This document shows, piece by piece, positions 1-64,000 of a stretch of 64,000 nucleotides of DNA. The translations under genes and the position numbers were made by a program. The notes under the pieces are model-generated. The model was given only the letters and a program-made list of their open reading frames with translations, was not told the DNA's origin and searched no databases. The stretch covers positions 1 to 64,000 of the forward strand of contig CAMAQH010000007.1 of assembly GCA_945860295.1 (NCBI GenBank), in the 5' to 3' direction. Each line of letters opens with the position of its first letter. The first letter of the stretch is position 1. The stretch comes from Prosthecobacter debontii (lineage in GTDB: Bacteria > Verrucomicrobiota > Verrucomicrobiia > Verrucomicrobiales > Verrucomicrobiaceae).

Positions 1-1
1 A

Positions 2-586
2 CCTCTCTACAAAAACGCAGGCTCGATCCAGGGACTGCTGTACCTCAGCCAAGATGCCGCTGGACTGTTTGCGGGCAACGTCGTCAGCGGCTCTATGACA
101 TGGTTCAAACCCACCACCACAGGCCCAACTTATCCGGCCAGCTTTGAGGCCGATGTCACGGCCGAAGGCGGCTACCTAGCTCCGGCGAGCACAGGCAGTG
201 TGGTGCTTGGATTGCCAGATGCAGGCAGCGTGGCGCTCAGCTTCAGCGAAGGCGGACTGGCAGCCTCGGCGACAAATCCAAACATGAGCTTTACCTACAC
301 CAGCGACAACAAAGTCTTGCCGCCATTGCCCGCCGCCAATCCTGGCAAGGTGGCGCTAACCATCAATGCTAACACCGGCGCGGTCGCTGGCACGTTCGCC
401 TTAGCTGAAGCCACACCACCGACACGATCCAAAGTCGCCTTCCAAGGCCAAGTCGTGCGGATGGCCGATGGCAGTGTCAAAGCCGTCGGCTATTTCATGC
501 TGCCGCAGATCCTCACGGGTGGTCTGACGACGGCCACTTTGCCGAGCCTCTCGGGCGGTTTCAGCCTCATGCAGCCAGCTCGCTGA
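2..586 (+). CDS. C-terminal part of a large secreted protein (5' end outside window)
   Basis: The frame is open from the first bases of the window, so this is the 3' end of a longer gene; the ATG at 95 is internal. The 194 visible residues are rich in Gly, Ala, Ser and Thr, with alternating beta-strand-like segments and no membrane helix or catalytic motif. This composition is usual for the C-terminal module of very large exported Verrucomicrobiota proteins (adhesin or Ig/choice-of-anchor types). The exact family is not recognised. The stop lies 20 bases before the YceI start, so read-through into the polyketide operon is possible. The reading frame is secure; the function is not. Confidence 0.7.
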   Translation, partial: PLYKNAGSIQGLLYLSQDAAGLFAGNVVSGSMTWFKPTTTGPTYPASFEADVTAEGGYLAPASTGSVVLGLPDAGSVALSFSEGGLAASATNPNMSFTYTSDNKVLPPLPAANPGKVALTINANTGAVAGTFALAEATPPTRSKVAFQGQVVRMADGSVKAVGYFMLPQILTGGLTTATLPSLSGGFSLMQPAR

Positions 587-606
587 ACTACCCGTTTAAC
601 CAACGA

Positions 607-1170
607 GTGAAACTCTCTCTACTCCTTCTCTTTGCTTTGGTTCAGTCTGCTTTAGCCAATACAGCTCAAAACTGGACGGGAAAGGCAGACGTTACTTTTG
701 ATGGCACTTCAACTCTCCACGCCTGGGGCGGCAAAGTTTCTGCCGCGCCCTTCGTTACCGAAGTCACACTCGATGCAGCAGGCAAGCCCTCGCGCATCAA
801 AGCCACCGTCACCGTCGAGGCGACCAAGATGGAAACTGCCGAAGCCAAGCGTGACGAAAATATGCGCAAGGCGATGAAGGTCACCGATCATCCTTTGATC
901 AGTGCCAGCATCGACGGCGGGGCTTACAAGATCGCGGCGGATGGCAAAACACCCACTAAGTTGCCGATGACTCTGACCCTGCTCGGTAAGCCGCAGCAGG
1001 TCACGGCGACGATCACAAATTGGAAACTGAGCGGAAGCAAGGCCACCTTCGACTTGGCCTTCCCCGTCTCGCTGAAAGCCAGCGGCATTAGCGTCCCCAC
1101 GGTTCTGTTATTCATCAAAGTAGGGGATAGCATCAAAGTCAGCTCCTCGGTTACATTGACTCAGAACTGA
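607..1170 (+). CDS. YceI-family periplasmic lipid-binding protein
   Basis: This 187-aa protein has a clean signal peptide (residues 1-17, ending ALA) followed by a YceI-like lipocalin-type beta barrel. The early segment FDGTSTLHAWGG matches the family's hallmark STLH region. YceI proteins bind polyisoprenoid or other long-chain lipids in the periplasm. The start is a GTG with no clear Shine-Dalgarno sequence; no ATG would preserve the signal peptide. Its stop lies four bases before the ATG of the type III polyketide synthase, so it is probably the first gene of that operon. I infer that it carries the operon's lipid product or a precursor. YceI assignment is firm; the cargo is a guess. Confidence 0.88.
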   Translation: MKLSLLLLFALVQSALANTAQNWTGKADVTFDGTSTLHAWGGKVSAAPFVTEVTLDAAGKPSRIKATVTVEATKMETAEAKRDENMRKAMKVTDHPLISASIDGGAYKIAADGKTPTKLPMTLTLLGKPQQVTATITNWKLSGSKATFDLAFPVSLKASGISVPTVLLFIKVGDSIKVSSSVTLTQN

Positions 1171-1174
1171 CCCC

Positions 1175-2320
1175 ATGCCCGCATTCATTCATCACATCGC
1201 CACCGACAATCCGCCGTTCATCTACAGCAACGAATTCGCCTGCGCGCGCATGAAAGGCTGGGTCAGTGACTCACGCGCCAAACGCATGGTCGAGATGATC
1301 TACGAGCGCACCGGCATCGACACGCGTTACAGCATCAGCGGCGACTTTCTTAAAGACGACGGCGAGCTTTTTCACACATTGCCAGACGGCACGATCAATT
1401 CGCCGACGACTGGTCAGCGCAATGCACTGTATGCTAAAGCCTCGCATGAACTCGCGGTGAAGCTCGCACGCAAAACGCTGGCCGATTGCCCGCAGTTCAA
1501 CAAGGAGCAGATCACGCATGTCGTCTTTGCTTCATGCACCGGCTTCGCGAATCCGGGGCCGGACTATCACATCATTCGCGACCTTGGTTTGAATGAAAGT
1601 GTCGAGCGCTACACCATCGGCTTCATGGGTTGCTACGCCGCCTTTCCCGCACTGCGCATGGCGGCGCAGTTTTGTGAGGCGAACCCCGACGCGGTCGTAC
1701 TCGTCATGTGCCTGGAGTTTTGCACACTGCATCTGCAAGTGAGTGACAAGCCGGAAAGCATCGTCGCCAATGCCCTGTTCGCTGATGGCGCGGCGGCAGC
1801 GATCATGAGCGCGCGCAAGCCGATCGATGACCGACCTTACTACCGCGTGCAGGGTTTTCACTCCGCGCTCGTGCCATCCAGTGAGGCGCACATGGCCTGG
1901 GACATCGGTGACAACGGTTTCAACATGACGCTCTCCGCCTATGTGCCCGATCTCATCGGCAGCAACATCCGTGAGATGCTCGGCGGCATTCTCGCGAAGC
2001 GTCAGATGCAGCTCAGTGACATCGACGAATGGGCCGTGCATCCCGGTGGTCGTGCGATTCTCGATCAAGTGGAGCAACATCTCGCGCTGCCTTCAGAGGC
2101 GTTGGAGATGTCTCGCAGTGTGTTGCGTGATTATGGCAACATGAGCAGCCCGACCGTGATGTTTGTGCTCAAAGGCATGCTAGAGGAAGCTGAAACGGAT
2201 CGTGCCACCACCTGCGCCATCGCCTTTGGTCCAGGACTCACCGTCGAGACCGCTGTGCTGGAGCGTTGCGGCGCGGCGATCACTTTGCCGAAGAAATCCA
2301 AAGCCAGCGTGCGCGCATGA
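1175..2320 (+). CDS. Type III polyketide synthase (chalcone/alkylresorcinol synthase family)
   Basis: A 381-aa thiolase-fold enzyme of normal type III PKS length. The catalytic triad is visible: Cys153 in GFMGCYAAFPALRMA, His289 in WAVHPGG and Asn322 in DYGNMSSP. Such enzymes extend an acyl-CoA (or acyl-ACP) starter with malonyl units and cyclise the product to pyrones or resorcinols in the cytoplasm. The gene begins four bases after YceI and its stop overlaps the monooxygenase start (ATGA). The downstream set of flavin monooxygenase and methyltransferase resembles the Streptomyces srs phenolic-lipid operon (srsA synthase, srsB methyltransferase, srsC hydroxylase). I infer an alkylresorcinol-type product; starter length and cyclisation cannot be read from sequence. 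Confidence 0.93.
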   Translation: MPAFIHHIATDNPPFIYSNEFACARMKGWVSDSRAKRMVEMIYERTGIDTRYSISGDFLKDDGELFHTLPDGTINSPTTGQRNALYAKASHELAVKLARKTLADCPQFNKEQITHVVFASCTGFANPGPDYHIIRDLGLNESVERYTIGFMGCYAAFPALRMAAQFCEANPDAVVLVMCLEFCTLHLQVSDKPESIVANALFADGAAAAIMSARKPIDDRPYYRVQGFHSALVPSSEAHMAWDIGDNGFNMTLSAYVPDLIGSNIREMLGGILAKRQMQLSDIDEWAVHPGGRAILDQVEQHLALPSEALEMSRSVLRDYGNMSSPTVMFVLKGMLEEAETDRATTCAIAFGPGLTVETAVLERCGAAITLPKKSKASVRA

Positions 2321-3495
2321 AGCCAGATTTTGACGTGATCATTGTCGGTGGTGGCCCCGTGGGTCTGCTGCTGGCATGCTTGCTTAAAAAACAGGGTCAG
2401 CGCACCCGCGTGCTGGAAAAACGCACGCAGCCGAAGTCTCATTCAGCGGCAATCGGCATCACACCGCCGTCCTTGAAGATCCTCAATAAGCTCGGCCTCA
2501 CAGACAGCTTCGTTGCCCATGGACTGAAGGTGCGTGACTGCTTCGTACACGGTCAGAGTGGCCCGCTAGGCTGCATGACGTTTCGGAACATTCCAGACCA
2601 GCATCCGTATGTGCTGGCGCTGCCACAGGTGATGACGGCGGCTCTTTTACAGAAGCATCTAGGCGCTGAAGAGATCGAAGCTGGCAGTGAAGTCAGTGAG
2701 GTGAAGCAGCTCGCCGATCACTGCCTCGTGCGTACCGGAAATCGCCAGTGGACAGCTCGTTATGTCGTCGCCTGTGACGGCTGGCGCAGTCCGGTGCGTG
2801 AGCATATCGGCATGAAGGCACCTGCGCACACTTACGACTCACATTTTATCATGGGTGACTTCATGGACCGCACTAGCTTTGGCGATGAAGCCCATCTCTT
2901 TTTCACCGCAACAGGTGCCGTGGAATCTTTCCCGCTGCCAGGCGGGCAAAGGCGTTGGGTCGTGCAGACAGACAAGACTCTCAGTGATTTACCAGCAGGT
3001 CGTATCAGTGAACTCATCCAGCAGCGTACGGGCATTCAGGTGCCTGTCGCAGATCAGATCAATGAAAGCGCGTTTACTCCGCATCGCTTCAATTGTGAGC
3101 GCTATTACGATGGTCGCATCATCCTCTGTGGCGATGCCGCGCATGGCATGAGTCCCATCGGCGGTCAGGGCATGAATACTGGCTTTGCCGATGCTGAATT
3201 CCTCGCTGAAGTGCTAGCTCATCCTGATCCATCCACCTTACTGCCAGCCTACAATCACTATCGGCAGCAAGCTGCAAAGGCCGCCATTCTACGTGCTGAA
3301 TGGGGCATGTGGTTCGGCACCTGGCGGGGTAAGCCACGGTCATTTGTCCGGGACACACTCCTCCGCTTTCTACTCAGCCACGATTCCATCACGACACGCC
3401 TCGGCTCATTCTACGCCATGCTCACCATCCCCTTCAATACCCTTGATCGGGTGCCGCTGAGTTTGGGTTTCAATCGTGTTCATGGTTTGAAATAG
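2317..3495 (+). CDS. FAD-dependent aromatic monooxygenase (PHBH family)
   Basis: A 392-aa class A flavoprotein hydroxylase. Three family fingerprints are present: the FAD Rossmann motif GGGPVG (residues 11-16), the DG motif at 153-155 (ACDGWRSPV) and the GD motif around 272 (LCGDAAHGMSP). I chose the ATG that overlaps the polyketide synthase stop (ATGA at 2317) over an upstream in-frame ATG at 2266, which would put 17 extra residues before the FAD fold. Relatives hydroxylate phenols using NAD(P)H and O2. Next to a type III PKS, the likely substrate is a resorcinol or phenol that becomes a hydroquinone or quinone. The family is firm; the substrate is inferred from context. Confidence 0.9.
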   Translation: MKPDFDVIIVGGGPVGLLLACLLKKQGQRTRVLEKRTQPKSHSAAIGITPPSLKILNKLGLTDSFVAHGLKVRDCFVHGQSGPLGCMTFRNIPDQHPYVLALPQVMTAALLQKHLGAEEIEAGSEVSEVKQLADHCLVRTGNRQWTARYVVACDGWRSPVREHIGMKAPAHTYDSHFIMGDFMDRTSFGDEAHLFFTATGAVESFPLPGGQRRWVVQTDKTLSDLPAGRISELIQQRTGIQVPVADQINESAFTPHRFNCERYYDGRIILCGDAAHGMSPIGGQGMNTGFADAEFLAEVLAHPDPSTLLPAYNHYRQQAAKAAILRAEWGMWFGTWRGKPRSFVRDTLLRFLLSHDSITTRLGSFYAMLTIPFNTLDRVPLSLGFNRVHGLK

Positions 3496-3519
3496 CAGCG
3501 TAACCGAGTAAGTGCAGCC

Positions 3520-3873
3520 ATGCCTATCACTGCAGAACGCAAGCTTGAGATCACCAAGTCGCTCAAGCGATGCAGTGATGAGACGGTGGCAGCCGCGCTG
3601 CGCTTTGAAGAGTCGCGAAATCAGGATGAACTGCCTGCTATCATCCACGGTGTGTTGGAGCGTGATGCGGCGAATCCAAAGCCGGAAGGTGTGGCTGCTG
3701 CAACGGATGAAGCGCGACTCATTGAAGACATCGGCATGGACTCGTTCGGCATGATCGAAGTCGTCATGACTGCTGAAGAAGTGCTGGGCATCACTGTGGC
3801 CAATCAGGAGATGAATGACATCCGCACGCTCGGTCAGTTGAAGACCTTTTTGCGCACCAAGCTCACCGCATGA
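3520..3873 (+). CDS. Acyl carrier protein, N-terminally extended
   Basis: The C-terminal 75 residues form an ACP: the segment GMDSFGMIEVVMTAEEVLGI carries Ser75, the expected 4'-phosphopantetheine attachment site, followed by the acidic helix II typical of ACPs. At 117 aa it is about 40 residues longer than housekeeping AcpP; the extra N-terminal part is helical-looking and charged, of unknown role. The last codon overlaps the ketosynthase start (ATGA at 3870). Having its own ACP and ketosynthase suggests a dedicated acyl chain is built or held for the type III PKS. DSF instead of DSL is a tolerated variant. ACP call is strong. Confidence 0.88.
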   Translation: MPITAERKLEITKSLKRCSDETVAAALRFEESRNQDELPAIIHGVLERDAANPKPEGVAAATDEARLIEDIGMDSFGMIEVVMTAEEVLGITVANQEMNDIRTLGQLKTFLRTKLTA

Positions 3874-5141
3874 ACCGCGTCGTCGTCACTGGCCTCGGCT
3901 TCATCTCCAGCATCGGTAACAATCGTGCCGCCGTGCTCGACAGCCTGCGCGAAGGCCGCAGCGGCATCGAATTCATGCCAGAAATCGCGGCGATGAATGA
4001 CCGCGTGAAGCTCGCCGGCACGGTGAAAGGCTTTTCCTTCCCCACCGCTGATCCGCTCGACTGGACTTTCCCCGACAACGTCCAGTTCAGCCGCTCCCAA
4101 CTGCGCACGATGGTTCCCAATGCGGTCTATGCCGTTGCTGCGATGGAAGAAGCCATCAGCGATGCCAAGCTCGACCCCGCTCTCGTTTCATCCCCACAGA
4201 CGGGCCTCTACTGCGCCTCCGCAGGCTCAGCGTGGCTCACGCATTTGGCGATTGAATCTGTGCTGATGCGCGGCCCTGAGCGCACGTCGGCACCGACCGT
4301 TGTCACAGGTATGCCGAACTCGTTACACCTCAATCTCACCGCTCGATTCGCCATCAAAGGCGCCTCTGTGAGCTTTAGCAGTGCCTGTGCGTCTTCGTCT
4401 CATGCCTTGGGCAGCGCGTGTGATTTGATTCGCCTGGGCAGGCAGAAGATCATGTTCGTCGTCGGCGCTGAAGATTGTCATCCGTTCAACATTCTGCCCT
4501 TCGCCTCACTGCGAGCGCTAAGCTCACAAAGCGATCCTGCGTTAGCGCCGCGGCCCTTTGATGTGAGCCGTGACGGTTTTGTCATCACTGGTGGCGCTGC
4601 TGTCCTAGTGCTCGAAGACGCCGAACATGCCGCCGCCCGTGGCGCGACGGTTTATGCCGAAGTCAAAGGCTGGGGCCAAGCCTCCGACGGCTACGACGTC
4701 GTCGCCCCAGATCCCACGGGCAACGGACTAGCGCGTGCGATGACGAACGCCCTACAAGACGCTGGTCTCGATACCTCGGATGTCGATTACATCAATGCCC
4801 ATGCCACTGCGACGAGTGCCGGTGACCTTGCGGAGTTGAATGCTTTGAAGACGCTTTTTGTAGGTGCAGAAAAACCAAAAGTCAGTAGTACCAAAGCCCT
4901 CACTGGTCACGGCCTCAGCCTTGCCGGAGCCTTGGAGGCTGGCATCTGCTGCCTGGCATTGCGGGCGGGCTTCATACCTGCGAATGCAAAGACCGAGACG
5001 CTTGATGCGGCCTGTGAGGGCGTTTCAATTCTGACTTCGAGATGTGATACACCACCACGCGTCATCATGAGTAATAGCAGCGGCTTCGGTGGTGCCAACG
5101 TGGCACTCATTTTCACAGACGATAGAATCTACGACAGATGA
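3870..5141 (+). CDS. Beta-ketoacyl-ACP synthase II-like condensing enzyme
   Basis: A 423-aa KAS II/FabF-type enzyme that decarboxylates malonyl-ACP and condenses it with an acyl thioester. The Cys-His-His set is complete: Cys173 in SFSSACASSSHALG, His311 in INAHATATSAGD and His347 in STKALTGHG, with the conserved Lys342. It is therefore predicted to be active and not a decarboxylase-only homologue. It is translationally coupled to the ACP upstream (ATGA) and to the methyltransferase downstream (ATGA at 5138). The coupling implies a pathway-specific role, probably making or extending the acyl starter for the type III PKS. It is unlikely to be housekeeping FabF, since no other fab genes are nearby. 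Confidence 0.9.
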   Translation: MNRVVVTGLGFISSIGNNRAAVLDSLREGRSGIEFMPEIAAMNDRVKLAGTVKGFSFPTADPLDWTFPDNVQFSRSQLRTMVPNAVYAVAAMEEAISDAKLDPALVSSPQTGLYCASAGSAWLTHLAIESVLMRGPERTSAPTVVTGMPNSLHLNLTARFAIKGASVSFSSACASSSHALGSACDLIRLGRQKIMFVVGAEDCHPFNILPFASLRALSSQSDPALAPRPFDVSRDGFVITGGAAVLVLEDAEHAAARGATVYAEVKGWGQASDGYDVVAPDPTGNGLARAMTNALQDAGLDTSDVDYINAHATATSAGDLAELNALKTLFVGAEKPKVSSTKALTGHGLSLAGALEAGICCLALRAGFIPANAKTETLDAACEGVSILTSRCDTPPRVIMSNSSGFGGANVALIFTDDRIYDR

Positions 5142-5785
5142 AATCACGCCAGCTACAGCCTGAACTGCTGGATCTACTGCCACAGGCTGATCCTGATGCT
5201 GTGCGTGCGCGGGAGGAAATGCGCATCGTTAATGCGGCTATGGGTAATCACGGCTGGATCGAGCGTGTGATTCGGCGTCATAGCCAGAGAGGCTGGCGCG
5301 TCACTGAACTTGGAGCGGGTGATGGGGCGTTTTCACGACGGCTACTTGCATCAGGTCTGTTTCAGGAGGCTGATTTGCAAGCGCTCGATCTGGCGCCGCG
5401 TCCTGCTGATTGGCCTGCGGCCTGCGGTTGGCATTGTGGGGATCTACTGGCCGCCAAGCTGCCTGAGTCGGAGATCGTGGTGGCTAACTTATTTTTGCAT
5501 CATTTCACGACCGCACAGTTGCGTGAGCTTGGTTCGCGGATATCACCGTCCACACGACTTCTTGTGGCGGCTGAACCTGTACGATTGTGGATTCATACTC
5601 TCTTGGGTCGGCTGCTCTGTGCGGTGGCGGAACTCAATCATGTGCAGTGCCATGACATGCAGGTCAGCATTCGCGCAGGTTTCCGTGGTGATGAATTACG
5701 CGCAGCACTCGGGCTTGGCGACGAGTGGCAGGTGAGTTCGCAGATGCACCCGCTAGGTGGTTATCGCTTCATCGCTGAGCGTTAA
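5138..5785 (+). CDS. Class I SAM-dependent methyltransferase of the polyketide operon
   Basis: A 215-aa methyltransferase. SAM-binding motif I is VTELGAGDGAFSRRLL (about residues 55-70), followed by an acidic post-I position and the hydrophobic strand IVVANLFLHHF. It is the last gene of the coupled run, starting on the ketosynthase stop (ATGA). In phenolic-lipid operons the equivalent enzyme O- or C-methylates the aromatic ring; that is the likely role here. Fold assignment is firm and methyl acceptor is inferred. The operon appears to end here: the next frame is a truncated, unrelated sugar isomerase gene. Confidence 0.85.
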   Translation: MKSRQLQPELLDLLPQADPDAVRAREEMRIVNAAMGNHGWIERVIRRHSQRGWRVTELGAGDGAFSRRLLASGLFQEADLQALDLAPRPADWPAACGWHCGDLLAAKLPESEIVVANLFLHHFTTAQLRELGSRISPSTRLLVAAEPVRLWIHTLLGRLLCAVAELNHVQCHDMQVSIRAGFRGDELRAALGLGDEWQVSSQMHPLGGYRFIAER

Positions 5786-5790
5786 GGCGC

Positions 5791-6543
5791 GTGATCGATG
5801 AATTCGGCTGCGATGCCATCGGCATTCAATATCAGCAGAGTCTCAAGGATATCACGCCAGCCAGCGATCTCGTCGAAGGCATGTTGAACAACGCCGATCG
5901 TCCACCTGTGCGAAGTGCTGACGGAAAGCGCGTGTTGTTTGAAGGCGAGGCCCTGCCCCACTTTAATGAAGTCGATGAATGCGCCAGACTCGATGGCTTG
6001 CTCACCTATCGTCTGTGGCGCGAGCTCGGCTTTGCGCCTGAAAACACGCTGCGTGATCTGCGCTGGGGAGCGACCTTTGCCAAAGACTACGTCTGGGTGC
6101 TGCTCATGAGTGGAGCCGCACCGCCCGCGCATTTCATCGGTGGTTGGAAAGGTGCCAGCAGCGAGCGCCAGCCCGTCATGTATTTCCGCCTCGGCGGCGG
6201 TACGCTGAAAGGCATCAGCAAGCCCGGCCACATCGTCTGGAGCCGCGTCTCCGTCATGTGTGGCGCGCTGCATCGTGACATCGGCGTGGCCGAAGTCGTG
6301 AAGCTGCCTGAAGAGGAAACAAAACGCCTCTCGCAGGGCACTACACCGAAGTGGCCCATCATGCACGTCGTCTTCAAAGGAGTGTCGCGTGACCAGATGA
6401 TGGCCCGCTACAAATCCAACCACATCCAAGTCTTCTATTGCCCCAACGAAAAACAAGCCCACCGCGCCGCCCGCATCAAAGCCGCCGCGATGAGCGAGCT
6501 AGGCATCCACGTTTCATTTTGTGGTGATGTGCGGCTTGTCTGA
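5791..6543 (+). CDS. L-fucose isomerase-like protein, C-terminal half only
   Basis: The 250 residues match the C-terminal half of bacterial L-fucose/L-arabinose isomerase-like proteins: GIQYQQSLKD, ASDLVEGMLNN, HFNEVDE, WPIMHVVFKGVSRDQ and a late HIQVFYC segment. Full-length relatives run to roughly 480-590 aa; the N-terminal substrate-binding domains are missing. An in-frame stop at 5776 lies only 12 bases upstream of the GTG used as start, so there is no room for the missing half, and the left break coincides with the end of the polyketide operon. The frame itself has no stop or frameshift. It is most likely a remnant, although a small expressed protein cannot be excluded. Confidence 0.72.
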   Translation: MIDEFGCDAIGIQYQQSLKDITPASDLVEGMLNNADRPPVRSADGKRVLFEGEALPHFNEVDECARLDGLLTYRLWRELGFAPENTLRDLRWGATFAKDYVWVLLMSGAAPPAHFIGGWKGASSERQPVMYFRLGGGTLKGISKPGHIVWSRVSVMCGALHRDIGVAEVVKLPEEETKRLSQGTTPKWPIMHVVFKGVSRDQMMARYKSNHIQVFYCPNEKQAHRAARIKAAAMSELGIHVSFCGDVRLV

Positions 6544-6606
6544 AAGTCGGCTGACCGAATAAATGCGCTCTCCAAGGGAGGCTTGTTGAGGAGCTGCGTT
6601 CTATTC

Positions 6607-9432
6607 ATGATGCCCATCATGATTCGACTGCTGACTCTCTACCTCTTCGCGGCGGTTCTTTACGCTGAAGACAAAATCCGCCTCGTCCGCGAGACGGAAG
6701 CTCTCACACCCGAGCAAGAACGAGCCGCGCTGCATGTCTCCGCAGGCTTCGAGGTGCAGCTATTCGCCAGCGAGCCGATGATTAACAAGCCGATCAACAT
6801 GGCCTTTGATGCGCGCGGCCGGCTGTGGGTCAGCAGCACCGTCGAGTATCCTTACAGCGCGGACAAATCACGCTGGTCTGATCCACAAGGCACGCGGGTC
6901 AAAGACAGCCGCGATGCGATCAAGGTGCTCGAAGATTCCGATGGTGATGGCAAAGCCGATAAAGTCACCGACTTCGCTGATGGGTTGAACATTCCCACGG
7001 GCGTCGTGCCCTGGCACAAGCCGGAGCACAAAGCCGGCTGCATCGCCTGGAGCGTCCCGAACATTTGGTACTTCGCCGACACCGATGGCGATGACAAAGC
7101 CGATGTCCGCGAGATCCTCTTTGGCCCGCTTGGTTATGAAAAAGACACCCACGGAATGTGCAGCAGCTTTCGGTTAGGCCTGGATGGCTGGATTTACGCC
7201 ACCCACGGATTTAACAACACCAGCCACTTCAGAGCGAAGGATGGCAGCTCGCTCGATCTCCACAGCGGCAACGTCTTCCGCTTCCGTCCCGATGGTTCGC
7301 GCATCGAACCCTGGACACACGGCCAGGTGAATCCGTTTGGCATGTGCTGGGATCGCTACGGCAATCTCTACAGCGCCGACTGCCACAGCTCGCCGATCTA
7401 CCAGCTCATTCGCGGCGCGCATTACCCGAGCTTTGGCAAGCCGCATGACGGACTCGGGTTCGCACCCGTCATGTGCCAGCACACGCACGGCTCTACTGGT
7501 ATCTGCGGCATCGTCTATATTGATGGCGGCGTCTGGGGCCCCGAGTGGGACGATCACATGTTTGTCGGCAACTGCGTCACCTCGAAAGTGAACCACGACA
7601 AAGTCACCTTCACCGGCAGCACCCCGAAGGCCAACGAACAGCCTGACTTCATCACCAGCGACGACCCCTGGTTCCGCCCCGTCGATCTCCAGCTAGGCCC
7701 CGACAACGCCCTCTACATCGCCGACTTCTACAACCGGATTATCGGCCACTACGAAGTCCCGCTCGATCATCCAGGACGGGACAGGGAACGCGGGAGAATT
7801 TGGCGGGTAGTGAAGCAATCCGGCATCGCCAAACGTCAGTTGCCACAACAGCTCAATGTTTTCGATTGGCGTGCGGCTCTTCAGAATAAGTCTGCCTTTG
7901 TGCAACGCGCCGTCATTTCAAATCTCCAGGACGATCCACGTTTGGAAGCGCTGCCCGTTTTGATCCGCACGGCACAAACTACACCGATTGATGACATCAG
8001 CCTGCAACTCGCTTTCCGTGTGGTCATTCGGGATCACCTCAAGCTCAAGGGAGCTTTCGACCAACTCGACAGCGAGGCTCAGACATTGATCACAGAGATT
8101 GCTCCTGCGGTTCCAACAGCCGAAGCGGCAGCCTTCATGCTGCGACGGTTGGAGGACGGATATCCCATCAGCAAAGACACGCTGGTCCACATCGCTCGAT
8201 TCATAGAAGTCACACAACTTCCTAAGGTCATTAGATTCGCCAAAGCCAGTCAGTATGATCCCGTTGAATCGCTTCAATCCATCAACGATGGCCTCAGCGA
8301 ACGCGGGGCACCAGCCAATCCAGAGTTCCTCGCCTGGGCACAGGAACTGGCGGTGCAATTGCTCGCGTCGCTGGATCAGAAGGCAGTGCCAGCCTGGACA
8401 TCCCTCGCTCCTGCCGAGTCAGCGCCAAAGTGGTCGCTGCAATCTCGCCAGTGCTCGGATGGCAGGGAGGCGAAGGTGTTGCAGAGCATGGACAAAGGTG
8501 GCGACGAGGAGAAACTGACGGGCATCTTGCGCTCGAAGGATTTCTCCACGCCAGCCAAGGTCTCACTCTGGATCAATGGACATCGCGGGCCTCCTGCTGC
8601 CAAAGTACACGACAAAAACTTGGTGCGTATCGTCGATACCAAGAGTGGCGCGGTGCTTGCAAGTGCGTTCCCGCCACGAAGCGATGTGTGCCAGCGTGTC
8701 GAACTCGATCTCGCCAAGCATGTCGGCAAAGCCGTGCGGCTTGAGATCGTGGATGGCGATGACGAAAAGGCCTACGCTTGGCTTGGCATCACGCGCATCG
8801 AACCTGCTGTGATCAGTGTGGATGATTTCCAAGCCGAGGACAGCACTCGCGCTTCACTCAAGACACTGGCGGCGATGCTGCAACACACAGCGCCTGCCGC
8901 TTTGCGTGAAAAGCTCGCTGCCTTCATGCCACAGCGTCCTGCTCCGCCACCGTTGCCGATTTCTCCTGAGCAGCGAAAGCAGCTTGATACGCTCATCACC
9001 GCGCGTTCATCGGCCTTTGCCAAGGCCAAGCCGGATGCAGGAAAAGGGAAGCAGGTTTTTCTAACGAACTGTGCTTCATGCCATCGCATCGGCGGAGAGG
9101 GTGGTCTTGTCGGACCGCAGCTCGATGGCATCGGCAATCGCGGTGCGGACCGGTTGTGCGAGGACATTCTTGATCCCAATCGAAACGTCGATGCACATTT
9201 CCACATTCACACGCTGACGCTGAAGGACGGCTCCAACATAAGCGGCTTCCTCAAAGGCGAAGCCGGGCAGGTGATCATCGTCGCCGATGCAGCCGGGCAA
9301 GAGCATCGTGTCGGAAAAACCGAAGTGGTGAAGGATGACCCCACGCCCATGTCACTCATGCCGCCTGTGTTTGGGCAGACGATTCCCGAGAAGGATTTTG
9401 CCGATCTGCTGGGCTGGCTGCTGACGAAGTGA
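6607..9432 (+). CDS. PVC-type membrane-bound dehydrogenase with C-terminal cytochrome c domain
   Basis: A 941-aa exported protein. After a signal peptide (MIRLLTLYLFAAVLYA) comes a beta-propeller of the sorbosone-dehydrogenase/PVC N-terminal type (start GFEVQLFASEP, then IKVLEDSDGDGKAD). A HEAT-like helical stretch and a jelly-roll segment follow, then a PVC heme domain with CASCH around residue 822. Such proteins are thought to oxidise sugars or alcohols in the periplasm and pass electrons to the heme; the substrate is unknown. I preferred ATG 6607, which has GAGGAG upstream, over a TTG at 6583. The gene is transcribed alone and converges on the VWA gene, whose stop is only four bases away. 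Confidence 0.88.
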   Translation: MMPIMIRLLTLYLFAAVLYAEDKIRLVRETEALTPEQERAALHVSAGFEVQLFASEPMINKPINMAFDARGRLWVSSTVEYPYSADKSRWSDPQGTRVKDSRDAIKVLEDSDGDGKADKVTDFADGLNIPTGVVPWHKPEHKAGCIAWSVPNIWYFADTDGDDKADVREILFGPLGYEKDTHGMCSSFRLGLDGWIYATHGFNNTSHFRAKDGSSLDLHSGNVFRFRPDGSRIEPWTHGQVNPFGMCWDRYGNLYSADCHSSPIYQLIRGAHYPSFGKPHDGLGFAPVMCQHTHGSTGICGIVYIDGGVWGPEWDDHMFVGNCVTSKVNHDKVTFTGSTPKANEQPDFITSDDPWFRPVDLQLGPDNALYIADFYNRIIGHYEVPLDHPGRDRERGRIWRVVKQSGIAKRQLPQQLNVFDWRAALQNKSAFVQRAVISNLQDDPRLEALPVLIRTAQTTPIDDISLQLAFRVVIRDHLKLKGAFDQLDSEAQTLITEIAPAVPTAEAAAFMLRRLEDGYPISKDTLVHIARFIEVTQLPKVIRFAKASQYDPVESLQSINDGLSERGAPANPEFLAWAQELAVQLLASLDQKAVPAWTSLAPAESAPKWSLQSRQCSDGREAKVLQSMDKGGDEEKLTGILRSKDFSTPAKVSLWINGHRGPPAAKVHDKNLVRIVDTKSGAVLASAFPPRSDVCQRVELDLAKHVGKAVRLEIVDGDDEKAYAWLGITRIEPAVISVDDFQAEDSTRASLKTLAAMLQHTAPAALREKLAAFMPQRPAPPPLPISPEQRKQLDTLITARSSAFAKAKPDAGKGKQVFLTNCASCHRIGGEGGLVGPQLDGIGNRGADRLCEDILDPNRNVDAHFHIHTLTLKDGSNISGFLKGEAGQVIIVADAAGQEHRVGKTEVVKDDPTPMSLMPPVFGQTIPEKDFADLLGWLLTK

Positions 9433-9436
9433 TGGT

Positions 9437-12139
9437 CTATTTTCTCTTCGCTCGATCAAAGCGGCGCTGACGGTCAGCGGGGGTGACTTCGACAACTGGC
9501 GATGAAGTCACGGGCTCCTTGGTGACTGTTGCCGTCGTCGTCTTCAATCGAGCCTGATGCTTCATCACCGCAGCCTTCGGTTTCTCGCGGCACTTCCATT
9601 GCCAGCCAGCAAAGGCCCACTCAGGCAGGTGCCAACCAGTGCGTGTGACGAGTGCTTCAATGAGCATGAGCAAGAGTGCGGTGATGAGCAGCCAGCCCTG
9701 CATGTCGGCAAAGCGTGGCAGGCGCGGACTGCGCCAAGCTTGGCTGAAGTCGAGCAGCTCACGACCGCCGCTGCTGGCGGAGACTTGGCGCAACTCCTCG
9801 GCGCGGGCTTCGTCAAAAGCCCACTCGGTGCTGGTGCCGAGCAGTGTGGGACCGAAGTTCAAGGCTGTGCCACGGAGTTGCACGGCACCGCGCACCATCT
9901 CGCCTTCCTTCAGCGTGACGCTGGCTTGATAGTGGCCGGGCGAGAGGCGCTCCCAGGCCAGCTCATGCGCGGCTTCAGCGCGAGTTCCATGCGCGATGAG
10001 CACGCGCGGTGGCTTGGCTTGCAGCTTCGGTTCCCACTCGGCGCCGTGCATGAGATCGAGCGTGAGCAGATCACCATCGATGTGATGTTTCAAGCCGATG
10101 CCCGGAGGCAACTGCTCGCCCATCAGCCAGCGCACGAGGGTTTGCAGGAAGTCGCCATACTTCGGCCACGCGCGCACTTTTTCGGAATGCTCGCCGCCGA
10201 GCGGAAAGCTCACGGCAGCGGTGCGACCGATACCGCGCTGACCAAAGGAGACGAGCGGAGCTTTGTATTCATCGTTGGTTAGCAAGCCCTGGCTGGCCCA
10301 GTCGCGCAGGTAGCTGAGATTGTAGCCATCGGCTTCCGGCAGCCAGTCGAGCCTCTGACCACTGATCTCAAACCAGCCGCCTGCACCCTGGGTTTTCACC
10401 GGATCGACGATGAAGGCACTGCGCGCGACAGACACGGTTTCCTGACTGAAGATGCTCGGCAATTCCTCCGCCTTGTCGGTGAAGAACAGCCGGCCTTTGC
10501 CACGCTTGGCGATGTCTTCGAGCAGCCACGCATCGGGATCACTGCGCTGGCCGAGAGCGATCACGCTGATCGTGCCGCTGTTGGCGATGATCTCGTCGAT
10601 GAGCTTGATGTAGTCGCCAGGCTCCTCCGAGTCAGCAGCATCGGAAAAGAGGATGATGTGGCGCTGACCCACGGGCGCGTCTTTGAGTTTATCCCACGCA
10701 GCTTTCAGGCCCTCATAAACAAAGATGCCACCGCCGGTGCTCTCGATGCGACGCACAGCGCTTTCCATCTTGTCGCGGTTCGGGCCTACAGGTTGCAGCG
10801 GCACCATCTCATGCGCGTTGCTGTCCACTGCGAAGACGGTCAGCAGATCCTGCGGTGAAAGGAAGCGCACCGCATTAGCCGCGCCTTCATCGGCGAGCGA
10901 CATTTTGGTGAAGCCGTTTTGCACGGTCATGCCCATTGACCCGCTGCGATCCATGACGATGGCCATCGCCACCATGAGCTTCCGGTGTTCCTGCTTCAGC
11001 TCCATCGACACGGGCAGCAGAGGATCAATCGCCGAGTCAAAGTAGCCGCCCGCCGCGAAGCTCTTCTTCCCACCCGCCATCAGCAAACTGCCACCCTGCT
11101 CGCGCACATAAAAATCCAGCGCGCGGAGGAAATCAGCAGGAAGCTCAAAGGCGGGCACGTTGTTCAACATCACGCATTTGGCCCCTGCCATCTGGCCTGG
11201 ACGCAGGCTGCGAAGATCGTTGACGGCTTCCACCGTGAAACCTTGTCTCTGCAAGGTCTGTGCCACAGGATCATTGAGATACGAAGTGAGCAGTAGCACG
11301 CGTGGGCCGCCCGCGATTTCGATCATGGCTTCATGGCGATTGTTTCCTGGATGCGCATCCACCGTGGGTGCGATCAGTGCTTCATAATGCGCCACGCCCG
11401 CTGCGCCGAGTCGATCCGTAAAGCGGACGCGCCCGCTGCCAAGATGCACCTCGGCATCCGTCGTCTTCAGCTCACGTCCATCGCGCAAAACGGTGAGCGG
11501 CACCTTGCCATCGCGCGTGCCGCGCACCTCCACTTCGATGAGGAAAGGCTCGCCGAGCTGTGAGCGAGACGGGATGTTCAGAGCAGCAACGCGGAAGTCC
11601 GTCGGCTCATGATCTCGCACCACGCGGTAGTCCATCACCACGCCCTGACGTGTCAGTTTCTCCGCGATGCCATGCAGCGGCTCCGTCGAGTAGCCATCGC
11701 TCAACACCAGCACGCGCGCCGGACGTCCTTTGCCCTCACGACCCGCAAGCGTCAGCGCCTGAGTGATCGCCAACCCCGTCTGCGTGGACTGGCGATTGCG
11801 TTCATAAAGCTCCGCGCCTTCTGCGCCGCGCCGCATCACCTCGGCGGCGTAGTTCAGGTAATACACGCGATCATTTCTGCCGCGATGCTTCTCCAGCAGC
11901 TTCTCCCATTCCGGCAAACCCTTCGCCATCGGCTTCTCCGCCGACACCGACGAATCCAGCAGCACCCAAAGATCAATCCCGCCCTCCAGCTTCCGCCATT
12001 GCGGCTGCGCCAGCGTGAAGGTGATGAGCACCAGCAGCACGATCCGCAGTGGCCGCCACAATCCTAGACGTGGCAGCATCCATCCCAATAGCAGCAGGAT
12101 GGGAAGAAGCGCGAGCCATTCGGGGTGACGGAGAATCAT
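9437..12139 (-). CDS. Membrane protein with two VWA domains and a glutamine-amidotransferase-like domain
   Basis: A 900-aa protein with two N-terminal membrane helices (residues about 8-45), a first VWA-like region (LWVLLDSSVSA), a class-I-amidotransferase-like fold (VLLLTSYLNDPVAQTL), a second VWA with an intact MIDAS motif (VMDRSGSMG) and a final membrane helix (WLLITALLLMLIEAL). This is the usual build of large BatA/B-like proteins next to MoxR systems, probably a metal-dependent scaffold at the cell envelope. The ATG at 12139 overlaps the stop of the upstream gene (ATGA), so I rejected an upstream in-frame start at 12196. It forms an operon with the 600-aa BatA-like gene. Confidence 0.87.
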   Translation of the reverse strand: MILRHPEWLALLPILLLLGWMLPRLGLWRPLRIVLLVLITFTLAQPQWRKLEGGIDLWVLLDSSVSAEKPMAKGLPEWEKLLEKHRGRNDRVYYLNYAAEVMRRGAEGAELYERNRQSTQTGLAITQALTLAGREGKGRPARVLVLSDGYSTEPLHGIAEKLTRQGVVMDYRVVRDHEPTDFRVAALNIPSRSQLGEPFLIEVEVRGTRDGKVPLTVLRDGRELKTTDAEVHLGSGRVRFTDRLGAAGVAHYEALIAPTVDAHPGNNRHEAMIEIAGGPRVLLLTSYLNDPVAQTLQRQGFTVEAVNDLRSLRPGQMAGAKCVMLNNVPAFELPADFLRALDFYVREQGGSLLMAGGKKSFAAGGYFDSAIDPLLPVSMELKQEHRKLMVAMAIVMDRSGSMGMTVQNGFTKMSLADEGAANAVRFLSPQDLLTVFAVDSNAHEMVPLQPVGPNRDKMESAVRRIESTGGGIFVYEGLKAAWDKLKDAPVGQRHIILFSDAADSEEPGDYIKLIDEIIANSGTISVIALGQRSDPDAWLLEDIAKRGKGRLFFTDKAEELPSIFSQETVSVARSAFIVDPVKTQGAGGWFEISGQRLDWLPEADGYNLSYLRDWASQGLLTNDEYKAPLVSFGQRGIGRTAAVSFPLGGEHSEKVRAWPKYGDFLQTLVRWLMGEQLPPGIGLKHHIDGDLLTLDLMHGAEWEPKLQAKPPRVLIAHGTRAEAAHELAWERLSPGHYQASVTLKEGEMVRGAVQLRGTALNFGPTLLGTSTEWAFDEARAEELRQVSASSGGRELLDFSQAWRSPRLPRFADMQGWLLITALLLMLIEALVTRTGWHLPEWAFAGWQWKCREKPKAAVMKHQARLKTTTATVTKEPVTSSPVVEVTPADRQRRFDRAKRK

Positions 12140-13938
12140 GTGGCTGACGAGGCAAGGGGTAAATCTTTCTTCGTGGGCGCTCTGCCCCACCACCAACTGC
12201 CCAGCATCGCAGCGAGCAGGACGAGGAGCCAGAGACGCCAGTTGGGGTCGGACTCCATGACGGTTTCGGTCTGAATCGTCTTCAGGGTGGCGAGATCTTG
12301 AAAGGGTTTCGCGGTGGAGAGATCGGCTTCGCGGGCATCGGCAAAGTGGGCGGCTGCGCGAAGGAGCAGGGTGTCGGTTTGGCGCACTTCGAAGAAGCCC
12401 GGCTGAGCCGGAGCGCGCAGCAGGTGAGCTTGGGCGATGGGCACCTCCACGGTGAGCGGTGGCGTGTGCGTGATCAGCGTCAGCGGTGCGGCTTTTTCAC
12501 CATGAACATGAGCGACGATGAGTCGCTGACGCAGGTCGAAGTTCGCGACTTCGAGCGCGACTTTTTCATGCCGCACATGCTGGAGAAAGCGATGCAGCAG
12601 AACGGCGAGCGCGGGGAGTTTGCGGGCGTTGCTGGTGATAAGGTCGAAGTGGCAGAACAGCTGGGACGCGCCTGCTGGTGTGCGGCGCAGGCTGATCAGG
12701 GGACGCTCGCCCTGCCAGAGCAGAATGCGATCGCGCACATCACGTGGCAGGACCATGCCTTCATGGACGAGCAGGGATTGCCAGTTCAGACCCTCAGTCA
12801 AAGGATGCGCCTCACCGACGATTTGCCCGCGCAGCCACGCCGCCTTTTCACCTTTGTTATGCGAAGCAAAGATGCAGGCATGTTGATCGACGCCGAGAGC
12901 GATGCTCGGTGGCCAGACGATGACTCGCACGTCCGCGCTCGCCGCTGTCACGAGCTGTGTGTCGGCGAACTTTTGGAAGAAATCAGTGAGTTCGGCAGAG
13001 CCATCATCGCGGCCATTGGGTAGGTGTAGGCCGAGTTGCTTAGGCTTAGGGCAGAGCACGGGGAGTTCATCGTCGAGCGTGAAAGCATCAGGCTTTAAAG
13101 AAAGGGTCAGGCCTTGGTCGCCCGCTTCATCGAGAAATGGACCCGACATCGTGCGCGTCTCTTGCGGACCGAGCGTGAGTTTGGTCCAGGCGGATTGCTT
13201 GCCTGCGCTGCCTGCCTGCCATTCGCGTTCTTGTGGCTGGCTGCTGTAGTTGCGCAGCAGAGCACGCCAGATCGCCTGGCCATCTTTCTCCTCCACGGTC
13301 ACACCCGCCCAGCCGACATTGGCGGTTTCGCTGCCAATGGAAAACAGCGCGGCCTCGAATGGCGGTTTGTTTTCCAGTAGATGATCGGTGATCAGAATGA
13401 TGCTGGCTTTGTCTCCCGCGAGATTTCGCGCGGTGCGCAGTGTCGGTGTGAAATCGTGCACGCCGAGCAGCGGCTGCCACTGCGCGAGTTCGGACTGCAT
13501 GTCAGCAGCACTGGCACCATGATAAAGCGTCGGCTGGCCTGGATCAGAGGAGAGCAAACTCAACTCTACGCGCGCCAGCGGACCCGCCAACGTCGAGAGT
13601 GTCGTGCGCACGGCATCCTCTGCCTGTGGACGAAAGGCCTGCATGGATGCCGAACTGTCAATAACGATGGCGATGCGCTGCACGGCCTCATTTTTCATCC
13701 AACGCGGTCTGGCCAGCAGCCAGGTGAAAAGTAGCACCATGAGCAATTGCAGCCACAGTGGGATGGAAGTTCGCAGGCGCTCAAAACGATTCCCCGTCTC
13801 CGACTCACGCCGCATCTGCTGGAGTAGAAACAGCGTCGTGATCACTTCACGTCGGCTGCGTCGTTGCAGGAAGTGAATGGCCAGCACCGCCGGGATGCCG
13901 AGCAGGCACCAGAGAGCGGCAGGAGAAGTGAAAGACAT
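12136..13938 (-). CDS. BatA-domain protein with VWA domain
   Basis: A 600-aa protein beginning with the BatA aerotolerance-type N terminus (MSFTSPAALWCLLGIPAVLA, helix, then a basic loop and a second helix WLQLLMVLLFTWLLARPRW). A VWA domain follows with MIDAS sequence VIDSSASM. A C-terminal membrane helix (WRLWLLVLLAAMLGSWWW) closes the chain. Partner of the downstream 900-aa gene, to which it is coupled by an ATGA overlap. In related genomes such genes follow a MoxR ATPase and a DUF58 gene; neither is present upstream here, where a 103-aa fragment and a toxin-antitoxin module sit instead. Confidence 0.87.
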   Translation of the reverse strand: MSFTSPAALWCLLGIPAVLAIHFLQRRSRREVITTLFLLQQMRRESETGNRFERLRTSIPLWLQLLMVLLFTWLLARPRWMKNEAVQRIAIVIDSSASMQAFRPQAEDAVRTTLSTLAGPLARVELSLLSSDPGQPTLYHGASAADMQSELAQWQPLLGVHDFTPTLRTARNLAGDKASIILITDHLLENKPPFEAALFSIGSETANVGWAGVTVEEKDGQAIWRALLRNYSSQPQEREWQAGSAGKQSAWTKLTLGPQETRTMSGPFLDEAGDQGLTLSLKPDAFTLDDELPVLCPKPKQLGLHLPNGRDDGSAELTDFFQKFADTQLVTAASADVRVIVWPPSIALGVDQHACIFASHNKGEKAAWLRGQIVGEAHPLTEGLNWQSLLVHEGMVLPRDVRDRILLWQGERPLISLRRTPAGASQLFCHFDLITSNARKLPALAVLLHRFLQHVRHEKVALEVANFDLRQRLIVAHVHGEKAAPLTLITHTPPLTVEVPIAQAHLLRAPAQPGFFEVRQTDTLLLRAAAHFADAREADLSTAKPFQDLATLKTIQTETVMESDPNWRLWLLVLLAAMLGSWWWGRAPTKKDLPLASSAT

Positions 13939-13957
13939 GACGTGTAGCCGAGGCTAG

Positions 13958-13991
13958 TTCGTCATTCAGATTTCGTCATTCAGATTTCATT
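13958..13991. repeat. 14-bp tandem repeat, two perfect copies plus a partial third
   Basis: The unit TTCGTCATTCAGAT occurs at 13958-13971 and 13972-13985, with a partial copy continuing to 13991, which overlaps the last five bases of the 103-aa gene. The same sequence family appears at 21055-21085 on the opposite strand, inside a signal-peptide coding region. It looks like a small dispersed repeat between genes. Confidence 0.75.
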
Positions 13992-14298
13992 CTGCCTTGG
14001 TCTCGATGACTTCACCGCCGAGCGGGATCACGAGCAGATCGCGCACTTTTTCAAGCGACAGGCCATGCACGGAGGCGTGCATGTAGAGCTTCTGTTTGCG
14101 ATTCTTGAGCTTCTTCATCACGTCCTCAATGTGTGACTCGTCCACGGCGTCCATGAAGTCGGAGAACCAGTAGATCGTGTCCGCCTCCATGACCTCTTTG
14201 CACATGAGCGCCGAGACGGTGTAGGTGATGCCGTCGAAGTCGATGAAGTAGGTGTTGGGCCACTTGATCATCTGCTGGTAGATGGCGTTCATCGGCAT
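13987..14298 (-). CDS. Unrecognised 103-aa protein, probably a C-terminal fragment
   Basis: I do not recognise the family with confidence. The sequence is acidic and aromatic in the first half (YFIDFDGITYTVSALMC, then DTIYWFSDF), followed by a charged helix (EDVMKKLKNRKQKLYM). It has no signal peptide. The beginning reads like the middle of a domain, and an in-frame stop lies just upstream (14302-14304), so it may be what is left of a longer VWA-cluster protein. It precedes the BatA/VWA genes on the same strand by 48 bases and could be co-transcribed with them. A 12-bp perfect palindrome (TCAGCATGCTGA, 14302-14313) lies immediately upstream. Confidence 0.55.
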   Translation of the reverse strand: MPMNAIYQQMIKWPNTYFIDFDGITYTVSALMCKEVMEADTIYWFSDFMDAVDESHIEDVMKKLKNRKQKLYMHASVHGLSLEKVRDLLVIPLGGEVIETKAE

Positions 14299-14471
14299 GG
14301 ATCAGCATGCTGAACGTCAAAAAAGCCGCTACACCAGATCTTAACGAAGCGATTGGGTTGCTTGGAGGGAATGGATTCGCTCATGACCGCGTGCACAACG
14401 AAAGCCGCCCGGCTTTCTTATGGTCAAAATGGCATCTTGCCTGTTATAACGGGTGTGGCTACACTGGCAGC

Positions 14472-14702
14472 ATGGTACTCGAACTTAAACTCCGCAAAAT
14501 CGGCAACTCTCTTGGCATTGTCCTTCCCAAAGAAGCGCTGGCAAAGCTCGGCGCGGAGGAGGGCGAGTCTCTGCTGCTAACGGATGCCAATGATGACAGC
14601 CTGCGCCTGAGCACCGCCAAGCCAGAAGTCAGCCGTCAGATGCAAATCGCGCAGGGCATCATGCAGCGTTATCGGAACACTTTGAGGGAACTGGCCAAAT
14701 GA
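14472..14702 (+). CDS. AbrB/MazE-type antitoxin
   Basis: A 76-aa protein with the swapped-hairpin AbrB DNA-binding fold: KLRKIGNSLGIVLPKEALAK is the hallmark. The C-terminal half is the usual toxin-binding, less conserved part. I chose ATG 14472, where the domain begins; a longer frame from 14307 adds 55 residues of unlikely sequence. Its last codon overlaps the Doc start (ATGA at 14699), typical of antitoxin-toxin pairs. Such antitoxins repress their own promoter; a short inverted repeat (GTGT-GGCT-ACAC) lies just upstream of the start, but this is weak evidence for an operator. Confidence 0.88.
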   Translation: MVLELKLRKIGNSLGIVLPKEALAKLGAEEGESLLLTDANDDSLRLSTAKPEVSRQMQIAQGIMQRYRNTLRELAK

Positions 14703-15085
14703 ATGAGCCGGAATGGGTCTTAAAAGAAACCGTTCTAGGGCTTCATGAGCAATCTTTGAATGATCATGGTGGTTCCTCGGGAATCCGCGACGAAGGATTG
14801 CGCGACTCCGCCTTGGGCAAGCCGAAAAACCTGTTCGCTTATGGGAACCCCAATCTGTTCGATCTGGCTGCCAGCTACGCCTTTGGGATCGTTAAAAATC
14901 ACCCGTTCATCGATGGCAATAAACGCACGGGCTTTGTCGCCGCCGTAGTGATGCTTGAGGCCAATGGGTATCACTTCACCGCCGATGAAACCGATGCAGC
15001 TATCCGCACGCTTGCCCTGGCCGCAGGAGACATGACAGAGACAGCCTATGCTGCGTGGCTGGAATCGAATTGCGAACGCGCATGA
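14699..15085 (+). CDS. doc: Doc/Fic-family toxin (death on curing)
   Basis: A 128-aa Fic-fold protein with the Doc signature HPFIDGNKRTG (residues 68-78). Doc toxins phosphorylate elongation factor EF-Tu and stop translation; the reversed Fic motif of Doc lacks the second arginine-based AMP-transfer arrangement, which agrees with this sequence. The length matches the P1 Doc family. It is coupled on both sides: the antitoxin stop overlaps its start, and its stop overlaps the start of a methyltransferase (ATGA at 15082). The catalytic motif is intact, so the toxin is predicted to be active. Confidence 0.9.
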   Translation: MNEPEWVLKETVLGLHEQSLNDHGGSSGIRDEGLRDSALGKPKNLFAYGNPNLFDLAASYAFGIVKNHPFIDGNKRTGFVAAVVMLEANGYHFTADETDAAIRTLALAAGDMTETAYAAWLESNCERA

Positions 15086-15675
15086 AACAACCCCTTCCTA
15101 TCGCCGAAGACATGTCGAAGCTGAAAACGCTTTTGCATGATTCGTTGTCACCTCATCTGACTGCTGACGCAGGGAAAGACATGCGAATCCTGAATCTGGC
15201 CTGTGGGCGCTGCGATGAGGCGGAAACGCTGATCCAAGTCGGTTCGGAGCTAACCAAAGGTGGTGACGTGGAGATGATCGGCGCGGACATTCGCATCCGC
15301 GAGATCCGACAGGCGCGGGAGAACCACGCGCATCTACCCGCGAAGTTTCTGATCGAAGACGCGACGAAGATCGATCAGCACCAGGAACTCGGCGACGACT
15401 TCAACATGGTCTTCCTACGTCATCAGAACTTTTGGCACGGCCAGGAGCTGTGGAAAAAGATCTTCGATCAAGGCATCGCCAAACTACGGCCTGATGGGAT
15501 GCTGGTGATCACGAGTTACTTCGATGTCGAGCACCGTTTGGCGCTCCGCGCGCTCGAAGCGCTCGGCATGGAAGTCATCAGCAACACCCGCAACAAAGCC
15601 AGCCGCGAATTGTCTGATGCGCCCGGCAAGTCGGTGGACCGTTGGGTGGCGGTGCTAAAAAGACGCGGGACGTGA
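15082..15675 (+). CDS. Class I SAM-dependent methyltransferase coupled to the Doc toxin
   Basis: A 197-aa protein with a Rossmann SAM motif (ILNLACGRCDEAETL), an acidic second strand (MIGADIRIREI) and a late strand PDGMLVITSYF. I chose ATG 15082, which overlaps the toxin stop by ATGA, over a GTG at 15055. The acceptor is unknown. Its coupling to an antitoxin-toxin pair is unusual: it might modify the toxin target, or may simply have been carried along. It ends directly against the convergent FAD oxidoreductase gene with no spacer. Confidence 0.7.
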   Translation: MKQPLPIAEDMSKLKTLLHDSLSPHLTADAGKDMRILNLACGRCDEAETLIQVGSELTKGGDVEMIGADIRIREIRQARENHAHLPAKFLIEDATKIDQHQELGDDFNMVFLRHQNFWHGQELWKKIFDQGIAKLRPDGMLVITSYFDVEHRLALRALEALGMEVISNTRNKASRELSDAPGKSVDRWVAVLKRRGT

Positions 15676-17757
15676 TCACTCACCGGTTGGCAGCCAGCGG
15701 GCACCGTCAACGACGACGTAGCCATCGGTGCCTTCGTTGGTGATGATGATGGAGGCTTCCGTGCCGAAGTCGTATTCTCCAAGATCAAACCAGTGCACAC
15801 CATCGCCGGGCTTGGGGGATTTCAGATCGAGCTTCAGGCGCTGCACGCCACCAGCGTGATGCACCTCCACCGGCGCATTCGATGCACGATTGTTGTTCGG
15901 CGGTGAGGCAAGCATGACGCGGTATTTACCGGGCTTGAGCTTCGCTTCAAAGCGGGCACTGGCCTTGCCGTCCTTGGCATTGTTGTCATGGCTGTAGCCA
16001 TCGCCGATGAAGGTTTTAGAAGCACCGCTCTCCTTCCATTCGCCGGTCAATTTGGCATCCGTGTCATCGAGCACCACGCCTTTGAGTGATTTCGGATCGA
16101 CGCCTTTGAAAGTAGCGGGACCATCGTAGTTCAGGATCTGGCCGTCTTTGAGGATATGCTCGCGCAGTTTTGCATACGGTACGTCCTGCACACTGATGCT
16201 CGCATCAATCGCCAGCGCCGCCGCCGTGGCGGCGCTTTGACCGAGAATCATGAACACCGGTTCCATGCGAATGCTGCCATAGGCGATGTGGCTGGCGGAC
16301 ATTGCCACCGGCACCAGCAGGTTGCTCACCTGTCCTTTCTTTGGCACCAGCGAGCCATACGCAATCTCATACGGCCCCTTCGTGCTCACGCCGATGTCGC
16401 CCTCGTTCTGCACGAAACCTTCCGCTGTGATGTAGCGCTGGATGTTGTGCGAGTCGATGCCGTAGCTGCCCATGCCGATGCTGTCGGGCGTGGGGCGCTT
16501 CTTGAGCAGTTCGTTCTCCGTCATGACATAGCTGCCGATCATGCGGCGTGCCTCGCGAATGTAGAGCTGATGGCTCCAGTTGCCGTTGTCTCTGAATTCA
16601 TTTTTGGGCAAACCCCAGTTCTGAAGTTCTTCCTGTACCTTCTTCGGTACACGCGGATCGTTCGCCACGAACCACAGTAGGCCCTGCTGATAGGTACGAT
16701 GCTCAGCGATGATCTCGCGGCGCTTCTCGTAGCTGGCTTCGGGGTAGTCGTAATTGAAACCGATGTTGTCGAAGCTGAACGGCCCGTGGTTGTTCGTGTC
16801 CGTCTTGTGATTCGGAATCGGGTCAAACTTCTCAAAGAACTCGCCCCAGCCTGCATTCAGCACGCGCAGCAAGATTTCATACTGGCCCGCATCATAGCCC
16901 TCCGGTTTCGGAAACGGAGTGCGATTGCTCGGATCGGTCGTGTAGCAACTGCGGAAGCAATAGGCCTGTACGCGCTTGTCCCCCGCGTCTTTGACACCGG
17001 GATATTCCGTGCTCACACGCGGCAGCACGCCGCTCTTGGGATCGCCCGGCACCTTGTAGGCGCTGATTGGCTCCTGCACCGCGCCGAAGTGATGCCGGTG
17101 ATGCAGCACGCCGACCTGAATACCATTCCACTTCTCGTCATAGACCGAAGTCGCCTCACGTCCGACATGATAATCCACGCCCGCCGCTGCCATGAGATCG
17201 CCTTCATAGGTCACGTCGATGAACATCTTCCCCGCATAAGTCTTGCCGCTCAGCGTGGAGATGGAGGTGATCTTGTCGCCCTCCTTCTTCACGCCTTTTG
17301 CGCGATCCAGCCATTCATTGCGCACGACTTCGAGACCGAACTCTTTGACGTAATCTTCAAACACCTGCTCCGCCGCATGGGGCTCAAAGATCCACATCGT
17401 GCGGTTCTCGCCATCAATGGCGGGCGTCCCCTGCCCCTTGCCGCCGTATTCGGACTGTTTTTGCTGCACCCAGGATTCAGGCTTCTGATAATGCAGGTAG
17501 ATGCGATGATAAAAATCCCGCGAAAGCCCGCCTATCACCGCCTTGTTGCCTGTGTCCGTGAAGCCAAGTCCGCCGCTGCTGAGGCCGCCCAGATGCTTGT
17601 CCGGCGAGACAATGATGACCGACTTGCCCATCTTCTTTGCCTGCACGGCGGAGGTGATCGCGGCGCAGGTGCCGCCGTAGATGACGATGTCATGATCAGC
17701 GGCCGAGAGCATGGAACCAACAAAGACAACTGAAGCAAAAAAGGCGCGAGTTTTCAT
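15676..17757 (-). CDS. Secreted FAD-dependent oxidoreductase with C-terminal golvesin-like domain
   Basis: A 693-aa protein with a signal peptide (MKTRAFFASVVFVGSMLSA) and an FAD-binding start IVIYGGTCAAITSAVQAKKMG, as in the FAD_oxidored family common in Verrucomicrobiota and Bacteroidota. A middle region holds conserved aromatic-rich stretches (GFNYDYPEASYEKRRE). The last about 130 residues (from about 560) form a beta-sandwich resembling golvesin/xanthan-lyase binding domains, ending TDGYVVVDGARWLP. It probably oxidises a carbohydrate or related compound outside the cytoplasm. I placed the start at 17757, which gives a proper signal peptide, not at 17805. Confidence 0.85.
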   Translation of the reverse strand: MKTRAFFASVVFVGSMLSAADHDIVIYGGTCAAITSAVQAKKMGKSVIIVSPDKHLGGLSSGGLGFTDTGNKAVIGGLSRDFYHRIYLHYQKPESWVQQKQSEYGGKGQGTPAIDGENRTMWIFEPHAAEQVFEDYVKEFGLEVVRNEWLDRAKGVKKEGDKITSISTLSGKTYAGKMFIDVTYEGDLMAAAGVDYHVGREATSVYDEKWNGIQVGVLHHRHHFGAVQEPISAYKVPGDPKSGVLPRVSTEYPGVKDAGDKRVQAYCFRSCYTTDPSNRTPFPKPEGYDAGQYEILLRVLNAGWGEFFEKFDPIPNHKTDTNNHGPFSFDNIGFNYDYPEASYEKRREIIAEHRTYQQGLLWFVANDPRVPKKVQEELQNWGLPKNEFRDNGNWSHQLYIREARRMIGSYVMTENELLKKRPTPDSIGMGSYGIDSHNIQRYITAEGFVQNEGDIGVSTKGPYEIAYGSLVPKKGQVSNLLVPVAMSASHIAYGSIRMEPVFMILGQSAATAAALAIDASISVQDVPYAKLREHILKDGQILNYDGPATFKGVDPKSLKGVVLDDTDAKLTGEWKESGASKTFIGDGYSHDNNAKDGKASARFEAKLKPGKYRVMLASPPNNNRASNAPVEVHHAGGVQRLKLDLKSPKPGDGVHWFDLGEYDFGTEASIIITNEGTDGYVVVDGARWLPTGE

Positions 17758-17824
17758 GGCTGAATGGGCGGGGTGGTTTCTTCGCTGCATGAAAGGAATC
17801 GGCAAACAGAATGTTTAGAGCACC

Positions 17825-20407
17825 ATGTTCCGACCCGCCATTCTCTCGTTCTTTTTCGTTGCTTCCAGCTTTGCGCAGGAACTGTTGACCAAAACCCAGG
17901 TGCTGCGCCAGGACGGCCGACAGTCCGACTTCCCGTCGATGTGTGTCGATTCCAAGGGCCAGCCGTGGGTGGCCTATGTTGAGTGGGACGGCAAGCAGGA
18001 CACCCTGCATCTCGCGCAGCAGGCGGGCGAGGCTTTGACCTCCGTGCTGACTCTTGGCGAACCCGGCATCATCCATCAGCCCGCCATCGCTGCCGATGGC
18101 AATGGGGCACTGCATGTCGTGTGGTCCCAGGTGAACGACAAAGACATCATGGACCTCAACACAGCGACCGTCCGCGATGGCAAAGTGGAGATCATGAAAC
18201 TCGCTAGCTCGCCCAATGGCGGCAATGTCTTTGCCAAAGCAGCGACAGATCCCACCGGTAAAGTATGGGTCGTCTGGCAAGGGATGCGTGGCACACTGGG
18301 CGATGTCTTTTGCCGTGTGTTCGATCCCGCGCGCAAAGAGTGGTCCGCTGAAATTCAGGTCACCAAAGATGCCAGTGGTGACTGGGAACCCTGCGTGGCT
18401 TTTGCCGGCTCAGATGCGTGGGTGTTGTTCGATTCATCACGCGGCAATGAGTTCAATATCTATGCCACGAAGATCAGCGCCGATCTCGAAGTTGGTGAAA
18501 CGAAGCAGCTCACTGCCACTGACCGCTACGAAGGACGCGTGAGTGCCATCGGTGCTAAAGACGGCAAAGGCATCTGGCTCGCCTGCGAGCGCGGCAACCA
18601 GCAGTGGGGTCTCGACATGCGTGCGCATGGTCATCCGCAAGGCCTCAATGGCCGCAAGGACACAGTCATCGCTTACCTCGATCTCAAGAGCAGCAAGGTC
18701 GAAGAATTGGCCAGCCCCGACGCCTTATTTGCCGATCTTCCTGGCCCGCAACCGATGAAGCCAGCCGCCCCGCGCGGCAACAATCCCAAAGCCAAGGCCA
18801 AGGCGAAAGCCAAGGCTGCCGAGCCGAAGAGGAAAGGCAATCAACCGGCCCCCAATGTCGTCGCCGCCGTCAATCTGCCACATCTCATGCTTGATGCTGC
18901 CGGTCGCCCATGGCTCACCGTGCGCTACTTCAAAGCCTACTGCTGGCGCATCGCTCTCACCCGCTACGATGTCGCAACGAAGCAGTGGACGAAGCCCTTC
19001 GCCATCCCCGGCAGCGTTTACTCGCAGGATCGCCAAACGACACACGCCTCAGCTCAAGACGGCGGCCTGTGGATCGCCTGGCCGAGCGATTTGCGCAGCT
19101 CGAAGCTGCAACTCAACTCCGGCATTCATCTTGCGAAGGTCGCCACGGATCTGGACCTGCCACTCGTCGTCGCGCCTGCTGCAAAACCACGTGAACTATT
19201 CCCTGAATACATCAATCTCGTCACCCCAGAACGCGCCCGCGACGAGCGCCATACTTGGACGCACGATGGCGTGACTTACAAGCTCTACTGGGGCGACTAC
19301 CACCGCCACACCGACGTCTCCAACTGCATCACCGCGAACGACGGCTGTGTGCAGGAACAGTTCCGATATGCCATCGACATGGGCAAGCTCGACACGCTCG
19401 GCACTAGCGATCACACCGACATCGCCAAGATCTACACGCCTTATGAATGGTGGCTGAACCAAAAGCTGGTCGATGTCTTTTACTCGCCTGGTTTCTTCAC
19501 CAGCATGTATGCTTATGAGCGCGAGCAGAAGTGGCCGTATGGGCACCGCAACATGGTCTTTGCGCAGCGCGGCGGCCCCATCGTCTATATCCAGCGAAAG
19601 AACTACCTCGACTCTCCCTGGCAGAAGATTTTCCCAGTCAAAACTGAAGGCGAAGCCGAGCTGCATCCGACAGAGCTGTGGCACGTGCTCACGCGCTACG
19701 GCAAGCCCGTCACCGCCATCTCCCACACTGGCGCGACGGGCATGGGCACCGATTGGGATCAGATCCCGCCGATTGATCATCGCGTCGAAAACGTCATCGA
19801 GATTTTCCAGGGCGCGCGCGTGAGCTATGAAGGTCTCAATGCTCCGCAGCCCACCGTAGGCTTACGCGTGGGTGAGGACTACAACCACTCCTCAACCGTC
19901 GTCGGCAAGCCCGTGGTCGGTGAACCGATCCGCAGCTTCACCGAGAAGAACAACGGCGTGTATCAGCATGCGCTTGAACTCGGCCACAAGCTCGGCGTGT
20001 GGGCGAACAGCGACCACATCAGCACCCACACCAGCTACGGCGGCGTGTATGTCAAAGACTTCACCCGCGAGGGCATCATCGAAGGCCTCAACGCCCGCCG
20101 CACCATTGCCGCCACTGACAAGATTTTCGTCGAGTTCTCCTGCAATGACAAACTTCTCGGCACCGAGATCGCGGTGAGTGGAAAGCCCGTACTCAAATTC
20201 AAAGTGGACGGCACCGCCGCCCTCAAACGCATCACCCTCGTCCGCAACGAAAAGAACCATCAGCAGTGGGAACCCGGCACGAAAACCTTCGAGCAAAGTT
20301 TCACGGATGAATCACCCATCGCAGGTGAAAACCGCTACTACCTCCGCGTCGAGCAGAGTGATGGAAACATGGCGTGGTCTTCACCCGTGTGGGTGCAGAT
20401 GAAGTGA
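17825..20407 (+). CDS. Secreted DUF3604 (PHP-like) protein with N-terminal beta-propeller
   Basis: An 860-aa exported protein (signal peptide MFRPAILSFFFVASSFA). Residues about 20-460 form a repetitive beta-propeller-like region (repeated GKxWVVWQ and GRPWLTVRY strands). From about 485 a DUF3604 domain begins with LYWGDYHRHTDVS, a His/Asp set like that of PHP metal-dependent phosphoesterases, with later TSDHTD, ISHTGATG and NSDHIS motifs that could complete a metal site. A low-complexity lysine/alanine linker (KAKAKAKAKAAEPKRKG, about 322-338) interrupts the propeller. Substrate unknown. It is divergent from the FAD oxidoreductase, 67 bases apart. Confidence 0.85.
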   Translation: MFRPAILSFFFVASSFAQELLTKTQVLRQDGRQSDFPSMCVDSKGQPWVAYVEWDGKQDTLHLAQQAGEALTSVLTLGEPGIIHQPAIAADGNGALHVVWSQVNDKDIMDLNTATVRDGKVEIMKLASSPNGGNVFAKAATDPTGKVWVVWQGMRGTLGDVFCRVFDPARKEWSAEIQVTKDASGDWEPCVAFAGSDAWVLFDSSRGNEFNIYATKISADLEVGETKQLTATDRYEGRVSAIGAKDGKGIWLACERGNQQWGLDMRAHGHPQGLNGRKDTVIAYLDLKSSKVEELASPDALFADLPGPQPMKPAAPRGNNPKAKAKAKAKAAEPKRKGNQPAPNVVAAVNLPHLMLDAAGRPWLTVRYFKAYCWRIALTRYDVATKQWTKPFAIPGSVYSQDRQTTHASAQDGGLWIAWPSDLRSSKLQLNSGIHLAKVATDLDLPLVVAPAAKPRELFPEYINLVTPERARDERHTWTHDGVTYKLYWGDYHRHTDVSNCITANDGCVQEQFRYAIDMGKLDTLGTSDHTDIAKIYTPYEWWLNQKLVDVFYSPGFFTSMYAYEREQKWPYGHRNMVFAQRGGPIVYIQRKNYLDSPWQKIFPVKTEGEAELHPTELWHVLTRYGKPVTAISHTGATGMGTDWDQIPPIDHRVENVIEIFQGARVSYEGLNAPQPTVGLRVGEDYNHSSTVVGKPVVGEPIRSFTEKNNGVYQHALELGHKLGVWANSDHISTHTSYGGVYVKDFTREGIIEGLNARRTIAATDKIFVEFSCNDKLLGTEIAVSGKPVLKFKVDGTAALKRITLVRNEKNHQQWEPGTKTFEQSFTDESPIAGENRYYLRVEQSDGNMAWSSPVWVQMK

Positions 20408-20416
20408 GTTCGTTGT

Positions 20417-21109
20417 TCACACTTTAGCGTGACGTTTGAGTGCCCGTATCAGATAGATCACGGGCAGCGCCGGAAGTATCCAGAATAACCACCACCATTT
20501 GAACTCAGAATGGTCGGCGAGCTTCATAGGCTCCTGAAACACCTCTTCCACCGCATAGCCCGTGTCATAGAGGTAGTCCGGCTCTCCCTGGCTGAAGGGC
20601 ACCTGCATCCGCAGATCTTCCTGCTCAAAAGTGGCTTCGATGGTGCCAAGCGGGCCGGTTTGCTGCCAGATGTCAAAGCTGAGCCACACATCGGCGAGCA
20701 TAGGCTTCACGGCCTGAGTGAACGAGATGTCCACATAGCGCACGGGATAGTCCGCATCTGCCACACTGTTTGATCCGCCGATGACTGGCCAAACACATTC
20801 GAGGGGGCCTGCTTGTCCCAGCGTGGCCTTCTTCTCACTCATGTTCACTTCAATGTGCTGATTGAAGTAGTCGTTCAAAGGTTTCTCCGCAGCCTCCAGC
20901 TCCGCCCTGTCGATGTGGCGATCCTGATTGGCATCAATGCCCGGAACAAAGCGAGTCAGCGAGAGCAGATTGAAAGTGAACCGCATCTCCACCCGCTGCC
21001 GCTCCACCTTCACCCGGAGATAGCTGATGTCCGAAGGATGAGCCCGCGCGGCGGGAATGACGAATGCCGAAATCAGAATGACGAAGGCTATTAGACTGCG
21101 GGCGTTCAT
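20417..21109 (-). CDS. Exported EF-hand protein with C-terminal membrane anchor
   Basis: A 230-aa protein: signal peptide (residues 1-23, ending AARA), an extracytoplasmic beta-rich domain, one EF-hand-like loop (DANQDRHIDRAEL) that should bind calcium, and a C-terminal membrane helix (WWWLFWILPALPVIYLI) with a basic tail. The family is not recognised. ATG 21109 gives a normal short signal peptide; an alternative ATG at 21130 would add seven residues and overlap the upstream gene's stop. The hydrophobic core of the signal peptide is encoded by a short dispersed repeat (21055-21085). Confidence 0.75.
   Translation of the reverse strand: MNARSLIAFVILISAFVIPAARAHPSDISYLRVKVERQRVEMRFTFNLLSLTRFVPGIDANQDRHIDRAELEAAEKPLNDYFNQHIEVNMSEKKATLGQAGPLECVWPVIGGSNSVADADYPVRYVDISFTQAVKPMLADVWLSFDIWQQTGPLGTIEATFEQEDLRMQVPFSQGEPDYLYDTGYAVEEVFQEPMKLADHSEFKWWWLFWILPALPVIYLIRALKRHAKV
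21055..21085 (-). repeat. Dispersed repeat forming part of a signal-peptide coding sequence
   Basis: Read on the minus strand, this 31-bp stretch is two TTCGTCATTC units separated by a TGATTTCGGCA-type spacer, the same family as the tandem repeat at 13958-13991. Here it encodes the residues FVILISAFVI, the hydrophobic core of the EF-hand protein's signal peptide. Confidence 0.7.
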
Positions 21110-21122
21110 TCGAGTTTGTGGT

Positions 21123-21584
21123 TCAAGCATGGTCCTTGGCATAGCGTCTCCCAACGAGCATGGCGGTGATCCCAACGGCGACTGCGAGCGCCTCATCGAT
21201 CCAAGTTGTGTCGCGAGGGCCGCTGCAAAGGCAGGTCCGCATCTCGATCACAGGCAGCGCCAGACCCAGAAGTGCAGTGAGTACTGCGATGAAGATCCAT
21301 CGGAACAGGCGGCTGGACATGGCTTCATTGTGCGCCGAACAGACAAAGGCGAATCCAATGCTGGCAAAGAGAGCCCCAGCCAGAACGCTCAATGGATGCT
21401 CAGGCAACATGTAGATAACTCGCTTCGTCCATTCTGGTAGAGCCGCTCTTTTCAGTCCGCTATGATTCAGCATACAAATGAGCATCTGACCGATTAAGTC
21501 GGTTCCCAAGTATCCCAGCAGCAGGAACCAAAAAAACATCGTGCCATCAACAATCGCTAACCAGTGCCGTTTAGGTTTCGTCAT
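21123..21584 (-). CDS. Small integral membrane protein of unknown function
   Basis: About 153 aa with four likely membrane helices (TMFFWFLLLGYLGTDLIG, SVLAGALFASIGFAFVC, WIFIAVLTALLGLALPV, ALAVAVGITAMLVG). I do not recognise the family. ATG 21584 overlaps the stop of the degraded Uma2 frame (ATGA), and its own stop lies 13 bases before the EF-hand protein start, so the two membrane proteins likely form one transcript. A GTG at 21599 is an alternative start. Confidence 0.65.
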   Translation of the reverse strand: MTKPKRHWLAIVDGTMFFWFLLLGYLGTDLIGQMLICMLNHSGLKRAALPEWTKRVIYMLPEHPLSVLAGALFASIGFAFVCSAHNEAMSSRLFRWIFIAVLTALLGLALPVIEMRTCLCSGPRDTTWIDEALAVAVGITAMLVGRRYAKDHA

Positions 21585-22155
21585 TTCCTCATGATGCACC
21601 TCAGGCCTGCTTCAAGCGAGCCGCGAAAGCGCGAGGCGCGGTCTTGTCGAGGTTCTTGTTCCTCCGTGTGCCAGGCGAGGCACTCCTTGACGCTCGCACG
21701 GCGGTAGGCATCCAGCTTCTCATGAAGATCGAGCGAGACGTTGCTGGCGGCGATCTCGACCACGAGTTCCGGCGCGCCGTGGATGTAGACATCCTTGTCG
21801 ATCCTGGCCTGCCACCTGACTCAATCATGAGCAGCGCATCTGGCTGGGGCAGATTGTCCGCATCAAAGCTGACGGTTGAGCTGGCAGCAGCATAGGTGCC
21901 GGGTGTATGTGCTGAGTATGTTCCCAACCACGTCTGAATACGATTGTCGGGAATGCCGTGTTGTTTTGCGCGTTCTGGTGAAGCCGTATATACAATGCCG
22001 TTGATGAGTTCCGCTCTCTTCACTACCGGCATCGCGTCAAAGCGCCGGAGAAATTCAGATGCGGTGAGCTTTACACCACTCTGCAACGGTGAAGGAGCAG
22101 TGACCGCCAGCCTTTGCGGGGCTGGGGTTCGTATCGATCGTCTGGCAGTGATCAT
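21581..22155 (-). pseudogene. Uma2-family endonuclease gene, frameshifted
   Basis: The N-terminal part (LTASEFLRRFDAM, AELINGIVYTASPERAKQHG, QPDALLMIESGG) is a Uma2/PD-(D/E)XK restriction-like fold. After LLMIESGG the reading frame is lost; the expected continuation (ARIDKDVYIHGAPELVVEIAAS, with the catalytic E-V-V-E-I strand) is found in another frame. Restoring it needs one base near 21810, where TGGCCTGCC could once have been TGGCCTGGCC. The second frame then runs to a stop at 21581 that overlaps the next gene by ATGA, which supports it as the original C terminus. The protein as written would be inactive. Confidence 0.75.
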
Positions 22156-22196
22156 GGCGGGAGGCTAACACGCCAAGGTGGGTTCGTCCATGCCCC

Positions 22197-22485
22197 TACC
22201 TCCTCAGCAGCCTGCCGGCAGATACCGCACACTTCGCGCAAATCATCCGTGGGCACTGGTCGATGGAGAACAGTTGCCATCATGTGCTCGACGTGACCTT
22301 CCAGGAGGACCACTGCGAGGTGCGTGATACCAACGCCGCGCAAAACCTGAGCATCCTGCGCGAGATGGCGCTACGAGCCCTCAAGACGCATCCCTCCACA
22401 GGGACCATGCGCGCCACCCTCGATCCCTTCTACTGCACCCAGCTCATCGCTGGTATCACACACCCCTTTTGGTGCGTAAGCCCTG
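22197..22485 (+). mobile_element. ISAs1-family transposase remnant (3' end of an IS)
   Basis: The frame reads LLSSLPADTAHFAQIIRGHWSMEN, then HVLDVTFQEDHCEVRD and NAAQNLSILREMALRALK: the C-terminal region of ISAs1-family DDE transposases. No start exists and the frame runs on without its own stop. The stretch ending GGTGCGTAAGCCCTG at 22485 reads on the other strand as CAGGGCTTACGCACC, a plausible right terminal inverted repeat, so the element's right end is about 22485. The left part of the IS is gone. The 465-base gap between the Uma2 gene and the HNH gene is otherwise empty apart from a hairpin at 22499-22523. Confidence 0.72.
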
Positions 22486-22498
22486 GCCGAGGACTGAG

Positions 22499-22523
22499 TT
22501 TGCCAATTTTGACACTTGGCAAA
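22499..22523. other. Perfect 8-bp inverted repeat (hairpin)
   Basis: TTTGCCAA at 22499-22506 pairs with TTGGCAAA at 22516-22523 across a nine-base loop. No T-run follows, so a terminator is unlikely. It lies about 100 bases before the HNH gene and could be an operator or IS-flanking sequence. Confidence 0.5.
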
Positions 22524-22620
22524 GCATCGATGCCGCCTAGCCTCAACGTCCCAGAGCGAAAACGCTGCCGACCCTCCATCGTGCTGTGCTGTTTCCACCC
22601 CTTTCTCAGAGGCAAAATCT

Positions 22621-23232
22621 ATGAGTGACGTTCTGAACAAATCGACTGTTTTGGTGCTCAACCGAAATTGGCAGGCCATCGCTGTGAAAACCCCTGCGGA
22701 GGCTTTCAGCATGATGGCGGCCGGCAATGCCACCGCTCTCAATATTTCCAGGGACGATAACATGTCGCCGGTGCGCTGGGAGGACTGGATGAAGCTGCCT
22801 GTGAATGAAGGCGACAACTCCATCGGCACCGTGCATGGCCCTGTGCGCGTGCCGACTGTCCTGGTGCTGGCCCGCTTCGACCGTGTGCCGAAGCGTCGCC
22901 CGAAGTTTTGCGCCAAAGCGATCTGGGAGCGCGATGGCGGTGTCTGCCAGTACACCGGGCGCAAACTCAAGCCCAACGAAGGGAATATCGACCACATCGT
23001 GCCCGTCTCCCGTGGCGGTAAAAGTACCTGGGATAACTGCGTGCTTGCTGACAAAAAGGTGAACAGCAAAAAGGGCTGCAAGCTGCCTGATGAGGCTGGT
23101 CTAAAGCTGCTGCGTCGCCCATCAGCGCCGCGTGAGATTCCTGTGACCCAACTCATTCGGAATACCCATCATGTGCGCGATTGGGAGATGTTTTTGGCCA
23201 ATGCCGGAGCCTATGATGCCTCATCACGTTGA
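22621..23232 (+). CDS. HNH endonuclease family protein
   Basis: A 203-aa protein. The N-terminal half (STVLVLNRNWQAIAVKTPAEAF) is the conserved lead of stand-alone HNH proteins found in cyanobacteria and PVC bacteria. The nuclease motif is in the second half: CQYTGRKL, then NIDHIVPVSRGGKSTWDN and the final N/K-rich LADKKVNSKKG. The DH...N set is complete. The role of this family is unsettled (DNA nicking or RNA processing). ATG 22621 was chosen because the domain begins there; the longer frame from 22516 overlaps the hairpin region. Confidence 0.85.
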   Translation: MSDVLNKSTVLVLNRNWQAIAVKTPAEAFSMMAAGNATALNISRDDNMSPVRWEDWMKLPVNEGDNSIGTVHGPVRVPTVLVLARFDRVPKRRPKFCAKAIWERDGGVCQYTGRKLKPNEGNIDHIVPVSRGGKSTWDNCVLADKKVNSKKGCKLPDEAGLKLLRRPSAPREIPVTQLIRNTHHVRDWEMFLANAGAYDASSR

Positions 23233-23371
23233 AGTTTAGGTTTTCGCAGAATGCCGAAAGCCAAAGGGCTGGTTTGCCTCGTATTAAAGATTCAAGGCAT
23301 CTTTTCGAAGCCGTGGGCCACAAGTTCTGGGGTGCCAGCCCCAAAACTAGGCCAGGGAAATAATGTCAAAC

Positions 23372-23386
23372 TGGCACCATACCTGC
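23372..23386 (+). promoter_or_regulatory. Candidate sigma-54 promoter for gltBD
   Basis: TGGCAC-N5-CCTGC-type sequence: GG at 23373-23374 and GC at 23385-23386 with exactly ten bases between, as required for RpoN (-24/-12). The predicted transcript start near 23398 lies about 18 bases before the gltB ATG. Sigma-54 control of glutamate synthase would fit nitrogen regulation. No NtrC-like enhancer was recognised upstream. Confidence 0.5.
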
Positions 23387-23415
23387 GCTTGATTTCTTCC
23401 CCTATCCCCCGCTAA

Positions 23416-26400
23416 ATGCGCGCCCTTTGTACCACAATGATCAATCCCGGACTCCCAGCAAAACAAGGCCTCTATGATCCGCAGTTCGAGCACGACGCCT
23501 GTGGCGTCGGGTTCGTGTGTCATATGAAGGGAAAAAAATCTCACAAGATCGTCTCCGACGCCCTGACCATCTTGGTCAATCTTGACCATCGCGGTGCCTG
23601 CGGTTGTGAGACGAACACAGGAGACGGCGCGGGTATCTTGATGCAGATACCTCATGGCTTTTTGAAAAAAGTCGCGGCGGCACAAAAGATCGACCTGCCA
23701 GAAGCCGGCCAGTATGGCGTGGCGATGTGCTACTCCTCACCTGATGCCAAAGAACGCGCAGCGAGTGCGGCGGTCTTTGAAAAGATCGTGGCGGAAGCAG
23801 GCCAGACGGTTCTCGGCTGGCGTGATGTGCCAGTGGACAACTCGATGATCGGCAAGACGGCGAAGGCCAGCGAGCCGTTCATGCGCATGGCTTTCGTCGC
23901 TCGCGGTGCAAATGCCCAGGACGAGCAGACCTTTGAGCGAAAGCTGTATGTGATCCGCAAGCGCAGCTACTCGGCCATCCGCACAGCTGGCCTCGACAAT
24001 TTTTGGTATTGCCCCAGCATGAGCTGCCGCACGATGATTTATAAAGGCATGCTCATGCCGGTGCAGGTGGGTCAGTATTTCCTCGACCTCCAGGACCCGG
24101 ACATGGAGTCCGCGCTGGCGCTGGTGCATTCCCGGTTCTCGACGAATACCTTCCCGAGCTGGGAGCGTTCGCATCCCTATCGCTACATCGCTCATAATGG
24201 CGAAATCAACACGCTGCGTGGCAACATCAACTGGATGAACGCCCGCCAGCCGATGCTGGAGAGCGCGCTGTTCGGAGACGACATCAAGAAGATCCTGCCC
24301 ATCGTGAACACGAATGGTTCGGACTCGGCGATGTTTGATAACGTGTTTGAACTCCTGGTCATGGGTGGTCGCTCGCTTCCACACGCGATGATGATGATGA
24401 TCCCTGAGCCGTGGAGTGGCCATGAGTCGATGAGCGCTGAGAAAAAAGCGTTCTATGAATACCACTCCTGCCTCATGGAGCCATGGGACGGTCCTGCATC
24501 GGTCGCCTTCACGGATGGCACGATGATGGGGGCTACGCTGGACCGCAATGGCCTGCGCCCGTCGCGTTATTATGTGACGAAGGACGATCTCGTGATCATG
24601 GCCTCCGAAGCGGGCGTGCTGCCCATCGAACCAGAGCGCGTGGCCTACAAAGGTCGCTTGCAGCCAGGCCGCATGTTCATCGTGGACATGAAAGAAGGTC
24701 GCATCGTGCCGGATGAAGAGATCAAGGCCAAGATCGCCACTGAAAAGCCCTATAGCACCTGGCTCGCCGACAATCTCATCAAGCTCGCCGACATCGCCGA
24801 TGCTGGTGAAGTACCGCAGTCCGATCTCGAAACACTGGTGCATCGTCAGACAGCTTTTGGTTACACCTTTGAAGACCAACGGAAAATTTTGGTCCCAATG
24901 GCGAAGGATGGCGTGGAAGCCACCGGCTCCATGGGCACCGACATCCCGCTCGCGGTGCTCTCGAACAAGTCGAAGCTGCTCTACGATTACTTCAAGCAGC
25001 TCTTCGCTCAGGTCACCAACCCGCCGATCGACTGTATCCGCGAGGAGATCGTGACTTCTTCCGTCACTACCATTGGGCCTGAGCGCAACTTGCTCGATCC
25101 CGTGGCGGAGAGCTGCAACCTCATCGAACTGAAGTCGCCGATCCTCACCAACGAGGAGCTTGCGAAGCTCAAGCACGTCGCCCAGGGTGAATTCCGCTCA
25201 GTTACGATTCCGACGCTGTTTGATCCGGCAAAAGGTGCCAAAGGTCTCGAAGCTGCGATGGCGGAACTGTTCAACCAAGCCTCGTTGCAAATCGATGCTG
25301 GTATCAACATCATCATCCTCTGCGACCGCGGCATCGACAAGCACAACGCTGCGATCCCGCCGCTCATGGCCGTCTCCGGCCTGCATCATTATTTGATTCG
25401 AGAAGGCAAGCGCACCAAGGTTGGACTCGTTCTTGAATCCGGCGAGCCACGCGAAGTGCATCACTTCTGCACGCTCATTGGTTACGGATGCGCCGCGATC
25501 AATCCATATCTCGCCTTCGAGACGCTGGATGACATGATCAAGCAAGGCTTGCTCACGGGCGTCGATCACTACAACGCCTGCAAAAACTTCGTCAAAGCCG
25601 CCACCAAAGGCATCGTCAAGGTCGCCTCGAAGATCGGCATCTCCACGATCCACAGCTACCTAGGTGCGCAGATTTTTGAGTGCGTCGGTTTGCAGCAGAC
25701 CGTGGTGGATAAATACTTCACCGGCACCGCCTCCCGCATCGAAGGCAATGACATGGAAGCCATCGCCAGCGAAGTGCTCTCGCGTCATCACGCTGCCTAT
25801 CCAGATCGCCCAGTCTTGAATCGCGCGCTCGAAGTCGGTGGTGAGTATCAATGGCGTGCTGAAGGTGAAGCTCACCTTTTCAGCCCACAGGTCATTCACT
25901 CGCTGCAAAAAGCCGTGCGCACAGGCAGCTACGACACTTTCAAGACCTACTCCGGCCTCGTGAACGAGCAGACGAAGCAGCACTTCACGCTGCGCGGCCT
26001 GCTGGAGTTCAAATCACGCGAACCGATCTCGATTGATGAAGTCGAGCCTGTCGATGCCATCCTCAAACGCTTCAAATCAGGTGCCATGAGCTACGGCTCC
26101 ATCTCGAGTGAAGCGCACGAAGCGCTCGCCATCGCCATGAACCGCATCGGTGGTAAATCGAACACCGGCGAAGGCGGTGAAGACCCAGCGCGTTACACTT
26201 GGACTAACGAAAAGGGTGACTCCAAGAACAGCGCCATCAAGCAGGTCGCGTCTGGTCGTTTCGGCGTCACCAGCCTTTACCTGACTCAGGCGAAGGAGCT
26301 TCAAATTAAGATGGCCCAGGGCGCGAAGCCCGGAGAAGGGGGCCAGCTTCCTGGAGCCAAGGTTTATCCATGGATCGCCAAGGTGCGACACTCGACTCCG

Positions 26401-28023
26401 GGTGTGGGCCTCATCTCGCCACCTCCGCATCATGACATCTACTCCATCGAAGACTTGTCTGAGCTGATTCACGATTTGAAGAACTCCAACCGTGCCGCGC
26501 GCGTCAGCGTGAAGCTCGTTTCCGAAGTCGGCGTCGGCACCATCGCCGCAGGTGTGGCCAAAGCACATGCCGATGTCGTTCTCATCTCCGGCTTCGACGG
26601 CGGCACAGGCGCTTCGCCTCAGACCTCCATCAAGCACGCCGGCCTTCCATGGGAACTCGGACTCGCTGAAACGCATCAGACACTCGTCTTGAACAACCTC
26701 CGCTCACGCATCGCCGTGGAAACGGACGGCCAGCTCAAGACCGGACGCGATGTCGTTATCGCTGCACTACTGGGTGCAGAGGAATTCGGTTTCGCCACCG
26801 CTCCGCTCGTCACGCTCGGTTGCATCATGATGCGCGTTTGCCATCTGAATACCTGCCCGGTCGGCGTTGCTACACAAGATCCTCGTCTGCGCGCCAATTT
26901 CACTGGCGATCCCGAGCACGCCGTGAACTTCATGAAGTTCATTGCTCAAGAAGTGCGTGAACTTATGGCGCAGCTCGGCTTCCGGACCATCGTCGAGATG
27001 GTGGGCCGTACCGATGCGCTCGAACCGAAACACGCTGTCGAACATTGGAAAGCCAAGGGCATCGACCTCTCGAAGCTGCTCCACTCGCCCGCTGTCGGCC
27101 CTGAAGTCGGACGCTACTGCACTGACACGCAGGATCACGGCTTGGAGAAGTCGCTCGACATCACGCACCTGCTCGACATCTGCGAACCCGCCATCCAGCG
27201 CGGTGAAAAAGTCACCGCCACACTGCCGATCACGAACATCAATCGCGTCGTTGGCACCATCCTTGGCAACGAGATCACCAAGCGTCACTGGCAGGGCCTG
27301 CCAGACGACACCGTGCATCTCAAATTCCACGGCAGCGCGGGTCAGAGCATCGGTGCCTTCGTGCCGAAAGGTGTCACGCTCGAAGTCGAAGGCGATGCCA
27401 ACGACTACGTCGGTAAAGGCCTCAGCGGTGGTCGTATCATCATTTATCCCGATGCCAAGTCCACCTTCCTAGCCGAGGAAAACATCATCATTGGCAACGT
27501 CGCACTTTATGGTGCTACCAGCGGTGAAGTCTTCATCCGCGGCATGGCTGGCGAGCGTTTCGCCGTGCGTAACTCAGGCGTCGATACCGTCGTCGAAGGC
27601 GTCGGTGATCATGGTTGCGAATACATGACCGGTGGTCGTGTCGTCGTGCTCGGAGAGACTGGCCGCAACTTCGCCGCAGGCATGAGTGGTGGTGTCGCTT
27701 ATGTGCTCGATGAAGTCGGCGACTTCGCCATCCGCTGCAACGCGCAGATGGTCGGCCTTGAGAAGCTCGATTCCGAAGAGGCCGAGCAGCTACGTTTGCT
27801 CATCAAACGTCACGCCGACTTCACCAAGAGCCAGAAGGCCTACAAGGTGCTGGCGCTGTGGGATGACATGGTGCCAAAGTTTGTAAAGGTGATGCCAAAA
27901 GACTACAAGCGTGTGCTTCAGGCCATCCGCAAAGCCGAAAACGAAGGCCTGAGCGGCGATGAAGCCCTCAACGCTGCCTTTGAAGCCAATGCCAGAGACG
28001 TGGCCCGCGTAGGTGGCGGCTAG
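23416..28023 (+). CDS. gltB: Glutamate synthase large subunit
   Basis: A 1535-aa GOGAT alpha subunit that converts glutamine plus 2-oxoglutarate to two glutamates. Domains in order: type II amidotransferase with the propeptide and catalytic Cys29 ([10 protein letters not shown]), central domain, FMN/TIM-barrel synthase domain with the 3Fe-4S cysteines Cys1136, Cys1142 and Cys1147 ([12 protein letters not shown]), and a C-terminal GXGXG beta-helix (around [12 protein letters not shown]). All key residues are present and the length matches bacterial NADPH-GOGAT. The start could be ATG 23416 or 23437; both leave a short propeptide. gltD follows 73 bases downstream. Confidence 0.96.
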
Positions 28024-28096
28024 GACATCTAGGTCGAGTAAGTCCTATGCGACTAATTCAGAAATTTCACTGACACCTTCACACAGCATCACCAAC

Positions 28097-29575
28097 ATGG
28101 GAAAACCAACCGGCTTCATCGATTACCAACGCGAACTTCCGACCGACCGCGATCCGATCTCGCGTCTCGGCGATTGGAAAGAAATCCACAACCACCTGCC
28201 TGAAGCCAAGCTCAAGGACCAGGGGGGGCGCTGCATGGACTGCGGCATTCCGTTCTGCCACACTGGCAAGCTCATCAGCGGCATGGCCAGTGGTTGCCCG
28301 ATCAACAACCTCATCCCTGAGTGGAATGATCTGATCTATCGCGGCCTGTGGAAGGAAGCGCTCGACCGCCTGCACAAGACCAACAATTTCCCCGAGTTCA
28401 CCGGTCGCGTCTGCCCCGCTCCATGCGAAGGCTCCTGCACAGTTGGCATCAGCGCACCGCCCGTCACGATCAAGAACATTGAAGTCTCGATTATCGACAA
28501 AGGCTTCGAAGAAGGCTGGGTCACGCCGCAGGCTCCCGCCAAGCGCACCGGCAAAAAAGTCGCCATCATCGGCTCCGGTCCTGCCGGACTCAGTGCCGCC
28601 GCTCAGCTTAACAAAGCCGGTCACACCGTCACTGTTTTCGAGCGTGCTGATCGTCCCGGTGGCCTGCTCATGTATGGCATCCCCAACATGAAGCTCGACA
28701 AGAACGATGTCGTCATGCGACGCATCAACCTGCTCGAAGACGAAGGCGTGAAGTTCGTCTGCAACACCACCGTCGGCAAAGATTTGCCCGCTGAAAAACT
28801 CGCCACCGACTTCGACGCCACCGTCATCTGCACTGGTGCCACGAAGCCCCGCGATCTTCCGATTCCTGGCCGAGAGCTGAAAGGCATCTATGTCGCCATG
28901 GATTACCTCACTGCGAATACTCGCGCCGTCCTCGATGCCAGCGCAGCACCCATCGACGCCAAAGGCAAAAACGTCGTCATCATTGGCGGTGGTGATACCG
29001 GCACCGACTGCGTGGGCACTTCCCTGCGGCACGGTTGCGTCACCGTCACCCAGCTCGAAATCATGGCCAAGCCGCCGCTCACGCGCGCCGCGAATAATCC
29101 ATGGCCTGAGTGGCCCAAGACCTACAAGATGGACTACGGCCAGGAAGAAGCCGCCGCCAAGTTCGGCGACGATCCCCGCGTTTATCTCACCACCGCCACG
29201 CACTTCGAAGGTGATGAAAACGGCAACGTCAAAGCCGTCCACGTCGTCAACGTCGAGTGGAAGAAGGACGACAAAGGTAACTTCGGTCCCCAGAAGATTC
29301 CCGGCACCGAAAAAGTCCTTCCCGCTCAGCTTGTCCTGCTCGCCATGGGCTTCCTCGGACCCGAGCAGCCGCTCCTTGATGGCCTCAACATCGAGCGCGA
29401 TCCCCGCACCAACATCAAAGCCGAACACGAGAAATACACCACCAGCCTCCCCGGCGTCTTCGCCGCCGGTGACTGCCGTCGTGGTCAATCCCTTGTCGTC
29501 TGGGCCTTCAATGAAGGCCGTGGTGCCGCCCGCGAGTGCGACCGCTTCTTGATGGGCGCAACGGATCTGCCTTAA
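28097..29575 (+). CDS. gltD: Glutamate synthase small subunit
   Basis: A 492-aa NADPH-dependent beta subunit. The N-terminal iron-sulfur region has the conserved cysteines ([33 protein letters not shown]). An FAD Rossmann motif ([16 protein letters not shown], about 157-172) and a second NADPH motif ([13 protein letters not shown], about 294-306) follow. Electrons from NADPH pass through FAD and the clusters to GltB. I chose ATG 28097, whose MGKPTGF start is the family's usual one, not the upstream frame from 28013. A strong terminator follows the stop, ending the gltBD transcript. Confidence 0.95.
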
Positions 29576-29597
29576 TCAGGTTGGTCGTCGAATTTGG

Positions 29598-29629
29598 AAA
29601 GCGTCTCTGGCAACGGAGACGCTTTTTTT
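29598..29629 (+). terminator. Rho-independent terminator after gltD
   Basis: A perfect ten-base stem AAAGCGTCTC / GAGACGCTTT (29598-29607 with 29616-29625), an eight-base loop and a run of seven T. The A-run at its left means it may also stop transcripts from the convergent sialidase gene. Confidence 0.88.
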
Positions 29630-29635
29630 GTTAGC

Positions 29636-30811
29636 TCACTTCAGCTTCCACTTCGCCTGACGCAGGACGGCGAGCTTGGGCTCGGCCATGGATTCGTACC
29701 AGACGGTGAGGAAGGAGCCGTTTTCCAGTTCGACGGTGCTGGGGTAGCCTAGGTCGCCGCTTTTGCCATCGCCGGAGAGAATCATGGGCTCGCTCCAGGT
29801 CTGGCCGTGATCGGTGCTGAGGCGGGCTTGGTTGCCGAAGGGTGGGCGGCGGTGGCCGTAGGTCATGAGCAGGCGGCCATTGCGCAGACGCAGGAGATGC
29901 GAAGGTAGGCCGAAGGTGATGGGATGCGGCTCGCTCCAGGTCTTGCCGCCGTCTTTGGATTCGGTTTGCAACGTCCCGCCTTTGTCGGCTTCGTTGTGAT
30001 TGCGAATCTCGGCGATGATGGTGCCATCAGCGGCTTCGACGGCATGGAGTTCGTGGTAACTGTGTGCAGCATCATCCCCTTTGCGTGTTGGAATGTCGGC
30101 GAGCCACTGCCAGGAGAGACCGTCGTCTTTGGATTCGCAGACACCGATCTTCCTGTCGCCTGTCCACAACTGTTTGCCGACATAGAGGAGCCGACCATCC
30201 TTGAGTTGCGTGGGGCCGTGCGGGCTGTTCACGATGGTAGGGATTCGTGCCCCCCAGGTGAGGCCGCCGTCAGTGGAGCGGATGAGCCACTGACCGAGTT
30301 CGGCTTTGCGCTCAGTATCGTTGAGGCGCGAGTGGGTGGCGTGCCACTTCGCAAACTGCGCTGCTGGCATGGTTTTGCTGATCCAACCCTTGTTGGTGTG
30401 TTCGGCAAAGGTGCTGGCCTTTTTGAAATGATCTTCATAGGCGAGCGAGGTGAAGGTGGTGACGAGGAGCGTGCCCTTCGCCGTCTCAAGCACGCCAGAA
30501 TCACGATCATCAATGGCCCCATCGAGCAGCACACGTGGCCATGTCCAGGACTTGCCGTCATCACGAGAGGTCATGGCGTGGACCTGTCCGAAAGGACAGA
30601 CATGTGACTCGCGTCCGCCGGACCAGGAGACCCAGAGCTCGCCATTCGCGCGCCGTGCCACGGTGGGCCAGCCGTGGTAATACTCGGGCTGCTGGGAGAT
30701 GACATTGGTTTCGAGAACTTCAAAAGCAGGAGCCTCGGCGCTGAAGACGATCGAGGGCAGCAGGCTGATGGTAGCGAGGGCGGACAGCGACAGTATCTGG
30801 TGAGGTTTCAT
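29636..30811 (-). CDS. Exported sialidase/BNR-repeat protein
   Basis: A 391-aa protein with a signal peptide (about 1-24) and a six-bladed propeller. Five Asp-box sequences are visible: SRDDGKSWTW, STDGGLTWGA, SKDDGLSWQW, SKDGGKTWSE and STDHGQTWSE. It belongs to the exo-alpha-sialidase-like superfamily (GH33-like) abundant in Verrucomicrobiota; an arginine triad for sialic acid cannot be confirmed by eye, so a different sugar is possible. Start at 30811 gives a normal signal peptide; the longer frame to 30832 adds seven residues. Confidence 0.85.
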   Translation of the reverse strand: MKPHQILSLSALATISLLPSIVFSAEAPAFEVLETNVISQQPEYYHGWPTVARRANGELWVSWSGGRESHVCPFGQVHAMTSRDDGKSWTWPRVLLDGAIDDRDSGVLETAKGTLLVTTFTSLAYEDHFKKASTFAEHTNKGWISKTMPAAQFAKWHATHSRLNDTERKAELGQWLIRSTDGGLTWGARIPTIVNSPHGPTQLKDGRLLYVGKQLWTGDRKIGVCESKDDGLSWQWLADIPTRKGDDAAHSYHELHAVEAADGTIIAEIRNHNEADKGGTLQTESKDGGKTWSEPHPITFGLPSHLLRLRNGRLLMTYGHRRPPFGNQARLSTDHGQTWSEPMILSGDGKSGDLGYPSTVELENGSFLTVWYESMAEPKLAVLRQAKWKLK

Positions 30812-30947
30812 GCCAATGACTACGGAGTGCATGCGGACTATTTGCGTTGTATCGTCATGGGACCAGTAGCCTTATCCGCCATGCCAAAGCCTTCTTCATC
30901 ACATCCGTCACTTCAGCGGTGCAGAACCTGGCGAAGTGATGAGTGAT

Positions 30948-31394
30948 TCAATCAATCAGATCCAAATCATGCCGCAGACGGCACACGGATTCTTCGGCTT
31001 CACGCTCAGCCGTGGCAGCAATTTCAGCATCGCTTTTGAATCCCGCTAGTCGCGACATGCCGATGCGGTTTTGCGAGATCCAATGAACGATTTTGCGTGC
31101 CGCGACCTGCATCGTCGGTGAAGCCAAGCGCGCCGACCAGCCACGGTATTCGCGCAGAGCCCATAGGCAGAGAACCCATGCGCCGGCACCCTGCCAAACC
31201 TCCCCCGTGTCCGCCATCACCACGATCTCCTGATCCGCGTGCAGATGCCGGATCGCAGGCAAACGGCGCGCAGCTTCTGGCGAATCATAAGGCAGAAACT
31301 CCAGCCGCACATAAGCCGGCTGACCGCTGAGCCATTGCCGAACCCGCGAGCACAAGCCGCAGCGTGCATCATAGAAGAGAGTGAGTGTATGCAT
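30948..31394 (-). CDS. DCC-family thiol-disulfide oxidoreductase (DUF393)
   Basis: A 148-aa protein starting with the DxxCxxC motif of the family: FYDARCGLCSRV, giving Cys12 and Cys15. The thioredoxin-like start (LTLFYD, then FLPYDSPEA) and the central VWQGAGAW match DUF393 proteins, small cytoplasmic redox proteins of unclear substrate. It is transcribed alone; the next gene upstream on the same strand is 249 bases away across a repeat-containing gap. Confidence 0.85.
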   Translation of the reverse strand: MHTLTLFYDARCGLCSRVRQWLSGQPAYVRLEFLPYDSPEAARRLPAIRHLHADQEIVVMADTGEVWQGAGAWVLCLWALREYRGWSARLASPTMQVAARKIVHWISQNRIGMSRLAGFKSDAEIAATAEREAEESVCRLRHDLDLID

Positions 31395-31643
31395 GGTAAG
31401 TGTGGGCGCGCTCGTCAGAGCACGGGATTTTGAGGGTTAGGTTTTGTGAGGCGTGGGTGCGGGTTTCAGAGTGGGTTTCGTGGCGCGCGGAGCGTCCTGG
31501 AGTGCTCCAGCCCTCTGGAGTTTTTCCGGTGGAACGGCAAAATTCATCTTCTTTGAGAGACGACCTGACCGCGTTTGACCTTCGTAGTGGCAGGGGTTCA
31601 AGCGTGCCACTTGGTCCTCGTAAGCGCTGGAGGGCCACCGCAC
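31395..31643. repeat. Repeat-like intergenic element with hairpin; no credible gene
   Basis: The 249-base gap carries open frames on both strands, neither with a recognisable protein. It contains CTGGAG-TG-CTCCAG (31497-31510) and an overlapping hairpin CTCCAG-CCCT-CTGGAG (31505-31520) followed by five T. The downstream GCGGAGCG context before the hairpin is, from memory, shared by many intergenic repeats in this group. I treat the frames as by-products of the repeat. Confidence 0.5.
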
Positions 31644-32054
31644 TCAAGAAAGCTGCGCGACTTCGGCGTTGACTCGGAGCATCGGCGGCACAGGAGGCGG
31701 CATGGTGGCTAGGTTGGCGCGTTTGCGGAGTTTGGTGAAGAGCAGCAGATTGAAGAAATGCATGCCGCCCAGCATCAGCAGTACGACACCCATTTTACCG
31801 CTCAGAGTTTCAAACACACCTTGAGCGCCCGTCACGGTTTCAGTGGTCTTCAGGTAGAGCGAGACGAAGCCGATGTTGATCAGGTAGAAGCCGACGACGA
31901 GCAGATGATTCACGCTGTCGGCCAGTTCCTCATTGCCGTGAAAGCATTCGACCAGGAAGATGCGGCCGCTTTTGTGCAGGGTCTTAGCGACCCAGATGGT
32001 CATGGCCACTGCGAGTGCCAAGTAGAGTCCATAGGTGATGACTGTTTCATTCAT
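31644..32054 (-). CDS. Integral membrane protein regulated with the GbsR-type regulator
   Basis: A 136-aa protein with four probable membrane helices (ITYGLYLALAVAMTIWVA, HLLVVGFYLINIGFVSLYL, GVVLLMLGGMHFFNLLLF and a shorter one). Family not recognised. A good Shine-Dalgarno (AAAGGAA) lies six bases before the ATG. An inverted-repeat site at 32101-32118, 47 bases upstream, is nearly the same as one in front of the neighbouring GbsR/MarR gene, so this is the likely target gene of that regulator. Confidence 0.75.
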   Translation of the reverse strand: MNETVITYGLYLALAVAMTIWVAKTLHKSGRIFLVECFHGNEELADSVNHLLVVGFYLINIGFVSLYLKTTETVTGAQGVFETLSGKMGVVLLMLGGMHFFNLLLFTKLRKRANLATMPPPVPPMLRVNAEVAQLS

Positions 32055-32100
32055 AATGTGGGTTCCTTTCGTTGGCCTTATGTCGGTGTATGTTTCGTAG

Positions 32101-32118
32101 TTTCAGATAGTTCAGAAA
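32101..32118. promoter_or_regulatory. Candidate operator, copy 1
   Basis: TTTCAGA-TAGT-TCAGAAA: a near-perfect inverted repeat that shares 16 of 18 bases with the site at 32669-32686. It sits upstream of the membrane protein gene and downstream of the regulator's stop. Confidence 0.65.
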
Positions 32119-32138
32119 ATAAAGGGTAAAAAAGGGGG

Positions 32139-32663
32139 TTATCCTAGCAATTTGATGGCCCACTGGAGGGCAGAGGCGTGCTTCATCCCGGCGACTGTGT
32201 CAGAGACTTTCATGCCAAATTCGACGAACTCTTGTAGCTCCTTCATCTGGCGGTGGAAATCCCGTCCAGCTCCAGCGGTCTCGCCCCTGGTTTGTTCGGC
32301 GCAGCCTTTCAGCACATCCAAGGCAGGGTCCAGTTCGCGGCGCTTCCGCTCTTTGGCGATGATGATAAACATCTTCCAAACATCCTTTTCAGCCTCGAAA
32401 TACTCTCTTCGCTCGCCTTTTTTGACGACGAGTCGGATCAGGCCCCAGCCGCTCAGTTCTCGCAGATTGGTGTTCGCATTGCCACGGCTGATGTGGAGTC
32501 GTAGCATGATTTCATCCGTGTACATCGGCTCCGGGGCCGTCATTAGCAGCGCATGAATCTGCGCCATCGTGCGGTTGATTCCCCAGTTACTCCCCAGCGC
32601 CCCCCACTGAGCGACGAACTCCTCGCGCGAGGTTTCCCAGGTTTTAGCAGTTTCGGCAGTCAT
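32139..32663 (-). CDS. GbsR/MarR-family transcriptional regulator
   Basis: A 174-aa winged-helix regulator. The region MYTDEIMLRLHISRGNANTNLRELSGWGLI (about 47-76) is the helix-turn-helix with recognition helix SRGNANTNLRELS, typical of GbsR-like proteins, followed by the wing VVKKGERREYFEAE. The C-terminal helices should dimerise. Its own ATG lies six bases from a perfect inverted repeat (32669-32686), and a near copy precedes the next gene, so it probably represses itself and that membrane protein. The signal it senses is unknown (the GbsR prototype responds to choline). Confidence 0.87.
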   Translation of the reverse strand: MTAETAKTWETSREEFVAQWGALGSNWGINRTMAQIHALLMTAPEPMYTDEIMLRLHISRGNANTNLRELSGWGLIRLVVKKGERREYFEAEKDVWKMFIIIAKERKRRELDPALDVLKGCAEQTRGETAGAGRDFHRQMKELQEFVEFGMKVSDTVAGMKHASALQWAIKLLG

Positions 32664-32668
32664 CTTAT

Positions 32669-32686
32669 TTTCAGATAGTTCTGAAA
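32669..32686. promoter_or_regulatory. Candidate operator, copy 2 (autoregulatory)
   Basis: TTTCAGA-TAGT-TCTGAAA: a perfect 7-bp inverted repeat around TAGT, ending five bases before the GbsR/MarR start codon, where bound protein would block translation initiation or transcription start. Confidence 0.7.
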
Positions 32687-32718
32687 GTTTGATTTGGCAA
32701 GATCAGCTTTTAGCTTTT

Positions 32719-33444
32719 TTAGCTGGCCACGGAATAGGCGAGTAATTCCTCCACCAAGCGTGGCACTTCGATGCTGGCTGGGCCGTGGCGCCGCTCGGTG
32801 AAGTGGCTGCTGATGCTGGTGGGATCGAGGTTCACTTCGATGAGGCGCTGGCAGCCTTTTTCGGCAGCGAGTCGGGCAAAGCCTGCGGCGGGATAGACGA
32901 CGCCGGAGGTGCCGATGCATAGGAAGATGTCCACCGTCTCAAGGGCGCGCATGATCTCGGCGATGTAGTAGGGCATCTCGCCGAACCAGACGATGTCGGG
33001 TCGCAGCTTGCCTACTTGTTCGCACTCGGGACATGGGGTGGTGACTTCTAGATCGGCTTCCCAGCCCAAGACGGCTCGGCAGTCTGTGCAGCGCACTTTT
33101 TTGAGCTGCCCGTGCATGTGCAGGAGTCGCGCGGCTCCGGCTCGCTCATTGAGATCATCCACGTTTTGAGTGACGTGCAGGAATCCGCCTGGCCAGGCTT
33201 TTTCCAGCCGCACTAAAGCGCGGTGCGCGGCATTGGGTTCGACAGTTTTCAAACCAGCGCGGCGCAGATTGTAAAAATGCTGCACGAGTCCTGGGACGCG
33301 CATGAATGCCTCTGGTGTAGCAACGTCTTCAATCCGGTGGCCCTCCCACAAGCCATCGGCAGCCCTGAACGTAGCGACGCCAGACTCTGCGGAGAGTCCG
33401 GCACCGGATAGAATGACGAGTTGTGGATGAGTGAGACTGGCCAT
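32719..33444 (-). CDS. cobB: Sir2-family NAD-dependent protein deacylase (CobB class III)
   Basis: A 241-aa sirtuin that removes acyl groups from lysine using NAD. NAD motif GAGLSAESG (14-22), TQNVDDLNERAG (92-103), catalytic His111 in HMHG, and zinc cysteines Cys119, Cys122, Cys138 and Cys141. Tyr58 and Arg61 in FYNLRR match the YxxR pair that gives class III sirtuins desuccinylase and demalonylase activity, so acid acyl groups may be preferred. It follows a 93-aa gene on the same strand by 13 bases. Confidence 0.93.
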   Translation of the reverse strand: MASLTHPQLVILSGAGLSAESGVATFRAADGLWEGHRIEDVATPEAFMRVPGLVQHFYNLRRAGLKTVEPNAAHRALVRLEKAWPGGFLHVTQNVDDLNERAGAARLLHMHGQLKKVRCTDCRAVLGWEADLEVTTPCPECEQVGKLRPDIVWFGEMPYYIAEIMRALETVDIFLCIGTSGVVYPAAGFARLAAEKGCQRLIEVNLDPTSISSHFTERRHGPASIEVPRLVEELLAYSVAS

Positions 33445-33457
33445 GTGACGGGTTTAT

Positions 33458-33739
33458 TTACGGGTTTTCTGGGGCAGGAGTTGACGCAGGTGCCGGGGCC
33501 GCAGGAGTTGGTTCTGCTGGAGCACTCGGCACTCGGCCGGCTCCGAGCACCTTGGGATCAAGCTCAATCACTTGGCCTGAGCCTGTCTTCACGGTGATCT
33601 TGCCATCTTTGGCATTCTTGAGGTCGTTGAGATTGATCGTGTAGGTTTCAGTTTGGTCCTTCACTTTGAAGGTCAGCTCACGCTTCACTTGGTCATCATT
33701 GACGATTTTGAGATTTGGGTTGGCCTTAAATATCAGCAT
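33458..33739 (-). CDS. Hypothetical 93-aa protein with Pro/Ala-rich tail
   Basis: No family recognised. The first 65 residues are beta-like and charged (VNDDQVKRELTFKVKDQTET), and the last 25 are Pro/Ala-rich (SAPAEPTPAAPAPASTP). There is no signal peptide. It may be co-transcribed with cobB. Codon usage looks like its neighbours, so it is probably real but could be a short remnant. Confidence 0.5.
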   Translation of the reverse strand: MLIFKANPNLKIVNDDQVKRELTFKVKDQTETYTINLNDLKNAKDGKITVKTGSGQVIELDPKVLGAGRVPSAPAEPTPAAPAPASTPAPENP

Positions 33740-33854
33740 GGAGGCGGTGTGCTCATAGGCTATTTCTAAGGTTGAAATTGGTGATGCACAAACCCGCCCG
33801 CTGATGCCAGATCATATTTCGACAGGCGATGATTTATCGCCATCATCGGCACTC

Positions 33855-35960
33855 ATGCGTGCCAGCCTGCTCCTCTGCCTCATGTCCACTTCAGCCTTTG
33901 CCCAACTTTTGAACTATCCCGACACCCGAAAAGACAGCGGAGTCAGCGACGACTACCACGGAATGAAGGTGGCCGATCCCTATCGTTGGCTGGAAGACGA
34001 TAACAGTGATGAAACGAAAGCGTGGGTGAAGGCGCAAAACGAGGTGACGTTTGGTTTTCTCAAAGCCCTCCCGCAACGTGCCAAGATCCGCGAGCGGCTG
34101 GAGAAGGCCTGGAATTATGAGCGCACGGGCGTGCCGTTCCAGCATGGCGGAAAGTGGTTCTTCAATCGCAATTCAGGGCTGCAAAACCAGAGCGTGCTGC
34201 ATGTGGCGGATGCTCTCGATGCCAACGCGCGTGTGCTTCTCGATCCCAATACACTCGCGAAAGACGGCACGACCTCACTCACGGAAACCGCGCCGAGTGA
34301 GGACGGAAAGTGGCTCGTCTATGGTGTGTCGAAAGCGGGTAGTGATTGGCAGGAATTCCGCGTCAAAGACATCGCTACGGGCAAGGACACGGAAGATCTT
34401 ATCGAGTGGGTGAAGTTCAGTGGAGCTTCGTGGGCAAAGGATGGCAGCGGCTTTTATTACAGTCGTTACCCGCAGCCAAAGGCGGGCGCGGCGTTAACCG
34501 CGGCTAACAAGAATCAGACGGTCTATTTTCATCGACTGGGCGCGTCGCAGAGCGCGGACAAACTGGTCTATGAACGCCCCGATCAGCCTGATTGGGGGCT
34601 GCACGCTGGCGTGACTGATGATGGTCATTACCTGATCTACCATATCTCTCACGGCACGGATCCCAAGAATCGTTTGTTCTACCAAGACCTCACTCAGGCA
34701 GATTCCAAGGTGGTCGAACTGCTCAACGACTTCGACGCTTCTTACAGCTTCATCGACAACGTCGGCAGCGTTTTCTACTTCCACTCTGATCTCAAAGCAC
34801 TGCGTTACCGTGTGATCGCTATTGATGTGACCAAGCCGGATCGCGAGGCTTGGCGCGAGATCATTCCTGAGGGTGAACACAAGCTGGATAGTGTCTCTAG
34901 CATCGGCGGCCAACTGCTCTGTAAATATCTCCAAGACGCGCGCTCGGCCATGACGGCCTATGATTTGGAAGGCCGAAAAATACGCGAAGTCGAGCTGCCT
35001 GGCATCGGCACAGTGGGCGGTTTTGGTGGCAAGCGCACAGACAAGATCACGCACTACGCTTTCACCAGCTTCACCACGCCGGGAGCGATCTACCACTACG
35101 ATGTCGCCAGCGGAAAGAGCACGCTTTGGAAGCGGCCGAAAGTTGACTTCGATGCCTCACCTTATGAGACGAGGCAAGTCTTCGTGAAGAGTAAGGACGG
35201 CACAAAGGTGCCCATGTTCATTGTGCATAAAAAGGGTCTTATGCTCGACGGCACAAACGCCACGCTGCTCTATGGCTACGGCGGCTTTGACATCAGCCTC
35301 ACGCCGAACTTTTCTATCGGTCGTGCCATCTGGCTCGAGCTCGGTGGCGTGTATGCGCTAGCCAATCTCCGAGGTGGGGGTGAGTACGGTGCGGAGTGGC
35401 ATCTCGCGGGCACCAAGTTGCGGAAGCAGAACGTCTTTGATGACTTCATCGCCTGCGCTGAGTGGTTGCAGAAGGAGAGCTACACCTCGCCGAAAAAGCT
35501 CGCCATCATGGGCGGTAGTAATGGCGGGCTGCTCGTCGGAGCATGCATCGCTCAGCGGCCTGAACTCTATGGCGCGGCGTTGCCTGCCGTCGGTGTCATG
35601 GACATGCTGCGCTTCCACAAATTCACCATCGGCTGGGCCTGGAAAAGCGACTACGGCAGCAGCGAAAACGCCGAGGAATTTAGAGCCATCTACGCTTATT
35701 CACCCCTGCACAATCTGAAGCCCGGCACGCGCTATCCCGCCACGATGGTGACGACGGCGGATCACGATGATCGTGTCGTCCCGGCGCATAGTTTTAAATT
35801 TGCCGCTCAGCTTCAAGCCTGTCAGTCCAAGGACGGACCGCCCGCCCTGATCCGCATCGAAACCAGTGCCGGTCACGGCGCAGGAACGGCGCTCACCAAA
35901 GTGATCGAGGAAACCGCTGATGAATGGGCGTTCCTGCATCAGGTGTTAGGCATGGAGTGA
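33855..35960 (+). CDS. Secreted prolyl oligopeptidase (S9A)
   Basis: A 701-aa serine peptidase: signal peptide (MRASLLLCLMSTSAFA), N-terminal conserved DPYRWLEDD, seven-bladed propeller, and an alpha/beta-hydrolase domain. Catalytic residues: Ser555 in MGGSNGG, an Asp among 636-639 in ADHDDRVVP, and His674 in SAGHGAG. It cleaves after proline in short peptides, here in the periplasm. ATG 33855 gives the signal peptide; 33804 is an in-frame alternative. The gene converges on the 1576-aa PVC gene, 15 bases away. Confidence 0.93.
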   Translation: MRASLLLCLMSTSAFAQLLNYPDTRKDSGVSDDYHGMKVADPYRWLEDDNSDETKAWVKAQNEVTFGFLKALPQRAKIRERLEKAWNYERTGVPFQHGGKWFFNRNSGLQNQSVLHVADALDANARVLLDPNTLAKDGTTSLTETAPSEDGKWLVYGVSKAGSDWQEFRVKDIATGKDTEDLIEWVKFSGASWAKDGSGFYYSRYPQPKAGAALTAANKNQTVYFHRLGASQSADKLVYERPDQPDWGLHAGVTDDGHYLIYHISHGTDPKNRLFYQDLTQADSKVVELLNDFDASYSFIDNVGSVFYFHSDLKALRYRVIAIDVTKPDREAWREIIPEGEHKLDSVSSIGGQLLCKYLQDARSAMTAYDLEGRKIREVELPGIGTVGGFGGKRTDKITHYAFTSFTTPGAIYHYDVASGKSTLWKRPKVDFDASPYETRQVFVKSKDGTKVPMFIVHKKGLMLDGTNATLLYGYGGFDISLTPNFSIGRAIWLELGGVYALANLRGGGEYGAEWHLAGTKLRKQNVFDDFIACAEWLQKESYTSPKKLAIMGGSNGGLLVGACIAQRPELYGAALPAVGVMDMLRFHKFTIGWAWKSDYGSSENAEEFRAIYAYSPLHNLKPGTRYPATMVTTADHDDRVVPAHSFKFAAQLQACQSKDGPPALIRIETSAGHGAGTALTKVIEETADEWAFLHQVLGME

Positions 35961-35975
35961 TGGCTTTCCCCGGTT

Positions 35976-38900
35976 CTACTTCTTTTCCAATCGCACATAA
36001 TCCAGCCCGAGCATGTTACCCGGTGCCGCCGCAGGATTGGGCGGAGCGAGGGTGAAGGTGAGTTGATGATCGCCAATGGTGAGGTCATGCGTGCCCCAGT
36101 CGAGTTCGTCGGTGAGGATGACTTTGTCGGCATGATAACCATCAAAGGTTGAGGCTATGGGCCTGCCATCGAGCGCAATGTTCATCACGCCGTAATCGCG
36201 GGCCATCGTCAGCACGGCGTGAAGCGTGTATTTGCCCGCCTTTTTAACAGGCAGCGCCAGCGTGAGTTTCTGACCGGGCGTGGCGCCGGTCCACCAGAGC
36301 TGTGAGCCGCCGCTCCATTTGTTACCAAAGCTGCCCATGCCTTGATTGCGTGTCTTGCCGCCTGTGGTTTCGAGGATCTTAAGCGCTTCGCCTTCGAGAG
36401 CGCCGGGTATTGTAGTCCCGGCTTTAGCCGGCTTCCCAGAACCGCCTGAAGGCGGGACTACAGAACTCTGCAAATACTTCACCAAGTCGATGACCATCTC
36501 TGGCTGCAGCGCATCAAATAAACCTTCCGGCATCGTGCTCAGCTTTGACACCTCCCGCTTCGCGATGTCCGCCACCTGCAGCGTGAACTCCAAACCGCCC
36601 ATCATGGCGATCTGCACCGCCGCCGCGCTCTCCGCTTTAGTGACGCCGCTCATCACTCGCCCGTCCTTCATGGAGAAAACATTGAGTTGGTAGTCCTTGC
36701 CGATCACCGCATTTGGATCGAGCACGTTTTCCAGCAGGTAATTCAAGTCCGCGCGATTGCTGCCCGTGATGTCCGGCCCCACGCTCTGGCCTTCGCCGAA
36801 GAGCTTGTGGCAGGCCCCGCAGGTGGCCATGAAAGTCGTCTTCCCCTTCATCGCATCGCCCTTCGCCAAAGCAGCAGGCGTGAGCAGGTCGCGATACTTC
36901 TTCACCCGCACCGCCATGTCGGCTTTCGGTGCGTTCACATCGCCCCAGGCGGATTTGATGAGCGCGTTGATTTCCGCATCATCGAAGGCTGTGAGTTGGC
37001 GCACCAAAAACGGTGAAAGCCCGGTGCTTGGCACAGTCTTCGCTTCCACCGCTTTCAGCAGCGCCTTCGAGCCTTCCTTGGTTGAGGAGAGTGTGTTGAT
37101 GGCATCGGGCAATTCATTTGCCGAGAGCTTCGGCAATGCCGCGCTGAGAATCTTCGGCGTGTCCGCATCTTTGAGCGAGGTGAGTGATTGAATGGCTTTG
37201 CGGCGGAGTGACGGCGGAGCGTCTTTCGTGGAGACGATTTGTTGCAGGAGCTTCGCAGTGGCGTTGTCTTGCGCTTGGAGGAGAATGGAAAGAGCTTTCT
37301 CTCGGGTTGGTGTTTCGAGCGTGATGGTGCTGAGCTGACTGCGGTAAACTTGCAGTGCGTCCGCATCGCCGAACAGAGCACTAAGTTCGGTCACAAGCTG
37401 TTCCGTAGTTCCGGCTTTAGCCGGCTTCGGGGCATCTCCATAACCGCCTAAAGGCGGAACTACAGTGCCCCGGAGCTTCTTGGCGATCTCCGGCCAATCC
37501 TTCGGCATCGTCAATTTTCCGCCCGTGCGTGCAGCAGCAACGATCATGGCGAGTACAGGGTCGCGCTTCGCGGCATCGGGTTCCTTCGCGAGTTCGGCGA
37601 GCATTGCGGCACGTCCTGCGTCGTCAGAGGAAAGGCGACGGTAAATGAACTCCGTCACCTTCGGCATCTTCGACACTTTCGCGAGCTGCAAGCCCGTCGC
37701 CGGGTCCGCCGCCACGACGGGCTCGATGCCATACCAGATGAGCAGCGGGATCATCGGATCGTCCTTGTCCTCGCCGTGCTTGAGCAGGGCAGTGGCGAGA
37801 TCTTTGCGCTGATCCTGTGGAATGCGCTGGAGAGCGGAGGCGAGTTCGCGGCGAACCAGAGGGGACGGATGCTTATGAGCCGCATCATTCAAAACGCGGA
37901 GGTCTGTGTCCGCGAAATCGGTGTTTAAAGCTGCAAGACGAACCACTTGAGCCACAAGCTTTTCATTTTGTTCACCCGCAAAGCTTGAAGATTGCAGGTA
38001 GGTCCCGGTCACTTGATTGGCCGCGAGCCATACATGTCGCATTGCTTCAGCAGTTGTCGGATTCAGGGGCGTTGCCGCCTTGGGAATCGAAGCCGCTTTG
38101 CCCCCAACATTCTTCTCCATCAGCACCCTTCTCGCCATGCGTGATTCCCACTCGTTGTCCGTCTGCACGGCGAGCTTCGCGAGCGCTTCATCGCTCTCCT
38201 TGGTGAGATCACCCTTCCACGGATTCCAGCCGTCGTAGCTGATGCGATAAATCCGCCCATTGCTCCGATCCCAGTTCTCCACGGCGTTGCTGCCGCGGTG
38301 GCAGATTTGCTGGTCGCTCCAGTCGCTGACATATAAAGCTCCGTCAGGGCCGACCTTTTGCGTGACGGGGATGAAGTGCATGTCGTTCGCGCGGAGGAAG
38401 TCGGCGGCGTGTTTGCCGATGTAGGTGCTGGCGTGCGGGTCGGTGTAGTTCGCGACGAGGCGATGGCCGTGGAGGTTGCCGAAGAGGAGCTGGTTGCGAT
38501 ACGTCCGCGGGAAGAGGCTACTCTGATAAATGGCGAGGCCGCAGTGCGCGTGACCGCCGCCGAGGGCGTTGGTATCGTTGTTCATCACGCCCGCGCCGGT
38601 GGTTTTGTCGAAGGTGACATCGGGTCGCGGATTGCCGGCGTAGTGCGCGTGGTCGGCGATGGTCTTGATGTCGTCGTAAGTGTAGGGATTGAAATGCTGT
38701 CCAGCCTGCCGCTGATAACGCCCGCCGGGGACGATGTGGTAGAGATGTGGAATGACGCACGCAGTGACGAACCACTCGCCATGCTGGTCGTAATCGAGTC
38801 CCCAGGGATTGCTGGTGCCCTCGGCGAAGATTTCAAACTCATGCCGCACGGGATGGTAACGCCAGATGCCGGCATTGATGGGAATGCGCTGCTCGTCCGG

Positions 38901-40706
38901 CGTGCCTGGTTTGCCGACCTTTGAATGTGTAAAGACGCCGTGGCAGCCATACAGCCAGCCGTCCGGGCCCCAGATGAAGCTGTTCAGCGTTTCGTGGGTG
39001 TCTTGGCTGCCCCAACCGTCAAGGAGGGCGTAGGCGGTGAAGTTCAGGCCTGGAACTTTCGGGCGCTGATCGGTCGGATCTGACGGATCGGGCTGATCGT
39101 TTCGATCTTTGTCTGGAATGAACATCAGGTAGGGCGCGGCACCCACCCACACGCCACCAAAACCTAGCTCAATGCCGCTGACGAGATTTAGGCCTTCGCA
39201 GAAGATTTTCTTCGTCTCGAAGGTGCCGTCGCCGTCTTTGTCTTCGAGGATCTTGATGCGGTCCTGGCCGGCACTTACTTCACGCGGCTTCGGGTAGCTG
39301 TTGCCTTCCACGACCCAGATGCGGCCGCGTTCATCAAACGTAAAAGCCATCGGCTGCACAAGATCCGGCTCAGCGGCGATTAGCTCGGCTTTGAAGCCGC
39401 CGGGGAGCTGCATGGACTTCAGCGCGTCGGCGGGCGATTGGCCTTTGGCGTAGTCTTTCTGGGGCTTCAAAGCAGGGCCGTAGAGCTTCTTCGGAGTCAG
39501 TTCGGCTTTGGTTTCGCTGCGCTGCTGGGTGAGAATATACGCACCGGCTTTATTGCCGACGACGATGTCAGGTAGCAGATCACCATTCACATCACCAACC
39601 TGCACATCGACGCCGACACCACTTTCGGCATCGACTAGATGTGGGACGAAATCGACGCCGCCTTTGCCATCGCGCTTCGTTTGATACCAGTAGATGACGC
39701 GGTGGCCGTGCTCGTCAGGGTCGTGACCGTTGTGCGCCCAGTAGCGCTTGCCAGTGACAATGTCCTTCACGTCATCGCCGTCGATGTCGGCGAGATAAGC
39801 AGCGTGCGGCTGAGAGAAGACGATGCCGTAGTCGCTGTCCTGCGGCTGCTCGCTGGCCAGCATGACACGGTTCCATGTCGGCTTGTCGGGCGCGGGTTTG
39901 TTTTGCAGGAAAACGGCCACGCCATAGCGATGCGCGGCAAGGCTGGTGAAGACATCGTTCAAGCCATTGCCATCGAAATCATACGCGAACATCTGCGCGC
40001 CTCCGCCAACGCCAGCGGCGAAGTTGTGTTGGGGCCAGTTCTCGTTTCTCGGTTCGCTGTTCTCGATTGGTTGTTGCCACCACCGACGAGCTTCAAGCAA
40101 ATCCATCTTGCCATCCCCATTCACGTCACCGACGCCGAGCCCGTGGGTGAATTTGGCGACCTTCAAATCATCCGTGACGGCGATGAAGGTCCACTTCTCC
40201 GTGGGCTTGTACCAGTTCGGGGCGAACCAGCCGAACTTACCGCCGGTGCTGCACACGATCTCTGGTTTGCCATCGCCTGTGATGTCGGTGAAGACGGGCG
40301 ATTCATTGTCCACCACATCGGCGACGATGTGCACGGGCCAGGGCTTGTTGTCGTGCGTGCCGGGATTTAGATACATCCGCGCCTCTTTGCCGGGGAAGCC
40401 GAGGATGATGATGTCGTTCTTCTGGTCGGCGTTGAAGTCGTGGATGTAGGCGAAGAAGTTGTCGGAGTAACCATTGATGCTAAAAATCTTTGGCTCGTAG
40501 TAGGCGTGCTTTTTTTCAAATGCCGGGCCTTCCCACCAGAAGGGGCCTGCGACCACATCGGGTTTGCCATCGCCATTGATGTCGCCGATGCCCGCGCCTT
40601 CGGAATAGAAGTCGCTGTGGAGCTGCTGGCGTTTCCAGGTGATCTGGGTCTCGGCGAAGAGATTCACCACAGAGAAGGCACAGAGTAACACAGAGAGAGT
40701 TTTCAT
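35976..40706 (-). CDS. Giant secreted PVC dehydrogenase: FG-GAP repeats, propeller, HEAT, cytochrome c, jelly roll
   Basis: A 1576-aa exported protein (signal peptide MKTLSVLLCAFSVVNLFA). Order: FG-GAP/VCBS repeats with calcium-type loops (DINGDGKPD, DVNGDGKMD, DIDGDDVKD); a PVC dehydrogenase propeller (from GFKAELIAAEP, with IKILEDKDGDGTFE); a HEAT-like helical region; a PVC heme domain with CGACH near residue 1295; and a C-terminal jelly-roll binding domain (GKYTLHAVLTMARDYG). Two palindromic DNA repeats lie in frame in it (36411-36462, 37405-37463) and each adds a VVPP...PAKAGTT peptide. Probably a periplasmic redox enzyme on polymeric sugars; substrate unknown. Confidence 0.88.
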   Translation of the reverse strand: MKTLSVLLCAFSVVNLFAETQITWKRQQLHSDFYSEGAGIGDINGDGKPDVVAGPFWWEGPAFEKKHAYYEPKIFSINGYSDNFFAYIHDFNADQKNDIIILGFPGKEARMYLNPGTHDNKPWPVHIVADVVDNESPVFTDITGDGKPEIVCSTGGKFGWFAPNWYKPTEKWTFIAVTDDLKVAKFTHGLGVGDVNGDGKMDLLEARRWWQQPIENSEPRNENWPQHNFAAGVGGGAQMFAYDFDGNGLNDVFTSLAAHRYGVAVFLQNKPAPDKPTWNRVMLASEQPQDSDYGIVFSQPHAAYLADIDGDDVKDIVTGKRYWAHNGHDPDEHGHRVIYWYQTKRDGKGGVDFVPHLVDAESGVGVDVQVGDVNGDLLPDIVVGNKAGAYILTQQRSETKAELTPKKLYGPALKPQKDYAKGQSPADALKSMQLPGGFKAELIAAEPDLVQPMAFTFDERGRIWVVEGNSYPKPREVSAGQDRIKILEDKDGDGTFETKKIFCEGLNLVSGIELGFGGVWVGAAPYLMFIPDKDRNDQPDPSDPTDQRPKVPGLNFTAYALLDGWGSQDTHETLNSFIWGPDGWLYGCHGVFTHSKVGKPGTPDEQRIPINAGIWRYHPVRHEFEIFAEGTSNPWGLDYDQHGEWFVTACVIPHLYHIVPGGRYQRQAGQHFNPYTYDDIKTIADHAHYAGNPRPDVTFDKTTGAGVMNNDTNALGGGHAHCGLAIYQSSLFPRTYRNQLLFGNLHGHRLVANYTDPHASTYIGKHAADFLRANDMHFIPVTQKVGPDGALYVSDWSDQQICHRGSNAVENWDRSNGRIYRISYDGWNPWKGDLTKESDEALAKLAVQTDNEWESRMARRVLMEKNVGGKAASIPKAATPLNPTTAEAMRHVWLAANQVTGTYLQSSSFAGEQNEKLVAQVVRLAALNTDFADTDLRVLNDAAHKHPSPLVRRELASALQRIPQDQRKDLATALLKHGEDKDDPMIPLLIWYGIEPVVAADPATGLQLAKVSKMPKVTEFIYRRLSSDDAGRAAMLAELAKEPDAAKRDPVLAMIVAAARTGGKLTMPKDWPEIAKKLRGTVVPPLGGYGDAPKPAKAGTTEQLVTELSALFGDADALQVYRSQLSTITLETPTREKALSILLQAQDNATAKLLQQIVSTKDAPPSLRRKAIQSLTSLKDADTPKILSAALPKLSANELPDAINTLSSTKEGSKALLKAVEAKTVPSTGLSPFLVRQLTAFDDAEINALIKSAWGDVNAPKADMAVRVKKYRDLLTPAALAKGDAMKGKTTFMATCGACHKLFGEGQSVGPDITGSNRADLNYLLENVLDPNAVIGKDYQLNVFSMKDGRVMSGVTKAESAAAVQIAMMGGLEFTLQVADIAKREVSKLSTMPEGLFDALQPEMVIDLVKYLQSSVVPPSGGSGKPAKAGTTIPGALEGEALKILETTGGKTRNQGMGSFGNKWSGGSQLWWTGATPGQKLTLALPVKKAGKYTLHAVLTMARDYGVMNIALDGRPIASTFDGYHADKVILTDELDWGTHDLTIGDHQLTFTLAPPNPAAAPGNMLGLDYVRLEKK
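36411..36462. repeat. Palindromic REP-like element inside a coding gene, copy 1
   Basis: Outer arms TGTAGTC/GACTACA (36411-36417, 36456-36462) enclose two hairpins, CCGGC-TTTA-GCCGG and CCGCCT-GA-AGGCGG: a cloverleaf-like shape. On the minus strand it encodes VVPPSGGSGKPAKAGTT in frame, within the PVC giant gene. Confidence 0.88.
37405..37463. repeat. Palindromic REP-like element inside a coding gene, copy 2
   Basis: Same architecture as the copy at 36411, with arms GTAGTT/AACTAC and hairpins CCGGC-TTTA-GCCGG and CCGCC-TAAA-GGCGG, but a longer spacer. Encodes VVPPLGGYGDAPKPAKAGTT in frame. The base changes keep both stems paired. Confidence 0.88.
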
Positions 40707-40779
40707 GATTGGCAGAAACCAACGATATCAGACTTCGGCCTCATCGGACAAGGATTGGTTTGAATCGGACGCGGACAAG

Positions 40780-40813
40780 AAAAAGGCCACCGCGAAATGA
40801 ACCACGGCGGCCT
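40780..40813 (-). terminator. Rho-independent terminator for the LsrF-like gene
   Basis: Read on the minus strand: AGGCCGCCG, a 12-base loop, CGGTGGCCT and a T-run. Nine-base stem with one G-T pair, 85 bases after the stop of the LsrF-like gene. Confidence 0.72.
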
Positions 40814-40897
40814 GGGGATTGGGGAAGGGGAGGGCGGGAATGATGGAGTTATGGGTTGGACATGACTCCAAGACTCCACAACTCCATCACAGCGGCT

Positions 40898-41860
40898 TTA
40901 CTTCGTGCCCTTGGCCTTGAGGTCGTTGTACATCTGGAAGCCCTGCTCGGGTGAGAGGCCTTCATGCACCACGCCGCGCACGGCCTGCATCATGCTGATT
41001 GGTGCGTCGCTCTGGAAGATGTTACGGCCCATGTCCACACCATTGGCACCCTGCTGGATGGCATTATAGCACATGCTAAGGGCTTCGAGTTCTGGTAGCT
41101 TCTTGCCACCGGCGATGACGATTGGGACTGGACAGCAGGAGGTGACAGTTTCGAATTCGGTTTCCGTGTAATAGCACTTCACCACGTTCGCGCCGAGCTC
41201 CGCCATGATGCGCGTGGCCAGGCGGAAATACTGAGCGTTGCGAGCCATCGCACGACCTACAGCAGTGACGCCCATGACGGCGATGCCATAACGTGATGCT
41301 GCATCCACAAGGTCAGTCAGGTTCTTCAGCGACTGACGCTCATAAGCACTGCCGATGAACACCTGCACGGCCAGCACGCTGGCATTCAGGCGGATGGCTT
41401 CTTCGATGTTCAGCGCCGTGCTTTCATTGGAGAGCGGCTCGAATCCAGGGCGGCCAAACTTGGCCTTCTTGCCGTCGATCTCGCCTTCCCATTCTTCGAA
41501 CGGACTGACCATGGAGGTGCCGCCGGACGCACGCAGCGCGATGGCTTTTGTGGTGGAGGCCGGAATCACGCTGCGCTGAATGCCGCGCGTGAGCATGAGG
41601 CAGTCGGCATAAGGTTCGAGCGGGAGAATCGTCTGGTCCACGCGCTCCAAGCCGGTCGTCGGGCCCTGGAAATAGCCGTGGTCAAAGGCGAGCATGACGG
41701 TGCGGCCGTCCTTGGGATTGAAGACGCGGCTGAGGCGATTCTTGAGACCCCAGTCATACTGGTGGCAGCCCTTCAGGAAGAAGCCGGGAGCGGCCTGAGG
41801 CACGTCGGTGAAGTATTCTTTGTCTTTCTTGTCTGCTGCGCTGGTAGTGATGTCGGCCAT
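40898..41860 (-). CDS. LsrF/FbaB-like class I aldolase
   Basis: A 320-aa TIM-barrel protein of the DeoC/FbaB aldolase superfamily. The barrel starts with TVMLAFDHGYFQGP, typical of LsrF, which transfers an acetyl group from phospho-autoinducer-2 breakdown product. Lys228 in NVVKCYYTE is at the Schiff-base position. The function may be LsrF-like or a related aldolase; there is no lsr operon around. I placed the start at 41860; an upstream extension to 42295 reads antisense through the next gene and is rejected. The divergent neighbour is the Gfo/Idh/MocA gene, 159 bases away. Confidence 0.83.
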   Translation of the reverse strand: MADITTSAADKKDKEYFTDVPQAAPGFFLKGCHQYDWGLKNRLSRVFNPKDGRTVMLAFDHGYFQGPTTGLERVDQTILPLEPYADCLMLTRGIQRSVIPASTTKAIALRASGGTSMVSPFEEWEGEIDGKKAKFGRPGFEPLSNESTALNIEEAIRLNASVLAVQVFIGSAYERQSLKNLTDLVDAASRYGIAVMGVTAVGRAMARNAQYFRLATRIMAELGANVVKCYYTETEFETVTSCCPVPIVIAGGKKLPELEALSMCYNAIQQGANGVDMGRNIFQSDAPISMMQAVRGVVHEGLSPEQGFQMYNDLKAKGTK

Positions 41861-42019
41861 GATGGTATGCGTTTGAGTTTGGGGCCGGGATTGTGGGCGC
41901 GAATCGCCGGGGTGCAAGCTGGGAAACACGGGGCCGGCTTTAGCTGAAAGGTGGGCTCTGCCAGACGGGTATTGATTTGACTCAAAGCTCCGTCTGTGGA
42001 GCAATCTGCATCTCTCATC

Positions 42020-43057
42020 ATGAAAAAATACAACGTCGGCATCATCGGGTATGGCTGGGCAGCGACTGCTCACATCGAAGCGATTAACAAGTCCAAGCAG
42101 GCCCAGGTCACGGCTATCTATTCCTCGCGTCCGCTGGACAGCGCGGAAGTGAGCGCGAAACACGGCGGTTCGATTAAGACCTACCAGGACATCGACGCGA
42201 TGCTGGCCGACCCGGACATCCATGTGGTGGACATCACCAGTTACCCGAGCCAGCACCGCAATCAGGCCGTGGCGGCGGCGAATGCGAAGAAGCACATCAT
42301 TCTCGAAAAGCCGATGGCGAATTCCTTGCAGGAAGTGCGCGAGATCGTCGCGGCGGCGAAGTCGAACGGCGTGAGGGGCTGCGTGTGCTTCGAGTGCCGC
42401 TACTCCGGCCAGTTCCAGTCCACAAAGGCGATCATTGATGAAGGCCTACTCGGCGAGATTCACTATGGCGAAGTGGATTACTACCACGGCATCGGCCCCT
42501 GGTACGGCCAGTTCCGCTGGAACATCGGCAAGAAAGACGGTGGCAGCGCGCTGCTCACGGCCGGCTGTCATGCCCTGGACGCCCTGCTCATGGTGATGCC
42601 CGGCGAGGTGGAGAGCGTCACCAGTTTCAGCACAAAGTCGAAGAGCGAGATCTTCGCCCCTTATGAATACGATACGACGAGCGTGACCCTGGTGAAGTTC
42701 AAGAACGGTGCCGTGGGCAAGACCGCTGCCGTGGTGGACTGCTTGCAGCCCTATTACTTCCACACGCATTTGGTTGGCAGCGAGGGCAGCCTGCTAGACA
42801 ACAAAATCCACTCCAACAAACTGAAGAGCGATAAAAAGGCCTGGGGTAGTCTCTCCATGCACATGCTCGACTCCGGCGATGTCAGCGATCACCCCTACGC
42901 GACGCAGTTCCAGGCCTTCTTCGATTCTCTGGATGAAGGTAAGGACATGCCGCTCACGAGCTTCCCCGAATCTCTGCGCAGCTTTGAGGTCATCTTTGCC
43001 TCCGACAAAAGCGCCGAGCAAGGCGGCAAGCCGGTGTCGATCAGCGAGCTTGGCTGA
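42020..43057 (+). CDS. Gfo/Idh/MocA-family oxidoreductase
   Basis: A 345-aa NAD(P)-dependent dehydrogenase: Rossmann start VGIIGYGWAATAH, the signature EKPMAN (96-101) whose Lys is catalytic, and a C-terminal alpha/beta domain with the likely proton-relay histidine in AGCHALDALL. Such enzymes oxidise or reduce sugars and inositols; with DUF1080 proteins elsewhere in this window a keto-sugar route is possible. ATG 42020 begins the Rossmann fold; 41996 would add eight residues. Its stop abuts the convergent gtrA-like stop. Confidence 0.88.
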   Translation: MKKYNVGIIGYGWAATAHIEAINKSKQAQVTAIYSSRPLDSAEVSAKHGGSIKTYQDIDAMLADPDIHVVDITSYPSQHRNQAVAAANAKKHIILEKPMANSLQEVREIVAAAKSNGVRGCVCFECRYSGQFQSTKAIIDEGLLGEIHYGEVDYYHGIGPWYGQFRWNIGKKDGGSALLTAGCHALDALLMVMPGEVESVTSFSTKSKSEIFAPYEYDTTSVTLVKFKNGAVGKTAAVVDCLQPYYFHTHLVGSEGSLLDNKIHSNKLKSDKKAWGSLSMHMLDSGDVSDHPYATQFQAFFDSLDEGKDMPLTSFPESLRSFEVIFASDKSAEQGGKPVSISELG

Positions 43058-43579
43058 TCATTGTTTGAAGATGATGAATTTTCGGCAAAGGAAGTTCACC
43101 ATCACCGATGTCACCACGAACCCAAGCTGAGCGATCAGTGAGGGTAAGTGGAAGCTGGAGGCCAGCCAGTGAGCCACAAAGCCGCCAGGGAAGAAGCCGA
43201 TGGCGCTGGCGATCCAGAACATGGTCAGTTCGGCCATTTTACCGTGACGCCCAGAGGTGAAGACAAAAAGTACGTTTAGCCAATAGGCCGTCAGCGTGCC
43301 AAAGGGCCATGCTAGGGCGTTATTGATGATCAGATTATTGGCACGTAGAGCTTCATCCAGCACCTGCCCGTCCACGATCATCCCCTTGCTAGCGGGGAAA
43401 ATAGTCAGGGATAGCACAGCTAAGATGCCATTGTGAGTGACTGCGGCCACCACGCCACAGCAGCCATATTTGATGAATTGTAGTAATGGGTGCGCATCTC
43501 GGCTAATCAGCGCGCGCCAGACCGTTCGGAGATCGTTTTGCCGGAAGAAATGCCAGGCGGATTTGAGCAGTGGGAGCAT
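43058..43579 (-). CDS. GtrA-like membrane protein
   Basis: A protein of about 173 aa with four membrane helices (LLQFIKYGCCGVVAAVTHNG, NNALAWPFGTLTAYWLNVLF, ELTMFWIASAIGFFPGGF, LIAQLGFVVTSVMVNFLC) and the C-terminal RKFIIFK of GtrA. GtrA proteins flip polyprenyl-linked sugars or assist glycosyltransferases in polysaccharide decoration. No glycosyltransferase is adjacent. Start at 43579 is preferred; 43615 is the in-frame upstream choice. Confidence 0.82.
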   Translation of the reverse strand: MLPLLKSAWHFFRQNDLRTVWRALISRDAHPLLQFIKYGCCGVVAAVTHNGILAVLSLTIFPASKGMIVDGQVLDEALRANNLIINNALAWPFGTLTAYWLNVLFVFTSGRHGKMAELTMFWIASAIGFFPGGFVAHWLASSFHLPSLIAQLGFVVTSVMVNFLCRKFIIFKQ

Positions 43580-43764
43580 GAGGCTGCCCTGTGCCACAGG
43601 CCATGTTGGGTGCAAGGTTTCAATGGAGTCGCAGAGGTAAAGCCCCGAGCCGATTCAAAAAAACCTTCTAAAAAGATAAAAAGACTGTATTTTTCGCCTA
43701 ATACTACGGCAATTTGTCCGTTTCCCCGACCGGAGTAACTCAGCTTACACTCACCTTAATACCC

Positions 43765-45981
43765 ATGAACACCACCCAAACACTGCTCGCAAGCCTTCTT
43801 GCCGCTGGTCTCTGCGTCGGTTCCGCCTTCGCGGAAACCCGCATGTGGACTGACGTCCAAGGCCGCCAAGTGAACGCCTCCTTTGTCAAAATCGAAGGTG
43901 ATAACATTGTCCTCCAGACGGCGGACGGCTCCTTCCATCAGTTTGCCCTCACCCGTCTTTCCCCTGAGGATCAGGCGATCGCAAAAGCCGCTAAGCCTGT
44001 TGAATCAGTCACAGCATCTGACTCCTCACCTCAATTCTTGGCCAATGCGACCGTGAGCCAAGCTGCAGCGAAAGTGGACAGCCTTGTGGTCAAGGGCTTG
44101 GTAAAAGCCAATCCAGAGCGCGCCAAAGCTGGTAAACCACCCATCACAGGCTGGAATCAGCCAGCGAATGACGAGCAGTTTGTTCGTCGTGTCTATTTAG
44201 ACATCGCTGGCCGCATCCCGAATTACGATGAAGCATATTCCTTCATCAAGAGCAGCGAAAAAGCCAAGCGCTCCCAGCTCATCGACCAGCTGCTCGACTC
44301 TGAGGGTTACAAAACCACCCTCTATAACTACTTCGCTGAGATGCTCCGCGTGAAGAATGAATTTGAAGCTGACAACGTTCGTGGCACACCCTACATCGGC
44401 TGGTTGAAAGAGCAGATCGCGATGAACCGCCCGTGGAATGAAATGGTTTATGACATGGCGACTGCGACTGGCAAAATGTGGGACAAAAAACCTGATGGCA
44501 CTTACAATGGCGCTGCGGGCTACCTTCTCCGTGATTCCGGTATGCCTCTGGATAACTTGGCCAATACGCTCACCGTCTTCCTCGGTACTGACGTCGCCTG
44601 CGCTCAATGTCACGACCATCCGTTTGCTGATTGGACCCAGAAGCAGTTCTTTGAAATGGCCGCTTTCTTCGGAGCCACTACGACCCGTCTCAATGGTAAA
44701 GACATGGGCGGCACCGACCCGATGGCTCGCCTTATGACAGGAATCGAGCCTCTCGTGGCGAAGGCTGGCCTGGACATTAAAACCATTCGTAACGGCCTCC
44801 AGAACTACATCCGCGCCAATCAGAACGCTGTTAAAGATCGTGCAATGAACAGCACCAAGCTGCCACATGACTATAAATACAAAGACGGCAAACCAGGTGA
44901 TCCAGTCGAGCCAAAATTTGTCATGTGGAGTCCAGAGGACAAAGGCAACCCAGCCTACAAACAAAGCAAAAAGGACGAAGAAAAGCTCCGCGTTTCTTTC
45001 TCCAACTGGATGACTCATCCGCAGAACCCGCGTTTTGCCATGACCATCGCCAATCGCATGTGGAAGCGGGCTTTTGGTTCTGCAGTGGCTGAGCCTGTGA
45101 CAAATATTGACGATCCAAACAACGCGTCGAATCCCGAATTGCTCAAGCATCTTGCCAGTGAAATGGTGCGTGTGAAGTTCGATTTGAAACAGTTCATGCG
45201 CATTGTCTATAACACCCGCGCTTATCAGTCTGAAGCCACTTCGGAAAACATCGTCATGGGTGAGAAGTACTTCTTCCAAGGCCCTATGCTCCGCCGTATG
45301 TCTGCTGAACAGGCATGGGACAGCTACATGACACTCGTGTTGGGTAAGCCGGACGGCTACAAGGCTCCTCTCCAAGATCTTTATGCTAAGTCCATCGACT
45401 TGAATCTTGAAACCGTCGATCCACAGACCGTGCTCATCAAATATGACGCCTACCGCAAAATTCAGGCCAAAGAACGCGCCCTCATGGGTGGCGGACTTGA
45501 GATGGCTGGCGGCGACATGATGATGGAAGAAAAGGCCTCCAAATCCACCAAGAAGTCAGAGGCGTCGGTCATGAATGATGGACCTGGGAAAGTCCTTACC
45601 TATCAAGGCATGAGCCTCATGCGTGCTTCTGAGATCACCCAGCCAGCTCCTAACGGTCACTTCCTCGTCGATTTCGGCCAGTCACCACGCATGCTCATCG
45701 ACGGTAGTAATAAGATCGGCAACGTCCCACAGGTGCTCACCATCATGAACGGTAAGGCTCAGAAGATGCTTACCAGTCCTGATTCACTCATCTTCCGTAA
45801 CATGGAAGCCGTGCGTGACCCTTCGGAGAAAGTGGAGCGCATGTTCCTCACTATCATGAATCGCAAGCCAACCATGAACGAAAAAGACATCGCTAAGCGT
45901 GTCCTCGGTGCTGGAGAAGACGGCTACGCCAATATGATCTGGGCGCTCATCAACACCCGCGAATTCATGTTTGTGCAATAA
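43765..45981 (+). CDS. Secreted DUF1549/DUF1553 protein with SHD1 domain
   Basis: A 738-aa exported protein: signal peptide (MNTTQTLLASLLAAGLCVGSAFA), an SLA1-homology-1 domain (RMWTDVQGRQVNASFVKIEG), a DUF1549 region with CAQCHDHPF near residue 279-283, and a C-terminal DUF1553. The CxxCH could bind heme. Such proteins are nearly always paired with DUF1501 proteins, as here (46023-47321, 41 bases downstream), and are a hallmark of Planctomycetota and Verrucomicrobiota; their role is unsettled, with polysaccharide breakdown proposed. Confidence 0.9.
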   Translation: MNTTQTLLASLLAAGLCVGSAFAETRMWTDVQGRQVNASFVKIEGDNIVLQTADGSFHQFALTRLSPEDQAIAKAAKPVESVTASDSSPQFLANATVSQAAAKVDSLVVKGLVKANPERAKAGKPPITGWNQPANDEQFVRRVYLDIAGRIPNYDEAYSFIKSSEKAKRSQLIDQLLDSEGYKTTLYNYFAEMLRVKNEFEADNVRGTPYIGWLKEQIAMNRPWNEMVYDMATATGKMWDKKPDGTYNGAAGYLLRDSGMPLDNLANTLTVFLGTDVACAQCHDHPFADWTQKQFFEMAAFFGATTTRLNGKDMGGTDPMARLMTGIEPLVAKAGLDIKTIRNGLQNYIRANQNAVKDRAMNSTKLPHDYKYKDGKPGDPVEPKFVMWSPEDKGNPAYKQSKKDEEKLRVSFSNWMTHPQNPRFAMTIANRMWKRAFGSAVAEPVTNIDDPNNASNPELLKHLASEMVRVKFDLKQFMRIVYNTRAYQSEATSENIVMGEKYFFQGPMLRRMSAEQAWDSYMTLVLGKPDGYKAPLQDLYAKSIDLNLETVDPQTVLIKYDAYRKIQAKERALMGGGLEMAGGDMMMEEKASKSTKKSEASVMNDGPGKVLTYQGMSLMRASEITQPAPNGHFLVDFGQSPRMLIDGSNKIGNVPQVLTIMNGKAQKMLTSPDSLIFRNMEAVRDPSEKVERMFLTIMNRKPTMNEKDIAKRVLGAGEDGYANMIWALINTREFMFVQ

Positions 45982-46022
45982 TTATAGTTCACTCAACTTT
46001 TTAACTTCTAATCTATAAATCT

Positions 46023-47321
46023 ATGAAATCAGAACTCCTCCGCCTCAACGACGCCAATCGCCGTCAGTTCATGCTGAACACCGCCAAGACTGTTCTTGGC
46101 GTCACCTTACTCCCAGGCCTTTCTTCCAAGATGGCTAAAGCTGCGGGGACTTCCGGTCCAGGCACACCTGGATTTGGTAAGGCCAAACACGTCATCTATC
46201 TCTGGATGGGGGGGGGCATGACCCACATCGACACCTTTGATCCGAAAGAAGGTGCTACCAAAGGCTTCGGCGACCGCATCAAGGCCAAAGCTGAAGGCAT
46301 CGACTACCTCGGTGGCTATCTACCGAAGCTGGCTGAAAACGCCAGCAAACTCACCCTGATCCGCTCCATGACCTCCAAGACTGGTGTGCATGAAGCTGGC
46401 ACTTACATCATGAAGACTGGCTATGAGCCACGCGGTACCATTGTTCACCCAGCCATGGGTGTCTGGGGTTCCCACTTCCTGGGTCGTATCAAAGACGTCA
46501 CCCTGCCAGACAGCGTAGTCATCAATAGCGGCAGCGCTTACCCTGGAGCAGGCTTCTTCCCCCCCGCCATGTCCCCGATCCCGATTTCCAATCCAGAAAC
46601 CGGCCTCCAAAACATCAAGCCTACAACGAGCGATAGTCAGTTTGCCAAGCGCATCGGCCTTATGAACGAGTTCGACACAGGCTTCCGCAAGAAGTTCCAG
46701 AGCGAAGACGTGAAAGCCTACTCGGAGTTTTATGACGAAACGCTCAAGCTCATGAAGAGCGAAGACCTCAAGGCATTCGACCTCACTCTTGAGACTGCTG
46801 AGACCCGTGAGAAATACGGAAAAAGCAACTTTGGCCAAGGCTGCCTCCTCGCTCGCCGTCTCGTCGAAAGTGGAGTCCGCTTTGTTGAAGTGCAGATGGG
46901 TGGTTGGGACATGCATACCACCATCGACAATTCTATGACCAACAACGGTAACACGCTCGACACAGGCTTCACCGCCTTGCTGCTCGATCTTGAAGCCAAA
47001 GGTCTGCTAGATTCCACCATGGTTGTCCTCGGCTCCGAATTCGGACGCACTCCAGACATCAATGAAAATGACGGTCGTGACCATTACCCCCTTGCCTACA
47101 CCACCGTCCTTGCCGGCGGCGGAGCCAAGCGTGGCTTCACTTATGGGGCTTCGGATAAAGAAGGGCGCCGCCCTGCTGACAAGCAGACCAGCCCTTCTGA
47201 CTTCCTCGCCACCATCGGTCACGCCATGGGTCTTCCTGTGGATGAAGTCGTCATGTCCCCTTCCAATCGCCCCTTCACCGTGGGCGACAAAGGCGTGCCA
47301 GTCGTCGATATCTTCGCCTAA
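46023..47321 (+). CDS. DUF1501 (sulfatase-like fold) exported protein
   Basis: A 432-aa protein with a twin-arginine-type signal (NRRQFMLNTAKTVLGVTLLPG, Arg13-Arg14). The DUF1501 core shows conserved metal-fold motifs: YLWMGGGMTHIDTFDPK, HEAGTY, GGWDMHT, GSEFGRTP and GRDHYPLAYTT. The family is related to the alkaline-phosphatase/sulfatase superfamily, but the active residue is not obvious. Partner of the DUF1549/1553 protein upstream, on one transcript that ends at the terminator at 47349. Confidence 0.9.
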   Translation: MKSELLRLNDANRRQFMLNTAKTVLGVTLLPGLSSKMAKAAGTSGPGTPGFGKAKHVIYLWMGGGMTHIDTFDPKEGATKGFGDRIKAKAEGIDYLGGYLPKLAENASKLTLIRSMTSKTGVHEAGTYIMKTGYEPRGTIVHPAMGVWGSHFLGRIKDVTLPDSVVINSGSAYPGAGFFPPAMSPIPISNPETGLQNIKPTTSDSQFAKRIGLMNEFDTGFRKKFQSEDVKAYSEFYDETLKLMKSEDLKAFDLTLETAETREKYGKSNFGQGCLLARRLVESGVRFVEVQMGGWDMHTTIDNSMTNNGNTLDTGFTALLLDLEAKGLLDSTMVVLGSEFGRTPDINENDGRDHYPLAYTTVLAGGGAKRGFTYGASDKEGRRPADKQTSPSDFLATIGHAMGLPVDEVVMSPSNRPFTVGDKGVPVVDIFA

Positions 47322-47348
47322 TTACTTACGCTATTCCGTCGAATCAAC

Positions 47349-47380
47349 AAAAACACCCGGCCGCTAGGTCGGGTGTTTTT
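47349..47380. terminator. Strong rho-independent terminator, probably bidirectional
   Basis: AAAAACACCCG (47349-47359) pairs perfectly with CGGGTGTTTTT (47370-47380) around a ten-base loop, with A- and T-runs at the two ends. It separates the DUF1501 gene from the convergent thiH. Confidence 0.88.
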
Positions 47381-47384
47381 ATTT

Positions 47385-48515
47385 TCAGGCTACTAATATC
47401 GCCGGGTCCCAGTCCTTCCACACAGCTTCCAATCCCTGCCGATTAAGCATCGCAGCCACTTCGGCTGGAGTTCGTTCATCGGCGATTCCAAATTGCCCCT
47501 CAGCGCGTTCCTTGCCGTCCTTTGTCGTTAGCTCGACTCGGCGACCCTTCACGGTTTGATGCAAATCATCGCTGCCAGCACCTGTATAGCCGCCTGGCTC
47601 AGTATGACTGCCTGCGCTCATAACCGTGATCCCCAGCGGTGCCAAAGCATCACGCAGCGGCGCAGGCTCGCGCGTGCTGAGAACGATGCCAACTTCGGGG
47701 AAGATGAGCCGAAAAGCACAGATCGTCTGCACCAGTGCCCAGTCAGGGAACTCCGTCATAGGGTGAAAACCTCCCGCTGCGGGCCGCAGACGTGGGAAGG
47801 CCACCGTGAAACTGGCCTTCCAGCAGTTTTTGTATAGATGCTCAAGATGCGCCGCTAGTCGCAGCGCCTCCAGCCGCCAGTCACTCAGTCCAAACAAAGC
47901 CCCGATGCCGACTCGTCGAAAGCCACCCTCATAACCACGCTCTGGGCAGGCGATGCGCCAGTCGAAATCTTTCTTCGGTCCAGCCGTGTGCATGTCTGCA
48001 TACACGGCACGGTCATAGGTTTCCTGATAAACGACCAACCCCTCACAGCCTGCCTTCACCATCAATTCATATTCAGGAGCCTCCATAGGCCCTACCTCGA
48101 TACCAATCGTTGGCACGACATCACGGATGGCTTTGATGCATTCTTCAAGATAGCCATCACTCACAAACTTAGGATGCTCTCCCGCCACCAGCAGGATGTT
48201 CCGAAACCCCTGCTCCACCAAATGCAGTGCCTCTTTGACCACTTGATCGATGGTTAACGTCACTCGCATGATGCTCGCGTTATCGCGCGAAAACCCGCAG
48301 TAGGAGCAGTTGTTCACGCATTCATTGGAGACATAGAGCGGCGCAAACATGCGCATCGTGCGCCCAAAATTACGCCGCGTAATGCCGCGTGCTTCATGGG
48401 CCATCGCTTCCAGTTGAGCGGGAGACTTCACCTCCAGCAACGACCAAAGCCGCTCCATGAGTGGCGACTTGCGCTCAGGTAGAGCATCGAGAATAGGCAG
48501 AAAGGCAGACGACAT
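47385..48515 (-). CDS. thiH: 2-iminoacetate synthase (thiamine thiazole biosynthesis)
   Basis: A 376-aa radical SAM enzyme that cleaves tyrosine to dehydroglycine (2-iminoacetate) for the thiazole ring. The cluster motif is SNECVNNCSYCGF (Cys66, Cys70, Cys73). The central region (EVGPMEAPEYELMVKAGCEG, VYQETYDRAVYADMH) is ThiH-like. Length equals E. coli ThiH (377). No thiG, thiS or thiF gene is next to it, so the pathway genes are elsewhere. Flanked by DUF1501 and a DUF1592-type gene, it appears to be transcribed alone. Confidence 0.92.
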   Translation of the reverse strand: MSSAFLPILDALPERKSPLMERLWSLLEVKSPAQLEAMAHEARGITRRNFGRTMRMFAPLYVSNECVNNCSYCGFSRDNASIMRVTLTIDQVVKEALHLVEQGFRNILLVAGEHPKFVSDGYLEECIKAIRDVVPTIGIEVGPMEAPEYELMVKAGCEGLVVYQETYDRAVYADMHTAGPKKDFDWRIACPERGYEGGFRRVGIGALFGLSDWRLEALRLAAHLEHLYKNCWKASFTVAFPRLRPAAGGFHPMTEFPDWALVQTICAFRLIFPEVGIVLSTREPAPLRDALAPLGITVMSAGSHTEPGGYTGAGSDDLHQTVKGRRVELTTKDGKERAEGQFGIADERTPAEVAAMLNRQGLEAVWKDWDPAILVA

Positions 48516-48569
48516 GTCATGCCTCTATACGTTGGTCAGGCTCTGGCGCAACGCCTCGGATAGTTCCCA

Positions 48570-50960
48570 TCACTTACTCAGGAAGATAGGACTCTGCACA
48601 ATCAGATGCAGCAGGTCCCGCAGCCCATTCTTCTGGGCCTTCGACGCAGCGACAATACGCGCGATTTCGTTGCGATCAGAGAAACCTAGCTCACGTCCAG
48701 TGGCGAAAATGAGGAGCTTTTCGGCGACGCATTTCACGACCGTGTCTTGGCTAGCGAGGAGTAGTTTTTGAAACTCCTGCAAGTCTTTGAAAGCCTGACC
48801 CGTGGCGAGTTGCCCAGCCGCATCCACAGGCGGGCCGAGGCGGTAGCGGACTTTTCGGCCTTCGACCTTGAGGCTGATAAAATCGCCTTGATCGATGCTG
48901 CGGAAGCGCTCACGCCAGCCACCAATCACATCATAGCTCTCCAGTGCGAATCCCGGTGGATCGATTTGCCGATGGCAGCCTTTGCAGCTCTCAGAAGAGC
49001 GGTGTTTGTCCAAAATCTCACGCATGGTTTTAGCACCGATTATGTCTGGCTCCACGCCGGGAGTGCCCGGTGGTGGTGGCGGCGGCTCGATGCCGAGTAT
49101 CCGGCTAAGAACCCACACGCCGCGCACGACGGGTGAAGTGTTAGTGCCATTGGCAGAGACTTTTAAAATACTGGCGTGCGTGAGAATGCCGCCGCGTTTG
49201 CTATCCGTAGGCAGTCTAACTTTTTGCATGGCTAACCCACTCACGCCTGGGATGCCGTAGTGCCGAGCGAGACGTGCATTGAGCATGGCAAAGTCGGATT
49301 GGATGAGGTTGCCGACACTTAAGTTTCCAGTGATGAGTTCGCGAACAAACCCACGCGTTTCACGCAGCATGGAGTCTTGCAGTAGCTGATCAAACTCGGG
49401 GTAGAGCTGCTTATCAGGTGTGGTGAAGTCGATCTCACGCAGGTTCAGCCACCCATCGGTAAAATCAGTGACGAAGCTCTCCATCGTCGTATTCTTGAGC
49501 AGTCGTTCTGTCTGCACACGCAGGATTTCAGGCTGATGCAATTGCTGCTTCGAGGCAAGCTGGAGCAATTCCGTATCGGGCGCACGCCGCGTGAGGAAGT
49601 AACTCAAGCGAGCTGCGAGCGCGAAGTCGCCGAGCTTCCCGTTAGGCTCATTCAAATAGAGAAATTCGGGGGAGCAAAGCGCGGCCACGGCTGCCGTGCG
49701 GATAGCGATCAGGTAGTCTGTGCTCTTTGCAAACTCGGCATCAAACAGCGAATAGTAAGGTTGCACTTCAGTGTCGCTGACAGGCCTGCGAAAAGCGGCA
49801 CTGAGGAAGACGAGTAAGGTTTGGCGTGAATCAGCCATTGGGTCACTGCTGTCAGCGGTGAATGTGGGCTTGTAGTTACTCTTACCCTTCATCCACAACT
49901 TCTCAGGCGGTAGCTCACGCAACTTGGTGTTGCCCAGTAACATCTTCTGTCCGCGTGGCGGCCAGTCACGGAGGATGGGGCCTTCGATCTCGAAGCTTTG
50001 GATCGCGAGACCTTCGCCAGGATACTTGTCTGGGCCATCTTTAATAGGCGAGTGCCCGTCAGGACCATTTAGACCTTGCGGGCTGATTTTGATGCCATCA
50101 CCTGCACGCAATGTGAGGGTAAACTCCACCGTGTCGGGCTTGTCAGGCGGCAGTTCATGAAAGCTACGCACGTCTTGATCACCGCCTCGATTGAAAGTGC
50201 CAGTGATGACGGCAAACGCCACTGGCTCTTGAATTTGGTAGCCGTAGCCAGCGATGCGCACGCGATACTCACCCGCCGAAGTTGCTTTAAAGCCGGGGAC
50301 CTGCGTGTCGGGGAAACCGCCATCATTAAAGACCACAATGGCTCCGTCATCTCGCTTGAGCCATTGCTTGCCTAGGTTGGTTTTGTTGCGTTCGGACTCG
50401 AAAGTGTAGCGCTCCTTTTTCATCGCCGGTTTCATATCGGCATTGAGCGCGGCGTTCAGCACGAGTTCCGCTGCCTCCATGTAGCGCTGCATCTGCATGC
50501 TGGAGACGGATAGAGCTTCACCTACCGTATCAAAGCCAAGCGCGCGCCCATCTTCAGGCAGCGAGGCGATCACCTCGACTTGGGTGCCTAGCAGATCATT
50601 AATCGTATTTTGGTACTCACGTCGATTCAGTCGCCTCAGCACGGTGCCCTTTTGTGCCGCATGTTTCGTGCTTAAATCGCTGCCTAGCGCGGCCATGAAG
50701 TCCTTCAGTTCATTCGCATTCGGGCGGGGCTTTTTCTCCGGCGGCATCTCACCAGCGGCCACACGATCAAACACGCGTACCCATTTTTTTAGCGCTGCCG
50801 CATCTTCCGCATCCGTGGATAAGGACGATAAATCCAGCCCGCCCTTTTTCATCTCTGCGTCATGGCAGTCAATGCAGTGCTGATTCATGAATGGCTGGAT
50901 CGCAGGTAGTGCTGCGTGGGCATGACTGATAATGAGAAAGGAAAACCAAAGTGGCTTCAT
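48570..50960 (-). CDS. Secreted DUF1587/1595/1592/1588/1585 cytochrome-like protein
   Basis: A 796-aa exported protein (signal peptide MKPLWFSFLIISHAHA). N-terminal cytochrome-like motif QHCIDCHDAEM; DUF1587 (LRRLNRREYQNTINDLLG); a carbohydrate-binding-like beta domain; DUF1595 (AAFRRPVSDTEVQPYY); DUF1592 (LAARLSYFLTRRAPD); DUF1588 (RGGILTHASILKVSANG, then RGVWVLSRILGIEPPP); a second CKGCHRQIDPPGFALE motif; and DUF1585 at the C terminus. The order matches the planctomycete-type family. ATG 50960 gives the signal peptide; the frame to 51026 would add 22 residues. Confidence 0.9.
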   Translation of the reverse strand: MKPLWFSFLIISHAHAALPAIQPFMNQHCIDCHDAEMKKGGLDLSSLSTDAEDAAALKKWVRVFDRVAAGEMPPEKKPRPNANELKDFMAALGSDLSTKHAAQKGTVLRRLNRREYQNTINDLLGTQVEVIASLPEDGRALGFDTVGEALSVSSMQMQRYMEAAELVLNAALNADMKPAMKKERYTFESERNKTNLGKQWLKRDDGAIVVFNDGGFPDTQVPGFKATSAGEYRVRIAGYGYQIQEPVAFAVITGTFNRGGDQDVRSFHELPPDKPDTVEFTLTLRAGDGIKISPQGLNGPDGHSPIKDGPDKYPGEGLAIQSFEIEGPILRDWPPRGQKMLLGNTKLRELPPEKLWMKGKSNYKPTFTADSSDPMADSRQTLLVFLSAAFRRPVSDTEVQPYYSLFDAEFAKSTDYLIAIRTAAVAALCSPEFLYLNEPNGKLGDFALAARLSYFLTRRAPDTELLQLASKQQLHQPEILRVQTERLLKNTTMESFVTDFTDGWLNLREIDFTTPDKQLYPEFDQLLQDSMLRETRGFVRELITGNLSVGNLIQSDFAMLNARLARHYGIPGVSGLAMQKVRLPTDSKRGGILTHASILKVSANGTNTSPVVRGVWVLSRILGIEPPPPPPGTPGVEPDIIGAKTMREILDKHRSSESCKGCHRQIDPPGFALESYDVIGGWRERFRSIDQGDFISLKVEGRKVRYRLGPPVDAAGQLATGQAFKDLQEFQKLLLASQDTVVKCVAEKLLIFATGRELGFSDRNEIARIVAASKAQKNGLRDLLHLIVQSPIFLSK

Positions 50961-51003
50961 GTGTTTTGGATAACGCCCCAGAGTTGCTGAATCTGACTTG
51001 GAT

Positions 51004-51696
51004 TCACACCGTCTGCCATTCTTCAATCGTCAGCGCCCGCCACATTCCCGGTTTGAGTTCCTCTGGCAGCCGCAGCTTGCCGATGCTCTCACGATGTAGA
51101 GCAGTGACGAGATTACCGACACGGCCAAACATGCGTTTGATTTGATGATGTCGGCCTTCATAGAGAGTGACTTGCGCATGACACGCACTGAGCAGAACGA
51201 GTTCCGCAGGCAGTGTCGTGACGTTCTCTGTTGCAAAATGAAAGCCATGTGCAAACGCGGCGACGGCATCAGGTGAGATCATCTCAGCGGTCTCGACGAC
51301 ATAGATCTTGGGCACCTTCGACGCGGCATCCATGAGCAGCTTTGACCAGCGACCATCATTGGTGAGCAGCAGTAATCCCGTAGACCAACGATCCAGTCGT
51401 CCGGCAATATGCAAAGTTTGTTTGTCAGGATCGTCGATGAGATCCAGCACGGTCCTATGCTCCGCATCCACCGTGGCACTGACGACACCTGCCGGTTTGT
51501 GCATCATCAGATACAAAGCACGCTCGGGTTGTTGAACCGTCACCGCATCCAATTCAACACGCGTAAATCGATCCACCTCATGCTGATTCCCAGTGATGAT
51601 CTGCCCGTCCACAAGTACCCGCCCAGCCGCGATCAGCCGATGCGCCTCTCCCCGGCCAAGTGAGCGGTGCTTAGCAATGACGCGGTCCAGCTTCAT
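51004..51696 (-). CDS. RsuA/RluB-family pseudouridine synthase
   Basis: A 230-aa enzyme that isomerises uridine in rRNA. N-terminal S4 domain (residues 1-45), then HKPAGVVSA, catalytic Asp102 in AGRLDRWSTGLLLLTNDG, and the C-terminal motif EGRHHQIKRMFGRVGN. Its closest match in architecture is RsuA (16S rRNA U516), but RluB/E/F cannot be separated by eye. It is 43 bases upstream of the DUF1592-type gene on the same strand. Confidence 0.92.
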   Translation of the reverse strand: MKLDRVIAKHRSLGRGEAHRLIAAGRVLVDGQIITGNQHEVDRFTRVELDAVTVQQPERALYLMMHKPAGVVSATVDAEHRTVLDLIDDPDKQTLHIAGRLDRWSTGLLLLTNDGRWSKLLMDAASKVPKIYVVETAEMISPDAVAAFAHGFHFATENVTTLPAELVLLSACHAQVTLYEGRHHQIKRMFGRVGNLVTALHRESIGKLRLPEELKPGMWRALTIEEWQTV

Positions 51697-51765
51697 GCCG
51701 CATACTGCATCGACTGCGCGAGAGTGAAACTGTTTAGCGACTTTCTTCGTTCTGTCAGTCCTACC

Positions 51766-52494
51766 ATGAAATTCACGACCTATCTTGCCGCCCTGATTAT
51801 TACCTCAGCGCACGCTGCTGAGCCCATGCCGCCCTCCGGCTTTCGCGCTATCTTTAATGGCAGTGATCTAAGCGGCTGGTATGGCCTGAATCCACATTCC
51901 GTGGTTAAACTGGAAGGTGAGAAAAAGGACGCAAATCTGAAACAGCAGCGCGCAGAGTTTGCCCAGCACTGGCGTATCGAAAGTGGCGAGTTGGTCAATG
52001 TCGGCACGGGTCCCTACGCCTCGACGAGTGAGGAGTTTGGCGATATCGAATTCCTCATCGAATACAAGACGGTGGCAAAGGCTGACAGTGGAATCTACAT
52101 GCGTGGCAGACCTCAAATTCAGATCTGGGATCGCCATCAAATCTTTGATCCCAAGAAGCCAGATCGCAAACCCCACCTCGGTTCTGGAGGTCTGTTTAAT
52201 AATACGCCAAACACTCCTGGCCGTGATCCGCTCGTGTTAGCGGACAAGGCTTTCGGCGAGTGGAATCGTTTCCGCATTCGTCAGATCGGAGCGCGCACCT
52301 GGGTATGGCTGAATGATAAGCTCGTCGTCGATGGCAACGTCATGGAGAACTTCTTTGATCGCGCCAAGCCGCTGCCCGCCAAAGGCCCGATCATGCTGCA
52401 AACCCACGGTGGCGAGATCCGCTGGCGGAATCTTTTTGTCCATGAGATCGGAGCTGAAGAAGCAGCCAAGATCATTAGCGCACCGAGCCGCTGA
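51766..52494 (+). CDS. DUF1080 (3-keto-disaccharide hydrolase-like) secreted protein
   Basis: A 242-aa exported protein (signal peptide MKFTTYLAALIITSAHA). The DUF1080 concanavalin-like sandwich is shown by FRAIFNGSDLSGWYG, IEFLIEYKTVAKADSGIYMRG, IQIWDRHQ and WNRFRIRQIG. Members of this family hydrolyse 3-keto-glycosides. It starts 69 bases after the divergent pseudouridine synthase. ATG 51766 is the start that yields the signal peptide. Confidence 0.88.
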   Translation: MKFTTYLAALIITSAHAAEPMPPSGFRAIFNGSDLSGWYGLNPHSVVKLEGEKKDANLKQQRAEFAQHWRIESGELVNVGTGPYASTSEEFGDIEFLIEYKTVAKADSGIYMRGRPQIQIWDRHQIFDPKKPDRKPHLGSGGLFNNTPNTPGRDPLVLADKAFGEWNRFRIRQIGARTWVWLNDKLVVDGNVMENFFDRAKPLPAKGPIMLQTHGGEIRWRNLFVHEIGAEEAAKIISAPSR

Positions 52495-52515
52495 TCGGCA
52501 GCTCAGAGTTCAGAA

Positions 52516-53949
52516 TCACCCACCGCAAATCTTGCAGGGTTTGCCGTCGGTGGGTTGGCAAATCTTCGCAGCGTTGAAGTATCGGCAGCGGAGATTGTGT
52601 CGGGTACCGGAGCCGCTGAGACTAAATTGCGGCTGGCCAGCAACGGGTGGCATGGCACCAACAGCGGTGGCTTTGGGCGCAGGCGGACTGTGTTTCACCT
52701 CACGAGTGACCACGACGAGCACGGTGCTTTTTTGGAGTAGATCGATCACCGCAGGTGCGGCATCGCCGAGGTTACCCGCTTTCAAATTGGGTACACCGGG
52801 CATTGGCTTGGCTTTGTCCTTCACACCTTCCAACAGCAGCTTGCTAATGGCCTCCGTGCGGAGACTTAAACTCTGCGTCGGAGGCGCTGGAGCAAGCTCG
52901 CTTGTGGACTTTGTGGGGTGCTTACTTTCGCTGCGTGATTGGGAGCGGAAGAAGACGCCGAGCAGCTCCCATTTATCGTTTAAAACGAAACCGCCTACAG
53001 CATCACTCGTGATGGAGGCATCGTGCTCGAAGGTCGTGTTGCTTGAGGCCTTGCTAATAATGCCGCGCGTGAGGCTGGGTGCGCCGAGATTCTTGCGCAG
53101 ACTGGTGAGTGACAGTGTTAGCGCATAGATGTTTTGGCCGAGTTCAGCCGGCTTGCGTGCGAGTAGTCGTGCGGGCTCCATCTCCACAGCGCATGAGAGC
53201 AAGGCGAGGCCGAGCTTGGGATCAGTCCTGATGACCTTCGCTGGCACATCCTTGCCATCCTCATGCAACACGAGTGTGGTCACGTCGGTGATGAGATCGG
53301 CTTCAGTAATGAAGAAGCCTTTACCCAGCGGTAAAGCCATGCCGCGCGTGCTGACGATCTCGATCAGCGGCTCGGCCACGATCGGTGCAAGTTTAGCTGG
53401 GTCACCACCCGCCGCCGTGCGGATGCGTAGATCAGCATTCACCGCTTCATCGAGATCCTGATCGAAAGCGCGAATGATCGAAGTCTCTGCCTCGATGGGC
53501 TGAAAGGTGCGATTGCCAGCATAGTAAAGCGGCTTGGACTCCAGGCGGTCACCGCGCTCGAGAGTGAGCTTTCCTTTGGGCAGAAAGAACGTCTCGCCGC
53601 TGAAGACCCATGGGCCCTTAGGTCCGGTGAGCTGCGTGCCGATGCGGCCAATGTAGCCGCCGTCCACCACGGCTGTGATTTGAAATGTCTGAGAGCCTAG
53701 GACGCGCGCGCCATTCAGGGAAACCTGCGCGAGCTGCGCATACTCTTGATCTGACGTGCACAAAGCTTTGAGCGGTAACATACTCTGTTTTTCGTCAGGG
53801 CCGATGAGCAGAACTCGCTCGTCTTTCATGCCGCCGAAGTTTGCCTGGAAGGTCTTCGTTCCATCCGCACTGCGCCACTCGCGCCCGACTGCCGTGAGGC
53901 AACCGATCATCAGAAAGAAGCAGGCTCGATGCAGTGCAGACTGGCTCAT
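52516..53949 (-). CDS. SHD1-domain protein with degenerate trypsin-like domain and cysteine tail
   Basis: A 477-aa exported protein (signal peptide about 1-22). An SHD1 domain (REWRSADGTKTFQANFGG) is followed by a serine-protease-like barrel. Compared with HtrA-like enzymes, the catalytic His, Asp and Ser positions fall in ADLITDVTTLV, DPKLGLALLSC and SDAVGGFVLND, none with the right residue, so it should be a pseudo-protease. A disordered Pro/Ser linker leads to a C-terminal cysteine motif, HNLRCRYFN, then GKPCKICGG, resembling a tail seen in other Verrucomicrobiota proteins. It may bind, not cut. Start at 53949; 53985 is the upstream in-frame choice. Confidence 0.72.
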   Translation of the reverse strand: MSQSALHRACFFLMIGCLTAVGREWRSADGTKTFQANFGGMKDERVLLIGPDEKQSMLPLKALCTSDQEYAQLAQVSLNGARVLGSQTFQITAVVDGGYIGRIGTQLTGPKGPWVFSGETFFLPKGKLTLERGDRLESKPLYYAGNRTFQPIEAETSIIRAFDQDLDEAVNADLRIRTAAGGDPAKLAPIVAEPLIEIVSTRGMALPLGKGFFITEADLITDVTTLVLHEDGKDVPAKVIRTDPKLGLALLSCAVEMEPARLLARKPAELGQNIYALTLSLTSLRKNLGAPSLTRGIISKASSNTTFEHDASITSDAVGGFVLNDKWELLGVFFRSQSRSESKHPTKSTSELAPAPPTQSLSLRTEAISKLLLEGVKDKAKPMPGVPNLKAGNLGDAAPAVIDLLQKSTVLVVVTREVKHSPPAPKATAVGAMPPVAGQPQFSLSGSGTRHNLRCRYFNAAKICQPTDGKPCKICGG

Positions 53950-54069
53950 GGAAGCAGAGGCTAGGCAGTCTTTGAGTGCTGGCAAGGTGCAGCGTAACTT
54001 TTACGTCGGACTCACACGGCGGTTGTCATTGCATCCACGCCCGCCATACTCGCCGCGCGTGCGCACATC

Positions 54070-57000
54070 ATGAGTACTTCGCAAATGCCGAGACCCCAAA
54101 TCAATCGCAAGCCAGAAGCCTCCGGTCTGGCGGCAGTGGCGCGAGGCTGGTGGCACAAATTGATGGGCACGCCGCAAGAGGGCCTGCAACTCGGAGCCAC
54201 CCGCAATGCGATGCTTCCGGTGCTCATCGAGGTCTTCGCTGGCTTCTCAAAGCTCGATGGCGATGCCGAAGAAGAGGACATCGAATCCTCTCTCGGCTAC
54301 CTGCGTTATGACTACTCCGGCGCGATCTACGCGGACATGCGCCGTCTCTATTTTGAGGCCCTGCAGCAGCCACAGGACCTGGGTCAGCGGGCAAAGGAAC
54401 TCAGTGATGAACTTTCACTCGAACAAAAAATCCTCCTTTGCGTTCAGCTCTATTTGCTGATCTCACGCTCGGCATCCAATCAGCGTCAAATGGTAGAGTT
54501 TTATCTCTTCATGACGAATCTGGGCATCGCTGCCCAGGCTATCGACATCGTTTATCAGCTCAATGCAGGTGACCGTCCTGCCCAAGAAGAATTCACAACC
54601 AAAACAGGGCAGCCACTAGAGACGCTGCGTGTTGGTTCTTCAGCCGTTAGTGACGTTCTGCTGCGCTCACTGCCTGAGGGATGTGAGGTGGTGGCTTTTC
54701 GCTATCAGAATCTCGTCTTGCTCAAGAACACGGGCAATGTGCCCATCCTCGTCCGCAGTCGCCGCCAGCCTCCGGGTGATTTCTCGCGACTGTATCCCGG
54801 CGAGCGCGTGGTGTTGGAGGACGTCACGCTCGATTACAACGATCTCATTGCTTACTTCAACGCGAAGAAGACGGTCACAGGTGCACAACTTTACCTGACT
54901 CTCACCGACACGGGAGATGCAGAAATTTCTCAGCAGCGCGGACGCGGCACGAACCTGCGAGTGAGCTTTGGGCTGGGTGTCACGGTCGAGGCTTTAAGGA
55001 ATACGGACGCCACTCTGACTGGTGTCGCCTTGCGTGAAGGTGTGCGCATTGAGGCCTCCATCGAAGACAGCATCGTAGCGCATGGAGAGATCGAAATCTC
55101 TCTGCGTGACCTTCGGGTTCGTGCGCAGGAATTCGGTGGGCAATTCCGTCTGGAAGGCAGCCGCAACACCTACTTGGTCTCCAATAAACCGGAGCTGCTG
55201 GATGAAGGAGACATTCTTCTTTCGGAAGACACCGAGGGCGAGATCCTGCTGCGCATTGAGTGTAACTACGCGCAAAAGACTGGCTCGGTGGAAGTGCTGC
55301 GCTCCTCCCGCCCGATCTACATCGGTGAGGTTCCCGTGCGCGACCGTATTTCTCTCGATGATGGCGCGACGATCACGCTCGGCGAGGGCCAGTTCCTCCG
55401 GTGCCACTTCAGTGACCGCATTATTGAAGAGGAAAAAAACACCATCCGCCAGATGGAGGTGCGTGAGTTGCTACATCGCTTCGATAGCAAAGACACGGCG
55501 CTAGATGGCATCAGCTTTCTTGCGCGTCGCGGTGAGATGATCTGCGTCATGGGGCCGAGTGGTTGCGGTAAAAGTACTCTGCTACGCGTGCTCGGCGGGC
55601 AGTTAAAACCAAAGGGCGGTGAGGTGCTCATGAACGGCCTTTCGCTCTACAGCAACCTGACGAATCTCACGCCCTACATCGCCTACATCCCCCAGGAGGA
55701 TGCCTTTGATCCGCTGCTGAAGGTGCAGGAAAATCTAGACTTCTCCGTCGCGGTGCGCTGCCCACATTTGAAAACAGACGAGCGCCGCAAACGTGTCGAA
55801 GCTAAGCTCGCTGAACTCGGGCTGGCCGACATGCGGCAGCGCCTCGCTGGTACACCTCAGCAGAAATTTCTTTCCGGTGGTGAGCGGAAGCGACTCAATG
55901 CGGGCTTGGACATGATCGGTATTTCAGATGTGTATCTGTTTGATGAACCAACTTCTGGTTTGTCCTCAAAAGACAGCGAGCATGTGCTGGAAATCATCCG
56001 CAATCTCGCTCGCAACAAAATCGTGCTGACCTCCATCCACCAGCCGAGTATGAGGTTGTTGCAGATGTTTGATAAGGCTCTGCTGCTGGATAAAGGCGGC
56101 AAGATGGCCTACTTCGGCCCGCCGCAGGGATTGCTCGAATACTTCTGGAAAGCCTACAACGACGAGACGGGTCAACGGGAAGCAGAGATACCAGCGAACA
56201 TGACGCCCGACTTTGTTTTCGATGTGCTGGAAACACCGCTGCGAGACATTAGCGGGGACATCATCCAGGAGCGCAGTGCTGATGGACACATGGTGGCTGC
56301 GCGCCGCTTTCCGCCTAACTTTTGGCGTGATCGCTATCAGAGCCATCTGCTACTCGAAAGCATGGCCAAAGCTCAGGCCTTTCCTGGCAGCACGAATCTC
56401 ATCGCGCGGCCTCGGGATGACACGCAATCTTCTTCCCGCTCACGAGCAGTGCCGAAGCCGCCCAAGCACACACTGCGGGAAGAAAGCATCCTCTTTTACA
56501 CGATGCTGAAGCGTGCCTTTCTCTCAAAGCTGAGGAACCGCACGAATCTGCTGACCACATTGCTTGAAGCGCCGATGCTCGCTTTTCTCATCTCAAGCGT
56601 GCTGAAGTACAGCGAGGATGAGCACTACACTTTTGCCACAGCTTTTCACATCCCGACCTATCTCTTCATGAGTCTTGTCGTGGCCATGTTTCTCGGCCTG
56701 ACTAACAGCGCTGATGAAATCATCCGTGACCGGCACACGCTGAGTCGGGAGCGCAATCACAACTTGCGCACCTTCTACTATCTCATGGGGAAGATCACCT
56801 CGCTGAGCAGCTTTGCGCTGGTACAGTGTGTGATTTATCTGTTGATAGGGAATTGGGTCTTGGAGATCCGAGATATGTTTTTTGCCCACCTTTGGTGGAT
56901 GTTTATTACCGCGCTAACTGGCGCATGTCTCGGCCTTTTGATCTCCAGTGTGGTCACAGATAATCGAACCGCCATCAATGCCATTCCGCTCATTCTCATC

Positions 57001-57699
57001 CCGCAGATCATCCTCGGTGGCGCGCTCATCAAGTATGAGGAGATGAACAAAAATCTGGACTTCGTTTACTCAGTCACACGCTGGCTGGAAAAAGCAGGCG
57101 TCACAGAAGAAGATACGGCGAGTAAACTCAAGGTGCCCTTCATCTGCCAGTTCATGCCTCTACGCTGGAGCTATGAGGCCATGCTCATATCGCAGGCCAA
57201 ATTGAACCCGCTGACCTCCGCCCAGGACCAGCTCGAACAGCGTATCCAGGAGCTGGTGAACCTGCCGCCAGAGATCAAGATGACTCCGGCGCAGCAGCAG
57301 GAATTGGACACTGCCAAGCAGGGGCTTGCGGTCGTCTCCGGCCTCTACGCCAAGGACAAAAACGAAGCGGCACGTAAACTCGGTGAAATTCGCGACGCAG
57401 CCATTCGCGGGAAAGTCACACCAAAGCTCCTGCAGTCCGCACTGGCTCAGCAGGACGGCGTCAGCGCAGAGGAAGTGTATGTGAATCGCAAGGTGCTAGA
57501 CCTCGTGACCAAGGCGGAAATGGAGCGCGAAGACTACCGCCGAAAAACCAGCCCGAACGTCTTCTTTGGCACCACCAAGCGCTACTTTGGCACCGCCTTT
57601 AGCACGCTGTGGATCAATGGTCTCGTCATCCTCTTTTGCATCACCGTGATCATCACCTGTGTTGAGCTTTCCTTGCGGCGTCAGCTCACTCGCGTGTGA
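54070..57699 (+). CDS. ABC transporter fused to TerB- and FHA-like regions (Rv1747/ABCG type)
   Basis: A 1209-aa protein. Residues about 45-175 resemble a TerB/DjlA-type helical domain. Residues about 190-455 are beta-rich repeats ending in an FHA-like sandwich (RPIYIGEVPVRDRISLDD). The ATPase follows: Walker A MGPSGCGKSTLL (near 493), signature LSGGERKRLNAGLDMIG (near 600), Walker B YLFDEPTSGLSS (near 625). The C-terminal half has about six membrane helices of the ABC-2/ABCG type (about 860-1200). Mycobacterial Rv1747 has a related FHA-ATPase-permease order; the TerB part is unusual. Substrate unknown. The stop overlaps the convergent carbonic anhydrase-like gene by 19 bases. Confidence 0.88.
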   Translation: MSTSQMPRPQINRKPEASGLAAVARGWWHKLMGTPQEGLQLGATRNAMLPVLIEVFAGFSKLDGDAEEEDIESSLGYLRYDYSGAIYADMRRLYFEALQQPQDLGQRAKELSDELSLEQKILLCVQLYLLISRSASNQRQMVEFYLFMTNLGIAAQAIDIVYQLNAGDRPAQEEFTTKTGQPLETLRVGSSAVSDVLLRSLPEGCEVVAFRYQNLVLLKNTGNVPILVRSRRQPPGDFSRLYPGERVVLEDVTLDYNDLIAYFNAKKTVTGAQLYLTLTDTGDAEISQQRGRGTNLRVSFGLGVTVEALRNTDATLTGVALREGVRIEASIEDSIVAHGEIEISLRDLRVRAQEFGGQFRLEGSRNTYLVSNKPELLDEGDILLSEDTEGEILLRIECNYAQKTGSVEVLRSSRPIYIGEVPVRDRISLDDGATITLGEGQFLRCHFSDRIIEEEKNTIRQMEVRELLHRFDSKDTALDGISFLARRGEMICVMGPSGCGKSTLLRVLGGQLKPKGGEVLMNGLSLYSNLTNLTPYIAYIPQEDAFDPLLKVQENLDFSVAVRCPHLKTDERRKRVEAKLAELGLADMRQRLAGTPQQKFLSGGERKRLNAGLDMIGISDVYLFDEPTSGLSSKDSEHVLEIIRNLARNKIVLTSIHQPSMRLLQMFDKALLLDKGGKMAYFGPPQGLLEYFWKAYNDETGQREAEIPANMTPDFVFDVLETPLRDISGDIIQERSADGHMVAARRFPPNFWRDRYQSHLLLESMAKAQAFPGSTNLIARPRDDTQSSSRSRAVPKPPKHTLREESILFYTMLKRAFLSKLRNRTNLLTTLLEAPMLAFLISSVLKYSEDEHYTFATAFHIPTYLFMSLVVAMFLGLTNSADEIIRDRHTLSRERNHNLRTFYYLMGKITSLSSFALVQCVIYLLIGNWVLEIRDMFFAHLWWMFITALTGACLGLLISSVVTDNRTAINAIPLILIPQIILGGALIKYEEMNKNLDFVYSVTRWLEKAGVTEEDTASKLKVPFICQFMPLRWSYEAMLISQAKLNPLTSAQDQLEQRIQELVNLPPEIKMTPAQQQELDTAKQGLAVVSGLYAKDKNEAARKLGEIRDAAIRGKVTPKLLQSALAQQDGVSAEEVYVNRKVLDLVTKAEMEREDYRRKTSPNVFFGTTKRYFGTAFSTLWINGLVILFCITVIITCVELSLRRQLTRV

Positions 57700-58244
57700 G
57701 CAGCCATCATCGCCGCCACATCCATGGTTCGGTAGCGCCGAGCGATCTCGACATACTTGAGCGCGAGCTTTGGGTTCGCCTTTTGCTCCTCAATGCTTAG
57801 CAACCGCACGACTCGTGCCGGAGAACCCATGACGAGTGACCCCTCAGGCACCTGCATATTTTTGGTCACCAGTGCTCCCGCCGCCACGATGCTGCGCGCG
57901 CCAATTCTAGCACCATCGAGAATGATCGCACCCATGCCGATAAGAACCTCATCATCGACCGTGCAGGCATGGACGATGGCGCGGTGCCCGACAGTGACGC
58001 GCTCGCCGAGAATACAGGCATGATTATCACTGACATGTAGGACGCTGCCATCTTGAACGTTAGTCTGTGCGCCCACAATGATGCGGTTAATGTCGCCGCG
58101 TAACACACTGGTGAACCAGACGCTGGACTCTGCGGCTAGCTCTACCGCGCCGATCACCACGGCCCCTGGTGCAATAAAAGAGGTGTTGTGTGAAGTAAAT
58201 TTCAGCTCAGGAAGCAAGAAATTTTGTAACGAAGTGGGGCTCAT
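57681..58244 (-). CDS. Gamma-carbonic-anhydrase-like (left-handed beta-helix) protein
   Basis: A 187-aa hexapeptide-repeat protein (IAPGAVVIGAVEL, SVWFTSVLRGDINRIIVGAQTNVQD). The three metal-binding histidines of the gamma-CA family are in place: VLHVSDNH, VTVGHRA and VHACT. Members of this YrdA/CaiE branch trimerise and bind zinc; carbonic anhydrase activity is often weak or absent. It overlaps the ABC transporter's end convergently, and its start is about 40 bases from the HU promoter. Confidence 0.9.
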   Translation of the reverse strand: MSPTSLQNFLLPELKFTSHNTSFIAPGAVVIGAVELAAESSVWFTSVLRGDINRIIVGAQTNVQDGSVLHVSDNHACILGERVTVGHRAIVHACTVDDEVLIGMGAIILDGARIGARSIVAAGALVTKNMQVPEGSLVMGSPARVVRLLSIEEQKANPKLALKYVEIARRYRTMDVAAMMAAHTRVS

Positions 58245-58283
58245 AAATCAAGGTGGATACAGCGCTTGGAGTGATTTTTGTGT

Positions 58284-58313
58284 TTGACGGCGTAGGACGG
58301 TTGGCCTTTTAAT
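58284..58313 (+). promoter_or_regulatory. Candidate sigma-70 promoter for HU
   Basis: TTGACG at 58284-58289, an 18-base spacer and TTTAAT at 58308-58313 (5 of 6 matches to TATAAT). Transcription would start near 58320, about 70 bases before the HU ATG. Confidence 0.55.
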
Positions 58314-58388
58314 CGATTAATACTCCTCTGTAATCCACCAGCAGGAAACCTCAACGCGAACACCAAGCAACTAACAACACACTCAGTT

Positions 58389-58664
58389 ATGAACAAAGCC
58401 CAACTCCTCGAACTCATTCAGAAAAACCTCGGCGGCGAAACCACCAAGCGCGCAACAGCAGACGCACTCGACGCAGTTCTCACCGCAATCGCCAAAGGCG
58501 TGAAGAAGGACGGAAATGTCCAGCTCATCGGCTTCGGCACCTTCAAGATCGCCAAGCGCGTTGCTCGCACTGGCCGCAATCCAAAGACTGGCGCAGCCAT
58601 GAAGATCAAGGCTTCCAAGAGCGTCCGCTTCGTCGCATCATCCGCGCTGAAGGGTTCCCTGTAA
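58389..58664 (+). CDS. hup: HU-family DNA-binding protein
   Basis: A 91-aa nucleoid protein. The signature GFGTFKIAKRVARTGRNPKTG (residues about 49-69) and the final beta arm are intact; the N-terminal helices (NKAQLLELIQKNL, TADALDAVLTAIAKG) are normal. It binds and bends DNA as a dimer. A long leader precedes it with no clear Shine-Dalgarno sequence. It is monocistronic, ending in a strong terminator. Confidence 0.95.
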   Translation: MNKAQLLELIQKNLGGETTKRATADALDAVLTAIAKGVKKDGNVQLIGFGTFKIAKRVARTGRNPKTGAAMKIKASKSVRFVASSALKGSL

Positions 58665-58693
58665 TTCTTTTTGGTTAACCACTATAACAAAAG

Positions 58694-58726
58694 ACCCCGC
58701 AGTGCTCCGTGAGCTGCGGGGTTTTT
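58694..58726 (+). terminator. Rho-independent terminator after HU
   Basis: Stem ACCCCGCAG (58694-58702) with CTGCGGGGT (58714-58722), an 11-base loop that can itself fold (CTC-CGT-GAG) and a T6 run. Confidence 0.9.
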
Positions 58727-58731
58727 TGTTT

Positions 58732-59904
58732 TTATTTCTTCTTCGGTTCCCAATCCTTGGCCTTGATGATGGCTTCGAGGTCTTTTTTCGCCTCAAGGTC
58801 ATTTGCGACAAATTTGAACTTGGTGAGATAACGCAGCGCTTTAGTGATGCGGAGGATCTCGCCTTTCTGGGACTCGATCTTGTCGGTAGGCAGCGCTTTC
58901 ACTTCGGTGATAAAGGAACCAAGCATCAGTAGGGCGTTATTCTTGGCCTCTGTGTTCTCAGTGTAACAGATGGATTCAAAGAGCCGCAGCATCTTGGCGG
59001 TGCCTTCCATTTTCATGGCGTCTTCGCGGATGGTCTTGGCGATCTCAGCTCGCTTGGTTGTCGTGGCGGCTTCGCTCATGTGACTGGTGTCACCACCTTC
59101 GATGGCGCGCTTGGGCAGCGCACGGTACCAGATGTTGCGGTAGCGCACTGGGTTGCCGTGATCCTGGAGTTTAAGCGGGCCTTTATCAGGAAAAGCGCGT
59201 GGTGAGGAGCGCTTCATGTGACCGCCGCCGCCTTCCAGTGGCGTGTGGTCTTGGGTGAGCACGCCATTGACGAATACTGTGATGTAGCCGGCATCAAGTT
59301 CCTTGCCGTCTTTGAAAATGGGGCGGCGGAAGATGATGTCGTAAGTCTGCCATGCACCAGCAGCACGCAGTGGATTGACCAGCGGCGGATTGATGCCGTA
59401 GATGGACGAGGCAAAGCCATCTGGGTAGGTGGGGTTGTTGTCGTTATCGAGCACTTGAACCTCGACTTGGCCCATGAGAAAAACACCGCTGTTGCCGCGC
59501 CCCTGACTGTTGCCCTCGACTTTGCTCGGCGCGCTCCACTCGATGTGAAGCTGGCAATCGGCGAATTCTTCTTTCGTGCGGATGTAGCCACTGCCCGGCA
59601 CGCATTGGAGGACACCGTCTTTGACTTCCCATTTGGTAGGCTCGGCGGGCTGCTTGTCAGACTGCCATTTCTCAAGTTCATTCGGGTTTCCGCCAAAGAG
59701 AATCGTGGCATCTGATGGCGGAGTGCCTGGTTTGTCCTGCGAGCTGAACGAGCCAGCCTCCACACGCATGGGCTGCGCACGGTTCATGTCGTGAATCGCC
59801 CAGGGATGCCTGGCGTCTGGCGGATCGCCGTAAAACGCGCCGTCTGCGAAAGCGGCAGTCGTGAGCAGAGAAAGTGAGAGGGTGTGAAGGGAGGTGAATT
59901 TCAT
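58732..59904 (-). CDS. DUF1080 secreted protein, two-part
   Basis: A 390-aa exported protein (signal peptide MKFTSLHTLSLSLLTTAAFA). The DUF1080 domain occupies about residues 65-265 (ATILFGGNPNELEKWQS, GYIRTKEEFADCQLHIEW, GNSGVFLMGQVEVQVLDNDN, VRYRNIWYRALP). The remaining 120 residues are helical and charged, unlike the single-domain paralogue at 51766. It probably acts on 3-keto-glycosides like other DUF1080 proteins; the tail is of unknown role. It is divergent from fumarase, 148 bases away. Confidence 0.87.
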   Translation of the reverse strand: MKFTSLHTLSLSLLTTAAFADGAFYGDPPDARHPWAIHDMNRAQPMRVEAGSFSSQDKPGTPPSDATILFGGNPNELEKWQSDKQPAEPTKWEVKDGVLQCVPGSGYIRTKEEFADCQLHIEWSAPSKVEGNSQGRGNSGVFLMGQVEVQVLDNDNNPTYPDGFASSIYGINPPLVNPLRAAGAWQTYDIIFRRPIFKDGKELDAGYITVFVNGVLTQDHTPLEGGGGHMKRSSPRAFPDKGPLKLQDHGNPVRYRNIWYRALPKRAIEGGDTSHMSEAATTTKRAEIAKTIREDAMKMEGTAKMLRLFESICYTENTEAKNNALLMLGSFITEVKALPTDKIESQKGEILRITKALRYLTKFKFVANDLEAKKDLEAIIKAKDWEPKKK

Positions 59905-60052
59905 AGTGGGTTGAGGTCCTTTGTTTGACTCAACGGATACGTGACGATGGAGGTGAACCCTTCAACCTCCATGTCAGGAGATTGGCTAAAGAAGTTGGAG
60001 AACTCACGATCGTTGCGCCGCTATTGAATCCGGCTCAATATTACGCATCCCC

Positions 60053-61693
60053 ATGCCTACGCCCGCTTTTCATTATCAAGAACTCCTCGAACTCGGCACC
60101 GACGACACTGAATACCGTCTGCTGACCAAGGAACACGTCAGCGTGCAGACATTCGGCGAGAAAGAAGTGCTCGTCGTGAATCCCGAAGCGCTCACGCTGC
60201 TGGCGAATCAGGCCTTTCACGACATCAATTTCTTCCTGCGTCCGAAGCACCTCAAACAGGTCGCAGCCATCCTTGATGACCCGGAGGCGAGTGAGAACGA
60301 CCGCATGGTGGCGCTCACGATGCTCAAGAATGCCGACGTGGCCTCGGCGGGCTTGCTGCCGTTTTGTCAGGACACTGGCACGTCGATCATCATGGGCAAA
60401 AAAGGCCAGCAAGTCTGGACCGACGGCGGTGATGAGGCCGCGCTATCGAAAGGCGTCTATCTCGCCTACACAGAGAACAATCTGCGCTACTCGCAAAACG
60501 CCGCGCTAGACATGTTCACGGAAAAGAACACGGGCACGAATCTCCCCGCGCAACTCGACATTTACGCGACGGATGGTGATGCGTACAAATTCCTCTTCAT
60601 CGCCAAAGGAGGCGGCTCGGCGAACAAAGCTTACTTGTATCAAGAGACCCGCGCCGTGCTAAATCCGAAGGGCATTGTGAAGTTCCTGAGCGAAAAAATG
60701 GTGTCGCTCGGCACCGCCGCGTGCCCGCCTTATCACCTCACCTTCGTCATCGGCGGCACTTCGGCTGAATCGACGATGAAACACGTCAAACTCGCCTCCA
60801 CGAAGTATTACGACGGCCTGCCCACCACCGGCAACGAGCACGGCCGCGCCTTCCGCGATGTCGAACTCGAAGCGCAGATGCTCGAAGAAGCCCGCACCTG
60901 CGGCATCGGCGCGCAGTTTGGCGGCAAATACTTCGCGCTCGATGTGCGCGTCATCCGCCTGCCGCGTCACGGCGCGTCCTTGCCCATCGGCATCGGCGTA
61001 TCTTGCTCCGCCGACCGCCAGGCAAAGGGCAAGATTACGCGTGACGGCGTCTTCATCGAGAAGCTCGAGACGAACCCGCTGCAATACATCCCCGAAGAGC
61101 TGCGCCACCGCAAAGACACCAACGCCGTGCGCATCGACACGAACCGCCCCATGGCCGAGATCCGCGCCGAGCTGAGCAAGTATCCCACCACCACGCGCCT
61201 CCTCATCAACGGTCCGATCATCGTCGCGCGAGACATCGCGCATGCGAAGCTCAAGGAGATGATCGATGCCGGCCAGCCGCTGCCCGATTACTTTAAGAAC
61301 CATCCCGTTTATTACGCCGGCCCCGCCAAAACCCCCGTCGGAATGCCCAGCGGCAGCTTTGGTCCGACGACCGCAGGCCGCATGGACAGCTACGTCGATC
61401 TCTTCCAAAGCCACGGCGGCAGCATGATCATGATCGCGAAAGGAAATCGCGGCCAGCAAGTCACCGACGCCTGCAAAAAACACGGCGGCTTCTACCTCGG
61501 CAGCATCGGCGGCCCGGCGGCCATCCTCGCCAAGGAAAACATCAAGAAGGTCGAAGTCGTCGAGTTCGCCGAGCTCGGCATGGAAGCCATCTGGAAGATC
61601 GAGGTGGAAGACTTCCCGGCCTTCATCTTGATCGACGACAAGGGGAACGACTTCTTCCAAACCGTGGGTCCGGGGTGCTCGGTGAAGCATTGA
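60053..61693 (+). CDS. fumA: Class I fumarate hydratase (4Fe-4S)
   Basis: A 546-aa iron-sulfur fumarase that interconverts fumarate and malate in the TCA cycle. Length equals E. coli FumA (548). The three cluster cysteines are in LPFCQDTGT (Cys105, the same number as in FumA), [11 protein letters not shown] and [12 protein letters not shown]. Other class I hallmarks are [36 protein letters not shown] and GSIGGPAA. Transcribed alone. It could be oxygen-sensitive, as this class usually is. Confidence 0.94.
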
Positions 61694-61716
61694 GTCGGTT
61701 ATGAATTCTCCCTACT

Positions 61717-61920
61717 GTGCAGATTGATGGTGCCACGGTGCTCGAATGGGCATGGTCGGGCAGCGTGCCTTTTGGTGAAGTTCCCCGCAACACCAGTGGT
61801 TAGATTTTCGGGTTGGCTATCGCCAAGTATGATGCTGCCGATGGCATTTACAGATTCTCGGGTGATCAAGACTGGGATTATGTGCAAGATGGTTTGTATG
61901 CTCGGTCGCTGAGGCAAAAG
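61717..61920 (+). pseudogene. Small protein gene with internal stop (pseudogene)
   Basis: One frame reads DGATVLEWAWSGSVPFGEVP, then a TAG stop at 61801, then IFGLAIAKYDAADGIYRFSG and DQDWDYVQDGLYARSL. The two halves look like one small protein (an EWAWSG...YRFSCDQDW...QDGLY pattern I associate with PVC genomes) broken by a premature stop. The frame upstream has a stop at 61702. It is not expected to be made. This pseudogene and the repeat at 61971-62048 are the contents of the 460-base gap between fumarase and sbcD. Confidence 0.55.
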
Positions 61921-61970
61921 AATAATTGCCCGATAGTGCATGGACGAATGAATCTTGTTCTTGGCTTGGT

Positions 61971-62048
61971 TACAGGATTTACAAGATGTGCAGGATGGAC
62001 AGGATTTTTTCAGTCCTGTTAATCCTGCCAATCCCGTTAATCCTGCAG
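61971..62048. repeat. ACAGGATT-type dispersed palindromic repeat
   Basis: Left arm: repeated ACAGGATT-like units (TACAGGATTTACAAGATG, CAGGATGGACAGGATT); right arm: the inverse (CAGTCCTGTTAATCCTG, CCAATCCCGTTAATCCTG) after a T-run. The arms pair imperfectly into one long hairpin. A similar repeat is, from memory, common between genes in Planctomycetota and Verrucomicrobiota. Confidence 0.7.
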
Positions 62049-62153
62049 CATTGGCCTCTTCTATTTTTGATACGTAAGCCCCGGGGATCATCGGTGGCCC
62101 CTGCGGACCACCTTGCACAGTTGCTGCCGCAGTTCCTTATTAGGTGCTCTTCC

Positions 62154-63365
62154 ATGCGCATCCTCCACACCGCAGACTGGCATCTCGGCGCCCGCCTCAT
62201 CGAGCGGGATCGACTCGCTGAGCACGCGACCTTTGTGGACTGGCTCATCGAAACGCTGCGCAGCGAGAAGATCGACTCACTGCTTGTTAGCGGCGATGTC
62301 TTCGATGCCGCCAATCCGCCGCAGGATGCCGTCGCGCTCTATTTCGACTTCCTCAAGCGCCTCGCCGACCTCAAGACCGTGAAGGCCGTCATCACTGGCG
62401 GCAACCACGACTCCGCTTCCCACCTCAACGCTCCGCGCGAGCTGCTGCGCCGCTTTGAGGTCCACGTCTTCGGCCACGCCGGGGATAACATCGTTGATCT
62501 TGGCGGTGCGGTCATCGCCGCCGTGCCCTTTCTGCGTGAGCGTGACCTCCGCCAGGCCGCCGCCGGTGAAACGATCACGGTCGTGCATGAGCAAGTCCGC
62601 GCCGCCATCCGTGCCCACTATACCTCGCAGCTCGCCGCCGCCCGCATGCTCGCGGACGGGCGACCCGTCATCGCCATGGGCCACCTCACCGTCCTCGGCG
62701 CCACGACCAGCGACAGCGAGCGCGACATCCACATCGGCAATCTCGGCTGCGTCGGCGCGGACATCTTTGACGGCTTCGACTACACCGCCCTCGGCCACCT
62801 GCACCGCCCGCAACGCGTCGCTGGCAACGAAACCATTCGTTACAGCGGCTCCCCCATCCCCCTCAGCTTCTCCGAAGCCGCCGATGCCAAGTCCGTCGTC
62901 ATCATTGACACTCAAAATCATTCTCCTGTCCCCATTCTCCTGTCGAAACCCGACCCCGATCGACAAAAGAATGGGGACAGAAGAATTGATGTTCAGACTC
63001 TGTCCATCCCCACCACCCGCCTGCTCATCCGCGTGAAAGCCGCGCGTGCCACGCTTGTCGCTGATCTTCAGACCGTGCCTGCTGGAGCCTGGGCCGAGGT
63101 CACCGTTAAGCTCGACGCCCCCGAGCCCGACCTCGACCGCCAGGTCCGCGAAGCCGCTGCCGGCCGTTTCGAAACATTAAAAATCCTCGCCGACCGCCCC
63201 GTCTCCGAAACCGCCCCCTGGCAATCCACCGCCCCCACCCTCCACGACCTCCAACCCCGCGACGTCTTCCGCGAACTCCTCAAGGAAAAGCAGATCGAAG
63301 GCGACGAACTCAGCGCCGTGTTTGATGAGCTGCTGGCGTTGAGGGAGGTGAAGATGACGGCGTGA
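62154..63365 (+). CDS. sbcD: SbcD-like nuclease subunit
   Basis: A 403-aa calcineurin-type phosphoesterase, the Mre11-like half of SbcCD. Motifs: RILHTADWHLG (residues 2-12), SGDVFDAANPP, TGGNHDSASH, and MGHLTVLG with TALGHLHRPQ. The C-terminal capping region continues to DVFRELLKEKQIEGD. A palindromic repeat (62916-62990) lies in frame between the two parts and adds a peptide with VPILLSKPDPDRQKNGDRR. Start ATG 62154 opens the phosphoesterase; upstream frame is rejected. No sbcC follows: the next genes are a convergent PIN/antitoxin pair. Confidence 0.88.
   Translation: MRILHTADWHLGARLIERDRLAEHATFVDWLIETLRSEKIDSLLVSGDVFDAANPPQDAVALYFDFLKRLADLKTVKAVITGGNHDSASHLNAPRELLRRFEVHVFGHAGDNIVDLGGAVIAAVPFLRERDLRQAAAGETITVVHEQVRAAIRAHYTSQLAAARMLADGRPVIAMGHLTVLGATTSDSERDIHIGNLGCVGADIFDGFDYTALGHLHRPQRVAGNETIRYSGSPIPLSFSEAADAKSVVIIDTQNHSPVPILLSKPDPDRQKNGDRRIDVQTLSIPTTRLLIRVKAARATLVADLQTVPAGAWAEVTVKLDAPEPDLDRQVREAAAGRFETLKILADRPVSETAPWQSTAPTLHDLQPRDVFRELLKEKQIEGDELSAVFDELLALREVKMTA
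62916..62990. repeat. Palindromic repeat inside sbcD
   Basis: Left arm at 62916-62945 (ATTCTCCTGTCCCCATTCTC and so on) and right arm at 62961-62990 (its near-inverse, with GAATGGGGACAGAAGAAT), 15 bases apart. In frame with sbcD throughout. Confidence 0.82.
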
Positions 63366-63374
63366 TTCTTCGAA

Positions 63375-63803
63375 TTACAACGCCGACCATCTCAGCCCCA
63401 TCGCCTGCGCCAGACGGCTTTGTCTGCCATCGGTGGTGATGAACTCGACCGCCTGAAGATCTGCGGCGACTCCGCAGTGGAGAATATCGAGCGAACGACA
63501 ACCAATCGTCGGCGTATGCGATATCGAAAGCTGCACTGCCGATTGGAAATGCGACAGCCAGACAGAGGCCGGTACCACCAGCACACCTGAGGCAAGGTCT
63601 GCCTGAATTAGGGCGAGTGCAGCAGTCACTTGCGCCTCTGCGGCTTGCTGATGAAAGCACTTTTGATTCAGCGCATTGGTCAGTTCCAACTCATGCAGCG
63701 GCGTGTGAAACATCGGCCTGCCTGCAACACGACTCATCACCGCTGCGCTTTCCGGCTCCGGGTAGTAGAGTTTTACCAGACAACCCGTGTCCAGATAGAT
63801 CAT
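63375..63803 (-). CDS. PIN-domain toxin (VapC-like)
   Basis: A 142-aa PIN-fold ribonuclease. Acidic residues: Asp5 in MIYLDTGCLVKLY, Glu near 38-40 in LHELELTNAL, Asp near 106 in RSLDILHCG and Asp near 125 in FITTDGRQ, as needed for two-metal catalysis. Type II toxins of this type cleave tRNA or rRNA. Its start overlaps the antitoxin stop (ATGA at 63800). Confidence 0.87.
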   Translation of the reverse strand: MIYLDTGCLVKLYYPEPESAAVMSRVAGRPMFHTPLHELELTNALNQKCFHQQAAEAQVTAALALIQADLASGVLVVPASVWLSHFQSAVQLSISHTPTIGCRSLDILHCGVAADLQAVEFITTDGRQSRLAQAMGLRWSAL

Positions 63804-64000
63804 CGCGTTCCGCGCCCCTCCTCCACAAGCGCGCTCAGCGCTGCCCCTTCTGGCTGCTCACCCCAGATGGCCTGAGCACGAGCCAGGAAGTCTGGCGCGG
63901 CGGGTGCAGGCGGTAGCACGCGGGCGACCGTCTTGTCGCGGTCGGTGATCTGCACTTCCTCGCCATCGGTCACCCAACGAAGGATGTCCGTCCACTGCAT
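63800..64000 (-). CDS. Phd/YefM-like antitoxin, 5' end outside window
   Basis: The 66 visible residues include EEVQITDRDKTVARVLPP, the EVxITxRxKPVARLxP-type motif of Phd/YefM antitoxins. The ATG at the window edge is probably not the true start: family members have about 15-20 more residues before this point, so the gene likely continues past base 64000. Partner of the PIN toxin, overlapping by four bases. Confidence 0.78.
   Translation of the reverse strand: MQWTDILRWVTDGEEVQITDRDKTVARVLPPAPAAPDFLARAQAIWGEQPEGAALSALVEEGRGTR

Follow-up and report, generated by a model that had tools for sequence, protein, structure and literature searches.

The window analysed here, a stretch of 64,000 nucleotides from Prosthecobacter debontii, contains a gene in which two short palindromic elements, here called copies A and B, are embedded in the coding sequence without interrupting its reading frame (Table 1), which raises the question of what these elements are, how they came to reside in this gene and how they are tolerated there. 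The gene product consists of FG-GAP repeats, a DUF7133 domain, a HEAT-like region, a cytochrome c domain and a C-terminal beta domain. The Pfam scores are 8.9e-70 for DUF7133, 4.5e-25 for FG-GAP_3 and 1e-5 for Cytochrom_C, and a match to HEAT_2 (7.2e-5) falls below the cut-off for that profile. Relatives of this protein in named records come mainly from Verrucomicrobiaceae or unspecified Verrucomicrobia, with 9 of the 59 from Prosthecobacter and with Planctomycetes among the distant ones.

Table 1. Coordinates of the host gene, the two palindromic elements and the RAYT-like open reading frames (positions refer to the window unless a locus is given)
Feature	Position	Strand	Basis and remarks
Host gene	35976..40706	-	ORF list, translation, Pfam scan, AlphaFold secondary structure; product 1576 aa
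DUF7133 domain	38235..39437	-	Pfam; residues 424-824
Cytochrome c domain	36690..36851	-	Pfam; residues 1286-1339
REP doublet copy A	36412..36461	-	Inverted-repeat search, pattern match, translation; 50 bp
Copy A arm GTAGTCCCGGCTTTAGCCGG	36412..36431	+	Pattern match
Copy A spacer, 10 nt	36432..36441	.	Inverted-repeat search
Copy A arm GTAGTCCCGCCTTCAGGCGG	36442..36461	-	Pattern match
REP doublet copy B	37405..37463	-	Inverted-repeat search, pattern match, translation; 59 bp
Copy B arm GTAGTTCCGGCTTTAGCCGG	37405..37424	+	Pattern match
Copy B spacer, 19 nt	37425..37443	.	Inverted-repeat search
Copy B arm GTAGTTCCGCCTTTAGGCGG	37444..37463	-	Pattern match
RAYT-like ORFs below cut-off	L071 1-933 (G000 C44), L072 2076-3212 (G000 C3)		One at contig start

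In each copy, two arms following the pattern GTAGTYCCGSCTTNAGSCGG point towards each other, an arrangement of two inverted REPs around a spacer that defines a REPIN, although single arms occur as well; all four arms start with GTAG and are self-complementary, that is, they have the tag beside a short palindrome that is typical of GTAG REPs. In the host frame, copy A reads VVPPSGGSGKPAKAGTT (residues 1416-1432, codons 36411-36461) and copy B reads VVPPLGGYGDAPKPAKAGTT (residues 1082-1101, codons 37404-37463). A search of the window with GTAGTYCCGSCTTTAGSCGG at no more than 3 mismatches produced 4 matches against 0.01 expected, and 4 or more matches were seen in none of 100 shuffles; folded as RNA together with their flanks, the two copies deviate from shuffled sequences by z = -3.53 (copy A) and -3.82 (copy B). 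The two elements are confirmed as real and lie far above chance. The preliminary description of this locus, made from the letters of the sequence, is borne out in most of its particulars: both palindromes are found in frame in the gene, the inverted-repeat search recovers the two spacer lengths, the translations contain the shared peptide VVPP...PAKAGTT and pairing in the stems is maintained despite base changes, with CCGCC..GGCGG in one arm and CCGGC..GCCGG in the other. The claim of two hairpins per copy holds to the extent that every arm is self-complementary, but the minimum-energy fold is a single long hairpin in which one arm pairs with the other.

To place the peptides in the protein, we used an AlphaFold model that spans residues 840-1576 (offset +839; mean pLDDT 80, pTM 0.59, 35 sequences). 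Four segments of the model have pLDDT below 50 (30-36, 244-258, 465-476 and 578-590 in the model numbering), and two of these, corresponding to residues 1083-1097 and 1417-1429, coincide with the peptides of copies B and A, respectively. In the model, both inserted peptides thus map to low-confidence loops, as had been predicted; the further prediction that these loops separate domains fits copy A, which is placed between the final helix that follows the cytochrome c domain and the C-terminal beta domain, but not copy B, which is modelled between two helices inside the HEAT-like region.

The elements belong to a repeat family that extends well beyond the window. In the genome from which the window derives (G000; 4.68 Mb in 75 contigs, with a completeness of 95%), the exact arm pattern was matched at 8 sites and its reversed control at none. 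A wider pattern that includes GGAG tags yields, at up to 2 mismatches, 59 sites against 13 for the control, and a narrower pattern at 3 mismatches yields 44 against 34 genome-wide, at which level degenerate copies are inseparable from chance. Across 142 genomes, G000 included, the exact pattern is present in 41, and the control gave 0 in all listed rows. The copy number is accordingly high, as in GTAG REPs, being modest in G000 and reaching 52 exact arms in a relative. Linkers rich in Pro, Gly and Ala abound in GC-rich genomes, and low-complexity coding sequence might happen to be palindromic; given the excess of matches in the window and the empty control in the listed rows, we attach practically no probability to such a fortuitous origin. 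By our own grouping, the GGAG-tagged class (GGAGCACCGCCTTCAGGCGG and variants) exceeds the GTAG class in G000, with 12 against 6 doublets; examples are L042, L049, L059, L063 and L068, on contigs C2, C8, C15, C19 and C39.

The placement of doublets relative to genes was classified in four genomes (G000, G008, G015 and G042), with a doublet taken to be in a gene when an open frame spanned it and the codon score was positive on both sides, a rule applied without a gene caller. For G008 the loci include every one of the 34 exact arms, for G015 the 28 that were listed out of 30 and for G042 the 28 that were listed out of 29; for G000, the set was that of the wider pattern minus the weak singles C2:150582, C2:225888, C10:6353 and C14:37148. 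Twenty-five of the 54 doublets lie in genes and the other 29 were not classed as such, so that copies outside genes, as anticipated for a mobile repeat, do exist; GTAG REPs in general are mostly extragenic. The doublet unit measures 47 to 83 bp, with one of 121, and two single arms within genes are ambiguous as to strand (L231, L236). The in-gene doublets show a pronounced frame bias: 23 of the 25 share one reading frame, which gives VVPP..AGTT or, in the GGAG forms, GAPP..., whereas the share expected from the stop-free combinations of frame and spacer is 0.31 (p 3e-10). The bias persists (19/21, p 2e-8) when four sites taken as shared by descent are dropped, namely two in the G008 host gene and two presumed counterparts of the site in the G008 DUF7133 paralogue. 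The two exceptions are a G008 doublet that reads CSPGFSR...RLKAELQ and a doublet of G000 with an 81-nt spacer and weak arms. Spacer length is 1 mod 3 in 23 of the 25 in-gene doublets, and the other 29 are divided into 9, 12 and 8 for 0, 1 and 2 mod 3. The simplest reading is that the frame yielding a soft peptide is kept by selection.

A Pfam scan of 19 of the 26 other host open reading frames shows that loops and profile edges prevail as insertion sites, with exceptions. In an alcohol dehydrogenase/GFO-IDH fusion, the insert at 368 separates a profile that ends at 359 from one that begins at 403; in a PSD protein, it is at 712, between profile edges at 660 and 742; and in uvrA, it is at 626, with the ABC match starting at 661. 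Two DUF7133 hosts carry the insert directly after the domain (L230, profile 33-446, insert 450; L272, profile 191-580, insert 584). Three cases are ambiguous, with the insert at an edge by one profile and spanned by another, wider one: MnmE (insert 353, past the G domain at 229-341), a sulfatase (insert 394, past the profile at 69-391) and L237. The insert is outside the profile matches in L046, L055, L067, L275 and L278 and inside a match in 4 of the 19, which are the G015 kinase genes L231, L232 and L239 and the cytochrome gene L274; the host frames L043 and L226 had no Pfam match. In the three kinase genes the repeat is within the kinase domain, in two of them at 163 residues past the profile start. 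Genes of the DUF7133/cytochrome type have been invaded repeatedly (L230, L272, L275, L234, L243 and L260, from G015, G008, G042 and G010), and VVPPSGGSEPAKAGTT is the insert in L275, L234 and L260, which may represent one shared site.

The movement or copying of REP doublets is commonly attributed to a cognate RAYT, a transposase of the Y1 type that acts on single-stranded DNA. Relatives of RAYT (NF047646) are found in 45 of 47 genomes of the genus, above the curated cut-off in 25. RAYTs at large were considered as the mobiliser and rejected: the repeat at no more than 1 mismatch adjoins only 2 of the 30 first-fetched loci (L193-L222, one per genome, some ending at contig edges), and one specific lineage fits. 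In G008, G042 and G018, a RAYT sits between two doublets, and these three RAYTs are 66-67% identical to each other. A search of the 48 genus genomes, G000 among them, with the G008 RAYT identified matches with an identity of 66% or more in 10. In all 10 the repeat adjoins the gene with no more than 2 mismatches, as expected of a REPIN with its cognate RAYT; it is present on both sides in 9 of them, among which G047 has one arm on one of its sides, and the tenth locus, that of G011, is cut off 151 bases beyond the gene. Among the next 20 loci (one per genome, several shortened by contig ends), 6 of 10 at 48-62% identity are flanked by the repeat, compared to 0 of 10 at 37% or less. The 10 genomes with this RAYT lineage contain 9 to 52 exact arms each (median 30.5), or 310 of the 434 in all 48 genomes, and the other 38 contain 0 to 24, with 10 or fewer in 35 of them (p 9e-7, uncorrected for kinship). 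The G015 member of the lineage (L225/L328, C1:1624048-1624653) has an internal TAA stop and doublets on its flanks.

In the G000 assembly itself, the search gave 0 matches to RAYTs of the G008 lineage. Its two RAYT-like open reading frames reach 58.9 and 45.2 bits, short of the cut-off of 80, a further Y1 protein belongs to the ordinary IS200 type and exceeds its own cut-off, and the loci fetched around these Y1/RAYT-like frames contain no arm of the repeat. Because no member of the RAYT lineage was found in this (incomplete) assembly, the copies in G000 look like relics. We consider it highly probable that the elements are GTAG-tagged REP doublets of the REPIN/BIME type, tolerated as in-frame inserts, that stem from an ancestral RAYT carrier and now persist as relics. 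Under this scenario, an ancestor of G000 would have carried a RAYT of the lineage, and doublets landing in frame in flexible linkers would have been tolerated. Such tolerance could be explained by one frame, GTA GTY CCG ... R ACT AC, which contains no stop on either arm provided that the spacer length is 1 mod 3 and that T or C occupies the loop; if translated, this frame would give a Pro/Gly/Ala/Thr-rich peptide with a presumably near-neutral effect on the protein. The genome would later have lost the RAYT gene, unless this lies in the missing part of the assembly, and the copies would have persisted by descent. Against this reading count the failure to find a RAYT of the lineage in G000, the inseparability of degenerate copies from chance and the 4 of 19 scanned hosts in which the insert falls inside a domain match.

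The history of the insertion sites could be traced in an alignment of 53 orthologue rows that includes the gene in the window (at least one genome appears twice, as L119/L192, and several rows are partial). Doublet B is shared by L104 and L164 (G008) with alignable 19-nt spacers and hence predates these species. In other relatives, site B holds a half doublet (GPAKAGTT), a different hairpin or nothing, the insert-free rows including L109, L114, L127, L135, L142, L186, L187 and others. Orthologues devoid of the insert thus exist, rather than all having the peptide encoded by unrelated DNA, and together with the extragenic copies and the loop positions predicted by the structural model they uphold the earlier view of mobile palindromes that enter genes and are apparently tolerated as peptides. 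The evidence on mobility itself consists of presence and absence among species. Among these relatives, no empty site was close enough to define exact junctions or a target duplication, the insert-free sequences being too diverged. A quick tree was built from 45 rows with the linker columns excluded. At site B, 30 of the 45 rows, two of which (L119 and L192) are the same sequence, have a REP-like match scoring 17/20 or better, with scores of 14 or less in the other 15, and the matches fall into types F1 (11 rows), F3 (8), F2 (5), F4 (3), F5 (2) and F1g (1). On the tree, the states at site B require 19 changes, against a minimum of 7; when the starred branches only are considered, no fewer than 4 changes are required for F1, 3 for F2 and 4 for F3. 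The states are nevertheless clustered, with a shuffled mean of 27.6 changes and a value as low in 0 of 200 shuffles. Inheritance and replacement are thus both operating at site B.

Two of the other types proved to be multi-copy families in their own right: of 48 genomes, 31 contain F2 (GTAGTCCAGAGCTTTAGCTC) when up to 2 mismatches are allowed (control, 1 hit in all) and 25 contain F3 (GTRGYTTCGGCTTTAGCCGA) when up to 1 is allowed (control, 4 hits in all). Many F2 copies start with GTAC or GTAA. F1, F3 and F5 are alike and might have arisen from a single family by divergence, so that three kinds, not six, are secure. At L315 (G005 C36), five direct copies of GTAGTGCAGAGCTTTAGCTC surround a RAYT match, four of them about 145 nt apart, and this RAYT is likely to be the partner of the F2 family.

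A similar picture emerges for uvrA, a gene with a match in 48 genomes that was sampled by fetching 30 genes from the genus. In G000, uvrA is an open frame of 1920 aa, a tandem fusion in which a GTAG doublet precedes the second ABC domain and a GGAG doublet separates the two halves. The first linker is short and insert-free in five genes (L283, L284, L285, L287 and L291) and contains doublets of the same family in four others (GTAG in L298 and L299, GGAG in L294 and L300). Unrelated palindromes of the CTCAGTGCTCAGTG, GTTCTCAGTTC and TTTCAAGTTTCAAG types, as well as GTAGCTCGACTTTCCAAAGTCGAG, are found in frame in the same linkers, and genes with linker palindromes in frame comprise L286, L294, L297, L298, L299, L300, L306, L307 and L310. 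Inverted repeats with a length of 14 nt or more were detected in 12/30 and 9/30 of the uvrA linkers versus 5/520 windows elsewhere in those genes; in the cytochrome gene, they occur in 16/47 rows at site B and 7/45 at site A versus 7/381 windows elsewhere, counting the rows that are long enough at the site. The rows are related and do not represent independent trials. Judging by these sequences, uvrA linkers behave like those of the host gene.

Such recurrence admits a different explanation, namely that the linkers are true landing hotspots preferred by the insertion machinery of several palindromic elements, beyond the survival of harmless inserts, for instance with an older palindrome serving as the target for the next insertion. 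The range of types and the 19 changes at site B, the independent multiplication of F2 and F3, and the enrichment of inverted repeats of several unrelated sequences in uvrA linkers all speak for this possibility. However, survivorship would produce the same picture, linkers being where in-frame inserts do the least harm; the clustering on the tree implies that much of the pattern at site B is inherited; and the similarity of F1, F3 and F5 may reduce the number of families involved. On balance, we regard true hotspots as possible but rather unlikely. With similar reserve, we suggest that the linkers of the cytochrome gene, uvrA and the DUF7133 paralogues might be landing pads for unrelated palindromes, mostly read in one soft Pro/Gly frame, that mobile DNA could be a steady source of linkers and that the repeats themselves may be shaped (spacer 1 mod 3, loop T/C) for life in genes.

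Alternatively, the inserts could be kept because the hairpin or the peptide is useful, for example as a translation pause between domains or as a spacer. Identity at synonymous third positions across the whole of element B in the trio L113/L121/L125 lends this idea some credit, since only 2 of 1477 windows, that of the element among them, attain such a value, and the trio containing the gene in the window is fairly conserved too (65 of 1472). Elsewhere, however, the values are ordinary (100/1390 windows for L104/L164, 348/1301 for L108/L133, and 101 to 385 windows as high for single arms and half remnants), the insert is missing or halved in many orthologues, and one family takes the place of another. 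We consider a useful function improbable. A strong claim of selection on the hairpin was rejected, third-position conservation being exceptional in only one species group, and so was arm conservation in uvrA (L298/L299, L294/L300) as a sign of selection, these genes being close throughout and hence uninformative.

The elements provide a system in which the repeat, its likely mobiliser, the insertion site and the effect on the protein can be read together: one RAYT lineage tracks high repeat numbers across the genus, and a single linker records many insertions by different families. The recurrent invasion of linkers is the part worth following, and it makes testable whether it is neutral survival or targeting through which mobile palindromes become a source of protein linkers. 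A survey of the open-licence literature turned up nothing on these repeats in Prosthecobacter or on a single linker entered by several families of palindromes; the pairing of repeat and RAYT, the frame bias and the repeated entry into particular linkers are apparently unreported.

The catalogue of GTAG REPs by Di Nocera and colleagues dates from 2013. In that catalogue, GTAG REPs within genes are described, and O. terrae, a member of the Verrucomicrobia, is the richest case for GTAG (PMC3733652), so that the earlier statement that this phylum has no established description does not hold, and the impression that intragenic palindromes are unknown in Verrucomicrobia is corrected. The preliminary description had also likened the elements to Rickettsia palindromic elements (RPEs) in particular, and the outcome is indeed the same, with palindromes in frame and translated in conserved genes and apparently tolerated there (PMC2229807; PMC3733652). 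Nonetheless, the GTAG tag and the RAYT partner point to GTAG REPs/REPINs. The longer RPEs measure 105-146 bp (PMC2229807), compared to 50 and 59 bp here; the short RPE-4 and RPE-6 of R. conorii, which fall outside that length range, are classed as CGTC rather than GTAG, and CGTC repeats have no dedicated transposase (PMC3733652), whereas the present repeats adjoin RAYT genes in relatives. Membership among the RPEs or their relatives was rejected as highly improbable on the tag, the size of the longer forms and the RAYT link, RPEs being set apart here by their published descriptions and not by sequence.

The closest parallels lie with the other two systems. With the GTAG REPs (PMC3733652), the elements share the tag, the short hairpin, the inverted pairs, the intragenic location, the presence in uvrA, the occurrence in Verrucomicrobia and the RAYT flanks: in that work, uvrA is doubly hit by intragenic GTAG REPs, RAYT genes are flanked by GTAG repeats, more than half of the intragenic inserts are dimers or groups coding for 20-30 aa, and linkers or loops are suggested as the reason for tolerance of intragenic repeats. 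They differ in the group of organisms and, as far as seen, in the repeat itself, the 24 consensus sequences standing outside this comparison. With REPINs, defined as REP doublets (PMC3116915), they share inverted doublets with a spacer, predicted hairpins and the association with RAYT; the REPINs of P. fluorescens SBW25 are described as extragenic, with null-model segments of 71 and 110 bp (PMC3116915), whereas the doublets described here mostly span 47-83 bp and, in 25 of 54 cases, reside within genes.
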